From a virus, in IMG/VR virus record IMGVR_UViG_3300045243_000021, positions 1-64,000 of that record: a stretch of DNA of 64,000 bases; one strand, written 5' to 3'. Both the position numbers and the translations under genes were made by a program. The notes beneath the pieces are model-generated. The model made no database searches, was not told the DNA's origin, and saw only the letters and a program-made list of their open reading frames with translations. Positions 1 to 64,000 of the stretch are shown one piece after another. The first letter of the stretch is position 1. Every line of letters starts with the position of its first letter.

Positions 1-136
1 CAGCTACGTCGTCCTTTGTCAGCGATGCGAGCAGAAAGCTATAGCGGAATGGAACGCCAGCGTGGCGCACCTGAAGCACAAGAACAGGCAACGGGTTCGC
101 GCGGCGCTGTCAAAAGGTAGGTCGATCCCCCGCTGA
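1..136 (+). CDS. C-terminal part of a small Cys-containing protein (partial)
   Basis: An open frame enters at the left edge (codons in phase from base 2) and stops at TGA 134-136. The visible 44 residues contain a CxxC pair (LCQRCEQKA) followed by a basic, helical tail. Small proteins with CxxC pairs recur all over this phage, so a Zn-binding early protein is plausible. The other forward frame over this stretch looks like low-complexity noise, which is why this frame was chosen. The start lies outside the window and no function can be named. Confidence 0.5.
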   Translation, partial: SYVVLCQRCEQKAIAEWNASVAHLKHKNRQRVRAALSKGRSIPR

Positions 137-155
137 CGCAGGGGTCGCTGGTGGG

Positions 156-380
156 CTAACGGGGCTCGTCCAAGTGGCGGCTCTGCTCTCGAATCGCCTT
201 GGCAAAGTCTCTTTCGATAACGTGACGGGCGGCGTCTGAAATGTACTCAGCAAGAACGAGGTCACGGAGATTGGCAACGACGCGGGCTTTCTTCAAAAGC
301 TGCCTGTCGAATCGCGTCATTTCGTCGTCACGCTTTGGCTTACGAGCCATGTCGGTTTCGTGTTCGGCTATTGCGCTCAT
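156..380 (-). CDS. Ribbon-helix-helix (CopG/Arc-like) DNA-binding protein, putative repressor
   Basis: About 74 residues. A basic N-terminus (MARKPKRDDE) is followed by a segment of the kind seen in short ribbon-helix-helix proteins, with DLVLAEYISDAARHVIERD forming the second helix and tail. ATG 380 was chosen because GGAG sits 5 bases upstream; a longer form would start at 395. It is the only early gene on the - strand and has its own promoter at 431-458. Two copies of a 10-bp repeat and several inverted repeats lie in the divergent intergenic region, so autoregulation and control of the early operon are likely but inferred. The fold assignment is by eye. Confidence 0.6.
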   Translation of the reverse strand: MSAIAEHETDMARKPKRDDEMTRFDRQLLKKARVVANLRDLVLAEYISDAARHVIERDFAKAIREQSRHLDEPR

Positions 381-410
381 GATTCTCCGGGACAACGATT
401 GGAACTAGAC

Positions 411-506
411 ACCGTAACGTCTGCAAAGGGATTCTAAACGATTCCCTGAAAGTGTCAACAAATAGCTTGCTAGCGTGCTAGCCAGCTGACTAGAATACCG
501 TAACGT
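411..506. promoter_or_regulatory. Divergent control region with duplicated operator-like repeat
   Basis: The 10-mer ACCGTAACGT occurs at 411-420 and again at 497-506, in direct orientation on either side of the - strand promoter. Between them are an inverted repeat AGGGA...TCCCT (427-447) that overlaps the -10 element, and a doubled palindrome GCTAGC-GT-GCTAGC (469-482). Ribbon-helix-helix proteins typically bind short repeated half-sites next to their own gene, so these are candidate operators for the protein at 156-380. Confidence 0.45.
431..458 (-). promoter_or_regulatory. Sigma70-like promoter for the ribbon-helix-helix gene
   Basis: On the - strand TTGACA (complement of 453-458) and TAGAAT (complement of 431-436) are separated by 16 bases. 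The -35 is perfect and the -10 has five of six consensus bases. It points at the - strand gene starting at 380, leaving a leader of about 45 bases. Confidence 0.65.
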
Positions 507-544
507 GCCCCCGGCTTTCTGGCCGTGCGGCTGGGCCGGGGGCA
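506..544 (+). promoter_or_regulatory. GC-rich hairpin directly before a ribosome binding site
   Basis: TGCCCCCGGC (506-515) pairs perfectly with GCCGGGGGCA (535-544). The AGGAG of the next gene begins at the last stem base. There is no U-tract, so this is better read as a leader hairpin that could affect translation of the gene at 557 or mark an mRNA 5' end than as a terminator. Confidence 0.5.
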
Positions 545-556
545 GGAGACAACGCA

Positions 557-811
557 ATGAGCAGCGTTCTGGTAGTAAGCGGCGGTGGCAGAAACTGTGC
601 CGAGTGCGGTGAGCCTGCGTGCTTGTCGCTGCTGGTAACGTCGAAAACGACTGAAGCTGGTTACTACCTTTGCGAGACTCACCTGGACGAACTGCGGGAT
701 GACTTGCAGTACGCCAAAGAGACTATTCGTGAGATACGTGCCCGCGGTCTTGCTCGGCTGGCGGGCAGAGCGTTAGCAATCGCTACACGCCGGACGAAGA
801 GAAGCTTGTGA
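557..811 (+). CDS. Small Zn-finger-like protein, function unknown
   Basis: 84 residues. CAECGEPAC near residues 14-22 and CETH near residues 39-42 give a plausible Zn site. The C-terminal half is helical and strongly basic (repeated Arg and Lys, ending RRTKRSL), which suggests nucleic acid binding. ATG 557 follows AGGAG with an 8-base spacer. It is the first + strand gene of the early operon. I recognise no family. Confidence 0.6.
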   Translation: MSSVLVVSGGGRNCAECGEPACLSLLVTSKTTEAGYYLCETHLDELRDDLQYAKETIREIRARGLARLAGRALAIATRRTKRSL

Positions 812-1119
812 GTTAATTTCTTTTTGCGAGCCGCTTGAATCTTACCGGCTCGCGTTTGCCCGCTCCGCTCGTTGCGGGGCGGCGAATACAAGAGAGCGGA
901 ACTCCCCCGCTAACCCCGAGGGGAAAAAAGGCTGACTGACCTGGAGCTACACTTGTGGCCGCGCGGAAGCAAGTGGGGACTAGGCCGGGAAGGTGCTCAA
1001 GTATCGGGGAATGAACAAGCCCTTTCGTTCCGCTCTCTCTCATACGCCATGCACGCTCTCCGTCAGGGGCGAGACGGCAACCAAGGGCGTGCGTGGCGGT
1101 TCTTTGGAAGGGAAAACAG
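812..1119 (+). other. Intergenic stretch with hairpins, no gene seen
   Basis: About 300 bases without a convincing coding frame; the open frame starting near 953 has poor composition and runs into the gene at 1120. GCGAGCCG pairs with CGGCTCGC around 828-856, and a second hairpin CCGCTCC/GGGGCGG follows, but neither has a good U-tract. Nothing else is clear here. Confidence 0.4.
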
Positions 1120-1374
1120 ATGGCCGAAGTTGTTGACGAAATGCCCGAGTTGAACCATGCGGGAAGAAAACAAAAATATCCAAACGAGTGGTTTGATGGT
1201 CGCGTTTGGAAACTGACGGCCGGAGTCGATTTCGAGGCTGCAAGGGCTATGAACGTGGAACACTATCTTCGTGCTAGAGCGCGTTCGATGGGTAAGAGAA
1301 TGTCCGCCAAGCGAGATGGTTCGTGTCTCTTTATTCAGGCGCACAATAGGGAAAAGCAAGCAGAAAAGGACTAG
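1120..1374 (+). CDS. Hypothetical early protein
   Basis: 84 residues starting at ATG 1120, which follows GGAAGGGAAA. It is charged and contains no Cys cluster, membrane segment or repeat. The segment RARSMGKRMSAKRDGSCLFI is basic and could contact DNA. It precedes the recombination genes with short gaps, so it belongs to the early operon. No family recognised. Confidence 0.55.
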   Translation: MAEVVDEMPELNHAGRKQKYPNEWFDGRVWKLTAGVDFEAARAMNVEHYLRARARSMGKRMSAKRDGSCLFIQAHNREKQAEKD

Positions 1375-1377
1375 GCC

Positions 1378-1533
1378 ATGCCGCTCCCACTCGCTGACCT
1401 GTTCGACGTGACGCCGGATGAGCCTGAGTCGCATTTCACCGTCGAGCCGGAGTGCCAGGCGGTGCTGGTGGCGTGGGAGGAAGACGACGACGATCCGTTC
1501 GAGGAATGGACTGAGCTGGGAGGCGAGTCATGA
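1378..1533 (+). CDS. Very acidic 51-residue protein
   Basis: The frame runs from ATG 1378 to TGA 1531-1533, and its last bases overlap the ATG of the exonuclease gene (ATGA at 1530). It carries an EEDDDDPFEEW stretch. Acidic mimics of this size sometimes bind DNA-binding proteins, but nothing beyond composition supports that here. Its reality rests on the tight packing and overlap. Confidence 0.45.
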   Translation: MPLPLADLFDVTPDEPESHFTVEPECQAVLVAWEEDDDDPFEEWTELGGES

Positions 1534-2654
1534 AAACCATTCGTTGCTCACGATTGCCGCTAGCGATTGCATGCCCACAAAGCCAAGATTCCGACGGCAT
1601 CGACATTGACGGAGCCGGGGAAGCCGCGGCGCTCGGGACCGCGGTTCACGAGGCACTAGCATCGTCCATCGAAGGCGAGTCGCCCAACGTCGCCATGATA
1701 GCTGCGAAACACGGCGTCGATTCCACGGAGTTATTCAAGCTCTACTCCTGGGGCATGAAGGCGTGGGCTCAAATAGGCCAGTGGTTCCCGGATCGCGTCA
1801 CCGAGGAGCCGATGGCGGCCGGGATTCTGACGGGCACGTGCGACGTGCTCAGTCCGGGCGACGGCACCGACGCCGAAATCAACATCGCCGACTTCAAGAG
1901 TGGCTGGCTTGATGCCGATTGCACGCACCAGGTCAAGGGCTACGCCTGGCTCGCCTTGCAGCAGGTTCCCGAAGCTCAGTTTGCCTTCGTCTGCGTCGTG
2001 CGCATCCGCGATGGCGTGGTGGACCGCGAACGCTACACGCGGGGTGAGCTGGAGCAGTGGTATCTCTGGATGGCGAAGCGGCTGGCGGAGCGAAGCTACA
2101 ACCCTGGCTCGCACTGTTCCGGCTGTCCGCGGCGGGCGACGTGCCCAGCGATTGACGCCTACCTGGAGCGGGCCGGTAACGCCTTGGTGTTGAACGCCGA
2201 AAGCACGAACCTACTTGACCCGTCCAGCGTCGTGCGGATCTACGCCGCGGCGAAGCAGATGGAGCAGCTAATTGAGATCGTGAAGACGGGCGTCAAAGCC
2301 CGCGTGGCGGCCGCGGGCGGCATGCTGACGACGGACGCGGGCACGCTGGTCATTACCGAGAGCCACCAAAGGAAGCTGGTGCCGATTGAGGCGTTACCGG
2401 TGCTTCGTGGCTACCTGTCGGAAGACGAACTAACTGAGTGCATCGACCTGAAAAAAACGAAGGTGGAAGAGGCGATTAAGGCCAAGGCTCCGCGCGGCCT
2501 AAAGTCCTCGCTCGTCATGGACGCCATGAAGAAGCTGGACGCCGCCGGAGCCATACGAATCCAAACCATCGAGAAATTGGAGAGACGCAATGTCAGAGCC
2601 AGTACAGGGGCAGCTAGTAGTCAGCTCGCAATCGAATCGGCTGGTGTCCCATGA
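1530..2654 (+). CDS. RecB/Cas4-type exonuclease (DUF2800-like)
   Basis: 374 residues. The N-terminal Cys, the early helix with GTAVHEAL (nuclease motif His), the central IADFKSGW (Asp and Lys of the PD-(D/E)XK core), the HQVKGYAWLAL helix (the Gln motif) and the late CSGCPRRATC cluster match the Cas4/AddB arrangement. In that family four Cys hold an Fe-S cluster. Such phage enzymes resect DNA ends for strand annealing. The next gene is a RecT annealer that overlaps its 3' end, so the pair should form a Red-like recombination system. Confident for the fold, less so for polarity. Confidence 0.85.
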   Translation: MKTIRCSRLPLAIACPQSQDSDGIDIDGAGEAAALGTAVHEALASSIEGESPNVAMIAAKHGVDSTELFKLYSWGMKAWAQIGQWFPDRVTEEPMAAGILTGTCDVLSPGDGTDAEINIADFKSGWLDADCTHQVKGYAWLALQQVPEAQFAFVCVVRIRDGVVDRERYTRGELEQWYLWMAKRLAERSYNPGSHCSGCPRRATCPAIDAYLERAGNALVLNAESTNLLDPSSVVRIYAAAKQMEQLIEIVKTGVKARVAAAGGMLTTDAGTLVITESHQRKLVPIEALPVLRGYLSEDELTECIDLKKTKVEEAIKAKAPRGLKSSLVMDAMKKLDAAGAIRIQTIEKLERRNVRASTGAASSQLAIESAGVP

Positions 2655-3567
2655 CGAGGGGCCGCTAGCCCATCTCTTCGACACCGCCCGTTTCGAGCAG
2701 CTACAGCGCGTCGCCAATGCCATGGCGTTCTCTACCTTCCTGCCGGCGCACCTGAAGACCGGGACCAAGGAAGAGACCGTCAGCAATTGCCTGCGGGTGT
2801 TGAACCAGGCGTTTCGATGGGGCATGGACCCGTTTGCTGTGGTGGATGAAACGTACGTGGTGCGCGGCAAGCTGGCATACCAAGGCAAGCTGGTGGCGGC
2901 CATCGTCAACGCCAAGGCGAACCTGACGGAGCGGCTAAAGTTCTCCTTCGCTGGCTCCGGCGACAAACGCACTGTTACCGTCTCGGGCACGTTTACCGGA
3001 GAGCAAGAGCCGCGGACGGTGGAAGTGGAACTGGGCAAGGTAAAGACCGACAACCAGATGTGGGCGAAAGACCCCGACCAAAAGCTTTGCTACAACGGCG
3101 CCATCAAGTGGGCGCGGCGGCATTGCCCTGAACTCATCCTCGGCGTCATCACCGAAGACGACCCCATCCCGCAAGCTGACGACCCGCAACCGGCCACGAA
3201 AGAGACGGGGCGGCTTAGTGTCCGGAAGAACGGCCACGCTACCGTAAACCGCATCGCCGGGGCCTTGCCGGCCGAACCGGAGAAACAACCAGAGATTGAA
3301 GCGGAACCGGAAATCGTCCCGGAACTGCCCACCGCTCCTGATGAAAACCTGGACGCCGAAGACTGCCTTAACGACATCACGGGCAAGCTCAAGCTTTGCA
3401 TGAGCGTCCGCGAATTGAAAAAGGCTGGGGAATACATCGTTGAGAGCACCGAACGCCTTGGCGGGCCAGAAAGCCGCTACTACAAGCGTGCGTCGGAAGA
3501 GTTCACCAGGGCCAGCGTAGACTTGAAGGCCATCGGGGTAACGCTACCGGTTAAGGCAAGCAAGTAG
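2590..3567 (+). CDS. recT: RecT-family single-strand annealing protein
   Basis: 325 residues. Residues around 30-200 carry the RecT pattern: CLRVLNQAFRWGMDPFAV, TYVVRGKLAYQGKLVAAIV, and the closing part with CYNGAIKWARRHCPELILGV. The Pro/Glu-rich linker at about 225-255 and a helical C-terminus are lineage-specific. ATG 2590 lies inside the exonuclease gene in another frame, so the two are translated together. It anneals ssDNA during phage recombination and replication. Confidence 0.88.
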   Translation: MSEPVQGQLVVSSQSNRLVSHDEGPLAHLFDTARFEQLQRVANAMAFSTFLPAHLKTGTKEETVSNCLRVLNQAFRWGMDPFAVVDETYVVRGKLAYQGKLVAAIVNAKANLTERLKFSFAGSGDKRTVTVSGTFTGEQEPRTVEVELGKVKTDNQMWAKDPDQKLCYNGAIKWARRHCPELILGVITEDDPIPQADDPQPATKETGRLSVRKNGHATVNRIAGALPAEPEKQPEIEAEPEIVPELPTAPDENLDAEDCLNDITGKLKLCMSVRELKKAGEYIVESTERLGGPESRYYKRASEEFTRASVDLKAIGVTLPVKASK

Positions 3568-3614
3568 CACGGGGTGTGCTACGGGGCCGGGCCGGGGGCG
3601 CGTTGCTCCCGGCC
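3564..3614 (+). terminator. Double hairpin, probable terminator after recT
   Basis: GTAGCAC (3564-3570) pairs with GTGCTAC (3576-3582), and GGCCGGG (3590-3596) pairs with CCCGGCC (3608-3614). TATTCTT follows. The first stem contains the recT stop codon. The U-tract is broken, so termination may be partial. A TTGACA lies downstream at about 3629, but its would-be -10 is poor. Confidence 0.45.
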
Positions 3615-3658
3615 TATTCTTGAACCGTTGACATGAACGCAACGCGGGATTTGCAACC

Positions 3659-4627
3659 ATGGAAGATGCGTTGGTTAGAAGGGTAGATGGCGAATTATGC
3701 GTATCGAATATCACGCTAAGCAAGACAGGGGCCTTCATTCCGGCCGATACGACTGAGGATGAATGGGAGCGGGCATGGACGTTTCTACGTCGCGCTGAAG
3801 GATCAGTGATGTGGTGGCTTGGTGACATGCTGGTGGCGGCGGATGACCGCTGGCATGACGCGTATGACAGAGCTAAGAAGGATAGTGGGTTCGCTGATGA
3901 AACTCTTAGAAATGCCGAATGGGTAAGTAGTTCCGTCGATCCTGTTATCCGGATAACGGAATTAAGCTGGCGACATCACCAAGTAGTTGCGCCAATGCCT
4001 GCGCGCCAGCAAAAGAAGTGGCTCGCCAAAGCTTTAAGCGAAGGTTGGTCGGTAGCTGAACTAAAAAAAGCCATTCGCGAGTCATTGCTAGATGAAGCCG
4101 CCGAAGCCAACCCGATCCCTGAAGGCAAATACCGAGTCATCTACGCCGACCCGCCATGGTTCTACAACGACCAACGGACCGGAACTAGCGGGAGTGGTGG
4201 TGCCGCATCGCAATATTTGACCATGGAGACTGAGAAGATCTGCGAGTTGCCAATCAGAGAAAAAGCGCACGATTCGTCAGTCCTGTTTCTCTGGGCCACG
4301 GCACCATGCCTACCTGATGCCTTGCAAGTGATCGAGGCGTGGGGATTCTCCTACAAGGCTCAATTCGTGTGGGACAAGGTCCGCGGCTTCAATGGTCATT
4401 ACAACGACGTTTGCCATGAGCTGCTACTGATAGCCACCAAGGGCTCATGCCTGCCAAAGACTACGCAGCTTCGTAAGAGCGTTATTACCGTCGAGAAGAC
4501 GAAGCACTCCCGGAAGCCAGACGACTTCTACGAATTGATCGAGGAGTTGTACGACGGCCCTTACGCCGAGCTTTTCGCCAGGCGTGAACGAACAGGATGG
4601 ACACCGTGGGGTAATGAGATCAAATAG
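3659..4627 (+). CDS. MT-A70 family adenine DNA methyltransferase
   Basis: 322 residues. The catalytic DPPW sits at about residues 163-166 (VIYADPPWFYN), with the companion SVLFLWAT strand and the FVWDK and ELLLIATKG segments of the MT-A70 fold. The N-terminal 140 residues are helical and carry QKKWLAKALSEGWSVAELKKAI, a ParB/HTH-like helix pair that may provide DNA binding. It probably places N6-methyladenine on phage DNA and protects it from host restriction. ATG 3659 is preceded by the double hairpin and a weak promoter-like stretch. Confidence 0.85.
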   Translation: MEDALVRRVDGELCVSNITLSKTGAFIPADTTEDEWERAWTFLRRAEGSVMWWLGDMLVAADDRWHDAYDRAKKDSGFADETLRNAEWVSSSVDPVIRITELSWRHHQVVAPMPARQQKKWLAKALSEGWSVAELKKAIRESLLDEAAEANPIPEGKYRVIYADPPWFYNDQRTGTSGSGGAASQYLTMETEKICELPIREKAHDSSVLFLWATAPCLPDALQVIEAWGFSYKAQFVWDKVRGFNGHYNDVCHELLLIATKGSCLPKTTQLRKSVITVEKTKHSRKPDDFYELIEELYDGPYAELFARRERTGWTPWGNEIK

Positions 4628-4629
4628 CC

Positions 4630-5175
4630 ATGGCTCAGCAACACGCCGACTACCAGCCGAATTTGGAAGCAGCTAGAGAGTTTGAGGACTACGTTTCCGA
4701 TGTCCTCAACGACCGGTTAGGATTGGTGGTCTACGTCTATCGCAGCCGCCGTTACCAGTCGAGTAAAGGGGAGAGCCGCTGCGGCCTTGAAATCAAATTT
4801 GACAGGAAGTTCAGGGACACAGGAAATCTCTTTATAGAGACGGCTGAGCGATGGAGCGAAGACGTGGCCATGAAGCCGGCCGGGATATACGGGAGCAATT
4901 GGCTCTACGCCATTGGTGACTACACGACATTCTGGGTTTTCGGCACTGCGATACTGAGGTTGCACCAGGAAGCGTGCGAAGCAAAGAAAACAGACACTGC
5001 GGAAGGATTCGTTCTCGCCTTAGACAAAGCCGACAAGTGGTGCCTGCACAAGATAGAAGCTGGTAGCGGCGAGAAGCGCCCGCAAGTCGTGAAGAAGAAG
5101 CCCGAGCAGCCTAAGGCGGCGACCATTGACGTTATGACGCAACCCTATGGCAACGACATGATGATTCCGTTCTAA
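4630..5175 (+). CDS. Putative PD-(D/E)XK nuclease-like early protein
   Basis: 181 residues. The stretch CGLEIKFDRKFRDTGNLFIE has the E-x-K spacing and following strand of restriction-endonuclease-like folds, and an Arg/Tyr-rich strand precedes it. The C-terminal 40 residues are a Lys/Pro linker and an acidic tail. It follows the methylase by 2 bases, an arrangement that would suit a nuclease/methylase pair or a DNA-end processing enzyme. The assignment is from one motif, so it is tentative. Confidence 0.5.
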   Translation: MAQQHADYQPNLEAAREFEDYVSDVLNDRLGLVVYVYRSRRYQSSKGESRCGLEIKFDRKFRDTGNLFIETAERWSEDVAMKPAGIYGSNWLYAIGDYTTFWVFGTAILRLHQEACEAKKTDTAEGFVLALDKADKWCLHKIEAGSGEKRPQVVKKKPEQPKAATIDVMTQPYGNDMMIPF

Positions 5176-5236
5176 TTGTCGATCCCACGCCCAACCGATT
5201 TTCCGTTGCCAAGACAGCAGCGTGGAGACATCCGCA

Positions 5237-6208
5237 ATGAAGCGCGGCACCCCAAATCATCCCAAGACTCGCGCCCTAGCGAAACGGCTTGGTATCCCAA
5301 TATATTCGGCGGTAGGCATCTTGGAAATGCTCTGGCATACCACGGCAGTATTTACTCCTCAGGGGAACATCGGCAAGATTTCTGACCAAGAAATTGCCAA
5401 CGAGATTGGATTCCCAGAGGAACGCGCATCGGAGTTAATCGAAGCTTTCTTGTCATGCGGGTGGCTGGACAAAGACCCAACGTATCGACTGATTATTCAT
5501 GACTGGCACGAGCACGCCGACGGGATAGTCCGTCGCATCCTGAGAAACAAAAAACTTGAGTTTCTCGTGTCTTCAGGAAACTCTAAACATGAGTGGGTGT
5601 ATTTCATTTTGGCCAAAAAAAGCAAGGCTATAAAGATCGGCACAACACAACGCCTTGTGTCCCAGCGGTTCAGCGAACTACGATCTAACTCGGCGGAAGA
5701 ACTTGAACTCATAGGTTACATACCCGGAAGCCACGTTGCCGAGGTCAATTTGCACGCCCAATTTAAGCATTTGAAAATAAAATCTGAGTGGTTTAAGGAT
5801 ACTCCTCAACTTAGAGCAACTATTAAGGCTCTAATTTCTTTACATGGTACTACAGAAGAAGTTACGGAAAGCAGCTTTTCCGGTTCTCTGGCATCGGCCG
5901 GCGAGTCTGTCGAGGTCTTGCCTTCCAAGCCAAGCCAAGCCATAGCCAAGCCAAGCCGTAGCCGTGGCGCTGCTGCTTTGGTTTTCCTGAACGGTGACGA
6001 GGAGAAAATCAGGTGGGCGGCTCACGTTCTTTGGGCAAAAGGAAAATTCGAGTTACCGGAAGACGCATTTGTCGCTGATGTTCTCAAACGACCAGCGCGG
6101 TATCACTTCAAACTTCAACCTGACGGTCATTGGCTTCCACCGGAAGACGGCATTGACTTTCAGGAACTCGTGCGCAGTTTCGGCAAAATTCCGGGGGGTG
6201 AAAAGTGA
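5237..6208 (+). CDS. Winged-helix replication-type protein with an inserted GIY-YIG (T5orf172-like) domain
   Basis: 323 residues from ATG 5237, chosen for the GGAG 9 bases upstream. Residues 1-105 look like the wHTH front of phage replication or DnaD-like proteins (HPKTRALAKRLGIP, then IANEIGF and a DWHEHAD motif). Residues about 119-204 are a T5orf172/MUG113-type GIY-YIG relative (VYFILAKKSKAIKIG, then HAQFKHLKIKSEWF). After a Ser/Pro/Lys linker comes a new C-terminal domain (about 245-323). The inserted part is visibly AT-richer than its surroundings, a sign of separate origin. Confidence 0.65.
   Translation: MKRGTPNHPKTRALAKRLGIPIYSAVGILEMLWHTTAVFTPQGNIGKISDQEIANEIGFPEERASELIEAFLSCGWLDKDPTYRLIIHDWHEHADGIVRRILRNKKLEFLVSSGNSKHEWVYFILAKKSKAIKIGTTQRLVSQRFSELRSNSAEELELIGYIPGSHVAEVNLHAQFKHLKIKSEWFKDTPQLRATIKALISLHGTTEEVTESSFSGSLASAGESVEVLPSKPSQAIAKPSRSRGAAALVFLNGDEEKIRWAAHVLWAKGKFELPEDAFVADVLKRPARYHFKLQPDGHWLPPEDGIDFQELVRSFGKIPGGEK
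5591..5848 (+). mobile_element. GIY-YIG domain insertion inside the winged-helix gene
   Basis: This segment encodes the T5orf172-like domain. Its bases are richer in A and T than the flanks (for example the runs around 5765-5850). A sister domain occurs at 62260-62496. GIY-YIG domains of this kind belong to homing or mobile nucleases. Here the insertion keeps the frame open, so the host protein has become a fusion. Whether the nuclease is active cannot be told from the sequence. Confidence 0.5.
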
Positions 6209-6540
6209 TTCCAGTCTGGTACGTCGAATGGTCTGCTCGCCACGCTTCGCGGTTCAATCTGCGGTCAAAAGCAAACGCCCAGGCGGTAGCTGAGTGGTTC
6301 AGTCATTTCGCGAATATGGCGGCCACGCCGGAAGAATTGGAAGCGACCTCGGTCGAGCTGATGCCGAGCCCACCGGCCAAAATCACGGACCACTTGCCGG
6401 CGCTACGGCGGTTGATTTACGCGGCTCGGGCCAAAGCCGTGACCAAAACCGAGCAGTCGAAATACGACCCCGCCGAATGGTCGAAAGCCAAAGCCCTGCT
6501 TCGCGAACACCTCGCGTCACGCAAGAAGGTGAAAACGTAA
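6205..6540 (+). CDS. Hypothetical protein
   Basis: 111 residues from GTG 6205, overlapping the previous stop as GTGA. It is mostly helical with a basic C-terminus (ASRKKVKT). No motif recognised. The overlaps at both ends place it in the replication operon. Confidence 0.6.
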   Translation: MIPVWYVEWSARHASRFNLRSKANAQAVAEWFSHFANMAATPEELEATSVELMPSPPAKITDHLPALRRLIYAARAKAVTKTEQSKYDPAEWSKAKALLREHLASRKKVKT

Positions 6541-6749
6541 TGCGCTACAAGCGACCCGGACGCACCGGCTCCTGGACCGACAACGCCATCGCAATGGCGA
6601 AGGTGCTGGAGTACGCGGACAACGGAATCGAGGTCGGCACGATTCTTTGCCCGGTGTGCGGCAAGGATAAACTGGATTTCGCGGTGACTCGGCAACGCGG
6701 TGTCTGGGTTCGGTGTCGGCAAAGCGGGTGCGTGAGGTTTTTGAAATGA
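6540..6749 (+). CDS. Zn-ribbon protein
   Basis: 69 residues from ATG 6540 (TAATG overlap with the gene before). CPVCG at about residues 37-41 and C...C in VRCRQSGCVRF near the end give a four-Cys Zn ribbon typical of small phage nucleic-acid-binding proteins. The stop overlaps the start of the resolvase gene. Confidence 0.65.
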   Translation: MRYKRPGRTGSWTDNAIAMAKVLEYADNGIEVGTILCPVCGKDKLDFAVTRQRGVWVRCRQSGCVRFLK

Positions 6750-7231
6750 TGATTCTCGCCATCGACCCAGGCCCAAAGAAAAGCGCTTGGATGCTCGTCA
6801 GCGTCGAACTCGGCAAGCCAATCGACATCATCGAGAAGCGTATCGAAATCAACGAAGCCGTCCTCAACGAGTGCTTCCCGCGGTTCGGAAGCAACCATCA
6901 CCTGGCAATCGAAATGGTCGAGTCGTTTGGCATGGCGGTTGGTAAGGAAGTTTTTGAGACGGTGTTCTGGATCGGTCGATTCGTCCAGCACTGGGGTGGG
7001 CACAACTTTACGCGGATTTACCGTAAGGAATGTAAGCTGCACTTATGCGGTAACTGCCGTGCGAAAGACCCGAACATTCGCCAAGCTCTTTTAGACAAAA
7101 TCGGGCCACAAGGCACGAAGAAGGCGAAGGGGCCGACGTACGGCGTAAGCAAGGATCTGTGGAGTGCGTTGGCGGTGTGCGTCACTTACGTGGAGACGAA
7201 GCTAGGCGCACCGTGTTCAACACCAAGCTAG
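6746..7231 (+). CDS. RuvC-like Holliday junction resolvase
   Basis: 161 residues from ATG 6746. LAIDPGPKKSAW supplies the first catalytic Asp (D7), HLAIEMVES the central acid (E56 or E59), and GVSKDLWSALAVCV the last Asp helix (D137), as in RNase-H-fold RuvC enzymes. A CGNC pair near residue 101 is an added Zn-like feature. It would resolve branched DNA before packaging and fits with the exonuclease/RecT pair upstream. Confidence 0.75.
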   Translation: MMILAIDPGPKKSAWMLVSVELGKPIDIIEKRIEINEAVLNECFPRFGSNHHLAIEMVESFGMAVGKEVFETVFWIGRFVQHWGGHNFTRIYRKECKLHLCGNCRAKDPNIRQALLDKIGPQGTKKAKGPTYGVSKDLWSALAVCVTYVETKLGAPCSTPS

Positions 7232-7269
7232 CCGCCCTCGGTCGAACGGTGACGAAGGGAGCAAACTAA

Positions 7270-8055
7270 ATGACAATGGTTTTGACAGAACGTCTTGAGG
7301 CAGTGAAGGCCAAGCCACTTAGCTACGGCTCGCACGAGTCCTTTGAGGACGGCGCGTGCATCATGGAGGCGGTGGGGTACGTCGCCGGTGAGCCTTGGAG
7401 CGACCACCCCAAATGCGCCTGTCCGGTTATCTCGGCATTCCTGCGGTCGTGGAACGATGGCTTGCCAGACGACGAGAGCCGGACGCTGCTGCTGTCGCCG
7501 TTCATTCCGCGATTGGTTGGCACCAAGGCTACGTCTGAGATTGAGGCCAGGCGGTCGTTCATGGCCTTGGATTGGTTGATTCGGGTGCATACGCCTGCGT
7601 GGTTGGACCTGCGACCGGAATTAGCTTCCCACGCATCGGCGTTGCGTGCACTGCCGGAAATCGTGGACATGGACTCGGCTATTAAGGCGGGCGAAGTGGT
7701 GCGAACCGCTAGGGCCGCCGCTAGGGCCGCCGCTAGGGACGCCGCTAGGGCCGCCGCTTGGGCCGCCGCTTGGGCCGCCGCTTGGGCCGCCGCTTGGGCC
7801 GCCGCTTGGGCCGCCGCTTGGGCCGCCGCTAGGGACGCCGCTGGGGCCGCCGCTTGGGCCGCCGCTAGGGCCGCCGCTTGGGCCGCCGCTAGGGACGCCG
7901 CTGGGGCCGCCGCTGGGGACGCCGCTGGGGACGCCGCTTGGGACGCCGCTAGGGACGCCGCTTGGGACGTTCTTAAGCCAACCGTCGCCACGCTTCAGGC
8001 GTCGGCAGTGAAGTTGGTTGACCGGATGATAGGGGCGGTGACGAAGGGGGGATGA
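7270..8055 (+). CDS. Protein with a 21-unit AAAx repeat domain
   Basis: 261 residues. Residues 1-145 are an ordinary mixed region with Cys and Trp. Residues about 148-231 are 21 tetrapeptides of the form R/W/G-A/D-A-A, predicted to make one long helix with a stripe of Trp/Arg/Gly. The C-terminal 30 residues are non-repetitive. Similar Ala-rich runs occur in scattered phage proteins of unknown role. It follows an extended ribosome site GGGAGCAAAC. The opposite strand and other frames are also open across the repeat and are shadows. Confidence 0.65.
   Translation: MTMVLTERLEAVKAKPLSYGSHESFEDGACIMEAVGYVAGEPWSDHPKCACPVISAFLRSWNDGLPDDESRTLLLSPFIPRLVGTKATSEIEARRSFMALDWLIRVHTPAWLDLRPELASHASALRALPEIVDMDSAIKAGEVVRTARAAARAAARDAARAAAWAAAWAAAWAAAWAAAWAAAWAAARDAAGAAAWAAARAAAWAAARDAAGAAAGDAAGDAAWDAARDAAWDVLKPTVATLQASAVKLVDRMIGAVTKGG
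7711..7962 (+). repeat. 12-bp tandem repeat, 21 units, varying at only two bases
   Basis: Every unit is [A/T/G]GG-G[C/A]C-GCC-GCT. The first base decides Arg, Trp or Gly and the fifth decides Ala or Asp; the other ten bases are identical in all 21 units. A partial 22nd unit follows at 7963-7968. Confidence 0.95.
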
Positions 8056-8768
8056 CGATGGACGCAACAGTAGCCAGGCTCGAATGGTTGGAACGGGCGT
8101 TATTCAAGCGGCTCGATAGGCTCATGGAGAGCGATCCTGTCCACGACGACTGCACTGAGTTGATCCTGGAGCAGATAGCGTTTGTGCAAATGTGTCTGAT
8201 GGGTTTGAAAGGCCAAGCCGCCGTGTCCTACGGTGAAGGGGGGATGACGAGAATGGGCGTATCAACTGACGCAATCGTGTTTTGGGGTTACTGCTGGTCG
8301 GAGGAGACGGAGCTATTCGACTTCAGGGCAGAATTTGGCGACAGAGATATCGAATGGCCCGAAGCGATTCTGCGTCGGCGCGGCAAGAGCAATCCATGGG
8401 ATAACGCCCCGGCAGACCTGGACCGCTACTTGCCAGGCGAGCGCTATGAGCAGAAGGAAGCTCGCGTCAAGGCGTGGACCGATGCCAACCGGGCCGCGTT
8501 GGACGAATGGTACAAGGCTGGCCGCGACATTGAAGAGGAGTTCGGCATTGAGCTGCGATTCCACTGTTCTGACGAATGCAGCATGCCATACCTGACGCTA
8601 GCGACGGCGAGGCATTTGTCGCATCGCGGCTACCCGCAAGAGTTGGACCCCGCTGCGTTGGTGCCTGCGCCGGATTGGGCGGCAAAGCTCGACCGCTTCC
8701 TTGCTGAGTTTGGCATTGAGAAGCCGCACGAGCAACCGCGTTGGTGGCTTGTGAGCTATTGGGGTTAG
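8052..8768 (+). CDS. Hypothetical protein, possibly a fusion of two small genes
   Basis: 238 residues from ATG 8052 (ATGA overlap). Residues 1-60 are helical and charged. From the internal MGVSTDAIVFWGYCW the composition changes to a Trp- and Tyr-rich globular domain. The sequence GAAGGGGGGATGACG occurs before both parts, so the second part may once have been, or still be, started separately near 8253. No function recognised. Confidence 0.55.
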   Translation: MTMDATVARLEWLERALFKRLDRLMESDPVHDDCTELILEQIAFVQMCLMGLKGQAAVSYGEGGMTRMGVSTDAIVFWGYCWSEETELFDFRAEFGDRDIEWPEAILRRRGKSNPWDNAPADLDRYLPGERYEQKEARVKAWTDANRAALDEWYKAGRDIEEEFGIELRFHCSDECSMPYLTLATARHLSHRGYPQELDPAALVPAPDWAAKLDRFLAEFGIEKPHEQPRWWLVSYWG

Positions 8769-8869
8769 CCCGCCATGGGATATTAAACGAGTTTGGCCGG
8801 TGCCGTTCGGGCGGGAGATGGGTGGGAGGCTGAGTGGGCAAAGGAACGTGGGTTGCGGGAGGCCAAGCC

Positions 8870-9133
8870 GTGAAGCTGAAACGGTGGACGATTCTGGATG
8901 TTGACGAAGGGCTAGGCGCGAAGTGGAGGCCAGACCCTAACGGCGAGCATATGTACGCCTCGGACGTGATTCCCATTCTCGCGGCGGCGCGGGAGGCGCT
9001 GCGGGAGGCAAGAGTGGTTGTCACCAAATGGACAAGCGCACAAATCTGCAAAGAACCAAACTGCCAAGCCAGGCCATGCGTTACGCTTCGCGACATTGAC
9101 GCCGCCCTGGCCCTGCTGGAGGACGTGGGATGA
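8870..9133 (+). CDS. Hypothetical protein
   Basis: 87 residues from GTG 8870, chosen because GGGAGG lies 7 bases upstream; an in-frame GTG at 8834 is possible. Two helices with RDIDAALALLEDVG at the end, and a Cys pair in ICKEPNCQARPC. Small proteins of this look are common in phage early regions. Its stop overlaps the next ATG. Confidence 0.55.
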   Translation: MKLKRWTILDVDEGLGAKWRPDPNGEHMYASDVIPILAAAREALREARVVVTKWTSAQICKEPNCQARPCVTLRDIDAALALLEDVG

Positions 9134-9528
9134 ACTACCGTTGGGGATTCTGCAAGGTGGACGACGGCTACATGGTTTGCGAGCCTCCGCCAGCAGAACG
9201 ACTGCAAGCGGTTCGCGACATGATAGCCGGTAAACGAAACGGCGTTGGCGTGACCACTCGACGCATTGCCATCGTCGAGACGAGTCATTACATGGGCGAC
9301 GAGGAGGCGGCAAAGATCGCTGCTCTACTTGGCGCGGCTCCCGACTACGCACTGCTCTTGGCTGGCATCATGTCGGGCTTCGTCGACGTTAGCGGGCCTG
9401 ACGTGGTTGTCAAAGGAATGTACTACGTCGTTGATTACGATGAATTCGGCTGCCCGATTTTGACGGACAAGCTGCGTGCCGCCATCGCGCCCCCGCGCGG
9501 CCAGGGGAGGGGGAGCCACAGCCGATGA
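9130..9528 (+). CDS. Hypothetical protein
   Basis: 132 residues from ATG 9130 (ATGA overlap). It has a mixed alpha/beta composition with a possible metal or ligand face (CKVDDGYMVCE) and a basic disordered tail. No family recognised. It lies between unknown early proteins and the terminase genes. Confidence 0.55.
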   Translation: MNYRWGFCKVDDGYMVCEPPPAERLQAVRDMIAGKRNGVGVTTRRIAIVETSHYMGDEEAAKIAALLGAAPDYALLLAGIMSGFVDVSGPDVVVKGMYYVVDYDEFGCPILTDKLRAAIAPPRGQGRGSHSR

Positions 9529-10262
9529 AGATGGACAGTGAGAAGCCATTAACGCTACTCAACCCCGATATGGGAAATCTCATAATGGCCCCTGCCCCCG
9601 CCGGCCAGTATCGGGCGCGGGCTGAACGGCTGGAAAAAGCCTACGGCGACCTGTATCAGAAGTACCTTGCCAAAGGTGCGCGTCAGTCGATCGCTATTGC
9701 TGATGAGGCCACGCAACGCTCTCGTCAGACTGCCCTGCTCCAGCGGGCGGCGGAGGCGTTGGTAGAGGCAATGGACGTGGCAATAGCTGACGATGACCGT
9801 GTGTATGGCATGCTCCCCATGGACGATTCGCAAATGTCGCCTGAGTTCAAGGCGAAGGTGGATCGTTGGCGTGCCCTGCTGGCGGAACTGCGGGTAGTGG
9901 GCCAACTTCGTGTTGATCCCGCTATCCATTCTGTTTTAGAGAGGGTAGTGCAAATGACAGACCAAGAGGCAGCAGAGCTAGAAATCGTGGACATGTTGCC
10001 GAACTACTTTGACTCAAGCAAAGGTGAAGACATTCCGCCGGAACTTATTGGAGCAACCATTCTGCGTATTGGCACGCCTGCTAAGCAGGGGGCGGTTTCG
10101 GGGGGTGGGTTGGTGATTGATTTTTTGCCCTCTGGGCGGCCTCAAGCCCTGCGAATAGTCCTGGGGCTAAACGAGCTAGGGTCGTGGATTGAACATATGA
10201 CGATACTAAACTCTTCCAGCCCGGTTTGCGCCGAAGGATTGCTTGCTGCAAGACAAGGATAA
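9525..10262 (+). CDS. Hypothetical protein with coiled-coil N-terminus
   Basis: 245 residues. Residues 30-90 are a charged helix (AERLEKAYGDLYQKYLAK) likely to coil. The C-terminal 100 residues are a separate globular part ending in a Cys-containing tail. It is the last gene before the packaging operon and is followed by a promoter-like sequence. Function unknown. Confidence 0.55.
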   Translation: MKMDSEKPLTLLNPDMGNLIMAPAPAGQYRARAERLEKAYGDLYQKYLAKGARQSIAIADEATQRSRQTALLQRAAEALVEAMDVAIADDDRVYGMLPMDDSQMSPEFKAKVDRWRALLAELRVVGQLRVDPAIHSVLERVVQMTDQEAAELEIVDMLPNYFDSSKGEDIPPELIGATILRIGTPAKQGAVSGGGLVIDFLPSGRPQALRIVLGLNELGSWIEHMTILNSSSPVCAEGLLAARQG

Positions 10263-10266
10263 TGCC

Positions 10267-10297
10267 TTGATTGGCCGTACCGAACTGCGGGTACAAT
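10267..10297 (+). promoter_or_regulatory. Weak promoter-like sequence before the terminase genes
   Basis: TTGATT (10267-10272) and TACAAT (10292-10297) are 19 bases apart; TTGGCC at 10271 would give 15. Both spacings are off the 17-base optimum. Transcription would begin almost at the leader ATG at 10304. Confidence 0.3.
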
Positions 10298-10303
10298 AGG
10301 GAC

Positions 10304-10339
10304 ATGGACGAACGTGGAAAGCTACAATTGCAGCGATGA
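10304..10339 (+). CDS. 11-codon leader reading frame coupled to terS
   Basis: ATG 10304 opens a frame encoding MDERGKLQLQR that stops at 10337-10339, overlapping the terminase start as ATGA. The main gene has no ribosome site of its own, while AGGGA precedes the leader. Translational coupling is therefore a reasonable reading, although a frame this short can be chance. Confidence 0.3.
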   Translation: MDERGKLQLQR

Positions 10340-10776
10340 TTACTCCAGAGCAGAAAGAACGGTTCTTGGCGATATTAGCTGATACGGCCAACGTATTTAG
10401 GTCAGCACGTCGGGCCGGGCTCAATCGTCAACACCTGTACCGGTTGCGACGAACAGATGAGGAGTTTGCCAAGTTATGGGATGAGGCCGTTGAGCTTGGC
10501 ACTTGTGCGCTCGAGGACGAGGCGGTGCGACGGAGCTACCAAGGCTGCCTCAAGCCGACGAAGTATGGCATGGTGCGGGAGTTCAGCGATACGCTACTAG
10601 TGCTGCTGCTTAAGGCGCGGCGCAGGGCCGTCTATGGCGATAAGGTGGATTCAAACGTCAACCTCTCTGGTACTATCGACTGGACGGCCACGGCGGAACG
10701 CCTTAACGGCAATCGCAATGAGGTGGAACGTTTGCTGGAAGCCAAGGCGGCAGGCCTTGATAAACCGAAGCCATGA
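10336..10776 (+). CDS. terS: Terminase small subunit
   Basis: 146 residues. The N-terminal HTH (ANVFRSARRAGLNRQHLYRL) is followed by DEAVRRSYQG and a FSDTLLVLLLKARRRAVYGD segment, the usual small terminase core that recognises phage DNA. The C-terminal helix is probably for oligomerisation or binding to the large subunit. The large subunit follows with an ATGA-type overlap. Confidence 0.82.
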   Translation: MITPEQKERFLAILADTANVFRSARRAGLNRQHLYRLRRTDEEFAKLWDEAVELGTCALEDEAVRRSYQGCLKPTKYGMVREFSDTLLVLLLKARRRAVYGDKVDSNVNLSGTIDWTATAERLNGNRNEVERLLEAKAAGLDKPKP

Positions 10777-12359
10777 TCATTCCTGACGACATAGCGCGTC
10801 GCATCATTGCCGATCCGTTTGCCTTCCTCAAATTCTTCTGGTCCGACGTCAAGTTTTACGACAAGCAATGGGACATCATCGATTCGGTGGAGCGGAACGT
10901 GAAGACGTTCGTTCCGGCCGGCAACAAGCTCGGCAAGGACTTTGTCGGGGCATTCATCGTTTTGCGTTGGTGGATGCGTGCTTTCCTGGAAAACAAAACA
11001 TGCCGTATCCTTACGACGTCCGTGGCTGATGAGCATATGGATGTGCTTTGGGGTGAGATCGGGCGATTCCTGGCGACCAGCGAATTCCCATGGAACGTGG
11101 AAAAAGGTGGTCCGTTCGCTGTCAACTTTCAAGAAATCCGTCGTGCCAGCGAGGTCAAGGACAAGAACCCACTGTCGGCCGTCAAAGGTCAGGTGGCGAA
11201 GAAGGGTGAAAAGCTAGCCGGGCGTCATGCCGACTACACCATGCTTCTCGGCGACGAAGCCTCGGGCCTCGAGGATCAGGTAGACGACCAGGGCAATGGC
11301 TGGGCCAAGCGGTTCCTGTATCCGGGAAATTGTAACGAAGGGTGCAACAACTTCTTTGCGAAGGCGACGGATACGGACTTGTATCCAGACGCTGGCGACG
11401 TGCCTGCGCCGGATGGTACGTTCTACCGCAAGGTCATTCGCATCACCGCAGAAGACTCGCCGAATATCCGTTGGGCACGCGAACAACAAGCGAAAGGCAT
11501 TGAGCCGGACGATGAGACAATCGTTGATGGGGTGCTCTCGTGGTCTGAGTACCAGTTGCGGAGGGCGACGTGGAACATCAAGAGGCAAACCGTTGGCCTC
11601 GACGCCAAGTTCTATCATGGCGCCGAGGTCATGCTCTTCCCCGTCGAGTACCTCAACCGCGCTGAGGAGATTGTCGTGGGCGAACGGCGTAGGGCCGAGG
11701 CGGGCGGCTGCGATCCGGCAGAAGGCGGGGACCGTACGAGCATGGTGGCGGTGGATCGGTTCGGCGTAATCGAGGTCGTCTCGAAGAAAACGCCGGACAC
11801 GAACGTTATCACGTTCGATGCGCTGGCCTTCATGCGCCGGCACAACATACCGCCCGAGAACTTCGTCTTTGACCGTGGCGGTGGTGGCAAGCAGCATGCG
11901 GACAGGCTTCGGGCCATGGACTATCCGGTGCGGACGGTGATGTTTGGTGAATCACCGACGGTGGAACTGAAGCGGGGCATGACGACGTTCGGGGAGCGCA
12001 AGGAAGCGGTTGAGGACCGCGGGGCGTACAAGAACCGCCGGGCCGAAATGTACGGCGAACTGGCGGACCTGCTCGACCCGCACCTGAACCCGAAGGGCTT
12101 TGCGTTGCCGCGTGGTGAATGCCGAAAGGCTGAGCCGGGTCGAAAAAGCTTGCGGGAGCAGCTCCAGGTGGTGCCAAGGGAATATGATGAAGGCAAGCTG
12201 AGCATTCGGTCGAAGTCACGGAAGCCGGGGCAGGAAGAGAATAAGCTTAAGACGTTGACGGAGTTGGTTTCGCATTCGCCCGATGAACTTGATGCGTTGG
12301 TGTTGGCATGCTACGGGATGCTTCATCGGCAGGTGCGGCAGGTAGCGGGGGCGGTGTAA
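10773..12359 (+). CDS. terL: Terminase large subunit
   Basis: 528 residues, the normal size. The ATPase has a Walker A-like PAGNKLGKD at 48-56 and Walker B TMLLGDE with D160/E161. The nuclease half has the expected acids: GGCDPAEGGDRTS (D313), FVFDRGGGG (D366) and SPDELDALVLA near 505. It powers DNA packaging through the portal encoded at 15317. Confidence 0.93.
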   Translation: MIIPDDIARRIIADPFAFLKFFWSDVKFYDKQWDIIDSVERNVKTFVPAGNKLGKDFVGAFIVLRWWMRAFLENKTCRILTTSVADEHMDVLWGEIGRFLATSEFPWNVEKGGPFAVNFQEIRRASEVKDKNPLSAVKGQVAKKGEKLAGRHADYTMLLGDEASGLEDQVDDQGNGWAKRFLYPGNCNEGCNNFFAKATDTDLYPDAGDVPAPDGTFYRKVIRITAEDSPNIRWAREQQAKGIEPDDETIVDGVLSWSEYQLRRATWNIKRQTVGLDAKFYHGAEVMLFPVEYLNRAEEIVVGERRRAEAGGCDPAEGGDRTSMVAVDRFGVIEVVSKKTPDTNVITFDALAFMRRHNIPPENFVFDRGGGGKQHADRLRAMDYPVRTVMFGESPTVELKRGMTTFGERKEAVEDRGAYKNRRAEMYGELADLLDPHLNPKGFALPRGECRKAEPGRKSLREQLQVVPREYDEGKLSIRSKSRKPGQEENKLKTLTELVSHSPDELDALVLACYGMLHRQVRQVAGAV

Positions 12360-12707
12360 ATGATCGAAGTAATAGTTCCGGTCGGTATTGCCAAGATAAA
12401 CAATCACTTCTGCGGGTGTGGTGATGCAGCATTGGCTTGGCAGGAAATCCACGACGAACTAAAGCGGTGCGCGCTAGAAAGTAAGCCGCTCATTGATGAG
12501 AAGGGTGGGCTCTGGTATATCATGGCCTATCTACTAGATCATTGCGGATTGACGGAGCACGGCACTAGCGTGCATTACCCTTGGCTGACGGCGGAAGGCG
12601 AAAAGGCGTTGGAGTTTCTTAATCAGTGGACTGCTGACTGGAAAGGGACACCAGACGTCGATTTTGTGTCGCCGGACGGTGCATTGCTTCACATGCCGAA
12701 GGATTAG
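12360..12707 (+). CDS. Hypothetical protein
   Basis: 115 residues starting immediately after the terminase stop. Alpha/beta with a CGCG turn near residue 20 and a compact C-terminus. No known motif. Small genes of this kind separate terminase and portal in many phages. Confidence 0.55.
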   Translation: MIEVIVPVGIAKINNHFCGCGDAALAWQEIHDELKRCALESKPLIDEKGGLWYIMAYLLDHCGLTEHGTSVHYPWLTAEGEKALEFLNQWTADWKGTPDVDFVSPDGALLHMPKD

Positions 12708-12728
12708 GTAGACCCACCATCACAAGAA

Positions 12729-13265
12729 ATGAACATCCCCGACATCAACCTCGAGCCGGAACCGCAGCCACGCGGGTACAATTGGCAGCTCTACTTCTAC
12801 GAGTTCTGCGAAAAGCATGGCCGTCCGATGCAGCTGTGGGGCGTGCAGGTTTTCCCGGACGGGTTCACCTATTCCGCGACCGACTACGCAGGGCCGGAGT
12901 GGCGACCGCCGAACGATCCGCACGAACTACGGAAGCTGCTCCTGGGCTACTGGTCCAAGCTGGCATCGCTCTGCAAGATCGAGCTGAAGAAGGCCGAACG
13001 CGAGCTGGCCAACATAGAATTGACGCAGGCTGAGCGTGCGGCACCATTGCAGCATGAGTGGGGCGAATGGGACGCCGCGGCTGGTTGCTATCGGGCCAAA
13101 CGTGGCGAGCTGGATCTGGGCGGCTTTCAGGTGCGCGTGACTGATCGGCGTATGGAGTACGAGTACGCGGCCAGCAACGTGGAACGCCTGAAGCATGGCG
13201 AGTGGGCGTTGTCGATGATGGAATGGCAAGACCTGCGTAAGCAGCAAGAAGACGAGGCGGCATGA
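12729..13265 (+). CDS. Hypothetical protein with long charged helix
   Basis: 178 residues. The first 75 residues are rich in Trp, Tyr and Pro (a small globular domain). Residues about 80-110 and 140-178 are strongly charged helices (IELKKAERELANIELTQAE). The last codons overlap a short gene. No function recognised. Confidence 0.55.
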   Translation: MNIPDINLEPEPQPRGYNWQLYFYEFCEKHGRPMQLWGVQVFPDGFTYSATDYAGPEWRPPNDPHELRKLLLGYWSKLASLCKIELKKAERELANIELTQAERAAPLQHEWGEWDAAAGCYRAKRGELDLGGFQVRVTDRRMEYEYAASNVERLKHGEWALSMMEWQDLRKQQEDEAA

Positions 13266-13381
13266 ACGGTGATCGAGCGTTTGCCATGGATTGGCCTGGC
13301 GCTGATTATTGGGAAGGCCATCCGGAGCAAGTGGACCCCGAAGTCGATGAGCCTACCATCGTGGAGAAGAAGCCAACGTGA
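13262..13381 (+). CDS. 39-residue acidic protein
   Basis: ATG 13262 overlaps the previous stop (ATGA) and its own TGA overlaps the next GTG (GTGA at 13378). It encodes an acidic, Pro-rich peptide beginning MNGDRAFAMDWPGADYW. The double overlap is the main reason to accept it. Function unknown. Confidence 0.5.
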   Translation: MNGDRAFAMDWPGADYWEGHPEQVDPEVDEPTIVEKKPT

Positions 13382-13689
13382 AAACCCGCGATCAAATCCT
13401 GTCCGCCAAGCACCGCCTCGCCCTCCATGCGCACGCCGCCAAGTTTGAACGTACAGACCTCCAGCTCGGAGCCTTGATGGGCATGGTGGCGGCCCTCGAC
13501 TGGGCCATGCAAATCGGTGGGCACAACAACCCGGTTGACGTCGTGCTGGCGGGTCTACCGTTGGCTCGGGGCGTGCAGCGGGCGAACGGGCTCAGGCTGG
13601 TGTACGTGAACGCCGACAGCGACAACGAGCAGGCGTACGAGATTACGTACGGGCAGGCGGTGGAAGATGGCGGGCTTATCCTGCCGTAG
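13378..13689 (+). CDS. Hypothetical protein
   Basis: 103 residues from GTG 13378. A helical first half is followed by a strand-rich end (LRLVYVNADSDNEQAYEITY). It ends the cluster before the convergent XRE gene. No family recognised. Confidence 0.55.
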   Translation: MKTRDQILSAKHRLALHAHAAKFERTDLQLGALMGMVAALDWAMQIGGHNNPVDVVLAGLPLARGVQRANGLRLVYVNADSDNEQAYEITYGQAVEDGGLILP

Positions 13690-13777
13690 ACTTTGAAGCC
13701 ACATTCACGACTGCACCTCAAACCGGAAGATCAGATAATCGCTGCGTCCACTTTCTTCGGCACGAACACCATCATGG

Positions 13778-13984
13778 TCATCGTTCCTTGGTTGTCGTCA
13801 ATCGTAACCCCACCACTCGGCATATCTTTGCCGCCGACGCCAACGACAGCCCTCTCTCGCCAGCAAGGAACCGCGAAATCTGTGCGTGACTGACGCCGGC
13901 CTGCTTGGCCAAATCGCGCTGGGCCAATCCGCTTGCAAGAATGGCTTTCCTGATTTGCTCTTCCATGCTGACGATTTTAGCCAT
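13778..13984 (-). CDS. XRE-family HTH regulator
   Basis: 68 residues on the - strand. The five-helix Cro/C1 fold is clear: GLAQRDLAKQAGVSHAQISR is helix 2-turn-helix 3, then FLAGERGLSLASAAKICRV. The start at 13984 follows AGG at short distance; 13966 is an alternative. The gene lies divergent to a strong + promoter whose -35 is 8 bases from this start, so it probably represses that promoter and perhaps itself. A regulator here, inside the late genes, is unusual. Confidence 0.8.
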   Translation of the reverse strand: MAKIVSMEEQIRKAILASGLAQRDLAKQAGVSHAQISRFLAGERGLSLASAAKICRVVGLRLTTTKER

Positions 13985-13991
13985 TTGCCTA

Positions 13992-14020
13992 TTGACACCG
14001 CAAGAGAAGTTCCGCATAAT
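13992..14020 (+). promoter_or_regulatory. Strong sigma70-like promoter
   Basis: TTGACA (13992-13997), 17 bases, CATAAT (14015-14020). CCGCA repeats at 13998 and 14012 lie in the spacer and could be operator half-sites for the XRE protein. It faces the genes from 14097 onward. Confidence 0.75.
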
Positions 14021-14036
14021 TGCTGACGTAACAAGT

Positions 14037-14068
14037 GAGGCCGGCGCTGCTGGAAACAGCCCGGCCTC
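14037..14068 (+). promoter_or_regulatory. Leader hairpin downstream of the strong promoter
   Basis: GAGGCCGG (14037-14044) pairs with CCGGCCTC (14061-14068), with an inner CTG/CAG. There is no U-tract. The ribosome site GGGAGG follows at about 14084. It may be a 5' stabilising or translational control hairpin. Confidence 0.5.
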
Positions 14069-14096
14069 TGGGCAACCCTATTTGGGAGGGCTACCG

Positions 14097-14564
14097 ATGT
14101 CCGTTCTATCTGCTCAGCCCCGTCTAGCCAACCGCGAACCATTTACCCGTCTGGCCGTCCAGTACCGCGACGGTATGCGTGAAATCGTTTCCGTGCCGTT
14201 TCGGGCCGCACTGGGCCAGTTGATTCGTCTTGATGACGATGACGTCGTGCGCGTCATTGGGCGCGGCTTCTACGGGCACTTGGCAGGCCAAGTGCTGCAC
14301 CTGAAGGACGTGCGGACAGCACCGGATGCTGAGTTGTTGCTGAGCCATGGTGACCTTGACGCCTTTCTCGACCGGCATACCAAAATAACAACGGTTATCG
14401 TTTACGACCGGCGTACGCCGTACGGTTGCAATCTGGCCGAGTTCAAGGCGAAGCACAGTCGGACATTGTGGGGTGAACGGCCCAAGGATGCGGTGATGAG
14501 CGAGACGTGCGAGACGTGTGGCGGGGTTGATGGTTTGTGGCACGATTGCCGGGGGAAGGAGTAA
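14097..14564 (+). CDS. Hypothetical protein with C-terminal Zn knuckle
   Basis: 155 residues from ATG 14097, preceded by GGGAGG. The body has strands and a DDDDVVRVIG acidic turn. The C-terminus has CETCGGVDGLWHDC, a probable Zn site. It is the first gene under the XRE-flanked promoter. Possible moron (a gene transcribed independently of the late operon), inferred from promoter and terminator at its cassette borders. Confidence 0.6.
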   Translation: MSVLSAQPRLANREPFTRLAVQYRDGMREIVSVPFRAALGQLIRLDDDDVVRVIGRGFYGHLAGQVLHLKDVRTAPDAELLLSHGDLDAFLDRHTKITTVIVYDRRTPYGCNLAEFKAKHSRTLWGERPKDAVMSETCETCGGVDGLWHDCRGKE

Positions 14565-14569
14565 TTTCG

Positions 14570-14794
14570 ATGAAAATACAGATCAACTACCTATTACCGA
14601 ACGGCAAAACTGTCCGCTATCAAAGCAAGCACTTGCCTAGACCTGGTTCTAAGCTGACGTTTGAAGGCAAGACTTACTTGGTCCTCGACCACCACTTTCA
14701 CTATCGCAGCAAGCAAGACATCAACAATGCTTCGTACACGAGGTCCAACGACGAGCCAGTCGATCACGTGGACGTATCTCTGCTTGACGAGTAA
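14570..14794 (+). CDS. Hypothetical small protein
   Basis: 74 residues from ATG 14570 after AAGGAG. A beta-rich protein with GKTVRYQSKHLPRPGSKLTF and a C-terminal DHVDVSLLDE. It sits between the strong promoter and the terminator at 14854. No family recognised. Confidence 0.55.
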   Translation: MKIQINYLLPNGKTVRYQSKHLPRPGSKLTFEGKTYLVLDHHFHYRSKQDINNASYTRSNDEPVDHVDVSLLDE

Positions 14795-14826
14795 GACGTC
14801 GGGGGAAGTAATGCTCGTGACGGGTA

Positions 14827-14893
14827 AGTAGGACCGCCGGGGTTCTACTTTTGGGCCAGCCACTTCCTGCGACGGGGTGGTCTGGCCTTTTTT
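14827..14893 (+). terminator. Intrinsic terminator closing the XRE-side cassette
   Basis: A first hairpin (GTAGGAC 14828-14834 with GTTCTAC 14842-14848) is followed by GGCCAGCCAC (14854-14863) pairing with GTGG-T-CTGGCC (14877-14887) and TTTTTT (14888-14893). A good rho-independent terminator. Confidence 0.8.
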
Positions 14894-14958
14894 CGTTGAC
14901 TGGCATCGCATTTCGGGCAAAGGTGCTAAAATTGGGGGGAACGAAAGGAGCAACCGAC

Positions 14959-15207
14959 ATGATCGAAGAACAGGCCAAGGCTCTTGGTATTCCGCCGCTC
15001 GTCTTCACGCCGCCGACTGATGAGACGCTTTCGGCGGTAATGGCGCAGCACGATGAGGAGAGGCTGAAGCATTTACGAGCGAAGCTCGCTGCCGGGGTTA
15101 TCAAGCAGGCACTCGACGAATATGGTGGCAAAGGGAATTCTTCCGGAGCCCGAGAGCGACGTAGACGTAAGATTCTAGGGGCCGCTGCTAACCGTGGCGG
15201 CACTTGA
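14959..15207 (+). CDS. Hypothetical helical protein before the portal gene
   Basis: 82 residues from ATG 14959 with AAAGGAG 8 bases upstream. Helical, basic C-terminus (SSGARERRRRKILGAAANR). Its last 31 bases also form the 5' end of the structured RNA before the portal gene, so coding and RNA structure overlap. Function unknown; a scaffold or DNA-binding role would only be a guess. Confidence 0.6.
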   Translation: MIEEQAKALGIPPLVFTPPTDETLSAVMAQHDEERLKHLRAKLAAGVIKQALDEYGGKGNSSGARERRRRKILGAAANRGGT

Positions 15208-15298
15208 TAGGCCGGAGCCGGACTGATCCCCCGGTGAATCGGCTCAGACCGATGCAGCCTTCTGAGGGGCCTGCTGCGGAGACGCACGGCCCCTTTTT
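15177..15298 (+). promoter_or_regulatory. Structured leader RNA, copy C, with terminator before the portal gene
   Basis: Parts in order: upstream arm AGGGGCCG (15177-15184); hairpin GCCGC/GCGGC (15181-15185 with 15197-15201); a strand AGGC (15209-15212) able to pair with GCCT (15257-15260) in a later loop; hairpin GCCGG/CCGGT (15217-15221 with 15231-15235, 9-base loop); hairpin CTCAGA/TCTGAG (15243-15248 with 15261-15266); middle arm AGGGGCC (15265-15271); hairpin TGCG-GAGA-CGCA; last arm CGGCCCCT (15287-15294); U-tract to 15298. The last arm can pair with either of the first two. The portal gene's AGGAGG follows at once. Confidence 0.7.
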
Positions 15299-15316
15299 CG
15301 TTTCAGGAGGCATTGC

Positions 15317-17293
15317 ATGTCAAGCCTTAACGGACACGCCCCCTGGGGGCATCCTGACCCAATCGCTCTCAACCGTCTGCAAGCCGCCGTCGAGAATCTC
15401 TCCACCTCTCTGCCTCGCGACCTCATCCGCGGATTCCAAAATATCGATCCGCGCCGCAACCTGGACGATGAGTGCGGCTATCCGCCGTCCAGTACGCTCA
15501 ACGCCCAGCTCTATCGCGACCTCTACGACCGCGAACCATTAGCTACGCGCACGGTGCAGCTGCTACCCGAAGAGGCATGGCAGGTTCAGCCGAACGTGAC
15601 GGAGGACGACTCAGCAGAGAATGTCACGCCATTCGAGGAAGCCTGGGACGCCTTATCGCGGCAACTGGCTGGGCCGGCCGGCAATGGATCGTGGTATCAG
15701 GATGAGGACGGTTCTTCCATTTGGCAGCACCTGAAGCGTGCTGACACGCTCTCGGGTATCGGGCATTACGGCATCCTGTTGTTCGGCATCGACGATGGCA
15801 AGGAACTGTGGGAGCCGGTGGATGGCGTGGTCGAGTTCGTAGCGAATGGTTGGCTGGATTCGCCCATCACGCCTGCGGAAGAGATTTGTTTGCTGACGCC
15901 AACGCCGCAAAAGACGTGGAACGGCAAGCGTCGTGAAGTGGTCGTGAATGGCAAGGTGCAATGGGAGTTTGAGTTCTACGATCACCAGCCGCCGACGATG
16001 AATGACGAAGAGGCGATGGTCTTTAACGGCTGGAAGGAGAATAGCGAACTCGTTACTAACGCCATCCAGCAACGCAAAACCCAGATGCAGACGCCGCAGT
16101 CGCTGGGCATTGTCGGGACTGACCAGCAGTATGACGGCGTGGTGGGTAGCCAAACCACCTATGGCCCGTCTGATATGTTCAAGGACGGTCCGAAGCTGCC
16201 AAAGGTTGCCAAGCGGCGCTTGCTTTTCCTGCGGGCATTCGACGAGAGCCTGGTGCAGGTCGTGCGTTACGAGCGGAACATGCACAACCCGCGCTTCGGT
16301 CAGCCGGTGATGTACCGGGTGACGCTGAACGACCCGCGTGAGCAGCATTCGGGCATCGGTCTGCCGCTGGCCACGGTGTTTGTTCATTGGTCCCGTGTGC
16401 AGCACTTGAACGACGTGGGCTGCGTGGCGGGTGCAAGTGAAATCTTCTCACCGCCGCGCATGCGTTCGCCGCTCAACGACATCCTCAACGGCCGTAAGGT
16501 GCGTGGCTCAGGCGCCGAAGGCTACTATAAATCGTGCTTCACGGCCTACTCGTTCGAGACGAATCCGCAACTGGGCGGCGACGTCCTCATTAACAAGACC
16601 GATCTCTTGAATCAGTGGGAGAACTTCCAGAACGGCTTGCAGCGGGCGATGATGCTCTCGGGTCTGTCGATGAAGAGCCAGGCCCCGACGGTCGTGGACC
16701 CGACGCCGCACGTGGACAAAGCCATCGAGGCCATTTGTATCGTGCTCGGTTGTCCGGTGCGGGTATTCAAGGGGAGCGAGCGTGGCGAGCTAGCGTCGAG
16801 TCAGGACGATTCGAGCTGGAATGACCGGATGAAAGCGCGGCAGAACTACTACATCACGCCACGTATCATCGTGCCGTTTATCGACCGGTTGATAACGCTA
16901 GGCGTACTGCCCGAGCCAAAGGGCTATAGCGTGCGTTGGCCTGACCTGGACAGCAACACGGACAAGGACAAGGCGACGATTCTCCTGACGCGGACGCAGG
17001 CGTATGCGGCGTACGTGCAGGGTGGCATCGAGGCGATGATCCCGAAGAAAGACTACATGACGAAATTCGACGACATGGATGAGGAAGAGGCGGAGGCGGT
17101 TATCATTGACGCCGAAGCCGCCGAAGAGCAGCAGATGCTGGAGGATCAGCAGATGGCTCAGGAGCAAGGCTTCGAGCCCGCGCCGCCGGAAGGGTTCCAG
17201 GCACCAGAGCCGGAGCCGCCAGCCACACCAATCAAGGTGAAGCCGGGCGAGAAGCTGGTACATCCGGCGAGTGTCAAGGCACCGGGGGGGTGA
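15317..17293 (+). CDS. Phage portal protein (DUF1073-like)
   Basis: 658 residues. The N-terminal part with RRNLDDECGYP, LYRDLYDREPLATRTVQLLP and the EEAWQVQP segment is typical of DUF1073 portals. A clip/stem region and the later GSERGELASSQDDSSWNDRM motif complete the match. Residues about 595-658 are an acidic, Glu/Gln/Pro-rich tail. It forms the dodecameric DNA channel at the capsid vertex. Transcription into it must pass the leader element C. Confidence 0.85.
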   Translation: MSSLNGHAPWGHPDPIALNRLQAAVENLSTSLPRDLIRGFQNIDPRRNLDDECGYPPSSTLNAQLYRDLYDREPLATRTVQLLPEEAWQVQPNVTEDDSAENVTPFEEAWDALSRQLAGPAGNGSWYQDEDGSSIWQHLKRADTLSGIGHYGILLFGIDDGKELWEPVDGVVEFVANGWLDSPITPAEEICLLTPTPQKTWNGKRREVVVNGKVQWEFEFYDHQPPTMNDEEAMVFNGWKENSELVTNAIQQRKTQMQTPQSLGIVGTDQQYDGVVGSQTTYGPSDMFKDGPKLPKVAKRRLLFLRAFDESLVQVVRYERNMHNPRFGQPVMYRVTLNDPREQHSGIGLPLATVFVHWSRVQHLNDVGCVAGASEIFSPPRMRSPLNDILNGRKVRGSGAEGYYKSCFTAYSFETNPQLGGDVLINKTDLLNQWENFQNGLQRAMMLSGLSMKSQAPTVVDPTPHVDKAIEAICIVLGCPVRVFKGSERGELASSQDDSSWNDRMKARQNYYITPRIIVPFIDRLITLGVLPEPKGYSVRWPDLDSNTDKDKATILLTRTQAYAAYVQGGIEAMIPKKDYMTKFDDMDEEEAEAVIIDAEAAEEQQMLEDQQMAQEQGFEPAPPEGFQAPEPEPPATPIKVKPGEKLVHPASVKAPGG

Positions 17294-17294
17294 A

Positions 17295-17756
17295 GTGGAA
17301 AGTTTTAAGTTTCGTAGTCCAGAAAATGACGACTGGCAAATTGGCTTTGTTGTCAAGGACGTTCTTGGCGCCATCGACTACCTGTATGCCAAAGAAGTCT
17401 ATGGCCCATTTACACTAGTGATGGGTCGATACTGGATTGCGTTCTTGTTGGCGATTTACGTCGCGCCTAACGTCACTGCCGAACGGCTTGTGCAGGCGGC
17501 TAAACGCGGTGGTCTTAGGCCGCTCAAAGATCGGCTTGAATTCATCGAAATGATTAGGGCGGTACTTATCAATCCTTCAAAGAGCGACGACGGGTATGCC
17601 GTTGAGTTGGTCAAGAACGGCAAGGCATTTACGTTCACGGTAGATAAGCCGGTAATGCTCACCAAGGAGCAGTTGCAGGACAGCCTTCGCGACCTTACGG
17701 CGTTGCCGGTAGACATCGCTAGCGAGAATCTACGGCGGCAGTTTGCGGGGGAGTAA
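17295..17756 (+). CDS. Hypothetical protein between portal and head morphogenesis genes
   Basis: 153 residues from GTG 17295. Alpha/beta with a hydrophobic central helix (GRYWIAFLLAIYVAP) that could be a buried helix or a weak membrane segment. No motif recognised. Confidence 0.55.
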   Translation: MESFKFRSPENDDWQIGFVVKDVLGAIDYLYAKEVYGPFTLVMGRYWIAFLLAIYVAPNVTAERLVQAAKRGGLRPLKDRLEFIEMIRAVLINPSKSDDGYAVELVKNGKAFTFTVDKPVMLTKEQLQDSLRDLTALPVDIASENLRRQFAGE

Positions 17757-17759
17757 TCC

Positions 17760-19994
17760 GTGCCATTCGTCTCGACCGCTCAAGAACGTGCCTGCTTTGC
17801 TGGTGCCATGCCAGGAGTGGACTGCCACGAATGGGCGCGTAAGAGCAAAGGCAAGAAGCTCCCCAGGCACGTTCGCAACGCCGCATCCGTCTGGCGGCGC
17901 AAGCGGAAGCTGATGCGCAACGGCTCACCCAACGCACAAGGCAACGGCTTCGGTAATAGTCTCAAGAAGCGTGTGACTACCAACCGTCGTCGCTCTACTG
18001 ATCCCACACAGTCCATCACGCTCCGTGGCGCAATGGCTGCCGAACTCAAGCGGCGGTTTGCACGGCTCAAGCTGGACCTGTACGACCTGATCGTTCGGGA
18101 TGATGCGTTCGGGCCGGCGCACGTGGCGTTGAATGCGTTCTGTCCGACGGGTGAAGGGGGTGGACAGGATAACTCGTGTTCGTCGCATGAAGGCGGCGCG
18201 CCTGCTGGTGATGCGGTTCATGGATACGTGCAAGGCTTTGCTGATGGCAAAGGAACCGCAGAAGACTTTCGGCAGGCGAACCGCGAACTCAAGGAAGATG
18301 GTAGTAAGTATCGGTTGGTTCCGACTGCTGACGGCAAGGCTCAGCCGATGCACGTTCGCGATATTGTCGATCAGTACGGCCCACGGTGGTCGGTAGCCGT
18401 TAATCCGTTGACTGGCAAGCTTGACGCTGGTGATGCTGACTGGTTCAGGGAGGCGGCCAAGTTTTCTGGCGACAAAGAAACACGTTCTTACCTACATGCC
18501 TTCAATGACCCAAAGCAAATAGGAACCGAGGCGGACGCCAAGCAAGCGAACAAAGAACTAGCCGAATCTGGTAACGCGCATCGCATCCAGTGGAGTAAGG
18601 AACAAGGTTTGTGGGTCGCAACGAAAGCCACGCACAACGAACGCTTCGCCTACGCCTCATCGCCGCAAAAACTAGCTGCCTTCAAACGCTGGCTCAAAGG
18701 CCAGATAGACCTGCGCATCGGCACCGAGTATGACGCCATCTGGGAACGCTACGTCGAGAGCGGGTTCCGCAAGGGCATCCTGAACGCCTTCCGGTCGATG
18801 AATCCGGGTCGGCCGGTTAACGAGTTTTATTTGGGCGGCAAAGAGCAATTCTTGCGGATGATGGAAGGCCGCCAGGTCACGGTGCAGAAGCTGAAGGTGC
18901 TGGCGGCGCGGACGTGGGCCGACATTGAAGGCGTGACGCAGCAGATGGGCGCGAAGATGACGCGCATCCTGGCTGACGGTTTTGTGCAAGAGCTACCCAA
19001 GGAGAAGATAGCCCAGCGCATGAGTGTGGAGCTGGGCATTGCTCTCAAGAAGTCGTTAGGCATCGTCCATAACGAGTTCGTGCATGCTCATGCGGAAGGG
19101 CAACTGGATGCGGTGGAAGAACTGGGCGGTACGCACGTGACGGCAGACGTGGCGTGGGAAACGGCTGGCGAGAACGTGTGTCCGTATTGTGAGGGCATGG
19201 AAGGAGTCGTGTTCACGGTGAAGGAAGCACGGGGGCGCATTCCAGCGCACATTGGTTGCAAATGTGGATGGCATGTGGTGCCGATGGCCATGAACGCTTT
19301 CTGTTCGACTGGTCCCGGTGGTGGCATCGACCCAACGTGCGGTCATGGCTCTGGAGTCTCGAAAAAGCTGCCATCACCCAAAGTTCAAGCGCATCCCAAT
19401 CATGGCGCTGGCGACAAATCGAAGTTTGTTGGCCAAATCGTCGGCAAGGCTGAGCACGAGCATGCCGCTAACGTCGAGAAGCACGTCGCCAAGGTATTGG
19501 GTGGGCGATGGGAAGAGGACAATCAATTCTTTGACGTGCAAGCGGGTAAGAATTACGTGGAAGTGAAGTCCATGCTGAAGGGCCAGAAGACAGCTATCTC
19601 TGTTCATGCCGACGCTTTGATTCGTAAGGTTGACGGTATTCGCCAGACGGGCGGCCAATTCCATACGGTTGTATTCGATGAGCGCGGCACGTACCAGGGT
19701 GGATCGCACAAAGAAAACTTTTCCGGCCACCAAATCTACTACAAGCGTGGCAGCGGCCGATATAGCTTAGGGCAAATGCACCCGGTAGCGGATGAAGCCG
19801 AACTTAAAAAGTTGATTACCATGGACCCGAAAGCGCTGCCAGAAAAAGCACGCGGGTCGTTGCCATCTGGGAAACTTGTGACGTTGCTGCGCCAATCGGC
19901 TGAGCGAGCGCATGAATCAAGGTTGGCCAAGGATCGCAATCGGAAGGAACGTCTGAAGGCCGAAGGCAAATCTGCTTATGAGAGGCAGACGTAA
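17760..19994 (+). CDS. Head morphogenesis protein (SPP1 gp7/Mu F-like) fused to a C-terminal nuclease-like toxin domain
   Basis: 744 residues. The gp7-like core lies at about 400-500 (IVHNEFVHAHAEGQLDAVEE, then VCPYCEGMEGVVFTVKEARG and HIGCKCGWHVVP, Cys/His-rich). Two linker motifs, NAFCPTGEGGG (about 125) and NAFCSTGPGGG (about 511), bracket inserted parts. The C-terminal part (about 545-690) contains FFDVQAGKNYVEVKSM, the D...ExK pattern of PD-(D/E)XK nucleases, then YKRGSGRYSLG. Similar linker-plus-effector tails are known on phage minor head proteins. The core joins portal and capsid; the tail may be carried into the cell. The next gene could encode its protection. Confidence 0.75.
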   Translation: MPFVSTAQERACFAGAMPGVDCHEWARKSKGKKLPRHVRNAASVWRRKRKLMRNGSPNAQGNGFGNSLKKRVTTNRRRSTDPTQSITLRGAMAAELKRRFARLKLDLYDLIVRDDAFGPAHVALNAFCPTGEGGGQDNSCSSHEGGAPAGDAVHGYVQGFADGKGTAEDFRQANRELKEDGSKYRLVPTADGKAQPMHVRDIVDQYGPRWSVAVNPLTGKLDAGDADWFREAAKFSGDKETRSYLHAFNDPKQIGTEADAKQANKELAESGNAHRIQWSKEQGLWVATKATHNERFAYASSPQKLAAFKRWLKGQIDLRIGTEYDAIWERYVESGFRKGILNAFRSMNPGRPVNEFYLGGKEQFLRMMEGRQVTVQKLKVLAARTWADIEGVTQQMGAKMTRILADGFVQELPKEKIAQRMSVELGIALKKSLGIVHNEFVHAHAEGQLDAVEELGGTHVTADVAWETAGENVCPYCEGMEGVVFTVKEARGRIPAHIGCKCGWHVVPMAMNAFCSTGPGGGIDPTCGHGSGVSKKLPSPKVQAHPNHGAGDKSKFVGQIVGKAEHEHAANVEKHVAKVLGGRWEEDNQFFDVQAGKNYVEVKSMLKGQKTAISVHADALIRKVDGIRQTGGQFHTVVFDERGTYQGGSHKENFSGHQIYYKRGSGRYSLGQMHPVADEAELKKLITMDPKALPEKARGSLPSGKLVTLLRQSAERAHESRLAKDRNRKERLKAEGKSAYERQT

Positions 19995-20282
19995 ATGGCA
20001 TTGCACGTGACTTTTTCAGGGGCTCGTGATGGCGATGACGGGCCGTTTCAATTGGCATCGGCATCCGGTTGGCAAGCGGCCATGAAGACAGCTAGCGGCG
20101 CGGGCAAAGCGATTGATGCGCTGTTCGCTGATGGTGCGGTCACCAATAGCACAAAGCTAGCTAAGGATTTGGATAAGGCTCTTGCCATGAAACTGCCCAA
20201 GGACGTGCATGATACCCTTGCCCAACTAAGGGAATTAGTTGGTAGCGGCGACGAGCAAGAGACAGTTAGCGTCATTGACTGA
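19995..20282 (+). CDS. Small protein directly after the nuclease-tailed head protein, candidate immunity factor
   Basis: 95 residues starting at the base after the previous stop. Helical, with SASGWQAAMKTASGAGKAID and an acidic C-terminus (GSGDEQETVSVID). Its size, acidity and position next to a nuclease-like toxin tail are what an immunity protein would show. No sequence family supports this, so the role is an inference; it could equally be a head-assembly accessory. Confidence 0.5.
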   Translation: MALHVTFSGARDGDDGPFQLASASGWQAAMKTASGAGKAIDALFADGAVTNSTKLAKDLDKALAMKLPKDVHDTLAQLRELVGSGDEQETVSVID

Positions 20283-20289
20283 GGCTGGC

Positions 20290-20508
20290 ATGCCTAAATA
20301 CTCAACCGCCAACGACGACCGCGGGCTCGTGTTCGACGCTGCCGGTAACGAACTGAAGTACGTCTACGAATGCGACACGGAGACGGGCTGGGTGAAGGAA
20401 TGCGTCATGGAGGACGGCGTGGCAAAGATCGTGGGCGGCGAGTTCGTATACCGTCAGCGGCGGTATCCGGCTCCGCTGCGGTTCATCCGGATTGTGGAGG
20501 GTGATTAG
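20290..20508 (+). CDS. Hypothetical beta-rich protein
   Basis: 72 residues from ATG 20290. Strand-turn-strand composition (GLVFDAAGNELKYVYECDTE). Looks like a small structural or connector accessory. No family recognised. Confidence 0.5.
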   Translation: MPKYSTANDDRGLVFDAAGNELKYVYECDTETGWVKECVMEDGVAKIVGGEFVYRQRRYPAPLRFIRIVEGD

Positions 20509-20509
20509 C

Positions 20510-20737
20510 GTGGCGCATGAAGTGGAGCGACTGAATGGCAAATACGTAATTGCCTACAAGGAATGGCTCGAAGCTCATCATGCGGCAGAGAATGATGGTC
20601 GTACTGGGTGTCTTGCGTTCATGTTTGTTCTGCTGGTGGTAGCTGCGACTTATGGCGTGATTAGATTTGAGGGTTTCTACAAGGCCAAGGTTGCCGATAT
20701 TGAGCAACGTCTGGAGGCTCTGGAGGCAACGAAGTGA
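20510..20737 (+). CDS. Single-span membrane protein
   Basis: 75 residues from GTG 20510. A charged N-terminal helix (about 1-30), one clear membrane span (CLAFMFVLLVVAATYGVI, about 34-51) and a C-terminal charged helix ending DIEQRLEALEATK. This resembles spanin- or Rz-like proteins in outline only. The stop overlaps the next GTG. Confidence 0.55.
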   Translation: MAHEVERLNGKYVIAYKEWLEAHHAAENDGRTGCLAFMFVLLVVAATYGVIRFEGFYKAKVADIEQRLEALEATK

Positions 20738-20958
20738 ACCTGACGCCGACGGAGCGACGTTTACTTGCCCTGCTATCGGATGGCTGCCCGCATCGGCGGG
20801 AGGAACTCTTGGCTTGCCTCTACGATGACTACTCGCCAAGCGTGCTAACCTTGAATGTCCATCTCTGTAATCTCAGGAAGAAACTTGCCGTCGATGAGCG
20901 TGTCGTAGTCAGAAAGACGGCTCATTATCTACTCGAAACCGCCGGGTCAGCGTCTTAA
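20734..20958 (+). CDS. Winged-helix DNA-binding protein (OmpR/PhoB C-terminal type)
   Basis: 74 residues from GTG 20734. LTPTERRLLALLSDG starts the fold, and SVLTLNVHLCNLRKKL is the recognition helix pattern (V..hI..LR.KL) of response-regulator effector domains; the strands after it complete the wing. There is no receiver domain. It may regulate late genes. Confidence 0.7.
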   Translation: MNLTPTERRLLALLSDGCPHRREELLACLYDDYSPSVLTLNVHLCNLRKKLAVDERVVVRKTAHYLLETAGSAS

Positions 20959-21051
20959 TTGAACTATTAAACCCACTTCTAAGCATCTAACACACAATCA
21001 CTTATCCATCTACCATTGCTGCAACGGGTGGCTCTGTAGCCGCTCCTTCCT
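20959..21051 (+). other. AT-rich spacer before the protease/scaffold gene
   Basis: This 90-base stretch is much richer in A and T than its surroundings (about 20955-21010). TTGAAC is present but no -10 at a good distance, so I do not call a promoter. The following gene also lacks a clear ribosome site. Confidence 0.35.
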
Positions 21052-22596
21052 TTGGCAAGCAATGGCATGGACGGCATCGCCGAGCAAATCCTCGAACTCG
21101 TTCAGGTAGCCAACCTCGCTGCCTCTATTCGTCGCGTCCAGCAAGGCGGGCGGGAATGGATCGTCGCCCCTGCCACTTCCATAGTGCCCGGTGTCTTGAA
21201 CGGTTCGCAAGGCGCACTTTTCTATCCAGCCGATGAAGTCGAGAACACACACAAGCTGTGGGATGGCATTCCCATCACACTCTTCCACCCCATCGCGCCT
21301 ACCGGTGGCCACGTCAGTGCGCATTCACCGGGCATCTTGAAGACGCAGGGCATTGGCGTTCTGCAGAATTCGGCGTTCAAGGGCAAGCTGACGCATGAGA
21401 TGTGGTTTGACGTTGCCCGCACACGCGAAGCCGACAAGCGGCATGGCACGGACGTGCTGAACCGCCTCGAACGCGGCGAACCGATTGAGCTGTCCACCGG
21501 GCTCTACACCGAGAACGAACCGGCCAAGCCCGGCGCGAATCACAACGGGCGTGGATACGAGTACGTGGCACGCAAGCACAAGCCGGATCATCTGGCCGTG
21601 CTGCCGAACGCCAAGGGCGCATGTTCACTGGATGATGGTTGCGGCGTACTCGTGAACTGCCTGGAGTGTGGGAAGCAGGAGTGCCTCTGTGAAAACACCT
21701 GGACGGACGAGGCGCGTGAAGCTTCCGCGTTGGCTCGTCAGGGCAGCCACAACTCGCCTGCCCATTCGCACACGGACGCTGCCCACGCGGCGTCAAACCA
21801 CCCGGCGTTAGAGAAGGGGCCGCACCAAACCTTTGCCCGCCAGGCGCAGGCCGACGTCGAGGCCGCCACTCACCTCGTGGGCAAGGCGGCCAACCCAGCG
21901 GCCGTCAAAGCCAAGATCAAATCAATCGCCAAGCGCAAGGGCCTGTCGGTCCCCGACGCCTGGAAAACCACTGACAACAAGGAGACCGCCATGCCAACGC
22001 GCGACGACAACGTGCAATTCCTCGTGGCCAACTGCGACTGTTTCAAGGGCCGTGACGACCTCTTGGCGAACGAAGACGCCTATCCGGACGACCTGCTGGA
22101 GAATCTCGTCAGCAACACCAAGCGGACGCAGGAACTCGTGACCAACGCCGCGAAGCCAGTGGTCAACGCTAAGGCTGCGGACTGCGATGACGACGAAGCG
22201 AAGGACAAGCCCATGGCCAAGAACGCCTTAACGGAATGGGAAAAGTCGATGCCGGCCGAAGCGCTCGAAGTGTGGAACGCCGCCAAGAAAGTCGCCGCTG
22301 GCCACAAGGGTAACCTCATCGAACGCCTGACCGCCAACGTCCAAGGCGACGAGGCCAAGCAAGCCGCCGCGGCAGTTTACAACGCGATGAAACCCGAACA
22401 GCTCGAAGCGCTCGCCGCGACGTTGCCGGTGCAGGCCGTGACGTTCAATCGGCCGCTGCCCAGCTATCTCGGGGCATCGGGTGGGCCGGTGGCCAAGCCA
22501 GCGCAAAACAAGGCCGGCGATCAGGATGACGTGCTGCCGATCCCAACGTGGAACTACGGCACGGAGCGCAACAAGGAATTCATCAAGGCGTCGTAA
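21052..22596 (+). CDS. DUF2213-type prohead protease / scaffold protein
   Basis: 514 residues if started at TTG 21052; ATG 21067 is the likelier start and would lose five residues. Residues 20-180 match DUF2213: IVPGVLNGSQGALFYPADEV, ELSTGLYTENEP and KPDHLAVLPNAKGACSLDDG. The rest is a long, charged, Ala/Lys-rich scaffold-like half. In phages of this kind the protein matures or scaffolds the capsid, and it lies one gene ahead of the decoration and capsid proteins. Confidence 0.8.
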   Translation: MASNGMDGIAEQILELVQVANLAASIRRVQQGGREWIVAPATSIVPGVLNGSQGALFYPADEVENTHKLWDGIPITLFHPIAPTGGHVSAHSPGILKTQGIGVLQNSAFKGKLTHEMWFDVARTREADKRHGTDVLNRLERGEPIELSTGLYTENEPAKPGANHNGRGYEYVARKHKPDHLAVLPNAKGACSLDDGCGVLVNCLECGKQECLCENTWTDEAREASALARQGSHNSPAHSHTDAAHAASNHPALEKGPHQTFARQAQADVEAATHLVGKAANPAAVKAKIKSIAKRKGLSVPDAWKTTDNKETAMPTRDDNVQFLVANCDCFKGRDDLLANEDAYPDDLLENLVSNTKRTQELVTNAAKPVVNAKAADCDDDEAKDKPMAKNALTEWEKSMPAEALEVWNAAKKVAAGHKGNLIERLTANVQGDEAKQAAAAVYNAMKPEQLEALAATLPVQAVTFNRPLPSYLGASGGPVAKPAQNKAGDQDDVLPIPTWNYGTERNKEFIKAS

Positions 22597-22638
22597 GGGC
22601 GGTTTCACAACGAATCAATCGGAACAGGAGAGATACCA

Positions 22639-23136
22639 ATGAAGGGCAGCGAAATCGTCCTGACGCCATGGTTAGGAGCCAAGTACGAGGGCATCATCAG
22701 CGGCACGCCCAAGCCAGGCGTCGCCATGGAAGTCAAGAACGCCACGCCAGTCAGTGGCCGCGTTACTTGGCAACCTTACGCGCCGGCTGGCGACGGCTTG
22801 CCGAAGCTCATTGCGGTTCTCGACAAGGATAAGCAGCAGGGCTTCAACTACACCGCCGCCTACGTTTCCGGCACCAACGGCTTCCTGTGGCTGCCGGGCT
22901 ACGGCTGTGAATTCAACATGCGCAAGGCTGACATCGCCGGCACTGGCACGGCGACGGAGGATTTGACCGTCGGGCAAAAGCTCTTGCTCGTCTCTGGCAC
23001 GGGTTACATCAGCCCGGTAGCCATCGGTCTTGCATCCTCAACCACCAATTATCCATTCACCGCCCTTGAAGCACTCACCGATCAGCTCACCGAAACCCTC
23101 GTGCATTGCATGTGGAGTGGTTGGGGCGTTCCGTAG
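22639..23136 (+). CDS. Capsid decoration-like protein
   Basis: 165 residues from ATG 22639 after AGGAGAG. Beta-rich with GFNYTAAYVSGTNGFLWLPG. The order protease, small beta protein, major capsid is typical of a head decoration or stabilisation protein. The family is not identified by motif, only by context and fold type. Confidence 0.55.
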   Translation: MKGSEIVLTPWLGAKYEGIISGTPKPGVAMEVKNATPVSGRVTWQPYAPAGDGLPKLIAVLDKDKQQGFNYTAAYVSGTNGFLWLPGYGCEFNMRKADIAGTGTATEDLTVGQKLLLVSGTGYISPVAIGLASSTTNYPFTALEALTDQLTETLVHCMWSGWGVP

Positions 23137-23181
23137 CGAACCGGACGAAGTTTTACCAAAACGAACAAAGGAGAGGCAGCA

Positions 23182-24504
23182 ATGTTTGTCACCGAGAACT
23201 TCATCCGGAGTTGTGGCACGCCGCTCGTTGGCCAGACGCATCAGGTCGCCAACGAAATCTTCGGCGGTTCCGGCGAAGTGTCAGGCCGGACCTATTGGGA
23301 TCCCGGCCTGCGTCGTCCTTATTTCGACAAGAACGGCAAGGCCGCCGTCAGCATCAATCGCGGCCGCACCACGCTCGTCAAGGGCGAACAGGTGCCCATC
23401 CGCGAACACGTTACCTGCGCCGACATGGTGGCCAACGGCCTATTCATGCCGGTCTGGAATGCCACCACGCTCTCAAAGGAACAATGGCTCCGCCTTGACG
23501 AAGCCGTGCTGCGCGCCGCTCGTTACCGTTTGCGCCTGACAGAAGACATCGCCAGCTTGAGCGGAACGTACGGCGGCTTTGACGGCATGGCGACGATGGT
23601 CCTCGAGCATCAGACCATGAGCGATCCGGGCGAAGCTATCGTGGACATGACTGGCCTGACCATGGGCCGCACGGATCAGCCGCAGTTCCAACTCGAAGGC
23701 TTGCCGCTGCCCATCACCCACAGTGATTTTGCTTTCGATTCCCGCACCTTGGCTGCTTCGCGGAACAAGGGCCAGCCGCTGGACGTGTCGCAGGGCGAAG
23801 CGTCGTCCCGGCGCGTTGCCGAGTCCATCGAAAAGCAAACCATCGGTGTCAACACCGGCGTCATTTACGGCGGTGCCTCGACCTATGCCGGCGGATACGG
23901 ACGCACGAGCCAGGTGTATGGCCTGACGACGTTCCCGACGCGCTTGACGTACACATCCATCACGGCCCCGACAAGCACGAACCAGGCAACCATCTTGGCG
24001 AACGTGCTGGCCATGAAGGATCGGCTGACGGCCAACAAGTTCTATGGCCCGTTCATGGTGTACACCAGCAACGACTGGGATCAGTACATGGACGGCGACT
24101 ACATCCTGTCTGGTGGCAACGTGGCAACGCAAACGCTGCGTCAACGCATCAAGGCCATCGAAGGCATTCTTGACGTTCGCCGTCTCGACATGCTCTTCAG
24201 CGCCAATATCCAGACCGATCCGACCATCAACACCACAACCATTGTCGGTACGACCGGCGTGCCGCGTTACACGGGTCCGGGTGGTGAAGGTTTCGTAGCG
24301 TCGGCCACCAGCCCGGCCACGCTGCTCATGGTGCAGATGACGCCGGACGTCATTCGCATGGTGAACGGTATGGGCATCACGACCGTCCAGTGGGAAACCG
24401 TGGGCGGCATGCAACAGAACTTCAAGGTCATGGGCATCCAGGTTCCGCAAATCCGGGCAGACTTTTACGGGAACTGTGGACTTTTGCACGGAACCACGGC
24501 CTAA
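23182..24504 (+). CDS. Major capsid protein (HK97/encapsulin fold type)
   Basis: 440 residues from ATG 23182 with AAAGGAGAGG upstream. The size, the position after protease and decoration protein, a helix with RLDEAVLRAARYRLRLTEDI, the FYGPFMVYTSNDWDQYMDGD domain and the closing VQWETVGGMQQNFKVMGIQV strand fit encapsulin-like phage capsids. It is followed directly by an intrinsic terminator, consistent with high expression. A 482-residue frame on the other strand over this gene is a shadow. Confidence 0.85.
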   Translation: MFVTENFIRSCGTPLVGQTHQVANEIFGGSGEVSGRTYWDPGLRRPYFDKNGKAAVSINRGRTTLVKGEQVPIREHVTCADMVANGLFMPVWNATTLSKEQWLRLDEAVLRAARYRLRLTEDIASLSGTYGGFDGMATMVLEHQTMSDPGEAIVDMTGLTMGRTDQPQFQLEGLPLPITHSDFAFDSRTLAASRNKGQPLDVSQGEASSRRVAESIEKQTIGVNTGVIYGGASTYAGGYGRTSQVYGLTTFPTRLTYTSITAPTSTNQATILANVLAMKDRLTANKFYGPFMVYTSNDWDQYMDGDYILSGGNVATQTLRQRIKAIEGILDVRRLDMLFSANIQTDPTINTTTIVGTTGVPRYTGPGGEGFVASATSPATLLMVQMTPDVIRMVNGMGITTVQWETVGGMQQNFKVMGIQVPQIRADFYGNCGLLHGTTA

Positions 24505-24520
24505 GCATCCCGCGCCGCTG

Positions 24521-24557
24521 GGCTGGGGTAGGTGTCGCGACCGCCCCAGCCATTTTT
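24521..24557 (+). terminator. Intrinsic terminator after the major capsid gene
   Basis: GGCTGGGG (24521-24528) pairs perfectly with CCCCAGCC (24544-24551), with inner GGT/ACC, followed by ATTTTT. Only 16 bases separate it from the next start codon, so the ribosome site of the next gene begins almost at the end of the U-tract. Confidence 0.85.
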
Positions 24558-24573
24558 GAAAGGAGCAACGCAC

Positions 24574-24906
24574 GTGAATCAAATCTTCCGTTACCGCCTG
24601 ACGCTGGGCCAGCATTTCGAGAAGGACACGACAGGTAGCGATCATCTCTATGACGCATCGAAGGGGCCAGTCGAATTCGATTCGATGAACCCCAATCTGG
24701 AACGCTTCAATGGTGGGCCTGGGCTCGTTCCCAAGTTCGTGCGTCTCGACCGCGATGCTTCCATCGATCCGGTGGCCCAGCTGCCGGGCGAAGCACAGCC
24801 GACGTACATCGCACGCATGAACGAGCTGCGCAACCGCATCGGCAACGCCATCGAAGCTGCCAAGAAGCAACAGCCCGCACAGAAAGAACTCATCGCCGCC
24901 AAGTAA
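24574..24906 (+). CDS. Hypothetical head protein
   Basis: 110 residues from GTG 24574 with AAAGGAGCAAC. The last 35 residues are a Lys/Gln/Ala helix (IEAAKKQQPAQKELIAAK). It sits between the capsid and connector genes, where head-tail adaptor accessories are expected. Confidence 0.55.
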   Translation: MNQIFRYRLTLGQHFEKDTTGSDHLYDASKGPVEFDSMNPNLERFNGGPGLVPKFVRLDRDASIDPVAQLPGEAQPTYIARMNELRNRIGNAIEAAKKQQPAQKELIAAK

Positions 24907-24914
24907 GGTGACGC

Positions 24915-25352
24915 ATGGCACGCACGACAGCCTTAGCGGTGGCTAGCGTCCTGGTGGATTCCTCGCTTTCACCCAACGGACAAGGCGACTACGACGGCAC
25001 TACCGACCTGACGCCGTACATTGTCTCGGCTTCATCGGTCGTGGATCGTGTGGCAACGGCCGCGTCCGACATCAAAGGCATCACACTATCGACGACTGAG
25101 CTGGAGCTAATCGAGCGGTGGTTGGCTGCCCACTTCTACACCAAGATGGACCCGACGTACCTGACGAAGACGACGGGCAAGGCCGTGGTATCGTTCGCAC
25201 GTAATCCCAAGGTGCCCGAGCCGTACAAGGACGTGGCGATTGCCATGGACTACAGCGGCATGCTGAACGCCATTCTCAATCGACAATCGGCAGGTGGGTT
25301 CTGGATGGGCAAAACCGTTCCTGACCAGTTGTCGTACACGGATAGGAACTGA
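24915..25352 (+). CDS. Head-tail connector (adaptor) protein
   Basis: 145 residues. Helical, with TTELELIERWLAAHFYTKMD and PYKDVAIAMDYSGMLNAI, which fits gp6/gp15-like adaptors that dock below the portal. The assignment rests on gene order and this helical pattern. Confidence 0.65.
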   Translation: MARTTALAVASVLVDSSLSPNGQGDYDGTTDLTPYIVSASSVVDRVATAASDIKGITLSTTELELIERWLAAHFYTKMDPTYLTKTTGKAVVSFARNPKVPEPYKDVAIAMDYSGMLNAILNRQSAGGFWMGKTVPDQLSYTDRN

Positions 25353-25362
25353 GGAGCAACTA

Positions 25363-25623
25363 ATGGCGGACGTGTCGCGGCGAGGAAAGGTATTGGCAAG
25401 TTCTTGGGAAGTCTATTGTTGGCCAGAATTCAAAGCATTTGCTGAGCGACTGGGTATTGCCTACGACGCACCAACTGTTCGCTTAGTAGTAGTTCTTGGT
25501 GAGCCTAATGAGCCAGTGAAGATTGAGCATTCGTACGCTGGGTCTGACGCACAACCGCTGGCTCCGTTCGACGGCGGTCCTGACATGGCTTGCGAGGTCA
25601 CGGCATGCCAGCCCAGGAACTAG
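25363..25623 (+). CDS. Hypothetical protein in connector region
   Basis: 86 residues from ATG 25363 after GAGGAGCAAC. Alpha/beta with VEVYCW-type aromatic residues and EFKAFAERLGI. The end overlaps the next gene by 19 bases. No family recognised. Confidence 0.55.
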   Translation: MADVSRRGKVLASSWEVYCWPEFKAFAERLGIAYDAPTVRLVVVLGEPNEPVKIEHSYAGSDAQPLAPFDGGPDMACEVTACQPRN

Positions 25624-25994
25624 CTTTTCGGCGACAACGGGCCATTCTGTGGCCGCTACTAACGCCAGCGAGCGCCGGACGACAGAAGTTCAACGAACCG
25701 CTGAAGGGTGACCCGGTTGAGTTGAGTGTGCGGTGGGACGATCAGCAAAAGGAGATTCTGGGCAGTAATGGCACGCCGGTACGGGTCGATGCCGTGGTGA
25801 TTGTGGACCGGCGCATAGCCATTGACAGTTTGATGGTGAAAGGCACGCTAAGTGAGTGGTTAGGTACGGGTTCGGCAACGGCGCAAGACCCAACGGTGAT
25901 GCAGGTGATTGTGTTTAACGAGGTGCCGGACATAAAAAACCGTGTGTCGTATCGCGAAGTTGGGCTCATACGCTTCCGGAGTTCACTACCATAA
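25605..25994 (+). CDS. Head closure / neck protein
   Basis: 129 residues from ATG 25605. Beta-rich with VELSVRWDDQQKEILGSNG and VDAVVIVDRR, the type of barrel seen in head-closure (gp16-like) proteins. Its ATG-overlapping position before the gp10-like gene supports the call. The family is inferred. Confidence 0.6.
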   Translation: MPAQELAFRRQRAILWPLLTPASAGRQKFNEPLKGDPVELSVRWDDQQKEILGSNGTPVRVDAVVIVDRRIAIDSLMVKGTLSEWLGTGSATAQDPTVMQVIVFNEVPDIKNRVSYREVGLIRFRSSLP

Positions 25995-26350
25995 TGGGAA
26001 TAGAAGGCGTAGATAAGGTGATAGTGGCTCTCAATTCCAAACTCGCCCGCAAGGGCAAGTATGGAAATGCCGTCATCAACGTTGGTTACCGCGCGTACTA
26101 TGCCATCTATGTGCATGAGAACCTGGAGGCGTATCACCCAATAGGTCAGGCCAAGTTCCTGGAGACACCGTTAAGGCGGAACAGAGAGAAGTATGCCCGC
26201 ATGGTGCGCAGTGCCATGGCACGGGGTGAATCATTGGGTTCTGCATTGGCCATTGCAGGGCAGGAGCTACTGGAAGACTCTCAGGCGCTAGTGCCCTACG
26301 ACACGGGGTTTTTGCATGATTCGGGATTTGTGAGTGTAGCGGCAAAGTGA
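25994..26350 (+). CDS. HK97 gp10-like tail completion / minor capsid protein
   Basis: 118 residues. YYAIYVHENLEAYHPIGQAK followed by FLETPLRRN is the diagnostic centre of gp10-like proteins, and VPYDTGFLHDSGFV closes the fold. It joins head and tail. Confidence 0.75.
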   Translation: MGIEGVDKVIVALNSKLARKGKYGNAVINVGYRAYYAIYVHENLEAYHPIGQAKFLETPLRRNREKYARMVRSAMARGESLGSALAIAGQELLEDSQALVPYDTGFLHDSGFVSVAAK

Positions 26351-26357
26351 GGTGGCT

Positions 26358-26762
26358 ATGGACTGCGAAGCGTCGCACGACCTGCTTCGGGAAAGTGCCA
26401 AGGTGAAGCCATCGCTGGCCTGGGGGCTCGTGATCCTGCTCGGCATCGCCATCGTCTGGCTTGCGTTGCTCAAGTTCTCTTCTCATCCATCCCAGCCTGC
26501 ACAAGCCGTCATGGCCCAGCCCAAGCCCATTCACGACGAGTTTCCGCCGCCGGTGCGCTACGAAGGCGACCGGCAAAAGGAATTCGCGGCACGCTGGCGG
26601 AAAGTGGTAACTGAGGCAGGCCCGCCGCCACGCTCGGATTGTTACCCGGTGTTAGCCCATGCGACACGCACGGGCATTTACGTCAAGGCCCACTGGCGGA
26701 GCATGCCGGACAACGACCTGACGAACAACTTGCGGTCTCGACAAGACGACGAGGCCGATTAG
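26358..26762 (+). CDS. Membrane-anchored protein
   Basis: 134 residues from ATG 26358 with GAGGTG upstream (GTG 26352 possible). One strong membrane span at about 19-38 (SLAWGLVILLGIAIVWLALL), then a Pro-rich extracytoplasmic part with one Cys. It opens the accessory block that separates head and tail genes. Possible lysis accessory. Confidence 0.6.
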   Translation: MDCEASHDLLRESAKVKPSLAWGLVILLGIAIVWLALLKFSSHPSQPAQAVMAQPKPIHDEFPPPVRYEGDRQKEFAARWRKVVTEAGPPPRSDCYPVLAHATRTGIYVKAHWRSMPDNDLTNNLRSRQDDEAD

Positions 26763-26808
26763 AGCGGTTCCCGATGGAACGATTGGCAACAACGAGCTGG
26801 AGATCAAA

Positions 26809-27228
26809 ATGGACCCCAATGTCGTTTTTACCGCAATCGTTAATAACGGCTTTGGGCCTGTCTGTGCGGCGGCCATTCTGATTTTCGCCTGGCTCCGGGA
26901 GACGAAAACAATCCCGAAGATGATGGAGACGTTCCAGGCCGTGAACAAGGAAACGCAAGAAGCATTCTCGAAGCGCAATGACGATGCGTTACAGACGTTT
27001 GCCACGTTGACGCGGGAAGAGCGCACGACGTATCAGAAATGGCATGAGGAGAACCGAGACCGGCTGGACCGCATGTTCCTGGAGCAGAAGGAAGGTCGGC
27101 ACATCATGCTGAACCTCGCTCATCAGCTCGGGCTACGGCAAGCGGTGGAAGAGAAGATGCGGGAAGAGAGGGCGGCACGACACAATGCTAGTGAGGATTC
27201 ATCGGCGGTTCCGCCGCGGAAGGTCTGA
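26809..27228 (+). CDS. Holin-like / coiled-coil membrane protein
   Basis: 139 residues from ATG 26809 after GGAGATC. A short N-terminal membrane span (about 14-29) with TVFTA-type start is followed by a long charged coiled coil (MMETFQAVNKETQEAFSKRN onward). This layout resembles phage membrane proteins with an N-in anchor near holins. It is grouped with three further small membrane proteins. Confidence 0.5.
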   Translation: MDPNVVFTAIVNNGFGPVCAAAILIFAWLRETKTIPKMMETFQAVNKETQEAFSKRNDDALQTFATLTREERTTYQKWHEENRDRLDRMFLEQKEGRHIMLNLAHQLGLRQAVEEKMREERAARHNASEDSSAVPPRKV

Positions 27229-27327
27229 GTGTCCAAGATCGTCCGGCGGTTGCGTAGGCTCGACTGCCAGGCGCACCTGCGGGCGCAGGGCATCGACGTG
27301 ACGCTGGAAGAGATGAGGAAACTGTAA
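27229..27327 (+). CDS. 32-residue basic peptide
   Basis: GTG 27229 begins at the base after the previous stop and the frame ends at 27327. It encodes a basic, Arg-rich helix (MSKIVRRLRRLDCQAHLRAQ then an acidic end). Accepted because it fills the gap exactly in a tightly packed operon. Function unknown. Confidence 0.4.
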   Translation: MSKIVRRLRRLDCQAHLRAQGIDVTLEEMRKL

Positions 27328-27338
27328 GGGGGTGGAAG

Positions 27339-27548
27339 GTGATAAGCATTCAAGGCGCAGTCCTCGTTGTTATCTACCTCATCGTGGGTGGATTCATCTT
27401 TGGTTTGTTGTGGTGGCTGGTTGGTTACGTTGGCTTGCCAGAACCGTTCAATAAGTTCGTGCGCGGCGTGCTGGCCATTCTCGCGGTGCTGGTCATCATC
27501 GGCATTCTGCTGACCATGATCGGCGGTGTGCAGATATTCCGGGCATAA
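27339..27548 (+). CDS. Two-span small membrane protein, candidate holin
   Basis: 69 residues from GTG 27339. Two hydrophobic helices (about 7-30 and 44-62) joined by a short polar loop (YVGLPEPFNKF). This is the class II holin outline. Together with the protease at 29162 it could form a lysis module; this is inferred. Confidence 0.55.
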   Translation: MISIQGAVLVVIYLIVGGFIFGLLWWLVGYVGLPEPFNKFVRGVLAILAVLVIIGILLTMIGGVQIFRA

Positions 27549-27560
27549 GGAGGATCGGCC

Positions 27561-28061
27561 ATGTTCGCCGACGCCGTGACTATCGACCCGATGACGCAAT
27601 GGGCAGGCGCGATAACCGCGCTTGCCGTGACCATTGGCCTCATCTCGCAAATTGTGCTCCAGGTGCTCGCCAAGATCGAGGCGGCCAAGAAGGCCAAGGT
27701 TGATGCCGAAGTAGCACGGCAAGCGAAGGCCGACGCCGAGAAAGCTCAGAACGCCGCGGCATCGGCTGCTCTGGAAGCATTGAAGGCAAAGACACAGGTT
27801 GCGGAAGTCGCTCAGACGCTAAGCGACACGCACTCGGCTACGTCGGACAAGCTGGACGATCTGGCGAAAGTGACGGACACCATCCACACTTTGACGAACA
27901 ATGCGATGGGCGTTCAGTTGCGGTTAAATGCCGACTTGTCGCGGTGGAAGGCCAACGAAACCAAAGATCCGGCCGACGTGAGGGCCGCTGACCTGGCGGC
28001 AATGTTGTTAAACGAGCACAACGCTAAGCAAGCGACGGCTGACTCGGGAGGCGGCAAGTGA
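27561..28061 (+). CDS. Membrane-anchored coiled-coil protein
   Basis: 166 residues from ATG 27561 after AGGAGG. One span at about 14-36 (AGAITALAVTIGLISQIVLQ), then a long Ala/Lys/Glu coiled coil (about 40-105). Holin-like proteins with such tails are known in actinophages, so a lysis role is possible. The end overlaps a short gene. Confidence 0.5.
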   Translation: MFADAVTIDPMTQWAGAITALAVTIGLISQIVLQVLAKIEAAKKAKVDAEVARQAKADAEKAQNAAASAALEALKAKTQVAEVAQTLSDTHSATSDKLDDLAKVTDTIHTLTNNAMGVQLRLNADLSRWKANETKDPADVRAADLAAMLLNEHNAKQATADSGGGK

Positions 28062-28159
28062 GCTGGGACATCACGCTCGCCTCGAGGTGGGACTACCGCA
28101 AGGCCGCGGCACGGATGCATTCTTTGGACGGCATGTTTGACGATGGGGACGACGTATGA
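28058..28159 (+). CDS. 33-residue peptide
   Basis: GTG 28058 overlaps the previous stop (GTGA) and its TGA overlaps the next ATG (ATGA at 28156). It encodes an acidic-ended peptide starting MSWDITLASRWDYRKA. The double overlap is the evidence. Confidence 0.45.
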   Translation: MSWDITLASRWDYRKAAARMHSLDGMFDDGDDV

Positions 28160-28350
28160 AGTTGTTCCAAATCAACGATGACGACTTAAGCGAACTGGAG
28201 AGGATTCTCCCGCAGCTCGCCCAAGCGGTGATGCCAGTGCTAACGCCATTGCTGCGTACCCGATTGCGACGTTGCCAAAATATCTTGTCTGACGTTCGAT
28301 GGAACTACGGACCACCGGAAGAAGTCAGCAGCGTTTCTGAGGACGAATAA
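28156..28350 (+). CDS. Hypothetical small protein
   Basis: 64 residues. Amphipathic helix LSELERILPQLAQAVMPVLT, then a basic segment and an acidic tail. No motif recognised. Confidence 0.5.
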   Translation: MKLFQINDDDLSELERILPQLAQAVMPVLTPLLRTRLRRCQNILSDVRWNYGPPEEVSSVSEDE

Positions 28351-29159
28351 TGCTAGACATCACCCGCAAGTCGCTTCAGATAATTTACTGCGTCGTTACG
28401 CTCTCCGCGTTGCTCTTGCACCAGCCCACGAAGGACGCGGCCAAGGTCGAGGGCCTGGAACTCACGGCCACGCTCAAAGGCGCACCCGTGAAGAGCGGCG
28501 ATGCCTTGCCCTCGTGCAAGCAACTCATCATCGTTGCCAAAACGACGGATGAGAAGGCAGAGGTCAGGTGGCTTGTGTTTGGTGCCACCAGCGACCCGGA
28601 CTTCGAGGTATCGGGGCCGACGCTCGTTGTCGTCACGCCGCCGGACGGCGGGCGTATCGACGTCTTCGCGTTGGCGAGCAATGCGGGGAAGCTCACCGAG
28701 TTCGCGACATTCTCAGTTAACGGGAAGGGTTCACCTCCCGTGCCACCGGTCAATCCTCCGGTGAATCCTCCCGTTAACCCCCCTGTCACGCCACCGGTGA
28801 CACCGCCCGTGGGGCCGGTGACGGTCACGCAACCGCTGCACGTCATGATCGTGGACGACCCGAGCACGCGCACGCCCGAGACGGCGGCCATCATCGCCTC
28901 GCAGACGTTCCGGGCGGCTCTCGCTGGTGCTCAGTTCCGCTTGTACGCGGCCAACGATCCAAGCTTGGCGAACGGTGGCATCAGCGTGGTGAGTGGCCAG
29001 CTGACGGCCAAGACTAAGGCCGGCGCGGTTGTGGGACAAGCGACGATACCGGCGCTCATCGCCGTGGACGCGAAGGGCGTGCTGCACTTGTGTAAGTCGT
29101 TGCCGCGAACGGAAGCGGAAGCCATCCAAATGCTCAAGCCGCTGCTGGGGGGGAAGTGA
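28350..29159 (+). CDS. Exported protein with Pro-Val-Asn linker
   Basis: 269 residues. A hydrophobic N-terminus (about 9-24) is a probable export signal or anchor. Residues 30-125 look like an Ig-type or substrate-binding domain. The linker PPVNPPVNPPVTPP (about 129-152) is a Pro-rich spacer. The C-terminal domain (about 155-269) is alpha/beta (HVMIVDDPSTRTPETAAIIA) with no nameable family. Modular exported proteins with such linkers are common in planctomycetes. It precedes the protease by overlap. Confidence 0.6.
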   Translation: MLDITRKSLQIIYCVVTLSALLLHQPTKDAAKVEGLELTATLKGAPVKSGDALPSCKQLIIVAKTTDEKAEVRWLVFGATSDPDFEVSGPTLVVVTPPDGGRIDVFALASNAGKLTEFATFSVNGKGSPPVPPVNPPVNPPVNPPVTPPVTPPVGPVTVTQPLHVMIVDDPSTRTPETAAIIASQTFRAALAGAQFRLYAANDPSLANGGISVVSGQLTAKTKAGAVVGQATIPALIAVDAKGVLHLCKSLPRTEAEAIQMLKPLLGGK

Positions 29160-29161
29160 AG

Positions 29162-31138
29162 ATGCCTGACATCAAAGTCTTTAACGACGCGAATGGTACG
29201 CGGCTTATCGAGGCCAAGGGCCAACCACCGCGGGCCATGGGCTGCTGGGCACCCAAGCCGCATTGCGCCTTGCCGGGCATCGAACAACTCGCCGCTGGCA
29301 TCCTGCCGCAAAGCCAGTGGCAAGAACTAACTTTGGGGCAATTTGCCTGCGAAGTTCAAGACCAAGGTCAGACCAGCAGTTGCTTCCCGGCTGGAACGCA
29401 TATCCGAATGGAGGACGGCTCCGAACGCAAGATCGAAGACGTTCGGTTGCTGGATAAGGTTCTGACGGCTGAAGGGAACATCGGGACCGTCACGCGGCTG
29501 ATGGTTCGCCATGAGCCAAACGCCTTGCTGCGTCTTTGCCTTTGGGGACATCGGCATCTACGCATGACGGCAGAGCATCCAGTTCTGACGAAGCGTGGTT
29601 ACGTTCCTGCCTGCGAACTGAGAGTAAGCAAAGCCAGATGGCACGGTGGCGAAGAATGTGATTGGGTGGCTATGCCGCGATATGCGCCACAGCTAAGGAC
29701 AAGCATTCACGTTGACGATCACGTTGATACGTATCGGACGTTTATTCGTCGCGAGCGCGTGAGCAAAATTCATAGCGTATCGTCGCGTGGAACGGTGCTA
29801 ATCACTAAATATCCATTGCCAGATTTCTTCACGCTCACGCCGGGTGTTGGCAGAATCTTTGGCCTGTTCCTGGCTGAAGGAAGCACAACGTCAACGTATG
29901 TCATGTGGACATTCAACATCAAAGAGAAAGAAACGCTTGCCGCCGAATTGATCGACTTACTGAAAGCCGAGTTCGGCATCGAAGGAAGACTTCGGACGCG
30001 GCCAAACAATACCTGCAACGTACAGGTTCACGGCACCGGATGGGCAAGATTGTTTGAGGCATTGTTTAAGACCGGTGCCGGACGCAAGCGTATTCCGTCA
30101 GACATTGCTTCTGGACCAAAGGATTTCTTGGAAGCGCTTTTCACCGGATGGCTTGATGGTGATGGACATGCCAGGCGCAATGGTATTGGTGGCGTTAGCA
30201 TCTCCCGCGATCTCGCTCTAGGGATGTTCGACATCGCCCACGCGCTGGGCAAGCTTCCGGCAATCAGTCGCAGGGAAGGCAAGCCGAACAAAGGCGCGCT
30301 GGTTCGTCAAGCAAGTTGGGAAGTTCATTGCCAGAATGATCCGCCCGAAAAGGTGTTCCGTTCTCAACAGGACGACAAGCACGTCTGGCGGCGAATGGCT
30401 GGTATCGAAATGGAGGAGTTTTCTGGGCCGGTTTACAACATGGAAGTCGAAGGCGACAACAGCTACGTCGCGGAAGGAATCGGCGTCCATAACTGCACCG
30501 GCTTCGGGACGCGGACGCTCATGCGGCGATTCCGGTTGCTCTCCGGGCAAACCATGCCACCCACGGATTTTAGCCCGTGGGGGATTTATGAGATGGTGAA
30601 CCATGGAGCCGATGGCGGGGCCGATCCGGAAGAGGTCATGACGGCCTTGATCAAACGTGGGTGCCCGCTGATGGGTAGTCTCACGACTGGCGGCGTGCCT
30701 GACAAGCTGTTCTTGGCTCCGTCCATCGACGGCCAAAAAGCGGTATGGGACACGGCTGCCCGGTACAAGCTGGCGCAAGCCTATTCGTTCCGCACGTGGG
30801 ACGGACTTTGCACGGCCTTGACGCTCGGCAAGAACTGCGGACTTGGCATCCCCGTGCGAAGTGACTTCATGCACGGGAAATTAGACGACGAAGGTGTGGT
30901 GCCGTGGACGGGTCAGATGCTCGGTTGGCACTGGGTTGAGGTACATTCATTAGAAAAGTCCAAGAAATACGGCTGGAAAGCACGCATGCAAAATCAATGG
31001 GGCATGTGGGGCGACAAGGGCTTCGCTTACATCGTAGAACAGCACCTTGATCCGACAATGAGTCTTGGATTCGCGCCCGAGGCGCAAGTGGACGACCCGA
31101 ACGTGGACACGAGCGATTTCCCGGCGGTCACGGGGTAG
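29162..31138 (+). CDS. Papain-like (C1 family) cysteine protease interrupted by an intein at its catalytic Cys; candidate lysin
   Basis: 658 residues before splicing, about 287 after. The protease part has QDQGQTSS joined to CTGFG at the oxyanion/nucleophile site, a later GWHWVEV with the catalytic His, and NQWGMWGDKGFAYI matching the Asn-x-Trp-Gly motif of papain enzymes. The intein occupies 29381-30493 and starts right where the active-site Cys must be, so only the spliced form can be active. ATG 29162 is the likely start (a GTG at 29156 is also possible). The neighbours are membrane proteins, so it may serve as the lysin of a host whose envelope is protein-rich; this role is an inference. 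Confidence 0.8.
   Translation: MPDIKVFNDANGTRLIEAKGQPPRAMGCWAPKPHCALPGIEQLAAGILPQSQWQELTLGQFACEVQDQGQTSSCFPAGTHIRMEDGSERKIEDVRLLDKVLTAEGNIGTVTRLMVRHEPNALLRLCLWGHRHLRMTAEHPVLTKRGYVPACELRVSKARWHGGEECDWVAMPRYAPQLRTSIHVDDHVDTYRTFIRRERVSKIHSVSSRGTVLITKYPLPDFFTLTPGVGRIFGLFLAEGSTTSTYVMWTFNIKEKETLAAELIDLLKAEFGIEGRLRTRPNNTCNVQVHGTGWARLFEALFKTGAGRKRIPSDIASGPKDFLEALFTGWLDGDGHARRNGIGGVSISRDLALGMFDIAHALGKLPAISRREGKPNKGALVRQASWEVHCQNDPPEKVFRSQQDDKHVWRRMAGIEMEEFSGPVYNMEVEGDNSYVAEGIGVHNCTGFGTRTLMRRFRLLSGQTMPPTDFSPWGIYEMVNHGADGGADPEEVMTALIKRGCPLMGSLTTGGVPDKLFLAPSIDGQKAVWDTAARYKLAQAYSFRTWDGLCTALTLGKNCGLGIPVRSDFMHGKLDDEGVVPWTGQMLGWHWVEVHSLEKSKKYGWKARMQNQWGMWGDKGFAYIVEQHLDPTMSLGFAPEAQVDDPNVDTSDFPAVTG
29381..30493 (+). 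mobile_element. LAGLIDADG intein in the cysteine protease
   Basis: 371 residues in frame. It begins CFPAGTHIRMEDGSERKIED (block A with Cys1), has RMTAEHPVLT (block B with the TxxH pattern), LFLAEGST and LFTGWLDGDGH (the two LAGLIDADG motifs), and ends VYNMEVEGDNSYVAEGIGVH then Asn before a Cys+1. All splice-site residues (Cys1, terminal His-Asn, Cys+1) are present, so it should splice and home. Confidence 0.92.
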
Positions 31139-31149
31139 AGAACCAGAGC

Positions 31150-32742
31150 ATGAAACTGGCAGCAGCGGTCGCATTGATGATGATTGGCATGGCAGCAATG
31201 AGTCCGGTAAAAAAGGCGACGTTCAAACCTGAGATGGTGCAGGAACAATTGCCCATCTTGAACGGCTACGAATGCCTGCGGCTGGCCAATCTCGACCTGC
31301 ACACGCTGCCACCCAAACGCCAGCGATACGCGCGTTATTTGACCGCTGGACACGAGCCGTTGGCGGCCGAGCGGCTGAAGCTGTACCAGGGCGTGAACTG
31401 GCTGATCCATCACTTGACGTTCAAGCTTGGCTTCTATCCTCCCTTCGTCGTGGAGAACTCGAATGGCACGGTGTTCAGGATTCTACTGGATGATTACAAC
31501 ATTGACCCCAAGGCGTGGGACAGCCTTGCTGAAAATGGGAGTGGCCCAGTCGCCGAAGCCAAAACTCCCGACGGCTATTACCACTTGTACGCCGAACAAG
31601 CCATCTATAAAGACGTTGAAAAAGAAATCGACTGTCCGCCGTACCAACACGAAGGCAAGACGTACACCCGCAAAAGGGTCACGGAAAAGGTCTTTGACAA
31701 GCGGGTGACGCAGTTCATAAGCCTGCCAAGTTTGGCGGTAGATGGTGGGGCGCTCATTGCGGACACGATCCAATGCACGGGCAGCAAGAGCCCGATCCTG
31801 CGGACGGATTGGTTTATCTATTGGGCGAGCCAGGCTCCGGCGTACTACGACTTTTTGGGGTTGGGCAAGACGCTAAAGGACATTGAAGAGCAGGCGGGGG
31901 TGGACGTGAAGAAGGCGGAAGCGAAGGGGGCAGCGGTTTATGCGATTGTTTTGGATTCCAACGTCGCTTTTCACAATCGCCAGCTTCGCGGCTACCGTGT
32001 CGTCGTTGGACCTAACGGCGGGTGGTTCTGGATTTCGGACGACGTTCTTGCTTCAACCAACCAGCGTGACTTCCTGGGCAATCTGCTGAACGTCAACCCC
32101 GACGCGCACGAGATTATCTTTTCCCTCCCCAACGGCCTACAGGCCTACGCCATCACCGACGGACAAGGAAAGCGGCTGGACGTTGTGAACAGTGAAATAG
32201 CGTTGGACCGCGAGACGAAGCTGCGGGACAAGAACCTTGGCATCCGGAACTGCATGCTCTGTCATCTCGCCGGCATGAGAGACATCAACGACGAGGTGCG
32301 GGCGCTGGGCAAACTTACGGTGAATCTGCCGGAAGACGGCGTACTGGCTGGCCGGATTCGGGACTTGTTTTTCGCCGTCGATGTCGGCCAGGTCACGAAG
32401 CGGGACTCTGAGGCGTTCCGTTTGGCCAGCATGGCCGGCACCGGCATCGAGGCGGCTGCGAATGGGAGCAACTTGGAAGCGATATTCCGCCGCTATTGGG
32501 ATGAGCCCGTGACGTTGGAACGCTTGGCCAACGAGGTTGGCTGTGAGCCGGATCGTCTCCAGGCGGCGGTGCAACGCCCTGCCGCGGTGGGAAGCCAACT
32601 CGGGACCAGCAACGTGGAAATCCAGCTCGACGGGCTCACGCGGACTCAGTCGCGGCCCATGCAACGCTCGCAGGTCGAGAAAGCCTTCGCGAATGCATCT
32701 CTGCTAGTGACGCAGGGTGTGCCGATAAGGGGGAACAAATGA
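31150..32742 (+). CDS. Exported protein with one c-type heme motif (CxxCH)
   Basis: 530 residues. The N-terminus MKLAAAVALMMIGMAAMS is a probable export signal. NCMLCH at about 367-372 is a canonical heme-attachment motif within IRNCMLCHLAGM. The rest is unlike small cytochromes; sections such as RGYRVVVGPNGGWFWISDD read as a larger domain. A second CxxCH protein follows with an ATGA overlap. The motif is what the sequence shows; heme binding is inferred. Confidence 0.65.
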   Translation: MKLAAAVALMMIGMAAMSPVKKATFKPEMVQEQLPILNGYECLRLANLDLHTLPPKRQRYARYLTAGHEPLAAERLKLYQGVNWLIHHLTFKLGFYPPFVVENSNGTVFRILLDDYNIDPKAWDSLAENGSGPVAEAKTPDGYYHLYAEQAIYKDVEKEIDCPPYQHEGKTYTRKRVTEKVFDKRVTQFISLPSLAVDGGALIADTIQCTGSKSPILRTDWFIYWASQAPAYYDFLGLGKTLKDIEEQAGVDVKKAEAKGAAVYAIVLDSNVAFHNRQLRGYRVVVGPNGGWFWISDDVLASTNQRDFLGNLLNVNPDAHEIIFSLPNGLQAYAITDGQGKRLDVVNSEIALDRETKLRDKNLGIRNCMLCHLAGMRDINDEVRALGKLTVNLPEDGVLAGRIRDLFFAVDVGQVTKRDSEAFRLASMAGTGIEAAANGSNLEAIFRRYWDEPVTLERLANEVGCEPDRLQAAVQRPAAVGSQLGTSNVEIQLDGLTRTQSRPMQRSQVEKAFANASLLVTQGVPIRGNK

Positions 32743-33455
32743 GGCCAGCCTTGGCATTGTTCGTCTTGTGCGTGCTGACTGTCTCCGTCGAGGCACAGTG
32801 CCGCACCGTCTACTCATCGCCGACTTATGCCGGGGCGTGCCAGCAATGTGCTCCTCCTCGCGCCTATGCTGCATCCCCGGCGTACTATCACGAGTCGTAC
32901 GCGCCGTTCACCTTTGAATTCCGCCCGATCTACGCGCCGGTTTTGGCTCTGCCTGGCTTAAACAATTTGCTGCCGAACTATTACAGCTACCCGCAAGCAC
33001 CAGCTGGAATGGCCGGATTGGTTGGAACTGGGCTTCTCTATGACGAGAGGACCGGCAATCTCAGTGGCATCATGAATCAGCAAGGCCAACTGGTGGCTGC
33101 GTTCGACTCCAGGAATCCCGTCCAGGCTGGATCGTTTCCGGCCATTACCGGGGCCGGCGATGGTAGTTCACAACTCCTGACCGCCGGTCCTGGTTTATCC
33201 AACGAGCCACAGAAGCCCACGCGGGCGCAGGTGCAGGCGTTGATCGGTGCGAGATGCGCCGCTTGTCACTCTGGAATTGGCAAGGACGGCGTTCACTTCT
33301 TTAACCCCGTTGGCGTCTGGAATCCAAACGTGGATCGCAACGACGTGCTCAGGGTGACGACTGGGGCGCGGCGCAAAATGCCACCGGATGGCGCGTTACC
33401 TATTACGGAACAGAATCTGATCGCGGCGTGGGCTGCGTATGGAACGAGTGATTGA
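32739..33455 (+). CDS. Secreted single-heme cytochrome c-like protein
   Basis: 238 residues. A clear signal peptide (MRPALALFVLCVLTVSVEAQ) is followed by a Tyr/Pro/Ala-rich stretch to about 110. Around 172-178 RCAACHSGIG carries the heme-binding CxxCH, and RRKMPPDG follows about 40 residues later, giving the axial Met seen in class I cytochromes c; the end TEQNLIAAWAAYG is the C-terminal helix. All essentials of a small cytochrome c are there. Its presence in a phage is unusual. Confidence 0.75.
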   Translation: MRPALALFVLCVLTVSVEAQCRTVYSSPTYAGACQQCAPPRAYAASPAYYHESYAPFTFEFRPIYAPVLALPGLNNLLPNYYSYPQAPAGMAGLVGTGLLYDERTGNLSGIMNQQGQLVAAFDSRNPVQAGSFPAITGAGDGSSQLLTAGPGLSNEPQKPTRAQVQALIGARCAACHSGIGKDGVHFFNPVGVWNPNVDRNDVLRVTTGARRKMPPDGALPITEQNLIAAWAAYGTSD

Positions 33456-33579
33456 TGTACTGGGTGAATGTCATTCGAGGTTGACACCAGGAAAATGGCG
33501 TTCACCGGTTGGCGGGCGAGGCATCCATGAGTTGCTGTTGACCCCGCCATCTTTGGGACACTTTTGAAGGAGGTTCATC
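33456..33579 (+). other. Spacer after the cytochrome gene
   Basis: TTGACA occurs at about 33481 and TTGACC at about 33538, but no -10 lies at a good distance. GAAGGAGG (about 33566) is the ribosome site for the next gene. I see no other feature. Confidence 0.35.
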
Positions 33580-34200
33580 ATGAAGAAGTTCGCACTAGCT
33601 CTTGTTGCCGCACTGGCCTTTGTCGGGCTGGCGCAGGCAGGGCATGGTTTTGCTGTTGGCACCTGTCACGTTGGCGTTGGCTACGGCACCTGCGGCACCG
33701 GGCTCGGCTACGGCGTGGGCTATGGAGCTGGCTACGGCTATCCGGTGCAGATCGGGCTGCCGGTGTACAGCTTGGGCTACCCGCTGACCGGCTACAGTTT
33801 GCCGGGCTACGGTTACAACCTGGGCTATGGGGCTGGTTACGGTTACGGATACGGCCAAAATTACGGGGCCAATTATGGTACGCCGCAGAGCACGACCACG
33901 ACCGTGACGACCACAAGCTACGCGCCGCCGGCGCAGGCGAGTTATCAGGCACCGCAATACCAAGCTCCGGCACCGCAATACCAGGCACCGGCCCCAACGT
34001 ACTCGCTGCCACCGCCCATTTACTCCGCGCCTAACTATCTGTTGGCTTTCGCGGCTCCGCCGATCTACTACGCGGCAAACACTTGCAACTGCTACGGGTT
34101 CGCGCGGCCGTTCGGCGTGGGTTATGGAACCTGCGGCAATAACGCTCTGGTTGGCTTCAACCGTGGATTCAATGGTGCGGTGGGATTCCGCCGTCGGTAA
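33580..34200 (+). CDS. Secreted Gly/Tyr-rich low-complexity protein
   Basis: 206 residues. Signal peptide MKKFALALVAALAFVGLAQA, then GYG-rich repeats (GLGYGVGYGAGYGYP and similar) to about 105, a Thr/Gln/Pro middle and a Gly/Phe C-terminus with four Cys in total. Planctomycete genomes carry many like it. It has a strong ribosome site and ends in a strong terminator, suggesting high expression. Surface or wall association is inferred. Confidence 0.7.
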   Translation: MKKFALALVAALAFVGLAQAGHGFAVGTCHVGVGYGTCGTGLGYGVGYGAGYGYPVQIGLPVYSLGYPLTGYSLPGYGYNLGYGAGYGYGYGQNYGANYGTPQSTTTTVTTTSYAPPAQASYQAPQYQAPAPQYQAPAPTYSLPPPIYSAPNYLLAFAAPPIYYAANTCNCYGFARPFGVGYGTCGNNALVGFNRGFNGAVGFRRR

Positions 34201-34215
34201 ACGCTACCTGGGAAC

Positions 34216-34265
34216 GGTGGGCTCTGGACGGTCACAAGCAAGGCGGCCCAGGGCTCACCACTTTT
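34216..34265 (+). terminator. Intrinsic terminator after the Gly/Tyr-rich gene
   Basis: GGTGGGCTCTGG (34216-34227) pairs with CCCAGGGCTCACC (34247-34259) with G-U pairs only, followed by A and TTTT. The next start codon is 15 bases past it. Confidence 0.8.
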
Positions 34266-34280
34266 GATTAGGAGATAGCG

Positions 34281-34505
34281 ATGGACGACAAACTGAAGGC
34301 CAAGTTCGCGGCGGCCAGCATCGACGTTGATCAGGTGATTACCGTTATCACCAGCTTCAACTGGCTGGAGTTCTTCGCGTTCATCAAGCAGCTGGTGGCG
34401 CTGTTCAAAGGCACGCCAGCAGCATCGCGGACGTTTGCAGTGGCGACGGATGCAGCGGACGCCAAGGAAGCGGCTTTGCTCGAAATCGAAAAGTGCGGGA
34501 CGTAA
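34281..34505 (+). CDS. Hypothetical small helical protein
   Basis: 74 residues from ATG 34281 after AGGAGA. The hydrophobic helix TSFNWLEFFAFIKQLVALFK looks amphipathic, not a full membrane span. No family recognised. First gene after the terminator. Confidence 0.55.
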   Translation: MDDKLKAKFAAASIDVDQVITVITSFNWLEFFAFIKQLVALFKGTPAASRTFAVATDAADAKEAALLEIEKCGT

Positions 34506-34517
34506 GGGAGGTGGATT

Positions 34518-34949
34518 ATGCAGCGTCGATACCGTGATATTGTGATACCGCACGTGGCTCTCCTGATCCTCACCTTCGCCGTTATCGGCATGGTCTGCAT
34601 GTTTAATGAGCTAACAGCCCAACAGCCACCACGCCAAGGCCCGCCGCCAGTTCAGCAACAGCAAGGGCGCGTGGTGCTGCACAACCGGGACGCTTTGCAG
34701 AAGCCAGCGCAGCCCATGCCCAAGCCGCCGGGCAACCAGCCCAACGCTCCGCAGCGGGAAGGATTTCATCTTGGTTGGCATGGGGATTATCACCGCTGGT
34801 TCTACGTGCCGAACACGGTAGTGCTTCTACCGGGCAACGTCATTCCGGCGACGTACCAGCTACCGGTGGAGGTGGCGTATTACGAGCAGGGCGTGGCAAC
34901 TTGCAGGTGTCCGCATTGCGGCTGGGAACTAGAACTCGTTGCCAAGTAG
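34518..34949 (+). CDS. Membrane-anchored Pro/Gln-rich protein with C-terminal Zn knuckle
   Basis: 143 residues. Anchor at about 12-31 (HVALLILTFAVIGMVCMF), Pro/Gln-rich linker, then a Trp/Tyr/His domain (GWHGDYHRWFYVPNTVVLL) and CRCPHCGWELEL at the end, a probable metal site. Part of the exported cassette. Confidence 0.6.
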   Translation: MQRRYRDIVIPHVALLILTFAVIGMVCMFNELTAQQPPRQGPPPVQQQQGRVVLHNRDALQKPAQPMPKPPGNQPNAPQREGFHLGWHGDYHRWFYVPNTVVLLPGNVIPATYQLPVEVAYYEQGVATCRCPHCGWELELVAK

Positions 34950-34958
34950 GAGGCAGCT

Positions 34959-35180
34959 GTGTCCCTAGTACAGGAACTGAGTGCGTTGCGTGCGGCAATC
35001 GACGCCAACACCGTTGAGGTGAAGAAGCTCAGCGTGGCTGGACTTCCCGAGTCGGTGGCCGCGCTCAACGTTAACGTGACCGAATTAAACGCCAACATCA
35101 AGAAGCTGATTGAGACACTGAACGACCCAATCGAAGGGTTGGATGCCGAACTTGATAAACCGACCACTCACAACCCATGA
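34959..35180 (+). CDS. Coiled-coil small protein
   Basis: 73 residues from GTG 34959 after AGGAGG. Almost wholly helical: LVQELSALRAAIDANTVEVK and INVTELNANIKKL-type heptads. It could trimerise a tail or surface structure. Ends PTTHNP, a tail shared with the next gene (QPTTH). Confidence 0.55.
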   Translation: MSLVQELSALRAAIDANTVEVKKLSVAGLPESVAALNVNVTELNANIKKLIETLNDPIEGLDAELDKPTTHNP

Positions 35181-35204
35181 TTTTCGCCCCAAAAGGAGAT
35201 TCGC

Positions 35205-35621
35205 ATGAAGGCAGGAACTCTCAACATCGTGAAAAAGGTAAGCTTTGCAGCGGCCAGCGTGGCGAAAGCCACCAAGGCCGACTTCAAAGCAGGCACGCCG
35301 GTTCCGTTCGACATCATGGACAACGGGGACCAGTCTTACACGCTGTTCGGTCGCTCAGCGGCTGGCAATCGTGTGGACATCACCGGCTTGGTCACGGTCA
35401 CGGCCGTAAGCGACAACACCGCGGCGTTGACGGTCGATCCGCCGACTGGCCCGAAAGTCCAGACGCACGCCATCGGCCCGGTGGGCACGGCGAACGTCGC
35501 CAACGTAGTGACGTGGAATGACGGCAGCGTGGGGCCGTTCAGTATCGACCTCGTTGCCACCATCAAGGCGGGTGCCGCGACCGGTTTGGATGTGGTGTTC
35601 GATCAGCCAACCACACATTGA
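35205..35621 (+). CDS. Hypothetical beta-rich structural protein
   Basis: 138 residues from ATG 35205 after AAAGGAGA. Ig-like strands (GNRVDITGLVTVTAVSDNTA). It resembles a small decoration or fibre protein. Ends FDQPTTH, like the PTTHNP of the gene before. No family recognised. Confidence 0.55.
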   Translation: MKAGTLNIVKKVSFAAASVAKATKADFKAGTPVPFDIMDNGDQSYTLFGRSAAGNRVDITGLVTVTAVSDNTAALTVDPPTGPKVQTHAIGPVGTANVANVVTWNDGSVGPFSIDLVATIKAGAATGLDVVFDQPTTH

Positions 35622-35688
35622 ACTGATGCCACCCTTGGCTTGTGGCCCAGCGTCGAGGTTGGCTTTTATTGAACCTTGGAAGAGGGGA

Positions 35689-35731
35689 CGCCTCCGGTGT
35701 GTTGCGACCGCGCCGCCGGGGGCGGACTTTT
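35689..35731 (+). terminator. Terminator-like hairpin before the Ig-like gene
   Basis: CGCCTCCGG (35689-35697) pairs with CCGGGGGCG (35716-35724) with one G-U, then GAC and TTTT. Its loop contains TTGCGACC, also found in the copy A leader. A hairpin GCCAC/GTGGC with a 9-base loop lies about 60 bases upstream. This may be a decayed relative of the three structured leaders. Confidence 0.45.
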
Positions 35732-35741
35732 AGGAGAAGAG

Positions 35742-36023
35742 ATGGCTCAACAAACTCTACACGTCGTTGGCGGGACTCTAATAGTCGAGACCGTCGGCCT
35801 CACGTTCCAGTGGGCCACGTTCCCGATTCTGAAACCTAACGTCGCGATGGCTCCGACCCCAATCGGGACGCCGGGTGGTGGCATCGGCCCGTACACGTAC
35901 GCCAACCCCGTCGGGTTCCCACCGGGCCTGTCGCTCTCGCCGGCCGGAGTACTCAGCGGGACGCCGACGACGGTGGGCGCGTACACGAACATGGGCTTCG
36001 ATCTGGGCGACGGGACGCCATAG
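35742..36023 (+). CDS. Ig-like (He_PIG type) small protein
   Basis: 93 residues from ATG 35742 after AGGAGA. The pattern PPGLSLSPAGVLSGTPTTVG is the signature of putative Ig (He_PIG) domains. It starts MAQQTLHVVGGTLIV, and the next gene starts MPQILHVSGGILTV, so the two share an N-terminal module, perhaps an attachment tag to the virion. Confidence 0.65.
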   Translation: MAQQTLHVVGGTLIVETVGLTFQWATFPILKPNVAMAPTPIGTPGGGIGPYTYANPVGFPPGLSLSPAGVLSGTPTTVGAYTNMGFDLGDGTP

Positions 36024-36024
36024 C

Positions 36025-38238
36025 ATGCCGCAGATCTTGCACGTGAGCGGTGGAATCCTGACCGTGGATGGTGGCTCCGTGCCCACCATCAACACGCCGT
36101 GGGATTCCATCCCCAATTTCGGAGCCAATCCCACCAACAAGAGCATGCGGGATGGGGTATGGTCCGATCCAAGCATGTGGTCGCATGGGGTGCCCAAGGC
36201 AGGCGATGTGGTTTCCATGGGCCACATCGTTCTCTACGACGTGGTGAGCAACCAACTACTGAACACGGTTGCCGTCCAGCCGGGTGGATTGATGAGGTTC
36301 CGGCCAGACAAGTTCACTTTCCTGCATCTGCAAACTTGGTTGGTGATGCAAGGCGGGGCTGTGGAGCTTGGCAGTGTCATTAGTCCAATCAAGTACGACC
36401 CAACGTCAACCCACTTCCTGGGAGCTGAGATCGTTATTGCTGACGTGGCTCCCAACGATACTAACCAGTGGGGGACTGGACTCGTCTGCTTGGGCAAGTT
36501 CACTGCTTGCGGAATGCAAAAGCCATCCTTTCTGCGCCTGGCCGCCGATCCGCTCAAAGGTCAAACCACGACGGTGCTTCAACTCGCTCAGCCTGCCACC
36601 GGCTGGAACTTTGGCGACGTGGTGTTGATACCCGACACGCGGCAACTGGCCGGCAGCGAGCGGTGGGGAGCCTACGTCAGTCAGGACGAGATCGCCCTCA
36701 TCACTGTCATCTCCGCCGACGAGATGAGCTTGACCGTGCAGAAGATTACGAGCGTCGTTCCTGACCCGGGCCAAGGACCGGACGGCAGCATGGGCAGCCA
36801 CCCGGTGCTCTCGCCCTCGCTGGCTTACGACCACAAGGGGGCGCTGAACCCGGACGGCTCACGATTCTGCTATTGCCACGTCGGCAATCTGACCCGCTCG
36901 GCGATCATCCGTTCGGCCAGCCACCTTGGCACGCGCGGGCATGCGTGCTTCACCTATCGGGCCGAAGTGGACGTGTCATACATCGGCTTCCACGGATTGG
37001 GCCGAACGACGAACGCCGCGATCGGCACCGCCAATCTGGCCGGACGGCATCCGGTCTACCTGCGGCACCTGATGGGACCAGCGGTTCCGCGCGCGAGCGG
37101 CCGTCAGTACGAGTTCAAGGGCTGCGCGATCTTTGATAACGACGTGCCCAAATCAACGCGCCGCTGGGCCGTGGCGCTGAACGATTCGTGCGACGGTTTG
37201 CTTCAGGGCAGCGTGCTCTACAACTGGGCCGGCGCCGGCGTGGTGACTGAGGATTATGCCTGCGTTCGCAACCTATTCGACGGCAACTTCATCTGTGGCA
37301 TTCACGGCGATCACTCCGGGCGCGACAACTCGTTTGGTTCTCGTGGTCTAGACGGCACCGGCATCTGGATGAGCAACGTACGCAACGAGGTCACGAACAA
37401 CGTCGCGGCCAACTGCGCCCTGACGATCCAAGAGCAAGTTTCCGGGACCGGATTCAAATACTTCATATCGCCGGACAACTCGCAAGCTGCCGTCAGCATC
37501 TCGGCCCATCCAGGTGCTGACACGTCGATTCCTGCTCAGTGCGTTGTCGTCAACATGAAGGTTGATGGTCTGGCTCACAACGAGGGCAACGAGGCTTACG
37601 GTTGCGGTGGTGGCATCACGGCTTGGCAGATCGGCACGGACGGCTATGCGATATTTCCCAACGTGCCAATCTCGACGATCAAGAACTTCGTGGCGTGGCA
37701 CTGCTGGCAACAAGGGTTTTTCGGCTACCCGACCAACAACTTCTGCCTTGACGGGTTCACGTATCGCGGCGACATGAGGTTCTTTACCGATCAAGATCAG
37801 GGTGCCTACGCTTTGGAGTGGGGTGATTACCGCTGTGCCAACACAATGATAACCAATGCCGACATTCAGGGTGCGCGGCGTGGGTTCTCGAACACGACCG
37901 ACACGCCGGGCACGCTGACGATCCAGGACAGCTTTTTTGAGTGTGGGGTGTCGGCTCTCGACCTGACCAACCAGACTTCGCCGGGCGCGCGGGCAACTAT
38001 CCGCGACCGTGCCATCACGATCCGGAACGTTCGCTATGGCCCACGGACGCCGACGACCATCTACCGACCGTGGGTGGCCACCGGTGAGACGCCGACACCA
38101 GTAGATACCTGCCAGGTGATTGACCACAACGGCGTGAGCGGCGACAACTTCAGCGTCTACTTATTGAATGCTCCGTCGCCGTACGTGGCACCGGTGGACG
38201 CGGTGACGAGAGCGGGGATTGTGGGGCTGGTGAAATGA
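36025..38238 (+). CDS. G8 domain / right-handed beta-helix protein, probable tail depolymerase or receptor binder
   Basis: 737 residues from ATG 36025. After the short shared N-terminal module, residues about 30-95 (DGVWSDPSMWSHGVPKAGD, then HIVLYDV) fit the G8 domain of CEMIP/TMEM2-type proteins. The rest is a parallel beta-helix with repeated short strands. These domains bind or cut polysaccharides, so a role on the tail or in the cell wall is likely. No catalytic residues were assigned. Confidence 0.75.
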   Translation: MPQILHVSGGILTVDGGSVPTINTPWDSIPNFGANPTNKSMRDGVWSDPSMWSHGVPKAGDVVSMGHIVLYDVVSNQLLNTVAVQPGGLMRFRPDKFTFLHLQTWLVMQGGAVELGSVISPIKYDPTSTHFLGAEIVIADVAPNDTNQWGTGLVCLGKFTACGMQKPSFLRLAADPLKGQTTTVLQLAQPATGWNFGDVVLIPDTRQLAGSERWGAYVSQDEIALITVISADEMSLTVQKITSVVPDPGQGPDGSMGSHPVLSPSLAYDHKGALNPDGSRFCYCHVGNLTRSAIIRSASHLGTRGHACFTYRAEVDVSYIGFHGLGRTTNAAIGTANLAGRHPVYLRHLMGPAVPRASGRQYEFKGCAIFDNDVPKSTRRWAVALNDSCDGLLQGSVLYNWAGAGVVTEDYACVRNLFDGNFICGIHGDHSGRDNSFGSRGLDGTGIWMSNVRNEVTNNVAANCALTIQEQVSGTGFKYFISPDNSQAAVSISAHPGADTSIPAQCVVVNMKVDGLAHNEGNEAYGCGGGITAWQIGTDGYAIFPNVPISTIKNFVAWHCWQQGFFGYPTNNFCLDGFTYRGDMRFFTDQDQGAYALEWGDYRCANTMITNADIQGARRGFSNTTDTPGTLTIQDSFFECGVSALDLTNQTSPGARATIRDRAITIRNVRYGPRTPTTIYRPWVATGETPTPVDTCQVIDHNGVSGDNFSVYLLNAPSPYVAPVDAVTRAGIVGLVK

Positions 38239-38327
38239 GGCAGTGTTGTTACTGTCCAAAAGAAGGATACCTGTTAGTCAAGCTTGCGGCCGAAAAGATA
38301 AATAAGGGCGGGAGGGTTGAGACGTGA
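38235..38327 (+). CDS. 30-residue Cys-rich peptide
   Basis: ATG 38235 overlaps the beta-helix stop (ATGA) and its own stop overlaps the next GTG (GTGA at 38324). It encodes MRQCCYCPKEGYLLVKL and a basic end. CCYC suggests metal binding. Accepted for the double overlap. Confidence 0.45.
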   Translation: MRQCCYCPKEGYLLVKLAAEKINKGGRVET

Positions 38328-38584
38328 GTGAATTTCAGGGCAAGGCTTGGCGGGGTGGCGAAGAGATTCCAGTTGATGCACCAACGCCAGACTATCCGAC
38401 GTTAGCGGACATGATGGGAGACGAGCCAACGATGCTCATGTTCGGCGAGGTGGTGCATGGTTACGATCCTGATGAGCTTGAGGAACGGTTACGGCGTTTC
38501 GTCAAACTCGGTGGGCAGTTCACCTACAGCGAAACGTGCCAGAAGCGAGTCAGCGTGATTGGACCAATTGTGGTTAGCTACTAG
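38324..38584 (+). CDS. Hypothetical protein
   Basis: 86 residues from GTG 38324 after GGGAGG. Acidic, with DPDELEERLRRFVKLGGQF. No family recognised. The stop codon lies 14 bases before the copy A leader. Confidence 0.55.
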   Translation: MSEFQGKAWRGGEEIPVDAPTPDYPTLADMMGDEPTMLMFGEVVHGYDPDELEERLRRFVKLGGQFTYSETCQKRVSVIGPIVVSY

Positions 38585-38597
38585 GGAGTAACCTTTT

Positions 38598-38730
38598 ACG
38601 GGACCGGCGGCACAAGTCGCTGGGTACAATCAATTGGCTGAAACCGGGCTTGCAATCCGGTAGAGGCGTCAACTCTCGCTTAGCCCGTTGACGGGGCCTT
38701 GCGACCTAGGGTCGTTCGGTCCCGTTTTTT
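38598..38730 (+). promoter_or_regulatory. Structured leader RNA, copy A, with terminator before the BNR/LamG gene
   Basis: Upstream arm ACGGGACCG (38598-38606); hairpin CCGGCG/CGCTGG (38604-38609 with 38618-38623); TACAAT (38625-38630); strand GGCTGA (38636-38641) able to pair with loop TTAGCC (38680-38685); hairpin ACCGG/CCGGT (38643-38647 with 38657-38661); hairpin GTCAAC/GTTGAC (38668-38673 with 38687-38692); middle arm ACGGGGCC (38691-38698); hairpin CGACC/GGTCG; last arm CGGTCCCGT (38717-38725); six T to 38730. The downstream start codon is only 14 bases further, with no clear ribosome site. Confidence 0.75.
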
Positions 38731-38744
38731 ATTTGGGCTAAGCC

Positions 38745-40793
38745 GTGGCGAATGTCTCTAGTCAAGTGTTCTCGACGGACACCTGTTGGACGTGGTTCAA
38801 CGGTCGCCGCGCCGTTTGGGACGCTGCCAATCAGAAGTGCTACGTCGCCGGCACCCGCAATGACGGCGTGTTGGACGTGCGCTCCTTCTGGAATCGCAGC
38901 ACCTACGACTATTACGACCTGGGCTTGCCCAACGGCTCTTCGGTGTTCGAGATCGAGGACCACGACAACCCCGGCCTGTGCTTGCTAAACAATGGCGAAC
39001 TGTTTGCGGGCTTCTCCAAGCATGCCGTAACCGACGAATCCTACGTGGCACGCGCCAACGGAGCCGGTCAGGTCAGGAATTGGAACGCACGGGTCAAGGT
39101 CAGTGCCGGGGCCAAGAATTCCTACAGCGAGATTATCCCGCTCGGCGACAGCAACAACACGCTGGTACGTTTCTATCGCGACGACGACGACGCCTCCAAG
39201 CGCAAGTTCCGCACGTCCACGGATCACGGCGACACGTGGAGCAGCGCCAACACGCTCGTCAACGTGCCGGCCGGCGGTGCGCGTCCCTACCCGCAGTATG
39301 AAAAAAATGGCAGCCTGCGCGTCGATTTTTTCTTCAGCGAGGACGGGCCGGGCGAGACGCTGACTCACTGCTCGCTCTACGCGGGTTACTTGCTGTTCAA
39401 CTCCGACGCCACAAGCTGGACGTGGCACCAGTTGGATGGGTCCGTTGTGGCTGGACCGACCACCGTCGATCAGTTCACGCTGGTCTACAACGGGGCCACC
39501 AATTTCGGCTGGTGCTGGGATTTGAAGATCATCAATGGCCAGCCGCACTACGCATTCGTGCATTTTGAAACCTCTTTCACCAAGCACGTCCTGCACTGGG
39601 CGCGGTGGAACGGCTCTTCCATAGACACTGAGGTCGTGGCCAACGTCGGCGACGGCACGGCGGATTACATCGGCGACGGCTCCAGCAAGCCATACGCGGC
39701 CGGCATCGCGCTCGACCCAAACAACGAGGGCATCGTCTACCCGTGCATCAAGTACGGGGCCAATGATTTCCGCCTGGAGAACTGGACGCACAGCGGCTCC
39801 TACGGCAGCGGATCGTGGGCCAAATCTGCTGACGTGAGCGGCAATACCGGCACCATCAACGCTCGCCCGTTCTCGCTCGACTGCTCAGGCACGACGCGCG
39901 TTTTCTGGTGGGAAGGCACGTACGCAACCTACACGAACTTTTCCACGCGGGGGCGGTGCTCGCCTGCGTTCGTCAAGAAGAACGCCAAGCCAACCACGCC
40001 GGTCTACACGTCCGCGTACGCACCCAGCGGCATCAAGGCGTGGTTCCTGATCACTGAGGGCAACGGGGCACCGGGCGACTTGACTGGCAACGGCTACGGC
40101 GGGGCATTGGTCGGTGCGCCGACGTGGAACACGGGTGGCGGCTCCGACTTCGGTAAGTTCCTTAACGGCTTCTCTACTAGCAACTACGTCAGCTTGAACA
40201 CGTTGGCGGCGGCCATTGCCTTCACGTCCTACGATTTCTGGACGCTGCTGCTGTTCAAGACGACCAGCGCCAGCACGACAAGCCAATGGTCGGCAGGATT
40301 CGGGCGTAACGCTTCCGCCAACCCCATCATTACGGTCGGCAACCACAACAACGGCAGCACGCATCAGGTAGAGATGCTGGACCGCGACGACGTGCCAAAC
40401 AGCGACGACATCATCACAACCGGCACTGGGGCTAACGGCGGGTTTCAGAACGACGGGGCCTATCACGTCATATTCACGCGGCGCACGGCCGCTAACGCCT
40501 TCGCCATGTTTTTCGATGGCACGTCGCGTGGTACGGGGACGGTATCGCTGGGGACGACGACTCTTGACCGCGGGGCCATTGGTTGCCTGGTCCGCACGTC
40601 GGCTGGGTCGGCCTTCGCTGGCGAAGTACATGCAATGGCAATCGGCTGGGGGGCAACGGTGCAGGACCGTTGTTGGATGTGCGAGGACTGGCTTTTCGGG
40701 CAGTTCAGCGGGTCGTTTGATCCGAATGCGGGGGCGACTGGACTTAGCATGGTGCCGGAACGACGAAGAAACCGAACACTTGTGAGGATGTAG
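38745..40793 (+). CDS. BNR/sialidase-like propeller with C-terminal LamG/ConA domain
   Basis: 682 residues from GTG 38745. Residues 1-410 are a beta-propeller with FRTSTDHGDTWSS (the BNR Asp-box style S-x-D-x-G-x-T-W) and many aromatic strands. Residues about 420-650 are a jelly-roll LamG domain (KAWFLITEGNGAPGDLTGNG, later YHVIFTRRTAANAFAMFFDG). Such proteins bind or degrade glycans and may be tail-spike components. It lies directly behind leader A. Confidence 0.72.
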   Translation: MANVSSQVFSTDTCWTWFNGRRAVWDAANQKCYVAGTRNDGVLDVRSFWNRSTYDYYDLGLPNGSSVFEIEDHDNPGLCLLNNGELFAGFSKHAVTDESYVARANGAGQVRNWNARVKVSAGAKNSYSEIIPLGDSNNTLVRFYRDDDDASKRKFRTSTDHGDTWSSANTLVNVPAGGARPYPQYEKNGSLRVDFFFSEDGPGETLTHCSLYAGYLLFNSDATSWTWHQLDGSVVAGPTTVDQFTLVYNGATNFGWCWDLKIINGQPHYAFVHFETSFTKHVLHWARWNGSSIDTEVVANVGDGTADYIGDGSSKPYAAGIALDPNNEGIVYPCIKYGANDFRLENWTHSGSYGSGSWAKSADVSGNTGTINARPFSLDCSGTTRVFWWEGTYATYTNFSTRGRCSPAFVKKNAKPTTPVYTSAYAPSGIKAWFLITEGNGAPGDLTGNGYGGALVGAPTWNTGGGSDFGKFLNGFSTSNYVSLNTLAAAIAFTSYDFWTLLLFKTTSASTTSQWSAGFGRNASANPIITVGNHNNGSTHQVEMLDRDDVPNSDDIITTGTGANGGFQNDGAYHVIFTRRTAANAFAMFFDGTSRGTGTVSLGTTTLDRGAIGCLVRTSAGSAFAGEVHAMAIGWGATVQDRCWMCEDWLFGQFSGSFDPNAGATGLSMVPERRRNRTLVRM

Positions 40794-40796
40794 AGC

Positions 40797-41285
40797 ATGG
40801 GACGCATTTACTCCATACCGCTGACTAACTCGGCAGGCGTAGCTGGTACTGGGGCAACTCTCATAGAGGATGCCTTTGAGATAACCGCCGCCAGCGGCAA
40901 GCCATTCTGGTTGCACGAAGTCGTTATCGGTCAGACTTCTGACTTCGGCGACGCCCAGGCCGAAGGGCTTCCATTCATCGTCAAGAAAGGCATCGGCCAT
41001 ACTGCCGGTTCTGGCGGTCAGTCCGTGACGCCAGCCAAGCACCTAACCAATGATGCGGCGGCAGGAGCGACGGCCAAAATCTGCAACACGACGCAGGCCG
41101 TAGTTGGCGCTGGGTCACTCACGACGATACGCGGCGATGGATGGAACGTGCAAGGCGGCGAACAATACCTGCCAACACCTGAGACGCGCATCCTGTTTTT
41201 GCCTGCCGAAGCGTGCGTGATCTCGCTGGCGGCTCCTGCGGATGCCCTGACACTCATTGGCACCGCAGTCATCGAAGAACTCTAA
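40797..41285 (+). CDS. Hypothetical virion-like protein
   Basis: 162 residues from ATG 40797. Beta-rich, starting MGRIYSIPLTNSAGVAGTGA. The pattern resembles small phage surface proteins found beside fibre genes. No family named. Confidence 0.55.
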   Translation: MGRIYSIPLTNSAGVAGTGATLIEDAFEITAASGKPFWLHEVVIGQTSDFGDAQAEGLPFIVKKGIGHTAGSGGQSVTPAKHLTNDAAAGATAKICNTTQAVVGAGSLTTIRGDGWNVQGGEQYLPTPETRILFLPAEACVISLAAPADALTLIGTAVIEEL

Positions 41286-41303
41286 GAATGGAGGGCAGCT
41301 AGC

Positions 41304-41726
41304 GTGGCGAATCTTTACAAAATCGGCACCACTATGCGAAATGCCGCCTGCAACGGCATTGTGCAGGCTATTGACGGCGGCACTCCGCCCGGACGTCTAG
41401 AGCACCGTACCGGCGCACAGCCAACGAACGTCAGCGATGCCAGTTCAGGCACGTTGCTGGGAACGAATACCTTCAGCAACCCTGCGTTTGGTAGTGCGTC
41501 AGTTGGCGTCTGCACGGCGAATGCCATCAGCAGCGACACGAGCGCTGACAACAGTGGAACGGCCGGCTACTTCCGTGTTTACACTGGGGCCGGTGGTGAC
41601 ACGGCGGCATTGTGCCAAGGGAATAGCGGTACATCAGGCACTGACATGATCTTTGATAACAATGTAATTGTTGCTGGCGGGACCATAGCCATAACTTCCT
41701 TCACGGTCACTATGCCTTCAAACTAA
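41304..41726 (+). CDS. Hypothetical virion-like protein
   Basis: 140 residues from GTG 41304. Thr/Ser/Gly/Asn-rich beta protein, with GYFRVYTGAGGDTAALCQGN. Likely a surface or fibre accessory by composition. Confidence 0.55.
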   Translation: MANLYKIGTTMRNAACNGIVQAIDGGTPPGRLEHRTGAQPTNVSDASSGTLLGTNTFSNPAFGSASVGVCTANAISSDTSADNSGTAGYFRVYTGAGGDTAALCQGNSGTSGTDMIFDNNVIVAGGTIAITSFTVTMPSN

Positions 41727-41736
41727 GGAGCCCCTA

Positions 41737-42159
41737 ATGGCCAAAATGTACGTAGGCGACAGTATGCACGTAGGCGGCAGTTTTGCCCCGCCACTTACTG
41801 ACGACGCTCTTGAACGCTACCGTGGGCTTGCGGCTGGCCTGCCAAAGAACTCGCGCATACGCAGCATCATGGACGACATGCTTGCGTGTTGTGACAAGTG
41901 GTGGGATTTACCCGAATCCAATGGCACTGGTAAGCCGCACGCTACCGGACTTGGCACGGTTGTGACGCTCAGTGCTGACAATGCCAAGGCTCTCGACTCA
42001 CATATTCCGTGGGATGATGAGCTGGAGACGTGGAAGCGTGTTCTTGACGGCATTGATGCTGAGACGAACAAGGAATTGCGTGACGCTGCCCATCACTTGT
42101 TGTGGCACGTCTGTGAACTATCGTTAGGTCGTGAACCGCTGACGGCTGACAAGCTGTAG
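41737..42159 (+). CDS. Hypothetical protein
   Basis: 140 residues from ATG 41737 after AAGGAGC. Helical, with a CCDKWWDLP motif. No family recognised. Last gene of the accessory block before the tail operon. Confidence 0.55.
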   Translation: MAKMYVGDSMHVGGSFAPPLTDDALERYRGLAAGLPKNSRIRSIMDDMLACCDKWWDLPESNGTGKPHATGLGTVVTLSADNAKALDSHIPWDDELETWKRVLDGIDAETNKELRDAAHHLLWHVCELSLGREPLTADKL

Positions 42160-42167
42160 GGCAAGCA

Positions 42168-43208
42168 ATGCCTGGCAAAGGCGTATTCCGCAGACTATTG
42201 AGGCCGTACTGGCCACCACGTCGCCGATGGCGCAAAGGCCTAACCGCTCACCAAGTGGTGTCGGCGGCTGGCGCTTGCAGCATCGGTGCCGCTACCGCGC
42301 TAGCACAAGCTACGTTTACGCCGCCGGTGTACCACGGCTCGGCAGCGGTTAACGTTGGGGCGGCGACCGCCAGCGCCCAGGCTACCTTCACGACGCCAAC
42401 CTATCATGGCTTGGCATCCGTGGCTGTGGGGCATGCCACCGCTGCTGCCAATGCGACGTTCACCGTACCGACCTATCATGGTTCCGCTGCCGTCACTATC
42501 GGGCCAGCGACCGCGGCGGCGACTGCTCTGGCATTCACGGGTTACGCAGGCCATGCAGCTCCTACTATCGGACCAGCAACGGCACTGGCTCATGCCACGT
42601 TTGTGGCACCAGTCTTTACCGGCTCGGCGGCCGTCACGATTGGGCATGCCACTGGTTCCGCTACGGCCATCTTTACCGCCCACGTCTATTTGGGTGTTGG
42701 TAGAGCAACAGTTGGACCTGCGACGGCAGCGGCTACGGCAACCTTTGTTGCCAGCACGGCGTCCATACCCCGTTACCTGAACCACAGCCCCGCTGAAATC
42801 ACCGCCAAGATGATGGCGGACATGGGCATCACGGAGGCATTCGACGGCGACAACTGGCCAACGCTCGTGAACTCGGAGCCGAACCTGCCGGACAACTGCA
42901 TCACAGTCTACGACACGACGCCGCGGGTGGACGCCCGATTCATGACGAACGGTGCCTGGGGTCGGCACCACGGCATACAGATTCGCGTACGCGGCACGAC
43001 GTCGCCGGTGGCATGGACAAGGCTTAACGCCATCTATGAGCAATTGGACCGGGACGCCTACACGGAGACGGTAGCTCTGGACAGCAACACGTACGAGGTG
43101 CATGCGTTCCATGGTTCGGTGCCGACGTTCATGGGGAAGGACGTACCGGGCGGGAAGCGGACGTTCTGGGTGCTCAACGGCACGATAACGATACGACCAT
43201 TAACTTAG
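42168..43208 (+). CDS. Tail terminator-like protein with an N-terminal seven-unit repeat domain
   Basis: 346 residues. A basic start (about 1-30) is followed by seven repeats of about 24 residues with the core ATFxxPxYxGSAAVxIG (about 33-197). The C-terminal 145 residues are the functional-looking part: SPAEITAKMMADMGITEAFD, NCITVYDT and RVRGTTSPVAWTRLNAIYEQ, like phage tail terminator or minor capsid proteins. The order before the tail tube gene supports this. The repeats are an unusual addition. Confidence 0.6.
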   Translation: MPGKGVFRRLLRPYWPPRRRWRKGLTAHQVVSAAGACSIGAATALAQATFTPPVYHGSAAVNVGAATASAQATFTTPTYHGLASVAVGHATAAANATFTVPTYHGSAAVTIGPATAAATALAFTGYAGHAAPTIGPATALAHATFVAPVFTGSAAVTIGHATGSATAIFTAHVYLGVGRATVGPATAAATATFVASTASIPRYLNHSPAEITAKMMADMGITEAFDGDNWPTLVNSEPNLPDNCITVYDTTPRVDARFMTNGAWGRHHGIQIRVRGTTSPVAWTRLNAIYEQLDRDAYTETVALDSNTYEVHAFHGSVPTFMGKDVPGGKRTFWVLNGTITIRPLT

Positions 43209-43216
43209 GAGAGGCA

Positions 43217-43345
43217 ATGGGGCCGGCGTCTTGAGTCGTCGGTTACAATTAGACGGGCTGAAGGCGGAGTAGCTACCGCCGAGAGGCCATAACCTTCGCT
43301 GTCCGTTATGGGGCCTGCGACGAGAGTCGTCGGCCCCATTTTTTT
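43217..43345 (+). promoter_or_regulatory. Structured leader RNA, copy B, with terminator before the tail tube gene
   Basis: Upstream arm ATGGGGCCG (43217-43225); hairpin CCGGCG/CGTCGG (43223-43228 with 43237-43242); TACAAT (43244-43249); strand GGGC (43255-43258) able to pair with loop GTCC (43301-43304); hairpin GGCGG/CCGCC (43263-43267 with 43276-43280); hairpin CATAAC/GTTATG (43288-43293 with 43305-43310); middle arm ATGGGGCC (43308-43315); hairpin CGAC-GAGA-GTCG; last arm CGGCCCCAT (43331-43339); seven T to 43345. GGAGG and the ATG of the next gene follow within 20 bases. Confidence 0.78.
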
Positions 43346-43363
43346 CGGAAACGGAGGACGCTC

Positions 43364-43906
43364 ATGATTCTGGCCATCGGTATTGTTGTTGTCCTTATCC
43401 TGCTCGCCTTGCTTACGCTCAAAGCCGCGCCGCCCACAACGGCGCGTAGCGATCCATCGAGCGCCACCGTTATCAAACTCCTGGACGGGTTTAGCTCGAC
43501 CATCGGTTGTGCGGCCAACACGGCGCTCAAGTTCTGGGAAATCACGCCCAAGCCGCCGGGCATCGATGGCGGCGACAAGATCAACACGACCACCATGCTC
43601 AACACGGCATGGCGTACGTTCGTGCCGCGGCACCTGAAGACGCTCACGACGATGACGATTCAGGCGGCATACGACCCGGACGTGTTCAACCAGATTTATG
43701 CCGTCATCAACACCACGACTGGTTGGACCTTCCACTTCCCCGACGGCTCAACGCTCGACTTCTGGGGCGCGCTTACGAAGTTTGAACCCGGCGAAATGAA
43801 GGAAGGCGAGATGCCGGTTGCGACGATCACGATTGAACCGGGCAACTACGATAACGTCAATCGCGTGGAAGCTGCGCCCGTTCTTACGAGCGTGTCCGGG
43901 ACGTAG
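43364..43906 (+). CDS. Major tail (tube) protein with an unusual N-terminal membrane-span-like helix
   Basis: 180 residues from ATG 43364 after GGAGG. Residues about 2-20 (ILAIGIVVVLILLALLTL) are very hydrophobic. From about 35 on, IKLLDGFSSTIGCAANTALK and GWTFHFPDGSTLDFWGALTK, ending PVATITIEPGN, fit a tail tube. No ATG, GTG or TTG start lies between the helix and the tube part, so the hydrophobic helix is translated with it. It may be removed later or be an assembly tag. This is a call by position and fold type. Confidence 0.6.
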   Translation: MILAIGIVVVLILLALLTLKAAPPTTARSDPSSATVIKLLDGFSSTIGCAANTALKFWEITPKPPGIDGGDKINTTTMLNTAWRTFVPRHLKTLTTMTIQAAYDPDVFNQIYAVINTTTGWTFHFPDGSTLDFWGALTKFEPGEMKEGEMPVATITIEPGNYDNVNRVEAAPVLTSVSGT

Positions 43907-44027
43907 CCCGTTCGCGTGCTTCCTGGATGAGTTGGCTGGCAAGTATGCCAAGGCCGACCAGGAAGGTGATGGAGGTGATGATGACCAGTACGAGGTCAAC
44001 GTAGAAGAAAAATGGTTGGTTGCTCAT
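43884..44027 (-). CDS. Small membrane protein on the opposite strand (uncertain)
   Basis: 47 residues on the - strand from ATG 44027, in the otherwise empty gap 43907-44080. One clear span (VDLVLVIITSITFLVGLGIL). Its 3' end overlaps the tail tube stop. GAGG precedes the start but too closely. It is listed because its composition is protein-like and the + strand frames here are poor. Confidence 0.3.
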   Translation of the reverse strand: MSNQPFFFYVDLVLVIITSITFLVGLGILASQLIQEARERATSRTRS

Positions 44028-44080
44028 GCCTCGAATGTAACGCATGGGCCAGCCACAAGGCAACAAAAAAGGAGCAACCT

Positions 44081-44515
44081 TTGGACATCAGCGAAATCGA
44101 CATCAACCCCAGGCAATCGCGTCAGCGCATCGACGGCAAGCTCTACGTCCTCCAAGAAGCCACCGTCGGTGCCATGGCACGATTCCGCAACATCCTTCGC
44201 AGCGGCAGCGACAAGAAAGCCGACGCGGAAGTGGCGTTGGTGTCGGAGTCTCTCCTTGAAACGAATGACGATGGCAGCGTGAAGCTCGGCAAGAACGGCC
44301 TACCGCTCTGCGTTTCCGAAACGGTAGTCCGTTTGTGGCCGAACGTGGCCATTGTCAAGCTCTTCAACGAACTCGTTGACATCACCCGCGACTTCTTCCC
44401 CGGCAAAGATTCCGAGGAGCATCTAGAGAGCGTCATTGCCGATGCGCAGAAGAAGCTGGACGTCTTGCAGGCTGCCAAGAAGCTGGGGGCGGAGACGGAC
44501 CAAGCAAAAAACTAG
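44081..44515 (+). CDS. Tail assembly chaperone (gpG-like)
   Basis: 144 residues from TTG 44081, chosen because GGAGCAAC ends 2 bases before it and the longer frame looks unnatural. Acidic and helical, with YVLQEATVGAMARFRNILRS. It sits directly before the tape measure gene and ends at a slippery site, as tail chaperones do. The short form ends in ...DQAKN. Confidence 0.7.
   Translation: MDISEIDINPRQSRQRIDGKLYVLQEATVGAMARFRNILRSGSDKKADAEVALVSESLLETNDDGSVKLGKNGLPLCVSETVVRLWPNVAIVKLFNELVDITRDFFPGKDSEEHLESVIADAQKKLDVLQAAKKLGAETDQAKN
44506..44512 (+). other. Programmed -1 frameshift site (A_AAA_AAC)
   Basis: In the chaperone frame the codons read GCA AAA AAC TAG, so A AAA AAC is in the exact X_XXY_YYZ register with the stop right behind it. 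Slipping one base back continues into the open frame 44512-44799. The gene order and the heptamer are the classic G/GT arrangement. Confidence 0.85.
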
Positions 44516-44799
44516 CGTTCCAGCTCTACGGCCATCTGCTCGTGGCCATGGAGCTGGGGCTGCATTGGCGGACGTACCTGGCAACGCATACGGAGTTTGA
44601 GCATCGCGTGTGGCTGGAGTTCCTGATTCTGAAGAACAATCCCGACACGCTGAAGCAGGCCCAATTAAAGGCGGCGCGGGCGCGAGCGGAACCGGGAACC
44701 GACATGCCACCAATCGTCACAAAGGAAATGATCGAGCGGTTTAACAAGACACGCTGGGAAATGGGACTCAAGAAAGATGCCGGTTCAAGGGCCAGTTAA
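44512..44799 (+). CDS. T extension of the tail chaperone (gpGT, made by frameshift)
   Basis: After the slip the frame reads KK then LAFQLYGHLLVAMELGLHWR, TYLATHTEFEHRVWLEF and ends GLKKDAGSRAS. There is no ribosome site before the internal GTG 44542, so this part is most likely made only as the GT fusion. The long form is the one that binds the tape measure in lambda-like phages. The end overlaps the tape measure start. Confidence 0.75.
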   Translation, partial: LAFQLYGHLLVAMELGLHWRTYLATHTEFEHRVWLEFLILKNNPDTLKQAQLKAARARAEPGTDMPPIVTKEMIERFNKTRWEMGLKKDAGSRAS

Positions 44800-46876
44800 C
44801 GCAACGGTGCTGGAGCAGATGGTGGTCAATCTGCTTGGCAACTCCGCGCCCTACGAGCAGATGCTCGAAAAGGCCGTGGCGATTACCAAGAGCCATACCG
44901 TCTCATTGGGCAATGAGGCGAACAAGCTGGCGGCCGAAGGCCAGCGCATCACGGAAGCGATGCGCACGCCATTCGAGGCGTACAACCGCCAGATTAGCAA
45001 GCTTGACGATCTGCTCCGCTCTGGGGCCATCTCGCAACAGACCTACGGCCGGGCTGCACAACAGGCCAGCGACCAGCTTGGCAAACTAACGATGTCGGCG
45101 CAACAGAGTTCCGACGCACTCGGGAACGTCGCATCATCTTTGCTGGGTTCGCTTGCGCCGCTGGCGGCGGCTGGCTTTGCCATCCAGAAGACCAGGCAAT
45201 TCCTGGACGAAAGCTTCGTCGCGTACGGCAACTTCCAAAAGGCCAATATCGTCCTTGACGCCACCCTGACAGCCAACAACCGCAACGTGGCCATGGCTAG
45301 CGCATCCTATGCACAGTGGGCCGATGCCGTCCAGCATTCCACCACCGTGGGGCGATTGCAAGCTATCACGCTCGTGACACAGAGTGAGCAGTTTGGTTTA
45401 ACTGGTGATCAGGCCAAGAAGGCGGCAGAGGACGCCATATCTCTGGGAGCGGCGACGGGACGCTCCGCCGATTCCATGATCCGGCTCACGCAGGCCATGG
45501 CCGAAGGCGACGTAACCGCTGCTCGCATGTTTCAGCGCATGGTCCCATCGTTACGGTCGGCCAAGACGGAATCGGAATTCCTGGCTCGCTACAGTCAACT
45601 CGTGGCGGCAGGTCAGCAAGCCATGGGCCGGGAAACCGAAACGGCAGCCGGTAAGGCTAAACAGGCGAGCAATGCCTGGGATCAGCTGGAACAGAATGTC
45701 GGCAAATCCCTGGGCGGTCGAGTTTACCAGGAATCGAAACTAGGCATCTTTGAAGCCATCAATTCACTCCTCGAAGGCAAGCTGGCGCACGGCACCGGGC
45801 CAATGAAGGGCGGCAGCGACCATCCACGCGGCGTTGCCGAAGTCGAGTTGGGACCAACGCAGACTGCTCTTGCCGCTGCCGAGAAGTTGAACGAGGAACT
45901 GGACAAGCAAATCACGTTGCTGACCCGCGGCGCTCATGCTGCCGAGATGGACGCCTTGGCCAAAGGACGTTTGACCGAAGAGCAGTTATCGGAGATTCGC
46001 GCCAAGCAGGCCCAGCTGGATTTGCTCAAAGCGGAAGAGGAAGAGGAAAAGAAAGCCGCCGAAGCCTACGCACAATCCGAAGCCAAGATCAAGCACCTGA
46101 CTGAAGCTCTTGAGGAAGAGGCCGCCACGCTGGGCTTGACGGCTGACCAAATCAAGATGCATCAGCTCCAAATGGAAGCGGCGACGCAGGCTGAGTTGGA
46201 TCATGCCGAAGCACTGTCACGCGAAAAGGAAGAGTTCGATGCCAACGCCAAGTTAATGGTCCGGGTCGCTGCTTTGCGCAAAGAGATCATGACGGACGAA
46301 GAGAAACGGGACGCCGCCGTCGCTAACGCCGCCGACCTCTGGAAGCGTGGGGTCATTGGCATTGACGAGTACAACCGGGCCGTCGAGTTGGCCAACGAGA
46401 AGCTCAACAAGCATCACGACGTTGTAAAGCGCGTTTCCGACGTTCACCGCCAACTTCACCAGGAACTCGTCGGCAGTGCGGCTGCTAGCACGGCAATCTC
46501 GGACTACTTGCTGTCCATCGGCTCACCCGACGGCGGCAAACGCAAGAAGCCTGCCCCACGCAACGAACTGGCCGACCGCTTTGCCGAGATTCAAGTAGGA
46601 GCCGACCGTCAGAAGGAATTCAACCTGGACATGGCCGCCGTGAAGTTGTGGGACGCCACCCGCAAGGGCCTCGACTTCAACCCCATCGATGCCCGCATCA
46701 ATGCCGCCGCGAACGAAGGCAAGGTTGACCCGCGGCTATTGCTGCCGGGCAACAACGGCGGGCCTGGGGCTATCGAATTGCCGGCAACGAATGAACTGCT
46801 CAAGGGCATCTTGGAACAACTGCAACAGCAGCAAGCTAATGCCATCGTCATCGAAGGAGCGGGGTTGAACGCCTAA
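44777..46876 (+). CDS. Tape measure protein
   Basis: 699 residues, the longest tail gene. Long helical segments throughout (ERITEAMRTPFEAYNRQISK type and KAEEEEEKKAAEAYAQSEAK), with one hydrophobic patch (SLLGSLAPLAAAGFAI, about 115-135) as in other tape measures. It sets tail length and leaves with the DNA. It directly follows the chaperone frameshift gene, which makes the call safe. Confidence 0.85.
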   Translation: MPVQGPVNATVLEQMVVNLLGNSAPYEQMLEKAVAITKSHTVSLGNEANKLAAEGQRITEAMRTPFEAYNRQISKLDDLLRSGAISQQTYGRAAQQASDQLGKLTMSAQQSSDALGNVASSLLGSLAPLAAAGFAIQKTRQFLDESFVAYGNFQKANIVLDATLTANNRNVAMASASYAQWADAVQHSTTVGRLQAITLVTQSEQFGLTGDQAKKAAEDAISLGAATGRSADSMIRLTQAMAEGDVTAARMFQRMVPSLRSAKTESEFLARYSQLVAAGQQAMGRETETAAGKAKQASNAWDQLEQNVGKSLGGRVYQESKLGIFEAINSLLEGKLAHGTGPMKGGSDHPRGVAEVELGPTQTALAAAEKLNEELDKQITLLTRGAHAAEMDALAKGRLTEEQLSEIRAKQAQLDLLKAEEEEEKKAAEAYAQSEAKIKHLTEALEEEAATLGLTADQIKMHQLQMEAATQAELDHAEALSREKEEFDANAKLMVRVAALRKEIMTDEEKRDAAVANAADLWKRGVIGIDEYNRAVELANEKLNKHHDVVKRVSDVHRQLHQELVGSAAASTAISDYLLSIGSPDGGKRKKPAPRNELADRFAEIQVGADRQKEFNLDMAAVKLWDATRKGLDFNPIDARINAAANEGKVDPRLLLPGNNGGPGAIELPATNELLKGILEQLQQQQANAIVIEGAGLNA

Positions 46877-47874
46877 TGGCACGCACAGAGTTATTCCTGG
46901 GTGACGGACGCCGCTCGTGGTCGCTGTCGCGCGACGATACGGGCTACCGCACCTACAAAATCAAGTTCCTCGTGCATTCCAAGATCGACGGCGTGTTCCC
47001 CGGCCCGGCGGAAGTCTCGAATACGCCCGGCCTACCGGTCATCGGCTCAACGTGGCTCTACGGCGGCGACATCGACGTATGGGTATGGTGCCATGCCAAG
47101 GCTGACGTCAAGCCGTTGTGGAACGACGAGCCATGCGATTGGTGGGAATGCGAATACGAGTTCTCCAACAAGCCAGTATCGAATGACCGCTGCCAGGACA
47201 ACCCGATTCAGGACCCGTTGTTGGAACCGCAGCACGTCAGCGGTAGCTTCGTCAAATACGTCAAGGAAGCCGCCTACGACCGCTTCGGCACGCCGTTAAC
47301 GACGTCGGCACGGGAACAGCTCAGAGGCCCCCAGGTCGAGTTCGACTACAACCGCCCGCAGATTGTGATTGAGCAGAATGTCGGCGTACTCAATCTGCCG
47401 CTGTGTGCGTCGATGGTGGACACGGTGAATGCGTCGGCCATTTGGGGCGTGTCGCCGCGGTGTGTGAAGCTATCCGACTTCACCTGGGAACGGAAGGTGT
47501 ACGGGTCGTGCTACTACTACTACACCCGCCGCTTCACGTTTGACATCGACTTCAACACGTTCGACCGGGACTTGCTGGACCAGGGAACGATTTGCCTGCG
47601 GGGTGCGTGGGCAACTCGGGCAGACGATCCATTATTTGGTGATTGGGTGCTTGATTCACAAGTACCAAAGCGGGTAGGCAGCACCACCAAACCGAGCGCC
47701 CTAATTCGGTTCACCGATTGGCATGGCAATCCATCGTCTGTGATTTTGAACGGCCACGGCTTGCCGTGGAACCCCGATCCGGCCGGTACAGGTGACGATA
47801 CAGCAGGCAGCATCCACGTGGAGCATTACGACGAAAGTGACTTTACGCTTTTGTCGATCCCGTTGGTATTTTAG
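46876..47874 (+). CDS. Distal tail-type protein
   Basis: 332 residues from ATG 46876 (TAATG overlap). Aromatic and Cys-rich beta protein (GSTWLYGGDIDVWVWCHAK, SCYYYYTRRFTFDID). By order after the tape measure it should be the distal tail protein or the first baseplate component. No family motif recognised. Confidence 0.6.
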   Translation: MARTELFLGDGRRSWSLSRDDTGYRTYKIKFLVHSKIDGVFPGPAEVSNTPGLPVIGSTWLYGGDIDVWVWCHAKADVKPLWNDEPCDWWECEYEFSNKPVSNDRCQDNPIQDPLLEPQHVSGSFVKYVKEAAYDRFGTPLTTSAREQLRGPQVEFDYNRPQIVIEQNVGVLNLPLCASMVDTVNASAIWGVSPRCVKLSDFTWERKVYGSCYYYYTRRFTFDIDFNTFDRDLLDQGTICLRGAWATRADDPLFGDWVLDSQVPKRVGSTTKPSALIRFTDWHGNPSSVILNGHGLPWNPDPAGTGDDTAGSIHVEHYDESDFTLLSIPLVF

Positions 47875-47886
47875 TTTGGAGCAACC

Positions 47887-48342
47887 ATGGCCAATGAGAT
47901 TGCGGTGAGTGCAAGGCTTACCATTGCCAGTGGGACGCTGAATTACAATAGCGCACCAACCACCTATCAGGCCGATATGGCTGGCCTCAAAGGGCCGGCC
48001 CCTGGTGCCATCAGTGTGCCGCTTGGGTTTGGTGTGGACGTGGACTTTAGCCAGTTCACCAACTACGGCCTCGCTCCCGGCTGGGGCACGGCCCAGAACC
48101 TTTCGACCGATACCGGCAACAACTACGTGGACATCGGCATCTATGAGCCAGCCACCGGCATCTTCTATCCGTTGTTGGAACTACTGCCCGGCCAGATTCT
48201 TCCACTTCAGCTGAGCCGTAACTTGTTTGAAGAGTTCATCGGCACGATTACCGGAACAGGCACAACGGCCACGAACAATACGCTCCGCGTGCGTGCCCAC
48301 GGGTCGAGCTGTGACGTGGTGTTCAACTTCTTTGCCAAGTAA
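47887..48342 (+). CDS. Tail-associated beta protein
   Basis: 151 residues from ATG 47887 after GGAGCAACC. Strand-rich, with SVPLGFGVDVDFSQFTNYG and LELLPGQILPLQLSR, a small jelly-roll type. Likely virion surface or tail tip. Family not identified. Confidence 0.6.
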   Translation: MANEIAVSARLTIASGTLNYNSAPTTYQADMAGLKGPAPGAISVPLGFGVDVDFSQFTNYGLAPGWGTAQNLSTDTGNNYVDIGIYEPATGIFYPLLELLPGQILPLQLSRNLFEEFIGTITGTGTTATNNTLRVRAHGSSCDVVFNFFAK

Positions 48343-48360
48343 TTCATGGAGGAGCAACCC

Positions 48361-48936
48361 ATGACGCAAGGTGAGATTCTCAAGCTCAAGACGCAGACCC
48401 GCGAGAGACTCGCACGCCTTGATGGGCCTTTGCCATCCATGCAACTAGCGCCGGTCCCCATCCCTAAGGGGCGGCTTACCCTCGTCGAGCAAATCTGCCA
48501 CCGTGCCCCGAATGCCGAGCCCGCTTCCGCTGACAATCACTGGGGCATAGAGATGAGTACGGATGCCCAGCCCTACCAGCGCCGGCTGACGATAGGGCCG
48601 GAGTGGACATCGCTCGATTGCGGCTGGGCGGACGAATGGCGGGTGCCTGGCGGCATTCTGTCCCTCTGCAACCATTACCCCGTCTGGCAAGTTCTCCCCA
48701 CGGACGAAGAGAAAGCCCGCGCCGATGCCCGGATCGTGTGGGTGTGCTTCCTGCCTCCGCAGACCGAAGAAGGCCAACGGACGCAGTTCAGTCCAGTCCA
48801 AATAGCCCCATGGGAAGCTCATGCTTTGCGGCCTGGCGAATCGTTACGCATTCCGGTGATGGACCTGGGGCGCGTGCGGGTGAAGTGCGCGACGGACCAG
48901 ACGAAAGCCACGGTGACGATCTTCCCACGAGGTTAG
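48361..48936 (+). CDS. Tail-tip hypothetical protein
   Basis: 191 residues. ATG 48361 is preferred over ATG 48346 because the latter contains the ribosome site GGAGGAGCAAC. Trp/Pro-rich globular protein (EWTSLDCGWADEWRVPGG). No motif recognised. Confidence 0.55.
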   Translation: MTQGEILKLKTQTRERLARLDGPLPSMQLAPVPIPKGRLTLVEQICHRAPNAEPASADNHWGIEMSTDAQPYQRRLTIGPEWTSLDCGWADEWRVPGGILSLCNHYPVWQVLPTDEEKARADARIVWVCFLPPQTEEGQRTQFSPVQIAPWEAHALRPGESLRIPVMDLGRVRVKCATDQTKATVTIFPRG

Positions 48937-48937
48937 C

Positions 48938-49837
48938 GTGGCCGACAAGATTTACGCACTATCCGAGAAGGACCACCAGATACTACAGGAGTTCCTGCGG
49001 TATCAGCGGAAGCTGCGCGTCAATCCGTTGCATTACCCGACCGTCAAGGATGACATGCAAACTCCGGACATATACGTGGCCCAAGCTCCTAGTGGTGGGT
49101 TGGCGCAAATTAAGCCAGAAGAGGAAAGCGGTTTTACTGGTACGGGGTTTGAGGCTGGTGCAGCTGATTGCCAAATCTATCGCGTGGTGCTCGACGACAA
49201 CAGCAATCCGCATCTAGAAGCTGTCTCAGCCTTGATCCGTACCGTCTACAACGTAAGTGGCCGTGACATCCTGGAGCACGCCTACTTTCCCGTAGTACGC
49301 GACAAATGGGGGTCGTGGCTGGCGGCCGCTACTGGACCGAGCGACGTACTTATCGTTCGTGCACCATTTACCGGCATCCCTGCACTTACAGAGCAACCAG
49401 GAACGGAATTCTCAGAGGATCAATCGAACAATGCCGTTTGCAATGTCTACCACATGGCAGACGATGGCCGTATACGTCCAAGCAATTACAGTATCACCGT
49501 TTGGAACGTCAACCAGACGCCTATATTTGGTAATCAGTGGCTCGTAGTCGTTCGCTCACGTGACGAACATTGGCTGGCTATCAATCCGCGTATCATCGTC
49601 AAAGGGGTCATGACGTCGCTCTTGCAAGCTGGCGGACTAGGAACAATGGATGTATACGACTGGGATCAGCAGCACACAGGAACCGGAACGAGCGACACGG
49701 AAGAAAGCCCGACTGGCGGCACGCTTACCGTGTACGATTGGCTCTTACGTAGCGGACAAACGATAACGAGCGGCACGCGCGTGATTGTGGCATGGATTGG
49801 CGGGCGATGGTACGTCATTGCGGCCCAGTGTCCATAG
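48938..49837 (+). CDS. Tail-tip hypothetical protein
   Basis: 299 residues from GTG 48938. N-terminal helix (LSEKDHQILQEFLRYQRKLR), then a beta-rich body ending VIVAWIGGRWYVIAAQCP. The helix followed by a variable domain looks like an adaptor or fibre. Function unknown. Confidence 0.55.
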   Translation: MADKIYALSEKDHQILQEFLRYQRKLRVNPLHYPTVKDDMQTPDIYVAQAPSGGLAQIKPEEESGFTGTGFEAGAADCQIYRVVLDDNSNPHLEAVSALIRTVYNVSGRDILEHAYFPVVRDKWGSWLAAATGPSDVLIVRAPFTGIPALTEQPGTEFSEDQSNNAVCNVYHMADDGRIRPSNYSITVWNVNQTPIFGNQWLVVVRSRDEHWLAINPRIIVKGVMTSLLQAGGLGTMDVYDWDQQHTGTGTSDTEESPTGGTLTVYDWLLRSGQTITSGTRVIVAWIGGRWYVIAAQCP

Positions 49838-49844
49838 GAGTTGC

Positions 49845-50432
49845 ATGCGCTTCGCGCCAGGATGTACTTGTTGTGGTCCCACGGGCACCGGAACATTCGG
49901 GACCGGTACAGTTGTCACTGACAAATGCTGCCCAAACAGCCTGGTATACACCAACCAGTATCAAGTCATCGTGCCCATCCTGAGCCCATGGAACCAGCCA
50001 TGCAATAACCCGCCTATATTTCCTGCGGTGTGCTATGGCGACGGCACGTGGGTGATGACCAATATCGGTCCTGATGCTGGTGGCAACTTTAGATGTATAT
50101 GGACTGCGGATGACCGCCTGCTTGGGATCGCGTGCGACGGCAGCACGTTGACTAGTCACGCCATTCTGCAAATAGGCGGGGCTGTGTTTTGGCCGCCGGG
50201 CGTCTGGGACACCACGCCGCTAGGCGTACAACTCAGCATACCGGTCCAAGTGGCCAACAACAGCGTACCCCAGTTCCTGCGCTACGTGGTCCCATGCGCC
50301 CAGGTCAGCACCGGGACCGGTACGCTAACGGCGCAGTTCAACCCGCTGGGGTCATCCATTCTATACTTAGACAATCACATAGCTGTTAATTGCACTGGAG
50401 CGCCGCTGACTCTACAACTGGATGCAATATGA
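49845..50432 (+). CDS. Cys-rich tail-tip or fibre protein
   Basis: 195 residues from ATG 49845 after AGGAG. N-terminal CTCCGPTGTGTFGTGTVVTD, then a beta domain. The stop overlaps the first sugar-cluster gene (ATGA). Possibly the virion substrate that the cluster decorates, but nothing shows that. Confidence 0.5.
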   Translation: MRFAPGCTCCGPTGTGTFGTGTVVTDKCCPNSLVYTNQYQVIVPILSPWNQPCNNPPIFPAVCYGDGTWVMTNIGPDAGGNFRCIWTADDRLLGIACDGSTLTSHAILQIGGAVFWPPGVWDTTPLGVQLSIPVQVANNSVPQFLRYVVPCAQVSTGTGTLTAQFNPLGSSILYLDNHIAVNCTGAPLTLQLDAI

Positions 50433-51565
50433 ACATGGAGCTACCAGCATGCCAGCATCGGGAGGTAATTAATGACCAAGAGTGTATCTGTCATTCTGAA
50501 CGATTGGTATTCCCCAGTGGACGGCACATTCAGAATGACCTTTGCCGTTACACGTGTCCGGAACGCTATCGGATCACGCCGAATGTCGGACCCGAACGCT
50601 TGCAACAGCAAGCCCGCGAAATCATGCGGCTTGTACCTTGTCGGCATCTCGGCACGCACGTGCGCAACGAAGTCTGCCCTACGTGCAATGGGCACGTCGA
50701 AATCAAGGTGTTTGGGTGCCCCATCAAAGGCGAATGCACACGGGCCAGATCGGTGTCAGGCGTTTCAACGCAGTGCGTTCGATGCGAAGCGTACGAGCCA
50801 CGTTTGCAGCCAGTAACGCGACCTATCACGGAGGCTAGAGGCATGAAGTGGCAGGCCGGGATTACGACCGTCCCGTCTCGCAAGAAAGACCTGTTGCCGC
50901 GCACCATCGCTTCCTTGAAGGCCGGCGGGTTCACGAACATGCGGCTATTTGTGGACGGCGACAACACGCCCCACGAATGGGAAGACGAGTACGGCTTACC
51001 GACGACGTGCCGTGATCCGGCTCTCAGGACCGCTGGCAACTGGGTAATGAGCCTATATGAACTATGGGTCAGGGACACCGGGGCCGACCTCTACGCCATC
51101 TTCCAGGACGATTGCGTCTGCTCGCTGAACTTGAAACCCTACCTCGATGCGCTGGCCCATAAACGCTATCCGGGGAACGGACTCTACAAGGAATACTGGA
51201 ATCTTTACACCTTCCCGCAGAATCAGAATCTTGCACCGAAAAGTGCCGCGGGTGGAACAGAATACGGTTTTTTCCGGGCCAACCAGCTAGGTAAGGGAGC
51301 CGTAGGGCTCGTGCTGCCCACGGATGCGGTGTTGGATCTGCTCGGGGACCGGTCTTTTGTGGAACGTCACCGCGATCCGGCACGAGGACACAAGAGTATC
51401 GACGGCGGGATTGTGACGTGCCTTAAAAAGCATGGCTGGACGGAGTTGTGCCATCATCCGTCGCTGTTGCAGCACACGGGAGAGCAGAGTTCTATGGGCA
51501 ATGCCAAGCATCGGTTGGCGGAAAACTTCAAAGGTGAGGACTTCGATTTACTAACCTTGCTGTAG
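50429..51565 (+). CDS. Glycosyltransferase-type enzyme with an N-terminal double Cys/His module
   Basis: 378 residues from ATG 50429. Residues about 5-130 hold two Zn-like modules (ACQHREVINDQECICHSERL, then PCRHLGTHVRNEVCPTCNGH and a Cys-rich continuation). The C-terminal 240 residues show a GT-A style fold (WQAGITTVPSRKKDLLPRTI, FQDDCVCSL as a possible DxD-like acid site). It begins the sugar cluster. Substrate unknown. Confidence 0.6.
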   Translation: MNMELPACQHREVINDQECICHSERLVFPSGRHIQNDLCRYTCPERYRITPNVGPERLQQQAREIMRLVPCRHLGTHVRNEVCPTCNGHVEIKVFGCPIKGECTRARSVSGVSTQCVRCEAYEPRLQPVTRPITEARGMKWQAGITTVPSRKKDLLPRTIASLKAGGFTNMRLFVDGDNTPHEWEDEYGLPTTCRDPALRTAGNWVMSLYELWVRDTGADLYAIFQDDCVCSLNLKPYLDALAHKRYPGNGLYKEYWNLYTFPQNQNLAPKSAAGGTEYGFFRANQLGKGAVGLVLPTDAVLDLLGDRSFVERHRDPARGHKSIDGGIVTCLKKHGWTELCHHPSLLQHTGEQSSMGNAKHRLAENFKGEDFDLLTLL

Positions 51566-51571
51566 GGCACC

Positions 51572-51787
51572 ATGGGATTCGGTGACGGCATACACGCGGC
51601 ATTGGAGATGGTAGGCGTCACGGAAGAACGGGTGCGGAAGTGGCTGGGCCATGCGTGCCAAGGATGCAAGGAACGGCGGGACCGCCTCAACGCGCTCGGC
51701 TGGTGGGCACGACGGGTACTGACAGGCAAGACAGCGGATGCGGTGAAGCACTTGGATAACCTGATGGAGGAGCAACCAGATGAGTGA
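51572..51787 (+). CDS. Small Cys-pair protein
   Basis: 71 residues from ATG 51572. GHACQGCKERRDRLNALGWW gives a CxxC pair in a charged helix, seen as a recurrent small-gene type in such phages. The end overlaps the start of the methyltransferase gene, and the ribosome site GGAGCAACC for the latter lies inside it. Confidence 0.6.
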   Translation: MGFGDGIHAALEMVGVTEERVRKWLGHACQGCKERRDRLNALGWWARRVLTGKTADAVKHLDNLMEEQPDE

Positions 51788-54431
51788 AAGCGGGCCAGTT
51801 CTTACGTCAGTTCCAGTCTGCAACGCAACTACGTTACCCAAAGACCAGTGGCTAAAACTGCCTGACGGAAAGCTGGACGGCATGAAAGCTGTACCATGGC
51901 CTAATGTTACCGCTACCGCCTGCCGAGCCTGTGGTCACGTCGGCTTCACGTCGCTTTACTCGCTCGGTGAGCACGCCGTCAACGATTTCCCCACGAAGGA
52001 ACAGCTAGGCAAGGGGCCGCGGTGTCCTATCGACATAGTGCTATGTCCGAACTGCTCGCTCGTGCAACAGCGGCACACGGCACCGCAGGAGTTGCTGTAC
52101 ACGCGGCGTTACTGGTATCGCTCGGGGCAAACACAGACCATGGTTCAGGAGTTGACGGCACTGGCCCACGAAATTCAATCGCGGGTGCCGTTCACCGAAG
52201 ACGACGTGGTGCTTGACATCGGTTGCCTACCAGACGGATTCGTCTATGGCGACGCCTTTGTTCAGCGTGACATCAGGGAAGTTAAGACCGGAGACATGGT
52301 GCTCGGTCGCTCTGGATTCGTGCGCGTCACAAACACGTTCATGCGTGAGTACGATGGTGAATTAGTGGCTGTGCGGCTTTTAGGCGACCCGCGCGTATTG
52401 CGACTGACGCCGCATCATAAGGTGCTTGTGGTGCCGCACGCTACCGGGAGCAATCTAACGGCTGAGCGTGCTGCGTCGTATTATGCGGCGGCAATGCCAC
52501 AATGGAGAGCAGCCGAAGCGTTACGCGAGGGCGACTACTGCCTGATGCCGCCATGCGAAACGAGTGCGCCGTTAATCACCGAGATTTTCATGTCGGCCAC
52601 CGTGCAATGCGAGACAGACGGTGACACGGCATATGCACAACAACGCCACGGTGCAACTGGAGCTATTCAGCGTGCCTCAAATCAGAATCCGGTTCCTGAG
52701 CGGTATCCGTTAACAGAGGCGTTCGGACGATTACTCGGTTATTACATCGCTGAAGGTAGTGGCGACGGAGTAACCTGCGAAGCATTTTCGTTCTCGTTCC
52801 ACACCAAAGAAACGGAATATGTGGCTGACGTTCAGCAGCTTGTAGCGAGCGTGTTCGGCCTAAAAACAACGCTATCCGCTGGCAATGGCCAAACGGCCGT
52901 GGTGAGTGTGTCGTCCGCCTTGGTGAAGCGATTCATGCAAGCATTGGTAGGCAGCGGCGCGGCCAACAAGCGTTTGCCACCTTTTGTGTTTGCCGCCCCC
53001 GTGGAATTCGTGACTGGGTTGCTGACTGGCATGTTTCGTGGAGACGGAAGCTTCACGGCGGGCATGGCCAAATACGACACCGTATCTGAGGTGCTCGCAT
53101 ACCATGTGAAGGCATTGCTTCTGCGTTTCGGCGTCAACAGCTCAGTTATGCCAAACAAGCCGAATGGGTTCGGCAAGGCAAATGGCAAAACGCTATTGTC
53201 GGTGCGCATTTTCGGTAAGGCTGACCTTGGCGTGTTGTCGCGGCTGGTCGGTGAAGTGATACCGTGCCAATCAAACAAATCTCAAGTTAATTGGCCGCAG
53301 TGCCGTGGCATGACGCTCGTCCGAATTGTATCGGCTGTGCGGGAGCAGTATGCTGGACCAGTCTACAACTTGGAGACGACGGACAATAGTTATGTCGCGT
53401 CATCGGCGATAGTTCACAACTCAAATGACGGCACGTTTCTGCGGGCCTTTACTAAGCCGTGCACCAAGGTGGGCGTTGAACCAGCCACGAACCTGCACGA
53501 CGAAGGCGCACGCGGTATCGACATGCTCATCAGGGATTTCTGGGACGTGGACGTTGACAGGCCGCCGTATCTGTTTGGCGATTCGTCGTGCCTTGCTAAG
53601 CGGGCCAAAGTCATTACTGCTTTGGGCATGTTCTACGATCTCGACAACCCCGGCCAGTTCATCGCCGACGTTGCCAAGGTGCTTGCTCCTGATGGCGTCT
53701 TCGTAGCCCAGTTCATGGGCCTCAAGCAGATGATGGCCACCAACGACATCGGCAATCTATGCCACGAGCATATCGAATTTTGGACACTCAAGAGCTTGTC
53801 GCGATTGCTCGATAAGTGCGGCCTCGAAATCTTCGACGTGGCAGAGAACAAGGTAAACGGCGGCTCGTATCGGCTGTGGATACGGCACAAATCTGACGCA
53901 TTTTGTTCCATTAACGACCATGAGTATGACTTCAAAGAGAATCGGCTGGTTAGGCGAGAATCTGCCACATTTCCATCGTTTTCTGTGGAAGCATACGACC
54001 GAGTTACTGCCGCCTTCAAGGCCGAAGCGCATCTAGACTCACCAGAGTACCACCGCGAATGGTTCCGGCGGCTGGAGTTAGACAAGGAACGCATTGTCAG
54101 CTTCATCCGCGATGCCGTGCTAGAACATCGCAAAGCATGGTGCTTCGGTGCCTCGACCAAAGGTAACACAATCCTCCAGTGGCTCGGGCTGAACGCAAAC
54201 ATGATCGAGGCCGCCGTGGACAAGTCGGCGGAGAAGGTGGGCCGGTATACCGTCAACGGCATTCCCATTCGCTCAGAGGAAGAGTTCAGGAAGGCGAACC
54301 CGCATTTTGCGCTCATCTTGCCCTATGCCTTCGTGGATGAGTTCGTGGAACGGGAGAAGGCGTGGCTAAAGCGTGGCGGTAAATTCATCGTGCCGTTGCC
54401 CAAATTCCATGTCATTGAGAACATGCCATGA
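51780..54431 (+). CDS. Sugar C-methyltransferase-type SAM enzyme interrupted by an intein in SAM motif I
   Basis: 883 residues before splicing, about 484 after. The N-terminal Zn part (CRACGHVGFTSLYSLG, then CPNCSLVQ) and the later domains match the Methyltransf_13/11/14 architecture of TylCIII/NovU-type sugar C-methyltransferases. The SAM site VVLDIG joins SNDGTFLRAF only after the intein (52224-53420) is removed. The later section CFGASTKGNTILQWLGLN is the second nucleotide-like domain. It fits a deoxysugar pathway with its neighbours. Confidence 0.8.
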   Translation: MSESGPVLTSVPVCNATTLPKDQWLKLPDGKLDGMKAVPWPNVTATACRACGHVGFTSLYSLGEHAVNDFPTKEQLGKGPRCPIDIVLCPNCSLVQQRHTAPQELLYTRRYWYRSGQTQTMVQELTALAHEIQSRVPFTEDDVVLDIGCLPDGFVYGDAFVQRDIREVKTGDMVLGRSGFVRVTNTFMREYDGELVAVRLLGDPRVLRLTPHHKVLVVPHATGSNLTAERAASYYAAAMPQWRAAEALREGDYCLMPPCETSAPLITEIFMSATVQCETDGDTAYAQQRHGATGAIQRASNQNPVPERYPLTEAFGRLLGYYIAEGSGDGVTCEAFSFSFHTKETEYVADVQQLVASVFGLKTTLSAGNGQTAVVSVSSALVKRFMQALVGSGAANKRLPPFVFAAPVEFVTGLLTGMFRGDGSFTAGMAKYDTVSEVLAYHVKALLLRFGVNSSVMPNKPNGFGKANGKTLLSVRIFGKADLGVLSRLVGEVIPCQSNKSQVNWPQCRGMTLVRIVSAVREQYAGPVYNLETTDNSYVASSAIVHNSNDGTFLRAFTKPCTKVGVEPATNLHDEGARGIDMLIRDFWDVDVDRPPYLFGDSSCLAKRAKVITALGMFYDLDNPGQFIADVAKVLAPDGVFVAQFMGLKQMMATNDIGNLCHEHIEFWTLKSLSRLLDKCGLEIFDVAENKVNGGSYRLWIRHKSDAFCSINDHEYDFKENRLVRRESATFPSFSVEAYDRVTAAFKAEAHLDSPEYHREWFRRLELDKERIVSFIRDAVLEHRKAWCFGASTKGNTILQWLGLNANMIEAAVDKSAEKVGRYTVNGIPIRSEEEFRKANPHFALILPYAFVDEFVEREKAWLKRGGKFIVPLPKFHVIENMP
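52224..53420 (+). mobile_element. LAGLIDADG intein in the C-methyltransferase
   Basis: 399 residues in frame. It begins CLPDGFVYGDAFVQRDIREV (block A with Cys1), has RLTPHHKVLV (block B), LLGYYIAEGSG and LLTGMFRGDGSF (the two LAGLIDADG motifs) and ends GPVYNLETTDNSYVASSAIV then His-Asn, followed by Ser+1. All splicing residues are present. Confidence 0.92.
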
Positions 54432-54487
54432 GCGAACGGAAACGCTCTCTAATACTCGGCATCGGTGGGCAAGAGGAATCAATCTAA
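54428..54487 (+). pseudogene. Orphan 5' end of the epimerase/dehydratase gene
   Basis: ATG 54428 overlaps the methyltransferase stop and opens MSERKRSLILGIGGQ before running into stop (EESI). The same start recurs 685 bases later as MSATKRSLILGVGGM, the beginning of the intact gene at 55113. Between them lies the LAGLIDADG gene. The first copy ends right at the turn of the nucleotide-binding motif. Confidence 0.85.
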
Positions 54488-55116
54488 TGCCAGCAAAAAT
54501 GTACTTAAAGGACAAAAAGTGCGTCGTCTGCAAGAGGGCGTTCAATCGCACACTACGACCCAATGGCGACCTGGAAGCTCCGACGCATTACGCCGCTCGT
54601 GTGTATTGCTCCATGTCATGTTGTGCGTATTACCGTCGTGTAATATGTCCAGCACCAGCGATCAGACAGATGGATAAATTGACTAGCGAGCAATGGGCAT
54701 ATTTGGCTGGCATATTCGATGGTGAAGGCTCAGTGTATCTGCGACGCGCATACAACCGCTATGGTCCTCGTCGCACGTTTAGCCTATCAGTGACAGTTGT
54801 ATGCGGATGTCATCGCAATGCGATTGCACGCATCAACAGAATGATTGGCACCAAAACTCTCGAAAAGATTAACGGCACAGGCAACAAAAGAACGGCGTGG
54901 CGCATTCGTCTGCACGGCTCTCAAGCTACTCGTTTCTTGGAAGGCGTTCAGCCATTCGTGTTAATGAAAACACGCCAAATTAAAATTGCCATTGCATTCC
55001 AGAAAGCAAAGCCGAGTCGCGGCATGCATCCTTTGTCCGAAACGCATGTTCAATTTGAACAGAAATGTAAGGATGAACTTACGATTCTCAATCAACGCGG
55101 AGTACAGCACGAATGA
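54487..55116 (+). CDS. Free-standing LAGLIDADG homing endonuclease
   Basis: 209 residues from ATG 54487 (TAATG overlap with the orphan fragment). YLAGIFDGEGSVYL is a single LAGLIDADG motif, and CVVCKRAF and CSMSCCAYY give a Zn knuckle N-terminal to it. With one motif it should act as a dimer. It is more AT-rich than its neighbours. It separates the two copies of the epimerase start, so it is the invading element. Confidence 0.85.
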   Translation: MPAKMYLKDKKCVVCKRAFNRTLRPNGDLEAPTHYAARVYCSMSCCAYYRRVICPAPAIRQMDKLTSEQWAYLAGIFDGEGSVYLRRAYNRYGPRRTFSLSVTVVCGCHRNAIARINRMIGTKTLEKINGTGNKRTAWRIRLHGSQATRFLEGVQPFVLMKTRQIKIAIAFQKAKPSRGMHPLSETHVQFEQKCKDELTILNQRGVQHE

Positions 55117-56108
55117 GCGCCACAAAACGGTCTCTCATTCTTGGCGTGGGCGGAATGGATGGAAGCCATCTCGCCGACCTGCTCCTTGGTCGCGGTCATG
55201 ACGTCCATGGCATGCACCGGCATTCTTCCGTGGACAACCTTGGCCGGATCGCCCACGTCCGCTCCTGCGTGACACTACACCGTGGTGACTTACTTGACCT
55301 GACGAGCATACGCCGGATTCTCCAGGACGTGCAACCTGACGAGTTGTTCAATGTCGCTGACCAAGACAACGTCGAGTGGTCCCATGCCCAGGTGGGGCTG
55401 TCCATGGACGTGACGGCTGGTGCCGTGGGCAAGCTCCTGGAGATAGTGCGGCAGACATGCCCCAAGGCGCGGGTCTTCCAACCGCTCTCCGTCACCATGT
55501 TCGGCATGATGCCGCCACCGCAGGGCAAGACCACCGCCTTTGACCCGCTATCCCCTTATGCCTGTGCCAAGGTGGCCAGTTTTTATCTGTGTCGCATGTA
55601 TCGCCGGGTGCATGGTCTGCACGTCGTTACGGGCGTGATGGCGAACCACGATAGCCCGCGACGGTCGGATGGGTATCTGTTGCAGAAGATCGCCCGCGGG
55701 GCCGTTGGGTGTGCCTGGGGACGGCAGAAGGAACTAAGGCTTGGGGCGCTGGCGGCACGGGTGGACGTGGGCTGTGCTCGTGAGTTCATGGAATGCGTCA
55801 TCAAGGCCATGGAGTACGACGAGGCCGACGATTGGATTATCGGCAGCGGAAAGGCCCACACCATCCAGGAGATTGCCAAGGCGGCGTTCGTGAAGGTGGG
55901 GCGGGACTGGCGGCATTTCGTGCGTGAGGATGCGACGTTACTTAGGCCGGGGCCGATGCCGCACTACTGCACGGACATAAGCGACACGCAGAAGCGGCTG
56001 GGCTGGCGTCCGCAGAAGGATTCGCTGGACGTGGTGCGGGAGTTGGTGAGCCATTTCGAGCGGCAAGTGAACCTGGAACATGGGCAGGCGTGGAGGGATC
56101 ACGGGTGA
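55113..56108 (+). CDS. GDP-mannose 4,6-dehydratase-like SDR enzyme
   Basis: 331 residues. GVGGMDGSHLADLLLGRGHD is the Rossmann start of extended SDRs, then HRGDLLD, QPDELFNVADQDNVEWSHA (as in GDP-mannose dehydratases), and the catalytic YACAK with the preceding SVTMFG. It would make a 4-keto-6-deoxy nucleotide sugar for the cluster. ATG 55113 overlaps the stop of the homing gene. Its first 15 residues are the recoded partner of the fragment at 54428. Confidence 0.8.
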   Translation: MSATKRSLILGVGGMDGSHLADLLLGRGHDVHGMHRHSSVDNLGRIAHVRSCVTLHRGDLLDLTSIRRILQDVQPDELFNVADQDNVEWSHAQVGLSMDVTAGAVGKLLEIVRQTCPKARVFQPLSVTMFGMMPPPQGKTTAFDPLSPYACAKVASFYLCRMYRRVHGLHVVTGVMANHDSPRRSDGYLLQKIARGAVGCAWGRQKELRLGALAARVDVGCAREFMECVIKAMEYDEADDWIIGSGKAHTIQEIAKAAFVKVGRDWRHFVREDATLLRPGPMPHYCTDISDTQKRLGWRPQKDSLDVVRELVSHFERQVNLEHGQAWRDHG

Positions 56109-57106
56109 AAGTAGGCACGTTTGCTTATCCGACGTCGCGCGGCCTAGGACATTTGGCAAAGGATTTCGCCGATCATGGTATTACGACCGATACGCTTGTT
56201 GTTGAGCATGCGTCTATCCCGAGCAATGCCGACTGGTATCCAAGTGCTCCCCGAACGAATGCAAGACGCCTTGACCGCAATCTAATGTTCGACTTCTGCC
56301 GTGGCAAAGACGCAATGTTGTTTTTTGAAACGCCATTTCTTTGGGACGTGATACCGCATTGCGCGGCAATCGGCGTTCGCACCTATTTACTCGTGATGCA
56401 TGAATGCACTCCGGCTGTTCACTCGCCACCGCATCGTTACCTCTGCCCTTCCTCGCTCGACATGCACTATTTCAAGGACCACGATGCCGTCTTTCTCCAG
56501 CTGCCCGTTGATCCGCAGAAGGTGCCATGGCGACAGCGAGAGAAGGCGGAACTCTACGTCCACCACGGCGGGTATCTCGGGCTCAGGGGCCGCGAAGGGA
56601 CAGCGCTGCTGATCGATGCCATGCGTTACGTAAAGAGTCCATTGAAGCTTCAGATACGGGTACAGGAAAACGTCGATGCCACACGGCAACGGCAGATGGC
56701 CCAGGATGCGCGTATCGAGTACCTCCCGCAAACGATTCCTTTTGCTGAACTATGGCAGGACGGCGACGTTTACGTTGCCCCGCAGAAATTCAATGGCTGC
56801 TCGCTTCCCCTTCAGGAAGCCTATGCTTCGGGCATGCTGGTCATGACCACCGACCGCTTTCCCATGAATACCTGGCTACCGCGTGAGCCGATGATTCCCA
56901 CCAAGGGCATACTGAAAGACGTACAGGTCGGCGGACCTTACCTGCCGTTCGACGAGTCGGTCATTGATCCTGAGGACATCGCCAGGACGATGGATGCGTG
57001 GCACGAACGGGATATTGCCGAGTGGTCAAGGCGTGGGCGGGCGTGGGCGGAAGCGAACTCGTGGGAGCAACTCAAGCCGCTGTGGATGGAGCAACTGAGT
57101 AAGTAA
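56105..57106 (+). CDS. Glycosyltransferase (GT4-like)
   Basis: 333 residues from GTG 56105 (GTGA overlap). The N-terminal half begins KVGTFAYPTSRGLGHLAKDF. The C-terminal half has DVYVAPQKFNGCSLPLQEAY and ASGMLVMTTD, the nucleotide-sugar site with the conserved Glu of GT4 enzymes. It transfers a sugar in the decoration pathway; the acceptor is unknown. Confidence 0.75.
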   Translation: MKVGTFAYPTSRGLGHLAKDFADHGITTDTLVVEHASIPSNADWYPSAPRTNARRLDRNLMFDFCRGKDAMLFFETPFLWDVIPHCAAIGVRTYLLVMHECTPAVHSPPHRYLCPSSLDMHYFKDHDAVFLQLPVDPQKVPWRQREKAELYVHHGGYLGLRGREGTALLIDAMRYVKSPLKLQIRVQENVDATRQRQMAQDARIEYLPQTIPFAELWQDGDVYVAPQKFNGCSLPLQEAYASGMLVMTTDRFPMNTWLPREPMIPTKGILKDVQVGGPYLPFDESVIDPEDIARTMDAWHERDIAEWSRRGRAWAEANSWEQLKPLWMEQLSK

Positions 57107-57765
57107 TGGGCATTTGGGACCGTGATCTGACGGGCGCGAAACGTCAGCGACCAACGATGGACGAGGTTTATTCGCCGGGGCAGGTGAAGGTGCTCTGGCC
57201 GTTTCTGCGTCGTGACCCGTCGTGGTTTGTCCTGGGCGGCCCAGCCAACGGCGACGAGGCACAATGCTTCGCGCTTCGTTATCCGACCGATTGCCGCATA
57301 CTTGGCATCGAGCCATCGCTACGCATGCGCCGCCATCAACTGGAGCACAACTTCCCTGGCACGCTCATTGCCGCTGGCCTGGACAAACACGTCGGCGTAC
57401 GTCCGCTCCATTCGCCAGCGGGAGCGGAGAACTGTAGCTCGATGGTCCGCGATTGCGGCGGGGACGTGCATGAGGTGCCCACGACTACTCTCGATGCGAT
57501 AGACGCCGACTATCATTTTGCCAACGCCGTCCTGTGGCTGGACATCGAGGGCATGGAGTTGCCGGCGTTGCGTGGGGCGTCAGCGTGCTTGCGACGTGGT
57601 GCGTTTGAGCTGATCAACGTCGAGATACTGGTCGATGAACGGCCCGACGACCTGACCGGTATTGCCGACTTGCTGACGACGGCGGGTATGGAGTTGGTCC
57701 ACGAATGGGACTGGCAAATGGCATGGCGTAACCAGATTTGGCGGCTGAAGGAGCAACCGACGTGA
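57106..57765 (+). CDS. FkbM-family methyltransferase
   Basis: 219 residues from ATG 57106. ILGIEPSLRMRRHQLEHNF gives the SAM-binding acidic turn, and LWLDIEGMELPALRGA is the signature FkbM motif. These enzymes O-methylate sugars. Neighbours on both sides are glycosyltransferases. Confidence 0.8.
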   Translation: MGIWDRDLTGAKRQRPTMDEVYSPGQVKVLWPFLRRDPSWFVLGGPANGDEAQCFALRYPTDCRILGIEPSLRMRRHQLEHNFPGTLIAAGLDKHVGVRPLHSPAGAENCSSMVRDCGGDVHEVPTTTLDAIDADYHFANAVLWLDIEGMELPALRGASACLRRGAFELINVEILVDERPDDLTGIADLLTTAGMELVHEWDWQMAWRNQIWRLKEQPT

Positions 57766-58742
57766 AAATCCTCTTCGTAGCCAAGCACGGCAACCACGAC
57801 AACGCCGACGAAGACGCAGTATCGTTTGCTTTGGAGCAACTCGGCCACACCGTCATTCGCGTGCAAGAGTACCGGCGACTGCGCGAAGATTCGCGGCCGA
57901 TAGAGGAGTGGATCGATACCGTCGAGGCCGACTTGTGCCTTTGCTTTAAGTGGGAAACTGTGTCCGAGATGATCGAAGTGGCGCAACGCATGCCTCTTTG
58001 TTTCTGGTATTTCGACCTCGTGTCATCCGAGTGTCCAACGCTAGCCGCTCGCATGCAAACGCGGCGCAACTGGATGCGTGACGTTGTGCCTAATTGCAAG
58101 GTCGGCTTCTGTACGGACGGGGATTGGGTGGAGAGCTTCAACGTCGAGCATTACGAGCGTGTGGCCGGTCCACTGGGATTGCGTCGCACGGAATGCCATG
58201 ACGCCTTGGTTCATCTCATGCAAGGCGCTGATGAACGTGTCGCTGGCTTCGGCGAACGCAACACGTCCTGTCCGCCCATCATCTTCACGGGCATGATTCA
58301 CCACGGAGCCAGGCGAGCGGAGCACGTTAGCCACTTGCAAGCGAAGTGGGGCGACCGCTTCGCCGTCATCGGCAACCGTGGACCACTCGGGCGGCGGCAT
58401 GGCCGTGAATTGGCCGACCTGTTTGCCAGCACATCCATTGTCGTGGCACCGGATGGGCCGGTAACTGACTCATACTGGTCGAACAGGCTTTGGCTTTCTT
58501 TGAGTCTTGGTGCGTTTCTCCTTCACCCTTATTGCGCGAAGATAGCCGACTATTACCGCATCGGTGAAGAGGTGATTTGCTACCGCTCGCGGGAAGAACT
58601 GGACGACCTGATCGGCTACTACCTGGATCGTCCGCAGAAGCGCGAAGAGATTCGCATGGCGGGATTCAAGGCGACGATTGATCGCAACCTTTACAGGCAT
58701 CGTGTTGCCGAACTCATCGCGGAAGTGGAGAGACGATTATGA
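57762..58742 (+). CDS. Glycosyltransferase (CgeB/GT1_2-like)
   Basis: 326 residues from GTG 57762 with AAGGAGCAAC. The N-terminal KILFVAKHGNHDNADEDAVS and the central CFWYFDLVSSECPTLAARMQ, with VVAPDGPVTDSYWSNRLWLS and LSLGAFLLHPY near the end, fit CgeB-like enzymes. Its role is sugar transfer. Confidence 0.72.
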   Translation: MKILFVAKHGNHDNADEDAVSFALEQLGHTVIRVQEYRRLREDSRPIEEWIDTVEADLCLCFKWETVSEMIEVAQRMPLCFWYFDLVSSECPTLAARMQTRRNWMRDVVPNCKVGFCTDGDWVESFNVEHYERVAGPLGLRRTECHDALVHLMQGADERVAGFGERNTSCPPIIFTGMIHHGARRAEHVSHLQAKWGDRFAVIGNRGPLGRRHGRELADLFASTSIVVAPDGPVTDSYWSNRLWLSLSLGAFLLHPYCAKIADYYRIGEEVICYRSREELDDLIGYYLDRPQKREEIRMAGFKATIDRNLYRHRVAELIAEVERRL

Positions 58743-59002
58743 GCGTTGACATTCGCAAAGGCGAGCACATGCCACCAGATGTCATGGAGCCCATTTCGCC
58801 AGGTCATCTCGGCAGTATGCCAAGTGTGCCATTCGAGATTGCGCCCAACGACTGGCATGAGAATGGAGTTCCGTATGGAGCGTGGTGCAAGTGCCAAACG
58901 TGTGGAGTCGTTGGCCGAAGCACGATGGCATTCGACTTCTACACGAGCGGTCCAGGAATGCCATACGATTGCGAAGATTGCGCACAGAAGAAACTAAAAT
59001 GA
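58739..59002 (+). CDS. Small Zn-ribbon-like protein
   Basis: 87 residues from ATG 58739 (ATGA overlap). CKCQTCGVVGR and YDCEDCAQKK make a four-Cys site. No enzyme motif; perhaps an accessory to a methyltransferase. The next gene overlaps its stop. Confidence 0.6.
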   Translation: MSVDIRKGEHMPPDVMEPISPGHLGSMPSVPFEIAPNDWHENGVPYGAWCKCQTCGVVGRSTMAFDFYTSGPGMPYDCEDCAQKKLK

Positions 59003-59475
59003 GCAATCCGATCAGCGATCGCAACTGGTGGCGCAATCGCCTGCACGAGTGCCGGGGCGAACTGCACCGCTCTATCTGCGAGTGCTCGATTGATCGCTGG
59101 CTGGAGATGCAGGCCGAACACCAGCGGACACTGGCCAAGGAAATCCGACCTACCGACGTCATTCTGGACGTGGGCTGTGCATGGGGGCGGATCGTCGGAC
59201 TCTTGCCCTGCACGTTCAAGGGTATGTACGTTGGCGTCGATTCGTCGCCCGAGATGATAACGCTGGCCCAAATGCTCAACCCGCCCTGGTGTACGTTCTA
59301 CGTCCAGGACGTGCGGTGCATGACATTCGATCCTGGGACGTTCACCGTGGCCATAGCTTGCGGCATGCGAGGCATGTTCCAGCGGAACCGCATGGGAGAC
59401 GCATGGCTGGCCGTTCAGAACGAGATGAACCGGGTGGCGATGCGGCAACTGGTGCTGCCCATGCTGGATGAGTGA
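58999..59475 (+). CDS. Class I SAM-dependent methyltransferase
   Basis: 158 residues from ATG 58999. VILDVGCAWGRIVGLLP is motif I, YVGVDSSPEMITLAQML motif II, and FYVQDVRCMTF motif III. It is short for the family and ends soon after the fold core. Probable small-molecule or sugar methylation within the cluster. Confidence 0.8.
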   Translation: MSNPISDRNWWRNRLHECRGELHRSICECSIDRWLEMQAEHQRTLAKEIRPTDVILDVGCAWGRIVGLLPCTFKGMYVGVDSSPEMITLAQMLNPPWCTFYVQDVRCMTFDPGTFTVAIACGMRGMFQRNRMGDAWLAVQNEMNRVAMRQLVLPMLDE

Positions 59476-59869
59476 GACAATGACCAAGCAAATCCATGAT
59501 GCCGATGGCATGCTGTTGGCCGTGCTCGTGCAAGGGCCATGGGATGCGGGCGTGACGTTCCACACGCTGGGAACCATGCCGCTGCAACTGGCGACGATGG
59601 AGCGGAAGGCGGGTGAGCACGTCAAGGCCCACACGCACCGCCCGGAGTTGCGGACCATCGACGTGACGGCGGAAGTGCTGCTCATCCGCAAGGGGCGGGT
59701 ATCGGTGCAGATATTCGACAACGCCAAGCGGCTTTGTGCCGACGTCACGCTGCGAGCCAACGACGGGCTTCTGCTGGTGGCGGGCGGGCATGCCATGACG
59801 GTGCTTGAGGACACGCAGTTAGCCGAAATCAAACAAGGCCCATTCCAGGACGACAAGGTGCCATTGTGA
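59468..59869 (+). CDS. Cupin protein, possible sugar ketoisomerase
   Basis: 133 residues from ATG 59468. KAGEHVKAHTHRPELRTI gives the cupin His motif, VLLIRKGRVSVQI the Gly-turn strand and LLVAGGHAMTVLED the second His motif. In pathways with a GDP-hexose dehydratase and a DegT aminotransferase a cupin ketoisomerase is usual (FdtA-type); the size fits. Substrate is inferred. Confidence 0.7.
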   Translation: MSETMTKQIHDADGMLLAVLVQGPWDAGVTFHTLGTMPLQLATMERKAGEHVKAHTHRPELRTIDVTAEVLLIRKGRVSVQIFDNAKRLCADVTLRANDGLLLVAGGHAMTVLEDTQLAEIKQGPFQDDKVPL

Positions 59870-59889
59870 TGCAAGCGTACGAACAGCTA
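59868..59889 (+). pseudogene. Orphan 5' end of the aminotransferase gene
   Basis: ATG 59868 overlaps the cupin stop (TGATG), as the ancestral coupled start would, and encodes MQAYEQL. The intact gene at 60243 begins MEAYEQL with four synonymous third-base changes in those seven codons. The HNH-family gene on the other strand starts its stop codon in this fragment (59887-59889). Confidence 0.75.
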
Positions 59890-60153
59890 TCGGGCCGCTG
59901 GGGTCGTCAGTGCTTTCTCCAGCGTCCATCGTCTAAGTCTGAACGCCAGCGTCTTTGGGCATACGCCAAGAGTGCGAGCCCAATCGGTAATAGTTCGCGA
60001 CGCCCCCCTGAAAGTAATCACTCTATTCGTGCGTTTGTTTCGATCTTGAGTATGACGTTGAGCCCAAATGCAGTTGCTCGGCAAGACGGTCAATTCCCCA
60101 AATACCTGACCGTTGAGATTGCGGCGCAAACGTATTATCGTAGTCTGAGGCAT
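59887..60153 (-). CDS. Degenerate HNH/NUMOD-type homing protein
   Basis: 88 residues on the - strand from ATG 60153 with AGGAGG 9 bases upstream. It keeps the N-terminal NLNGQVFGELTVL of HNH/AP2-type homing proteins and the C-terminal HTH ITDWARTLGVCPKTLAFRLR with RWTLEKALTTP, but the Cys/His HNH core between them is missing. A relic or regulatory remnant is likely. The reading on the + strand over the same bases (starting at 59866) has no sense. Confidence 0.7.
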   Translation of the reverse strand: MPQTTIIRLRRNLNGQVFGELTVLPSNCIWAQRHTQDRNKRTNRVITFRGASRTITDWARTLGVCPKTLAFRLRRWTLEKALTTPAAR

Positions 60154-60186
60154 GCTATGGCCCTCCTACGGCCAAAGTGTGTTTGG

Positions 60187-60225
60187 ACGCCATGTAGCCG
60201 AAATCTGCATGGCGTTCTTTATTTT
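60187..60225 (+). terminator. Terminator-like hairpin inside the homing insert
   Basis: ACGCCATG (60187-60194) pairs with CATGGCGT (60208-60215), followed by a T-rich run (TTCTTTATTTT). On the + strand this could cut transcription before the aminotransferase; on the - strand it lies in the leader of the homing gene. Confidence 0.55.
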
Positions 60226-60242
60226 ACGGGGCAGTAGTAAAC

Positions 60243-61220
60243 ATGGAAGCATATGAGCAGCTTGAATTTGAATTCGCTGAATGGAACGGCCTTGATCCTA
60301 GTGGCATGGTGGCCTGCAACTCGGGCACCAGTGCGATCCACCTGGCGCTCGAGGCAATGCGGCTGCCGGCTGGCTCTGAGGTCGTTACTCCGGATTTTGG
60401 AATGATTGCGTGTCCGCGGGCCGTGACGCTGGCGGGCATGGTGCCGGTGTTTGTGGATTGCGATGAGCAACTGTTGCTCGACAAAGATGAGTTTGCACGT
60501 CAAAGAAACTCAACCCCTGAAGTTGTTATGACCGTTCACGTACATGGCCGACAAATTCACGAAGACGTGTTCTACCATGCAGGCCAATATAACTGGTACG
60601 TCATCGAAGACCTTGCCGAAGCCCACGGCATCCGCCCGCACTCCAACACCGACGCCGCTTGCTGGTCATTCCAAAGCTCCAAGGTCATCCACGCCGAAGA
60701 AGGCGGGGCCGCCTGGTTCCGCGACAAGGACGCCGCCAAGCTGGCCCGCAGCCTGCGGACGATGGGGTTTACGGAAGAATGGGATTACATGCACCTGAGA
60801 GGCGGGATTAACGGCCGCATGAGCAACGCCCACGCCACGATGATTCTCGATTCGCTCCACGCCTTCGACGCGAACATGCTGAAACGCCGGGCCATGGAAG
60901 CCGCCTACAACGCGCACTGTCCCAACGAATGGCGCATGCCCGAGCGTGCCAGCCCGTGGATATACGACGCGAGAATACCTGGCCTGACTGCCGACCGCCA
61001 GCGTAGCATCATCCGTGAATTGCAGGCACAGGGCGTGCCGGCCCGTTTCCCGTTTCGCCCGATGCACGTTCAGGAGGAGTACGAGGATTGCCGGCGCGTG
61101 GGCGGAGAGATTGCCGAGCGGATGAGCCGGGAACTGATTTGCCTGCCGTTGTCGCCGGAGCGAACGACAGCGGCGATGCCGGAGAAGGCGTTCAGGATTA
61201 TCCGAGCGATGACGGATTGA
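60243..61220 (+). CDS. DegT/DnrJ/EryC1-family sugar aminotransferase
   Basis: 325 residues from ATG 60243. CNSGTSAIHLALEAMRLPAG (PLP phosphate cup), VIEDLAEAHGIRP (Asp and His-like region), SFQSSKVIHAEEGGAAW (catalytic Lys in SSK) and GINGRMSNAHATM are the family signatures. It would transaminate the 4-keto or 3-keto sugar made upstream. The first 7 codons are the recoded copy of 59868. Confidence 0.85.
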   Translation: MEAYEQLEFEFAEWNGLDPSGMVACNSGTSAIHLALEAMRLPAGSEVVTPDFGMIACPRAVTLAGMVPVFVDCDEQLLLDKDEFARQRNSTPEVVMTVHVHGRQIHEDVFYHAGQYNWYVIEDLAEAHGIRPHSNTDAACWSFQSSKVIHAEEGGAAWFRDKDAAKLARSLRTMGFTEEWDYMHLRGGINGRMSNAHATMILDSLHAFDANMLKRRAMEAAYNAHCPNEWRMPERASPWIYDARIPGLTADRQRSIIRELQAQGVPARFPFRPMHVQEEYEDCRRVGGEIAERMSRELICLPLSPERTTAAMPEKAFRIIRAMTD

Positions 61221-61286
61221 CGCCGCGTCCTCCCCGGTCGGGACTGGGTTGCTCCCCCGATGACAGGGGAGGCGCGGCTACCCGTC
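61217..61286 (+). other. Long imperfect hairpin after the sugar cluster
   Basis: CCGCG-T-CCTCCCC (61223-61235) pairs with GGGGAGG-CGCGG (61266-61277) with a single bulged T, enclosed by GACG/CGTC, and TCGGG/CCCGA inside. There is no U-tract. It may end the late transcript in a factor-dependent way or form a DNA cruciform. Confidence 0.55.
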
Positions 61287-61458
61287 ATACTACGACCCGC
61301 CTTCGGCAGCTGACGCCGCGGCGGCGGGAAATGCTCAACTTTGGCTGTTTTCAGCTATTGCATTGATAGCATCTGTACAGTACCATTCTTTTTAGCCTGG
61401 CCGCCTAGCCGAGCGAATCGCGCCGCCCACCGGGCCGGTTGATCCAGGCAGGAATGGA
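61287..61458 (+). other. Intergenic stretch with small hairpins
   Basis: CCCGCC...GGCGGG (about 61292-61329), GCTG-TTTT-CAGC (about 61343-61354) and a TTCTTTTT run near 61386. No coding frame with supported start. Nothing else identified. Confidence 0.35.
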
Positions 61459-61486
61459 TTGTTTGGCCCTCCCGCGCTGGTAGAAT
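61459..61486 (+). promoter_or_regulatory. Promoter for the att-proximal winged-helix gene
   Basis: TTGTTT (61459-61464), 16 bases, TAGAAT (61481-61486). The start codon of the next gene lies 25 bases further, with AAGGAAG as ribosome site. Confidence 0.55.
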
Positions 61487-61510
61487 ACGCGGACGGAAGG
61501 GGGCAAGGAA

Positions 61511-61852
61511 GTGGCCAGTGCTGCACGGGTACCCCAGTATCTAATTCAACTCGCTGAACGCAACACCCGACTCCTTGAACGCATGGCCGAAATTGAATTG
61601 GCCGCGGCTTCCGGTACGCGCCCACCACTCCGCTCGCGGGAACGTCGCATCATCGCGGCTATCGGTGCTCAGGCCCTTGTCGCCAAGCAAATCGCTAAAC
61701 TCATCGACGTGGAGTTCAACAAAGGCTTGCAAGCGGTGCTGGCCGATATGGTACGTTGGGGACTGCTCACGCATGACGCTGAAGGGTATCGGGTGGGCGA
61801 AGGGTGGGCGGGGACGGTGGTAGAGGACGAGGCTGAAGACGATGCCACCTGA
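61511..61852 (+). CDS. Winged-helix-like protein next to the attachment site
   Basis: 113 residues from GTG 61511. A coil (VPQYLIQLAERNTRLLERMA) followed by a small wHTH domain (RRIIAAIGAQALVAKQIAKL, then QAVLADMVRWGLLTHDAEGY) and an acidic tail. It may be a regulator or recombination directionality factor; the position beside att favours the latter, but no family confirms it. Confidence 0.55.
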   Translation: MASAARVPQYLIQLAERNTRLLERMAEIELAAASGTRPPLRSRERRIIAAIGAQALVAKQIAKLIDVEFNKGLQAVLADMVRWGLLTHDAEGYRVGEGWAGTVVEDEAEDDAT

Positions 61853-62001
61853 GTGCCACCTATCTCCGGCGGACAGAACCAGCAAAAACCCCTAGAAAAC
61901 AAGGGGGGACCGTAGCTCAACGGTCAGAGCAGGGGACTCATAAGACTTTGGCAAGTTAAGCAATCAGCCTGAAACAAGCCTGCCAGTGAAAGTGCCACCT
62001 A
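61843..62001 (+). other. Probable attachment region with arm-type repeats
   Basis: TGCCACCT occurs at 61843-61850, 61854-61861 and 61993-62000, the last two as GTGCCACCTA. They flank the tRNA-derived core (61906-61943) on both sides, as integrase arm sites flank attP. A tyrosine integrase is encoded about 500 bases away. Confidence 0.6.
61906..61943 (+). pseudogene. 5' half of tRNA-Met (CAU anticodon), attachment core
   Basis: GGGACCG (acceptor), TA, GCTC-AACGGTCA-GAGC (D arm), A, GGGGA and loop CTCATAA (anticodon CAT at 61939-61941). The sequence then departs from tRNA: the 3' stem and T arm are absent. The break lies at the anticodon loop, a usual crossover point for phage integrases. Not a functional tRNA. 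Confidence 0.8.
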
Positions 62002-62031
62002 AAAACTCACCAAAAAGGAGAGCCACGACCA

Positions 62032-62601
62032 ATGAAAGCGTGGGTAGCGAGGCGCAAAGGTACGCAGCTTTGGTGTGCTTACTGGAACGACCTGGATGGT
62101 AAGCGACGGCAGAAAGCATTTCGGGATGAGGCCGATGCGATTGCTTTTGCCAAAACCATTGACCGTGATCTTATCCACAACACTTACAGCGTCGTCAGCC
62201 GAAACGAATTTGCTATTCGTCCAATTGGGTTTGAAGCTTATCGCCAGTTCGCGGCGAAGGCCGTGTATTTCATCGAGGCTGTGGGGCTGGAGCGAGTCAA
62301 GATTGGCTATACAGAGGCGCTAGTAAGCAGGCTGGCTCATCTTCAAATATCGTCGCCAGTGCGACTTCGCGTTCTAGCGGTGGTGAAGGGCAACCGAGAA
62401 CTAGAAGCGAAGTTCCACAGTCGTTTTGCTGCACTTCGTTTGCACGGCGAGTGGTTCCAAATGGGCAAGGCGATACGGAAGCTTATTGATTACCTGCAAC
62501 GGCACGAACAGGTAACGAAGGCTCTGTTGGACAGGACGAAAGAACTGTCGGTGGAACAAACAACCTCCCCATCAACTCCTGCTGCTCAGCCAACGGGTTG
62601 A
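62032..62601 (+). CDS. Integrase N-terminus fused to a GIY-YIG (T5orf172-like) domain
   Basis: 189 residues from ATG 62032 after AAAGGAG. Residues 1-48 (MKAWVARRKGTQLWCAYWND, LDGKRRQKAF) are closely similar to the start of the integrase on the other strand (MKAWIARRGTTWVCYWND, TDGKRRQKSF). Residues about 77-155 are a T5orf172-type domain (VYFIEAVGLERVKIGYT, KFHSRFAALRLHGEWFQ) related to that at 5591-5848. The 3' end overlaps the convergent integrase gene by 119 bases. Probably an integrase remnant captured by a mobile nuclease. Confidence 0.7.
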   Translation: MKAWVARRKGTQLWCAYWNDLDGKRRQKAFRDEADAIAFAKTIDRDLIHNTYSVVSRNEFAIRPIGFEAYRQFAAKAVYFIEAVGLERVKIGYTEALVSRLAHLQISSPVRLRVLAVVKGNRELEAKFHSRFAALRLHGEWFQMGKAIRKLIDYLQRHEQVTKALLDRTKELSVEQTTSPSTPAAQPTG

Positions 62602-63589
62602 CGTAATACCGCATCGTCGTTTCGATGCTCTCGTGTCGCATCAAGAGCTTGAGGCCCGAGGCACTGATCCGTGGGGCATTCATCGTCCCGAATGCCTTCC
62701 GGATGGCATGAAAACCATACTGGCGGCCAATGCCTGCCCGGTCCTGGATGGCGTGCCATTCGTCGTACAGGTACTCTTGGCACTCGTCCCACGCAAAGAA
62801 CCGCTCTGAGAAGCCGCGTAGCCTTTGCATATGCTCAACAGCGACAGGTAGTAGGCCGATAATTGCGTCCTGCTTGCCCTTGGTGTGTCGAATGATGGCA
62901 AAGCTCTTGTCCAGGTCAACGTCATCGCGGCGCAAGTTCAGTAGTTCCCCGATCCGCAAGCCGGTGACGTAGGCCGTCATGATGAGGGCCTGCCACCATT
63001 CGCAGGCGGTGTAGCCCGTGCTCTCGGGCCGTTTGGCGTGACGACATGCTTGGTAGATTGCGGCAAAATGTTCCGGCAGCATGTAATCGGGCAGCTTCTT
63101 GTCGCCTTTGAGGAATCGGAACTTTGGCAGCTTGGGCAGGTATTCCCAATCCGCGGCGACTTGGAGCACGGCCCGTAGATGACGCAGGTACTTGTTGACG
63201 GTGGGCAGTTCCATGCGAGAGCCCGGCTGCTTCCCACGCTCCTGAACTAACGCCGCGATGAACTTGGCTATCGTTTCGGACGTGATATTGCACACCTTGC
63301 CGGGTCGGATGAGCTTTTCAAATCTGTCGAGAGCGTTGCGCGTAACTCGGGCAGTCGAACCAATTGCCAATGACGTTTCGTGGTACTTGCGGCGGAACTC
63401 CTGCCAAGTAGCAGTGCCGTTGGTGGACTGGATGCCCAAGAGCAGTTCAGCATCTTTCTTTTTTCGGAACGTCATCGCTAAACCATGGGCGTAGTCGTCC
63501 GATCCGAACGACTTCTGCCGTCGCTTGCCGTCCGTGTCATTCCAGTAGCAAACCCACGTCGTACCACGCCGGGCAATCCATGCCTTCAT
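62483..63589 (-). CDS. int: Tyrosine recombinase / phage integrase
   Basis: 368 residues on the - strand from ATG 63589, chosen for GGAGG just upstream; the frame is open further to 63724. Catalytic pattern: Arg in TGLRIGELLNL, HxxR in FHAIRKAFGT, His in LLMRHES and the nucleophile in TMRYYVNPLAE. The N-terminal MKAWIARRGTTWVCYWND part is the arm-type DNA-binding domain. It should recombine the tRNA-derived core at 61906-61943. Confidence 0.92.
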   Translation of the reverse strand: MKAWIARRGTTWVCYWNDTDGKRRQKSFGSDDYAHGLAMTFRKKKDAELLLGIQSTNGTATWQEFRRKYHETSLAIGSTARVTRNALDRFEKLIRPGKVCNITSETIAKFIAALVQERGKQPGSRMELPTVNKYLRHLRAVLQVAADWEYLPKLPKFRFLKGDKKLPDYMLPEHFAAIYQACRHAKRPESTGYTACEWWQALIMTAYVTGLRIGELLNLRRDDVDLDKSFAIIRHTKGKQDAIIGLLPVAVEHMQRLRGFSERFFAWDECQEYLYDEWHAIQDRAGIGRQYGFHAIRKAFGTMNAPRISASGLKLLMRHESIETTMRYYVNPLAEQQELMGRLFVPPTVLSSCPTEPSLPVRAVAGNQ

Positions 63590-63812
63590 GACGGCCTCCG
63601 TGCCGAACGCATCGCAAACAGCACGGCTAATCATCTTGCGTATTTTGCGGCATGCAAGGTTGGTTTTGCGCATGCCAGCCAGTTGACCTTGACAGGCCAA
63701 GTGGCGGCACCAACTGAACGGCAACTAGACTTCTAGCTGGTACCCAACCGCCCCCACGTCGGCAAGAATCACCCTCACGCCGATGGCGGCGGCTCTTTGG
63801 AAAGGTGGGGAG
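63590..63812 (-). other. Integrase upstream region
   Basis: About 220 bases between the integrase start and a partial gene on the same strand. No clear promoter or repeat seen. The extended integrase frame runs through part of it. Confidence 0.3.
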
Positions 63813-64000
63813 CTAGTCGATGAAGTGGCGGCAGTCAGGGCACCAACCGTTGCTGTGCTTGTGCGAATGGCCGCAAGGCTCCGGCGGCTTCAGCTTGTCC
63901 AGCTCCGCCCGCAGCCCCTGGACCTCGCGGGCCAACCCCTTGAGTCCAGCAGCAATGCTGGCCGTATCGCCCTTGAGGAGAGTTATTTCGGTTTGCTGGC
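63813..64000 (-). CDS. C-terminal part of a small coiled-coil / Cys-His protein (partial)
   Basis: A - strand frame enters at the right edge and stops at TAG 63813-63815. The visible 61 residues have a coil (LKGLAREVQGLRAELDKLK) and a Cys/His end, CGHSHKHSNGWCPDCRHFID, a likely Zn site. It may be transcribed with the integrase. Start outside the window. Confidence 0.5.
   Translation of the reverse strand, partial: QQTEITLLKGDTASIAAGLKGLAREVQGLRAELDKLKPPEPCGHSHKHSNGWCPDCRHFID

Follow-up and report, generated by a model that had tools for sequence, protein, structure and literature searches.

A phage LAGLIDADG homing gene lies between a severed and a second 5′ end of a dehydratase-like gene

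Gene layout of the split locus

The window, meaning the whole 64,000-nucleotide stretch of DNA analysed here, belongs to a virus record of 72,002 bases. It contains three units in tandem whose stops and starts overlap: a short stub, a free-standing LAGLIDADG homing endonuclease gene (HEG) and an intact dehydratase-like gene. These lie between a methyltransferase gene and a glycosyltransferase gene, and the features of the locus are as follows.

51780..54431, plus strand: C-methyltransferase gene, upstream of the stub (PF08484, 1.2e-28; PF13489)
54428..54487, plus strand: dead stub, formerly the 5′ end of the dehydratase-like gene, with stop codon TAA
54472..54477, plus strand: AGAGGA, Shine-Dalgarno-like, 9 bases 5′ of the HEG start (read from the sequence)
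54487..55116, plus strand: free-standing, single-motif LAGLIDADG HEG, 209 aa (phrog_5046, 1.2e-20)
54520..54621, plus strand: Cys-rich N-terminal extension of the nuclease, C12-x2-C15 ... C41-x3-C45, zinc-binding-like
54703..54729, plus strand: LAGLIDADG motif of the nuclease (LAGIFDGEG); D78 is invariant in the family
55099..55102, plus strand: GGAG, Shine-Dalgarno-like, within the HEG 3′ end and 10 bases 5′ of the second start (read from the sequence)
55113..55172, plus strand: second, presumed substitute 5′ end of the enzyme gene, spanning roughly codons 1-20, with no visible downstream boundary
55113..56108, plus strand: intact GDP-mannose-4,6-dehydratase-like SDR gene, 331 aa (PF16363, 9.5e-66, full-length match)
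56090..57106, plus strand: glycosyltransferase gene, downstream of the enzyme (PF13692, 2e-5)

The stub is an open reading frame of 20 codons that translates as MSERKRSLILGIGGQEESI followed by a stop. Its ATG overlaps the methyltransferase stop as ATGA, its own stop overlaps the HEG start as TAATG at 54487, and the HEG stop (55116) overlaps the enzyme ATG (55113), again as ATGA. Judging from these bases, the HEG stop is coupled to the start of the enzyme gene, and Shine-Dalgarno-like sequences precede both the HEG and the enzyme starts. The intact enzyme begins MSATKRSLILGVGGMDGSHLAD and is encoded by one uninterrupted reading frame, with the second start in frame with the gene body. It is a divergent GDP-mannose-4,6-dehydratase-like SDR whose best solved relatives are GDP-mannose dehydratases, and its gene is present once in the record. 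The original prediction described a gene start at 54428, a LAGLIDADG gene and an overlapping second start that leads into an intact enzyme, and the reading-frame coordinates bear out this anatomy. Its interpretation is supported in part: the homing gene splits the enzyme's 5′ end, and the gene stays open through a second, diverged start.

Over codons 1-15, the stub and the second start share 11 of 15 residues and 29 of 45 bases (BLOSUM62 score 54), so the two starts are alike in protein as predicted, with different codons at six of the 11 common residues. At codon 15 the stub has CAA and the working copy has ATG, giving GGQ versus GGM in the nucleotide-binding loop. The second start had been described as recoded, however, third-base and synonymous changes of this kind amount to the ordinary divergence of any homologues so distant, and are no proof of recoding or of selection for resistance. 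The claim that the stub is cut after the nucleotide-binding turn holds for codons 1-15, which are in frame, but the stub probably continues to codon 20. Bases 54473-54486 align with codons 16-20 once a one-base deletion is allowed (GA-GGAATCAATCT against GATGGAAGCCATCT), a match with P ~5e-4 against random and genomic 14-mers. The stub therefore probably comprises some 20 frameshifted codons of the original gene rather than 15 codons followed by unrelated sequence.

When the stub was scored against 2758 ORF starts from the collected loci, scores within 6 points of 54 came exclusively from starts belonging to this enzyme family, and three of them outscored the window's own intact gene. Against 3886 starts from which most such motifs had been filtered out, the top score was 41, from residual family members. 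Random pairs reached 54 in 37 of 500,000 cases, a count that includes related pairs. The resemblance is thus greater than chance, but when HEG flanks were scanned for similarity without restriction, the window's 54 fell among spurious scores and was unexceptional; the match owes its significance to its start-to-start register and to synteny.

The methyltransferase gene next to the stub is itself intein-bearing (PF14528 and Intein_splicing matches), and at locus L327 a related HEG shares its capsid gene with a group I intron. Both observations favor a reading in which the stub is a true first exon, joined to the enzyme through an overlooked intron or intein or by ribosomal hopping, with the second start incidental. 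We consider this very improbable: an Rfam search of the region returned no hit of any kind, a group I ribozyme core included, though the same search found the intron at L327, and there is hardly any space for a ribozyme outside the HEG. The nuclease has its own reading frame, not that of an extein, and its ends (MPAK...VQHE) are unlike those of inteins, with no N-terminal Cys or Ser and no C-terminal HN before Cys, Ser or Thr. In addition, the stub is one base out of frame, and nothing is missing from the second start, which has a ribosome-binding site of its own.

Uninterrupted relatives and the original gene start

Searches of viral contigs with the enzyme or the portal protein as single queries yielded almost no relatives. 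A degenerate pattern, LILG[IV]GGxDG, matched seven viral contigs. Three of these (L094, L097 and L092) encode an enzyme 44-46% identical to that of the window, with the HEG absent, and an intein-free methyltransferase (45-50% identical) that directly or nearly directly precedes the enzyme gene. The order methyltransferase, dehydratase, glycosyltransferase is common to all three, and the glycosyltransferase of the window, collinear in the HEG-free relatives, is 38-53% identical to its counterparts in L094, L092 and L378. Portal proteins homologous to that of the phage (39-51%) occur in L097 and L092 as well; the collinear genes and the portal homologues together indicate that these two are akin to the phage itself and not merely to the gene.

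In L097, the dehydratase ATG overlaps the methyltransferase stop, and the same is true of the truncated contig L096 (GTGA) and of a Peribacter MAG (L177). Because the stub ATG sits exactly at this position, overlapping the methyltransferase stop, we conclude that the stub is the original start of the gene. Comparing junctions with HEG-free relatives, as the original prediction proposed, thus gave an uninterrupted junction within this phage group and no tandem paralogue there, so the outcome that would have refuted the prediction was not found in them. An apparent interruption on another contig (L099) proved to be merely a neighbouring SDR gene.

A tandem origin would have two enzyme genes side by side, with the HEG entering the first and most of that copy later being deleted. 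The Peribacter MAG does have a second homologue about 4.6 kb downstream, but the phage relatives carry one enzyme gene per record, the methyltransferase stop of L097 abuts a single enzyme gene, and the deletion would need to have stopped exactly at the HEG start. We therefore regard this history as improbable.

The loop of the relatives reads GGQDG. Across a 24-base core, the stub matches L097, L094, L092, L096 and L177 at 20, 19, 20, 18 and 20 positions, whereas the working copy matches them at 15, 17, 18, 17 and 14. The stub is nearer to the relatives in all five comparisons, although these concern 24 bases and largely one codon. On this evidence the second start would be the newcomer and the stub the resident allele. 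The extent of the imported stretch is not visible, since the closest HEG-free relatives share just 44-46% protein identity in the enzyme.

The nuclease and duplicated gene ends at related loci

The nuclease matches phrog_5046, a family labelled HNH despite the LAGIFDGEG motif, and its Pfam LAGLIDADG_3 match is weak (0.018). Its AlphaFold model has a mean pLDDT of 68.6, with core blocks mostly at 70-93, and a Foldseek search with this model returned I-MsoI (E 3.7e-8) and I-CreI (E 1.2e-7, target TM-score 0.74 to I-CreI). By motif and modelled fold the protein is a single-motif, I-CreI-like LAGLIDADG homing endonuclease, which should by analogy act as a homodimer. D78, K161 and Q164 are invariant across the aligned family, so the nuclease is predicted to be active. 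I-CreI and I-MsoI are encoded in organellar rRNA introns. The nuclease of the window shares their fold and single motif, but is free-standing and has the additional Cys-rich N-terminus, a region with pLDDT below 60 that is missing from the aligned relatives. GC content is 0.48 in the HEG, 0.58 in the window and 0.62 in the enzyme gene body.

Relatives of the nuclease were gathered from viral contigs and phage isolates, and the upstream and downstream HEG flanks were tested for similarity at 167 distinct loci of the phrog_5046 family. A split gene with a duplicated end is present in the window and at three clear others (L221, L199 and L364), all four with phrog_5046 nucleases. The three others duplicate a 3′ end, and the window is the sole 5′ case among the 167. 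At L221, the HEG starts inside the last codons of a complete thyX (PF02511, 2e-51), and a second thyX C-terminus, IRCYANAAAITLGKVMPVTHDAFVRNDWTAP followed by a stop, begins at the HEG stop. L199 has a complete thyX, the HEG and then a loose VAEAMRTILEDLFPETLAAYNEVK, and the two thyX junctions fall at the same YE/I[RQ] codons. At L364, the C-terminus of a major capsid gene (phrog_1005, E 0.007; capsid relatives) ends MTYDMRIIAKDMGIFMASAVA and a stop, and the HEG is followed by MTYDMRVVAKDMGIFMASAVA and a stop; the 22 codons of the two capsid C-termini comprise 11 identical codons, 9 synonymous changes and 2 conservative ones.

At these three loci the loose piece begins at the junction and stops at or close to the gene's natural end, which is the extent predicted by insertion without deletion, and in the window it spans the natural start to the junction. 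The Rfam intron search that detects the group I intron of L327 found none at L221, L199 or L364. Phage homologues of thyX are closer to the attached C-terminus than to the loose copy, a result that fits decay of a native remnant and also fits a foreign loose copy. Evidence on polarity is thus weak and mixed, with the 24 bases of the window pointing one way and the thyX comparison the other.

Most other relatives of the HEG adjoin gene borders with unduplicated ends, among them those of Samisti12, Braelyn, Faust, RBC63, KIL1, Gilson, Vibrio 496E54-1 and others, and the duplicated end is therefore an occasional trait or one that is soon erased. Several high scan scores were set aside: those at L224, L255, L308 and L314 came from DNA-level repeats or non-coding frames and not from duplicated gene ends, those at L253, L300, L217 and L323 were self-overlaps of mis-set short ORFs, and a seeming 5′ duplication at L327 was a weak DNA alignment in the locus whose capsid gene contains the group I intron. 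At L198, a small basic gene flanks the HEG on both sides, and this case is ambiguous.

A proposed substitute 5′ end and its precedents

Our preferred explanation, toward which we lean with modest confidence, is that the HEG inserted in the nucleotide-binding loop of the enzyme and that a substitute 5′ end from a diverged copy keeps the enzyme intact. We hypothesize that an I-CreI-like, free-standing HEG recognises codons of this conserved loop (about codons 15-20) in a phage dehydratase-like gene and enters there, severing the original first codons and leaving them as a dead stub behind the methyltransferase gene. The break would be repaired from a donor in which the HEG and a gene end are linked, placing directly after the HEG a second 5′ end that originated in a diverged copy of that gene, with its own ribosome-binding site and start. 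The enzyme survives because this second 5′ end runs in frame into the remainder of the gene. The mobile unit would then consist of the HEG plus the substitute 5′ end, and such a unit could invade a useful gene while being neither intron nor intein. With ATG in place of CAA at codon 15, the substitute sequence around the loop would presumably fail to restore the original recognition site. That the element brings a replacement start immune to cleavage is plausible. In favour of this explanation are the position of the stub, its closeness to the relatives, the I-CreI-like nuclease and the 3′ cases at three related loci. Against it count the distance of the best HEG-free relatives, the thyX comparison, the window's scan score among spurious ones, and the small share of loci with a duplicated end, 4 of 167, with the window as the single 5′ case.

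The main rival to a replacement end is co-conversion of a whole donor allele, in which the second start would be part of a complete donor allele and not separate cargo. In the donor, the HEG would have sat between the methyltransferase and enzyme genes. After a cut in the 5′ end of the recipient's enzyme gene, downstream homology would have brought in the HEG together with at least the complete enzyme gene of the donor; an illegitimate join on the upstream side would have left the recipient's stub in place. Co-conversion of flanks is standard in phage homing (PMC2988022), many relatives of the HEG lie at gene borders with unduplicated ends, and the thyX polarity result is compatible with either copy being native. 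However, the same split-and-duplicate outcome is found at three other loci and at the opposite gene end, so a faulty join would have to be assumed repeatedly. Collinearity with relatives also extends over the gene and its downstream neighbour, though an allelic swap would preserve this order as well. On balance we judge co-conversion possible but less likely than a replacement end.

Replacement of a gene end by a mobile element has precedent in fungal mitochondria, where ORFs carrying a replacement C-terminus occur in Allomyces macrogynus atp6 and in Glomus atp6, atp9, cox2 and nad3 (PMC3630166). The two ends of Glomus atp6 share 91% amino acid and 63.5% nucleotide identity, alike in protein with diverged bases (PMC3630166). 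There, a protein gene is split by a free-standing HEG, mostly of the LAGLIDADG type; the severed end persists as a loose piece, and a foreign copy takes its place in frame. The window likewise has a free-standing HEG that splits a protein gene, a severed old end beyond the HEG and a second copy fused in frame. The fungal cases are mitochondrial and concern 3′ ends, whereas in the phage window the end replaced is the N-terminus and not the C-terminus. L221, L199 and L364 are the phage counterparts of the fungal 3′ arrangement, and the window is its 5′ mirror, as the original prediction suggested.

Elements described as introns with N-terminal duplication in the mitochondria of Tremella fuciformis bear an HEG and part of the host gene, and an exchange of gene fragments has been proposed for them (PMC7315562). 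Despite their name, the copy appears from the published description to lie at the 5′ end of the element and to resemble the following exon, a 3′-replacement geometry, and some of these elements, unlike the window, are true introns (PMC7315562). Free-standing phage HEGs inside the coding region of a functional gene are known from T4 MobA (gene 60/39) and Aeh1 MobE (nrdA); these differ from the window in that they are HNH nucleases, the gene remains as two working polypeptides and no end is duplicated (PMC2988022). In the open-licence literature, we found no phage homing gene described as bringing a substitute gene end, nor, in any organism, a free-standing one described with a substitute 5′ end.

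More broadly, and tentatively, it is possible that this phage LAGLIDADG family invades conserved codons near either end of a gene, including thyX, major capsid and sugar-enzyme genes, and swaps in a non-cleavable 3′ or 5′ end, making mosaic genes as it does so. The cassette in the window would then supply a start codon, a ribosome-binding site and an N-terminus. If so, a selfish gene that is neither an intron nor an intein can inhabit functional phage genes by bringing a spare gene end, which carries the fungal-mitochondrial mechanism over into phages and adds, through the window, a 5′ version. The thyX and capsid loci are tractable cases for the old idea that such copies confer immunity to cleavage, and the arrangement suggests a possible route by which phage genes gain mosaic ends.

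An intein, an intein-like protein and a possible further nuclease of the phage

Three features of the phage genome are listed here by position.
52224-53420: intein of the LAGLIDADG type, in the methyltransferase gene (51780-54431, + strand)
29156-31138: 660-aa ORF, a second intein-like protein
5222-6208: MUG113/T5orf172 protein of the GIY-YIG type

The methyltransferase gene adjoins the enzyme locus upstream, and its intein sits in the SAM-binding motif, with the junctions VVLDIG / C...HN / SNDGT. This intein is absent from the methyltransferases of the three relatives compared (viral contigs L094, L097 and L092). Because it occurs in addition to the homing endonuclease gene (HEG) at the dehydratase-like gene, the operon has been hit by two invasions. 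The 660-aa ORF has matches to Hom_end_hint, Intein_splicing and LAGLIDADG_3, and the GIY-YIG protein is possibly a further homing or defence-like nuclease.

Active site and conserved loop of the dehydratase-like enzyme

In the window enzyme (55113-56108) and those of the same three relatives, Thr replaces the active-site Glu of GDP-mannose dehydratases; the phage-clade motif is S-A/V-T-M/V-F, as opposed to SxSE, with Tyr and Lys retained. Judged from these residues, the chemistry of the phage-clade enzyme may differ from that of GDP-mannose dehydratases.

A homologue in L178, a Woesearchaeota MAG, also lies downstream of the same methyltransferase. In the region 4940-5060 it carries a 17-base insertion precisely at the codons of the conserved GGQ/DGS loop, which breaks the frame. 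Cleavage at this same loop may have left the insertion behind as a scar; alternatively, it may be an artefact.

Other loci of the nuclease family

Nucleases of phrog_5046, the family of the window HEG, are frequently annotated as HNH despite being LAGLIDADG. They repeatedly adjoin or overlap thyX (L194, L197, L284, L278 and L280): in Streptomyces phages at the 5′ end of the gene, in phages of Pseudomonas and Vibrio at the 3′ end. At L327 (2220-3600), a HEG of this family lies close to the 5′ end of a capsid gene, which has a group I intron downstream of the HEG (3379-3589). At L198 (2717-3613), a small basic gene, rich in Arg and Lys, occurs in one version on each side of the HEG, possibly an additional case of gene replacement.
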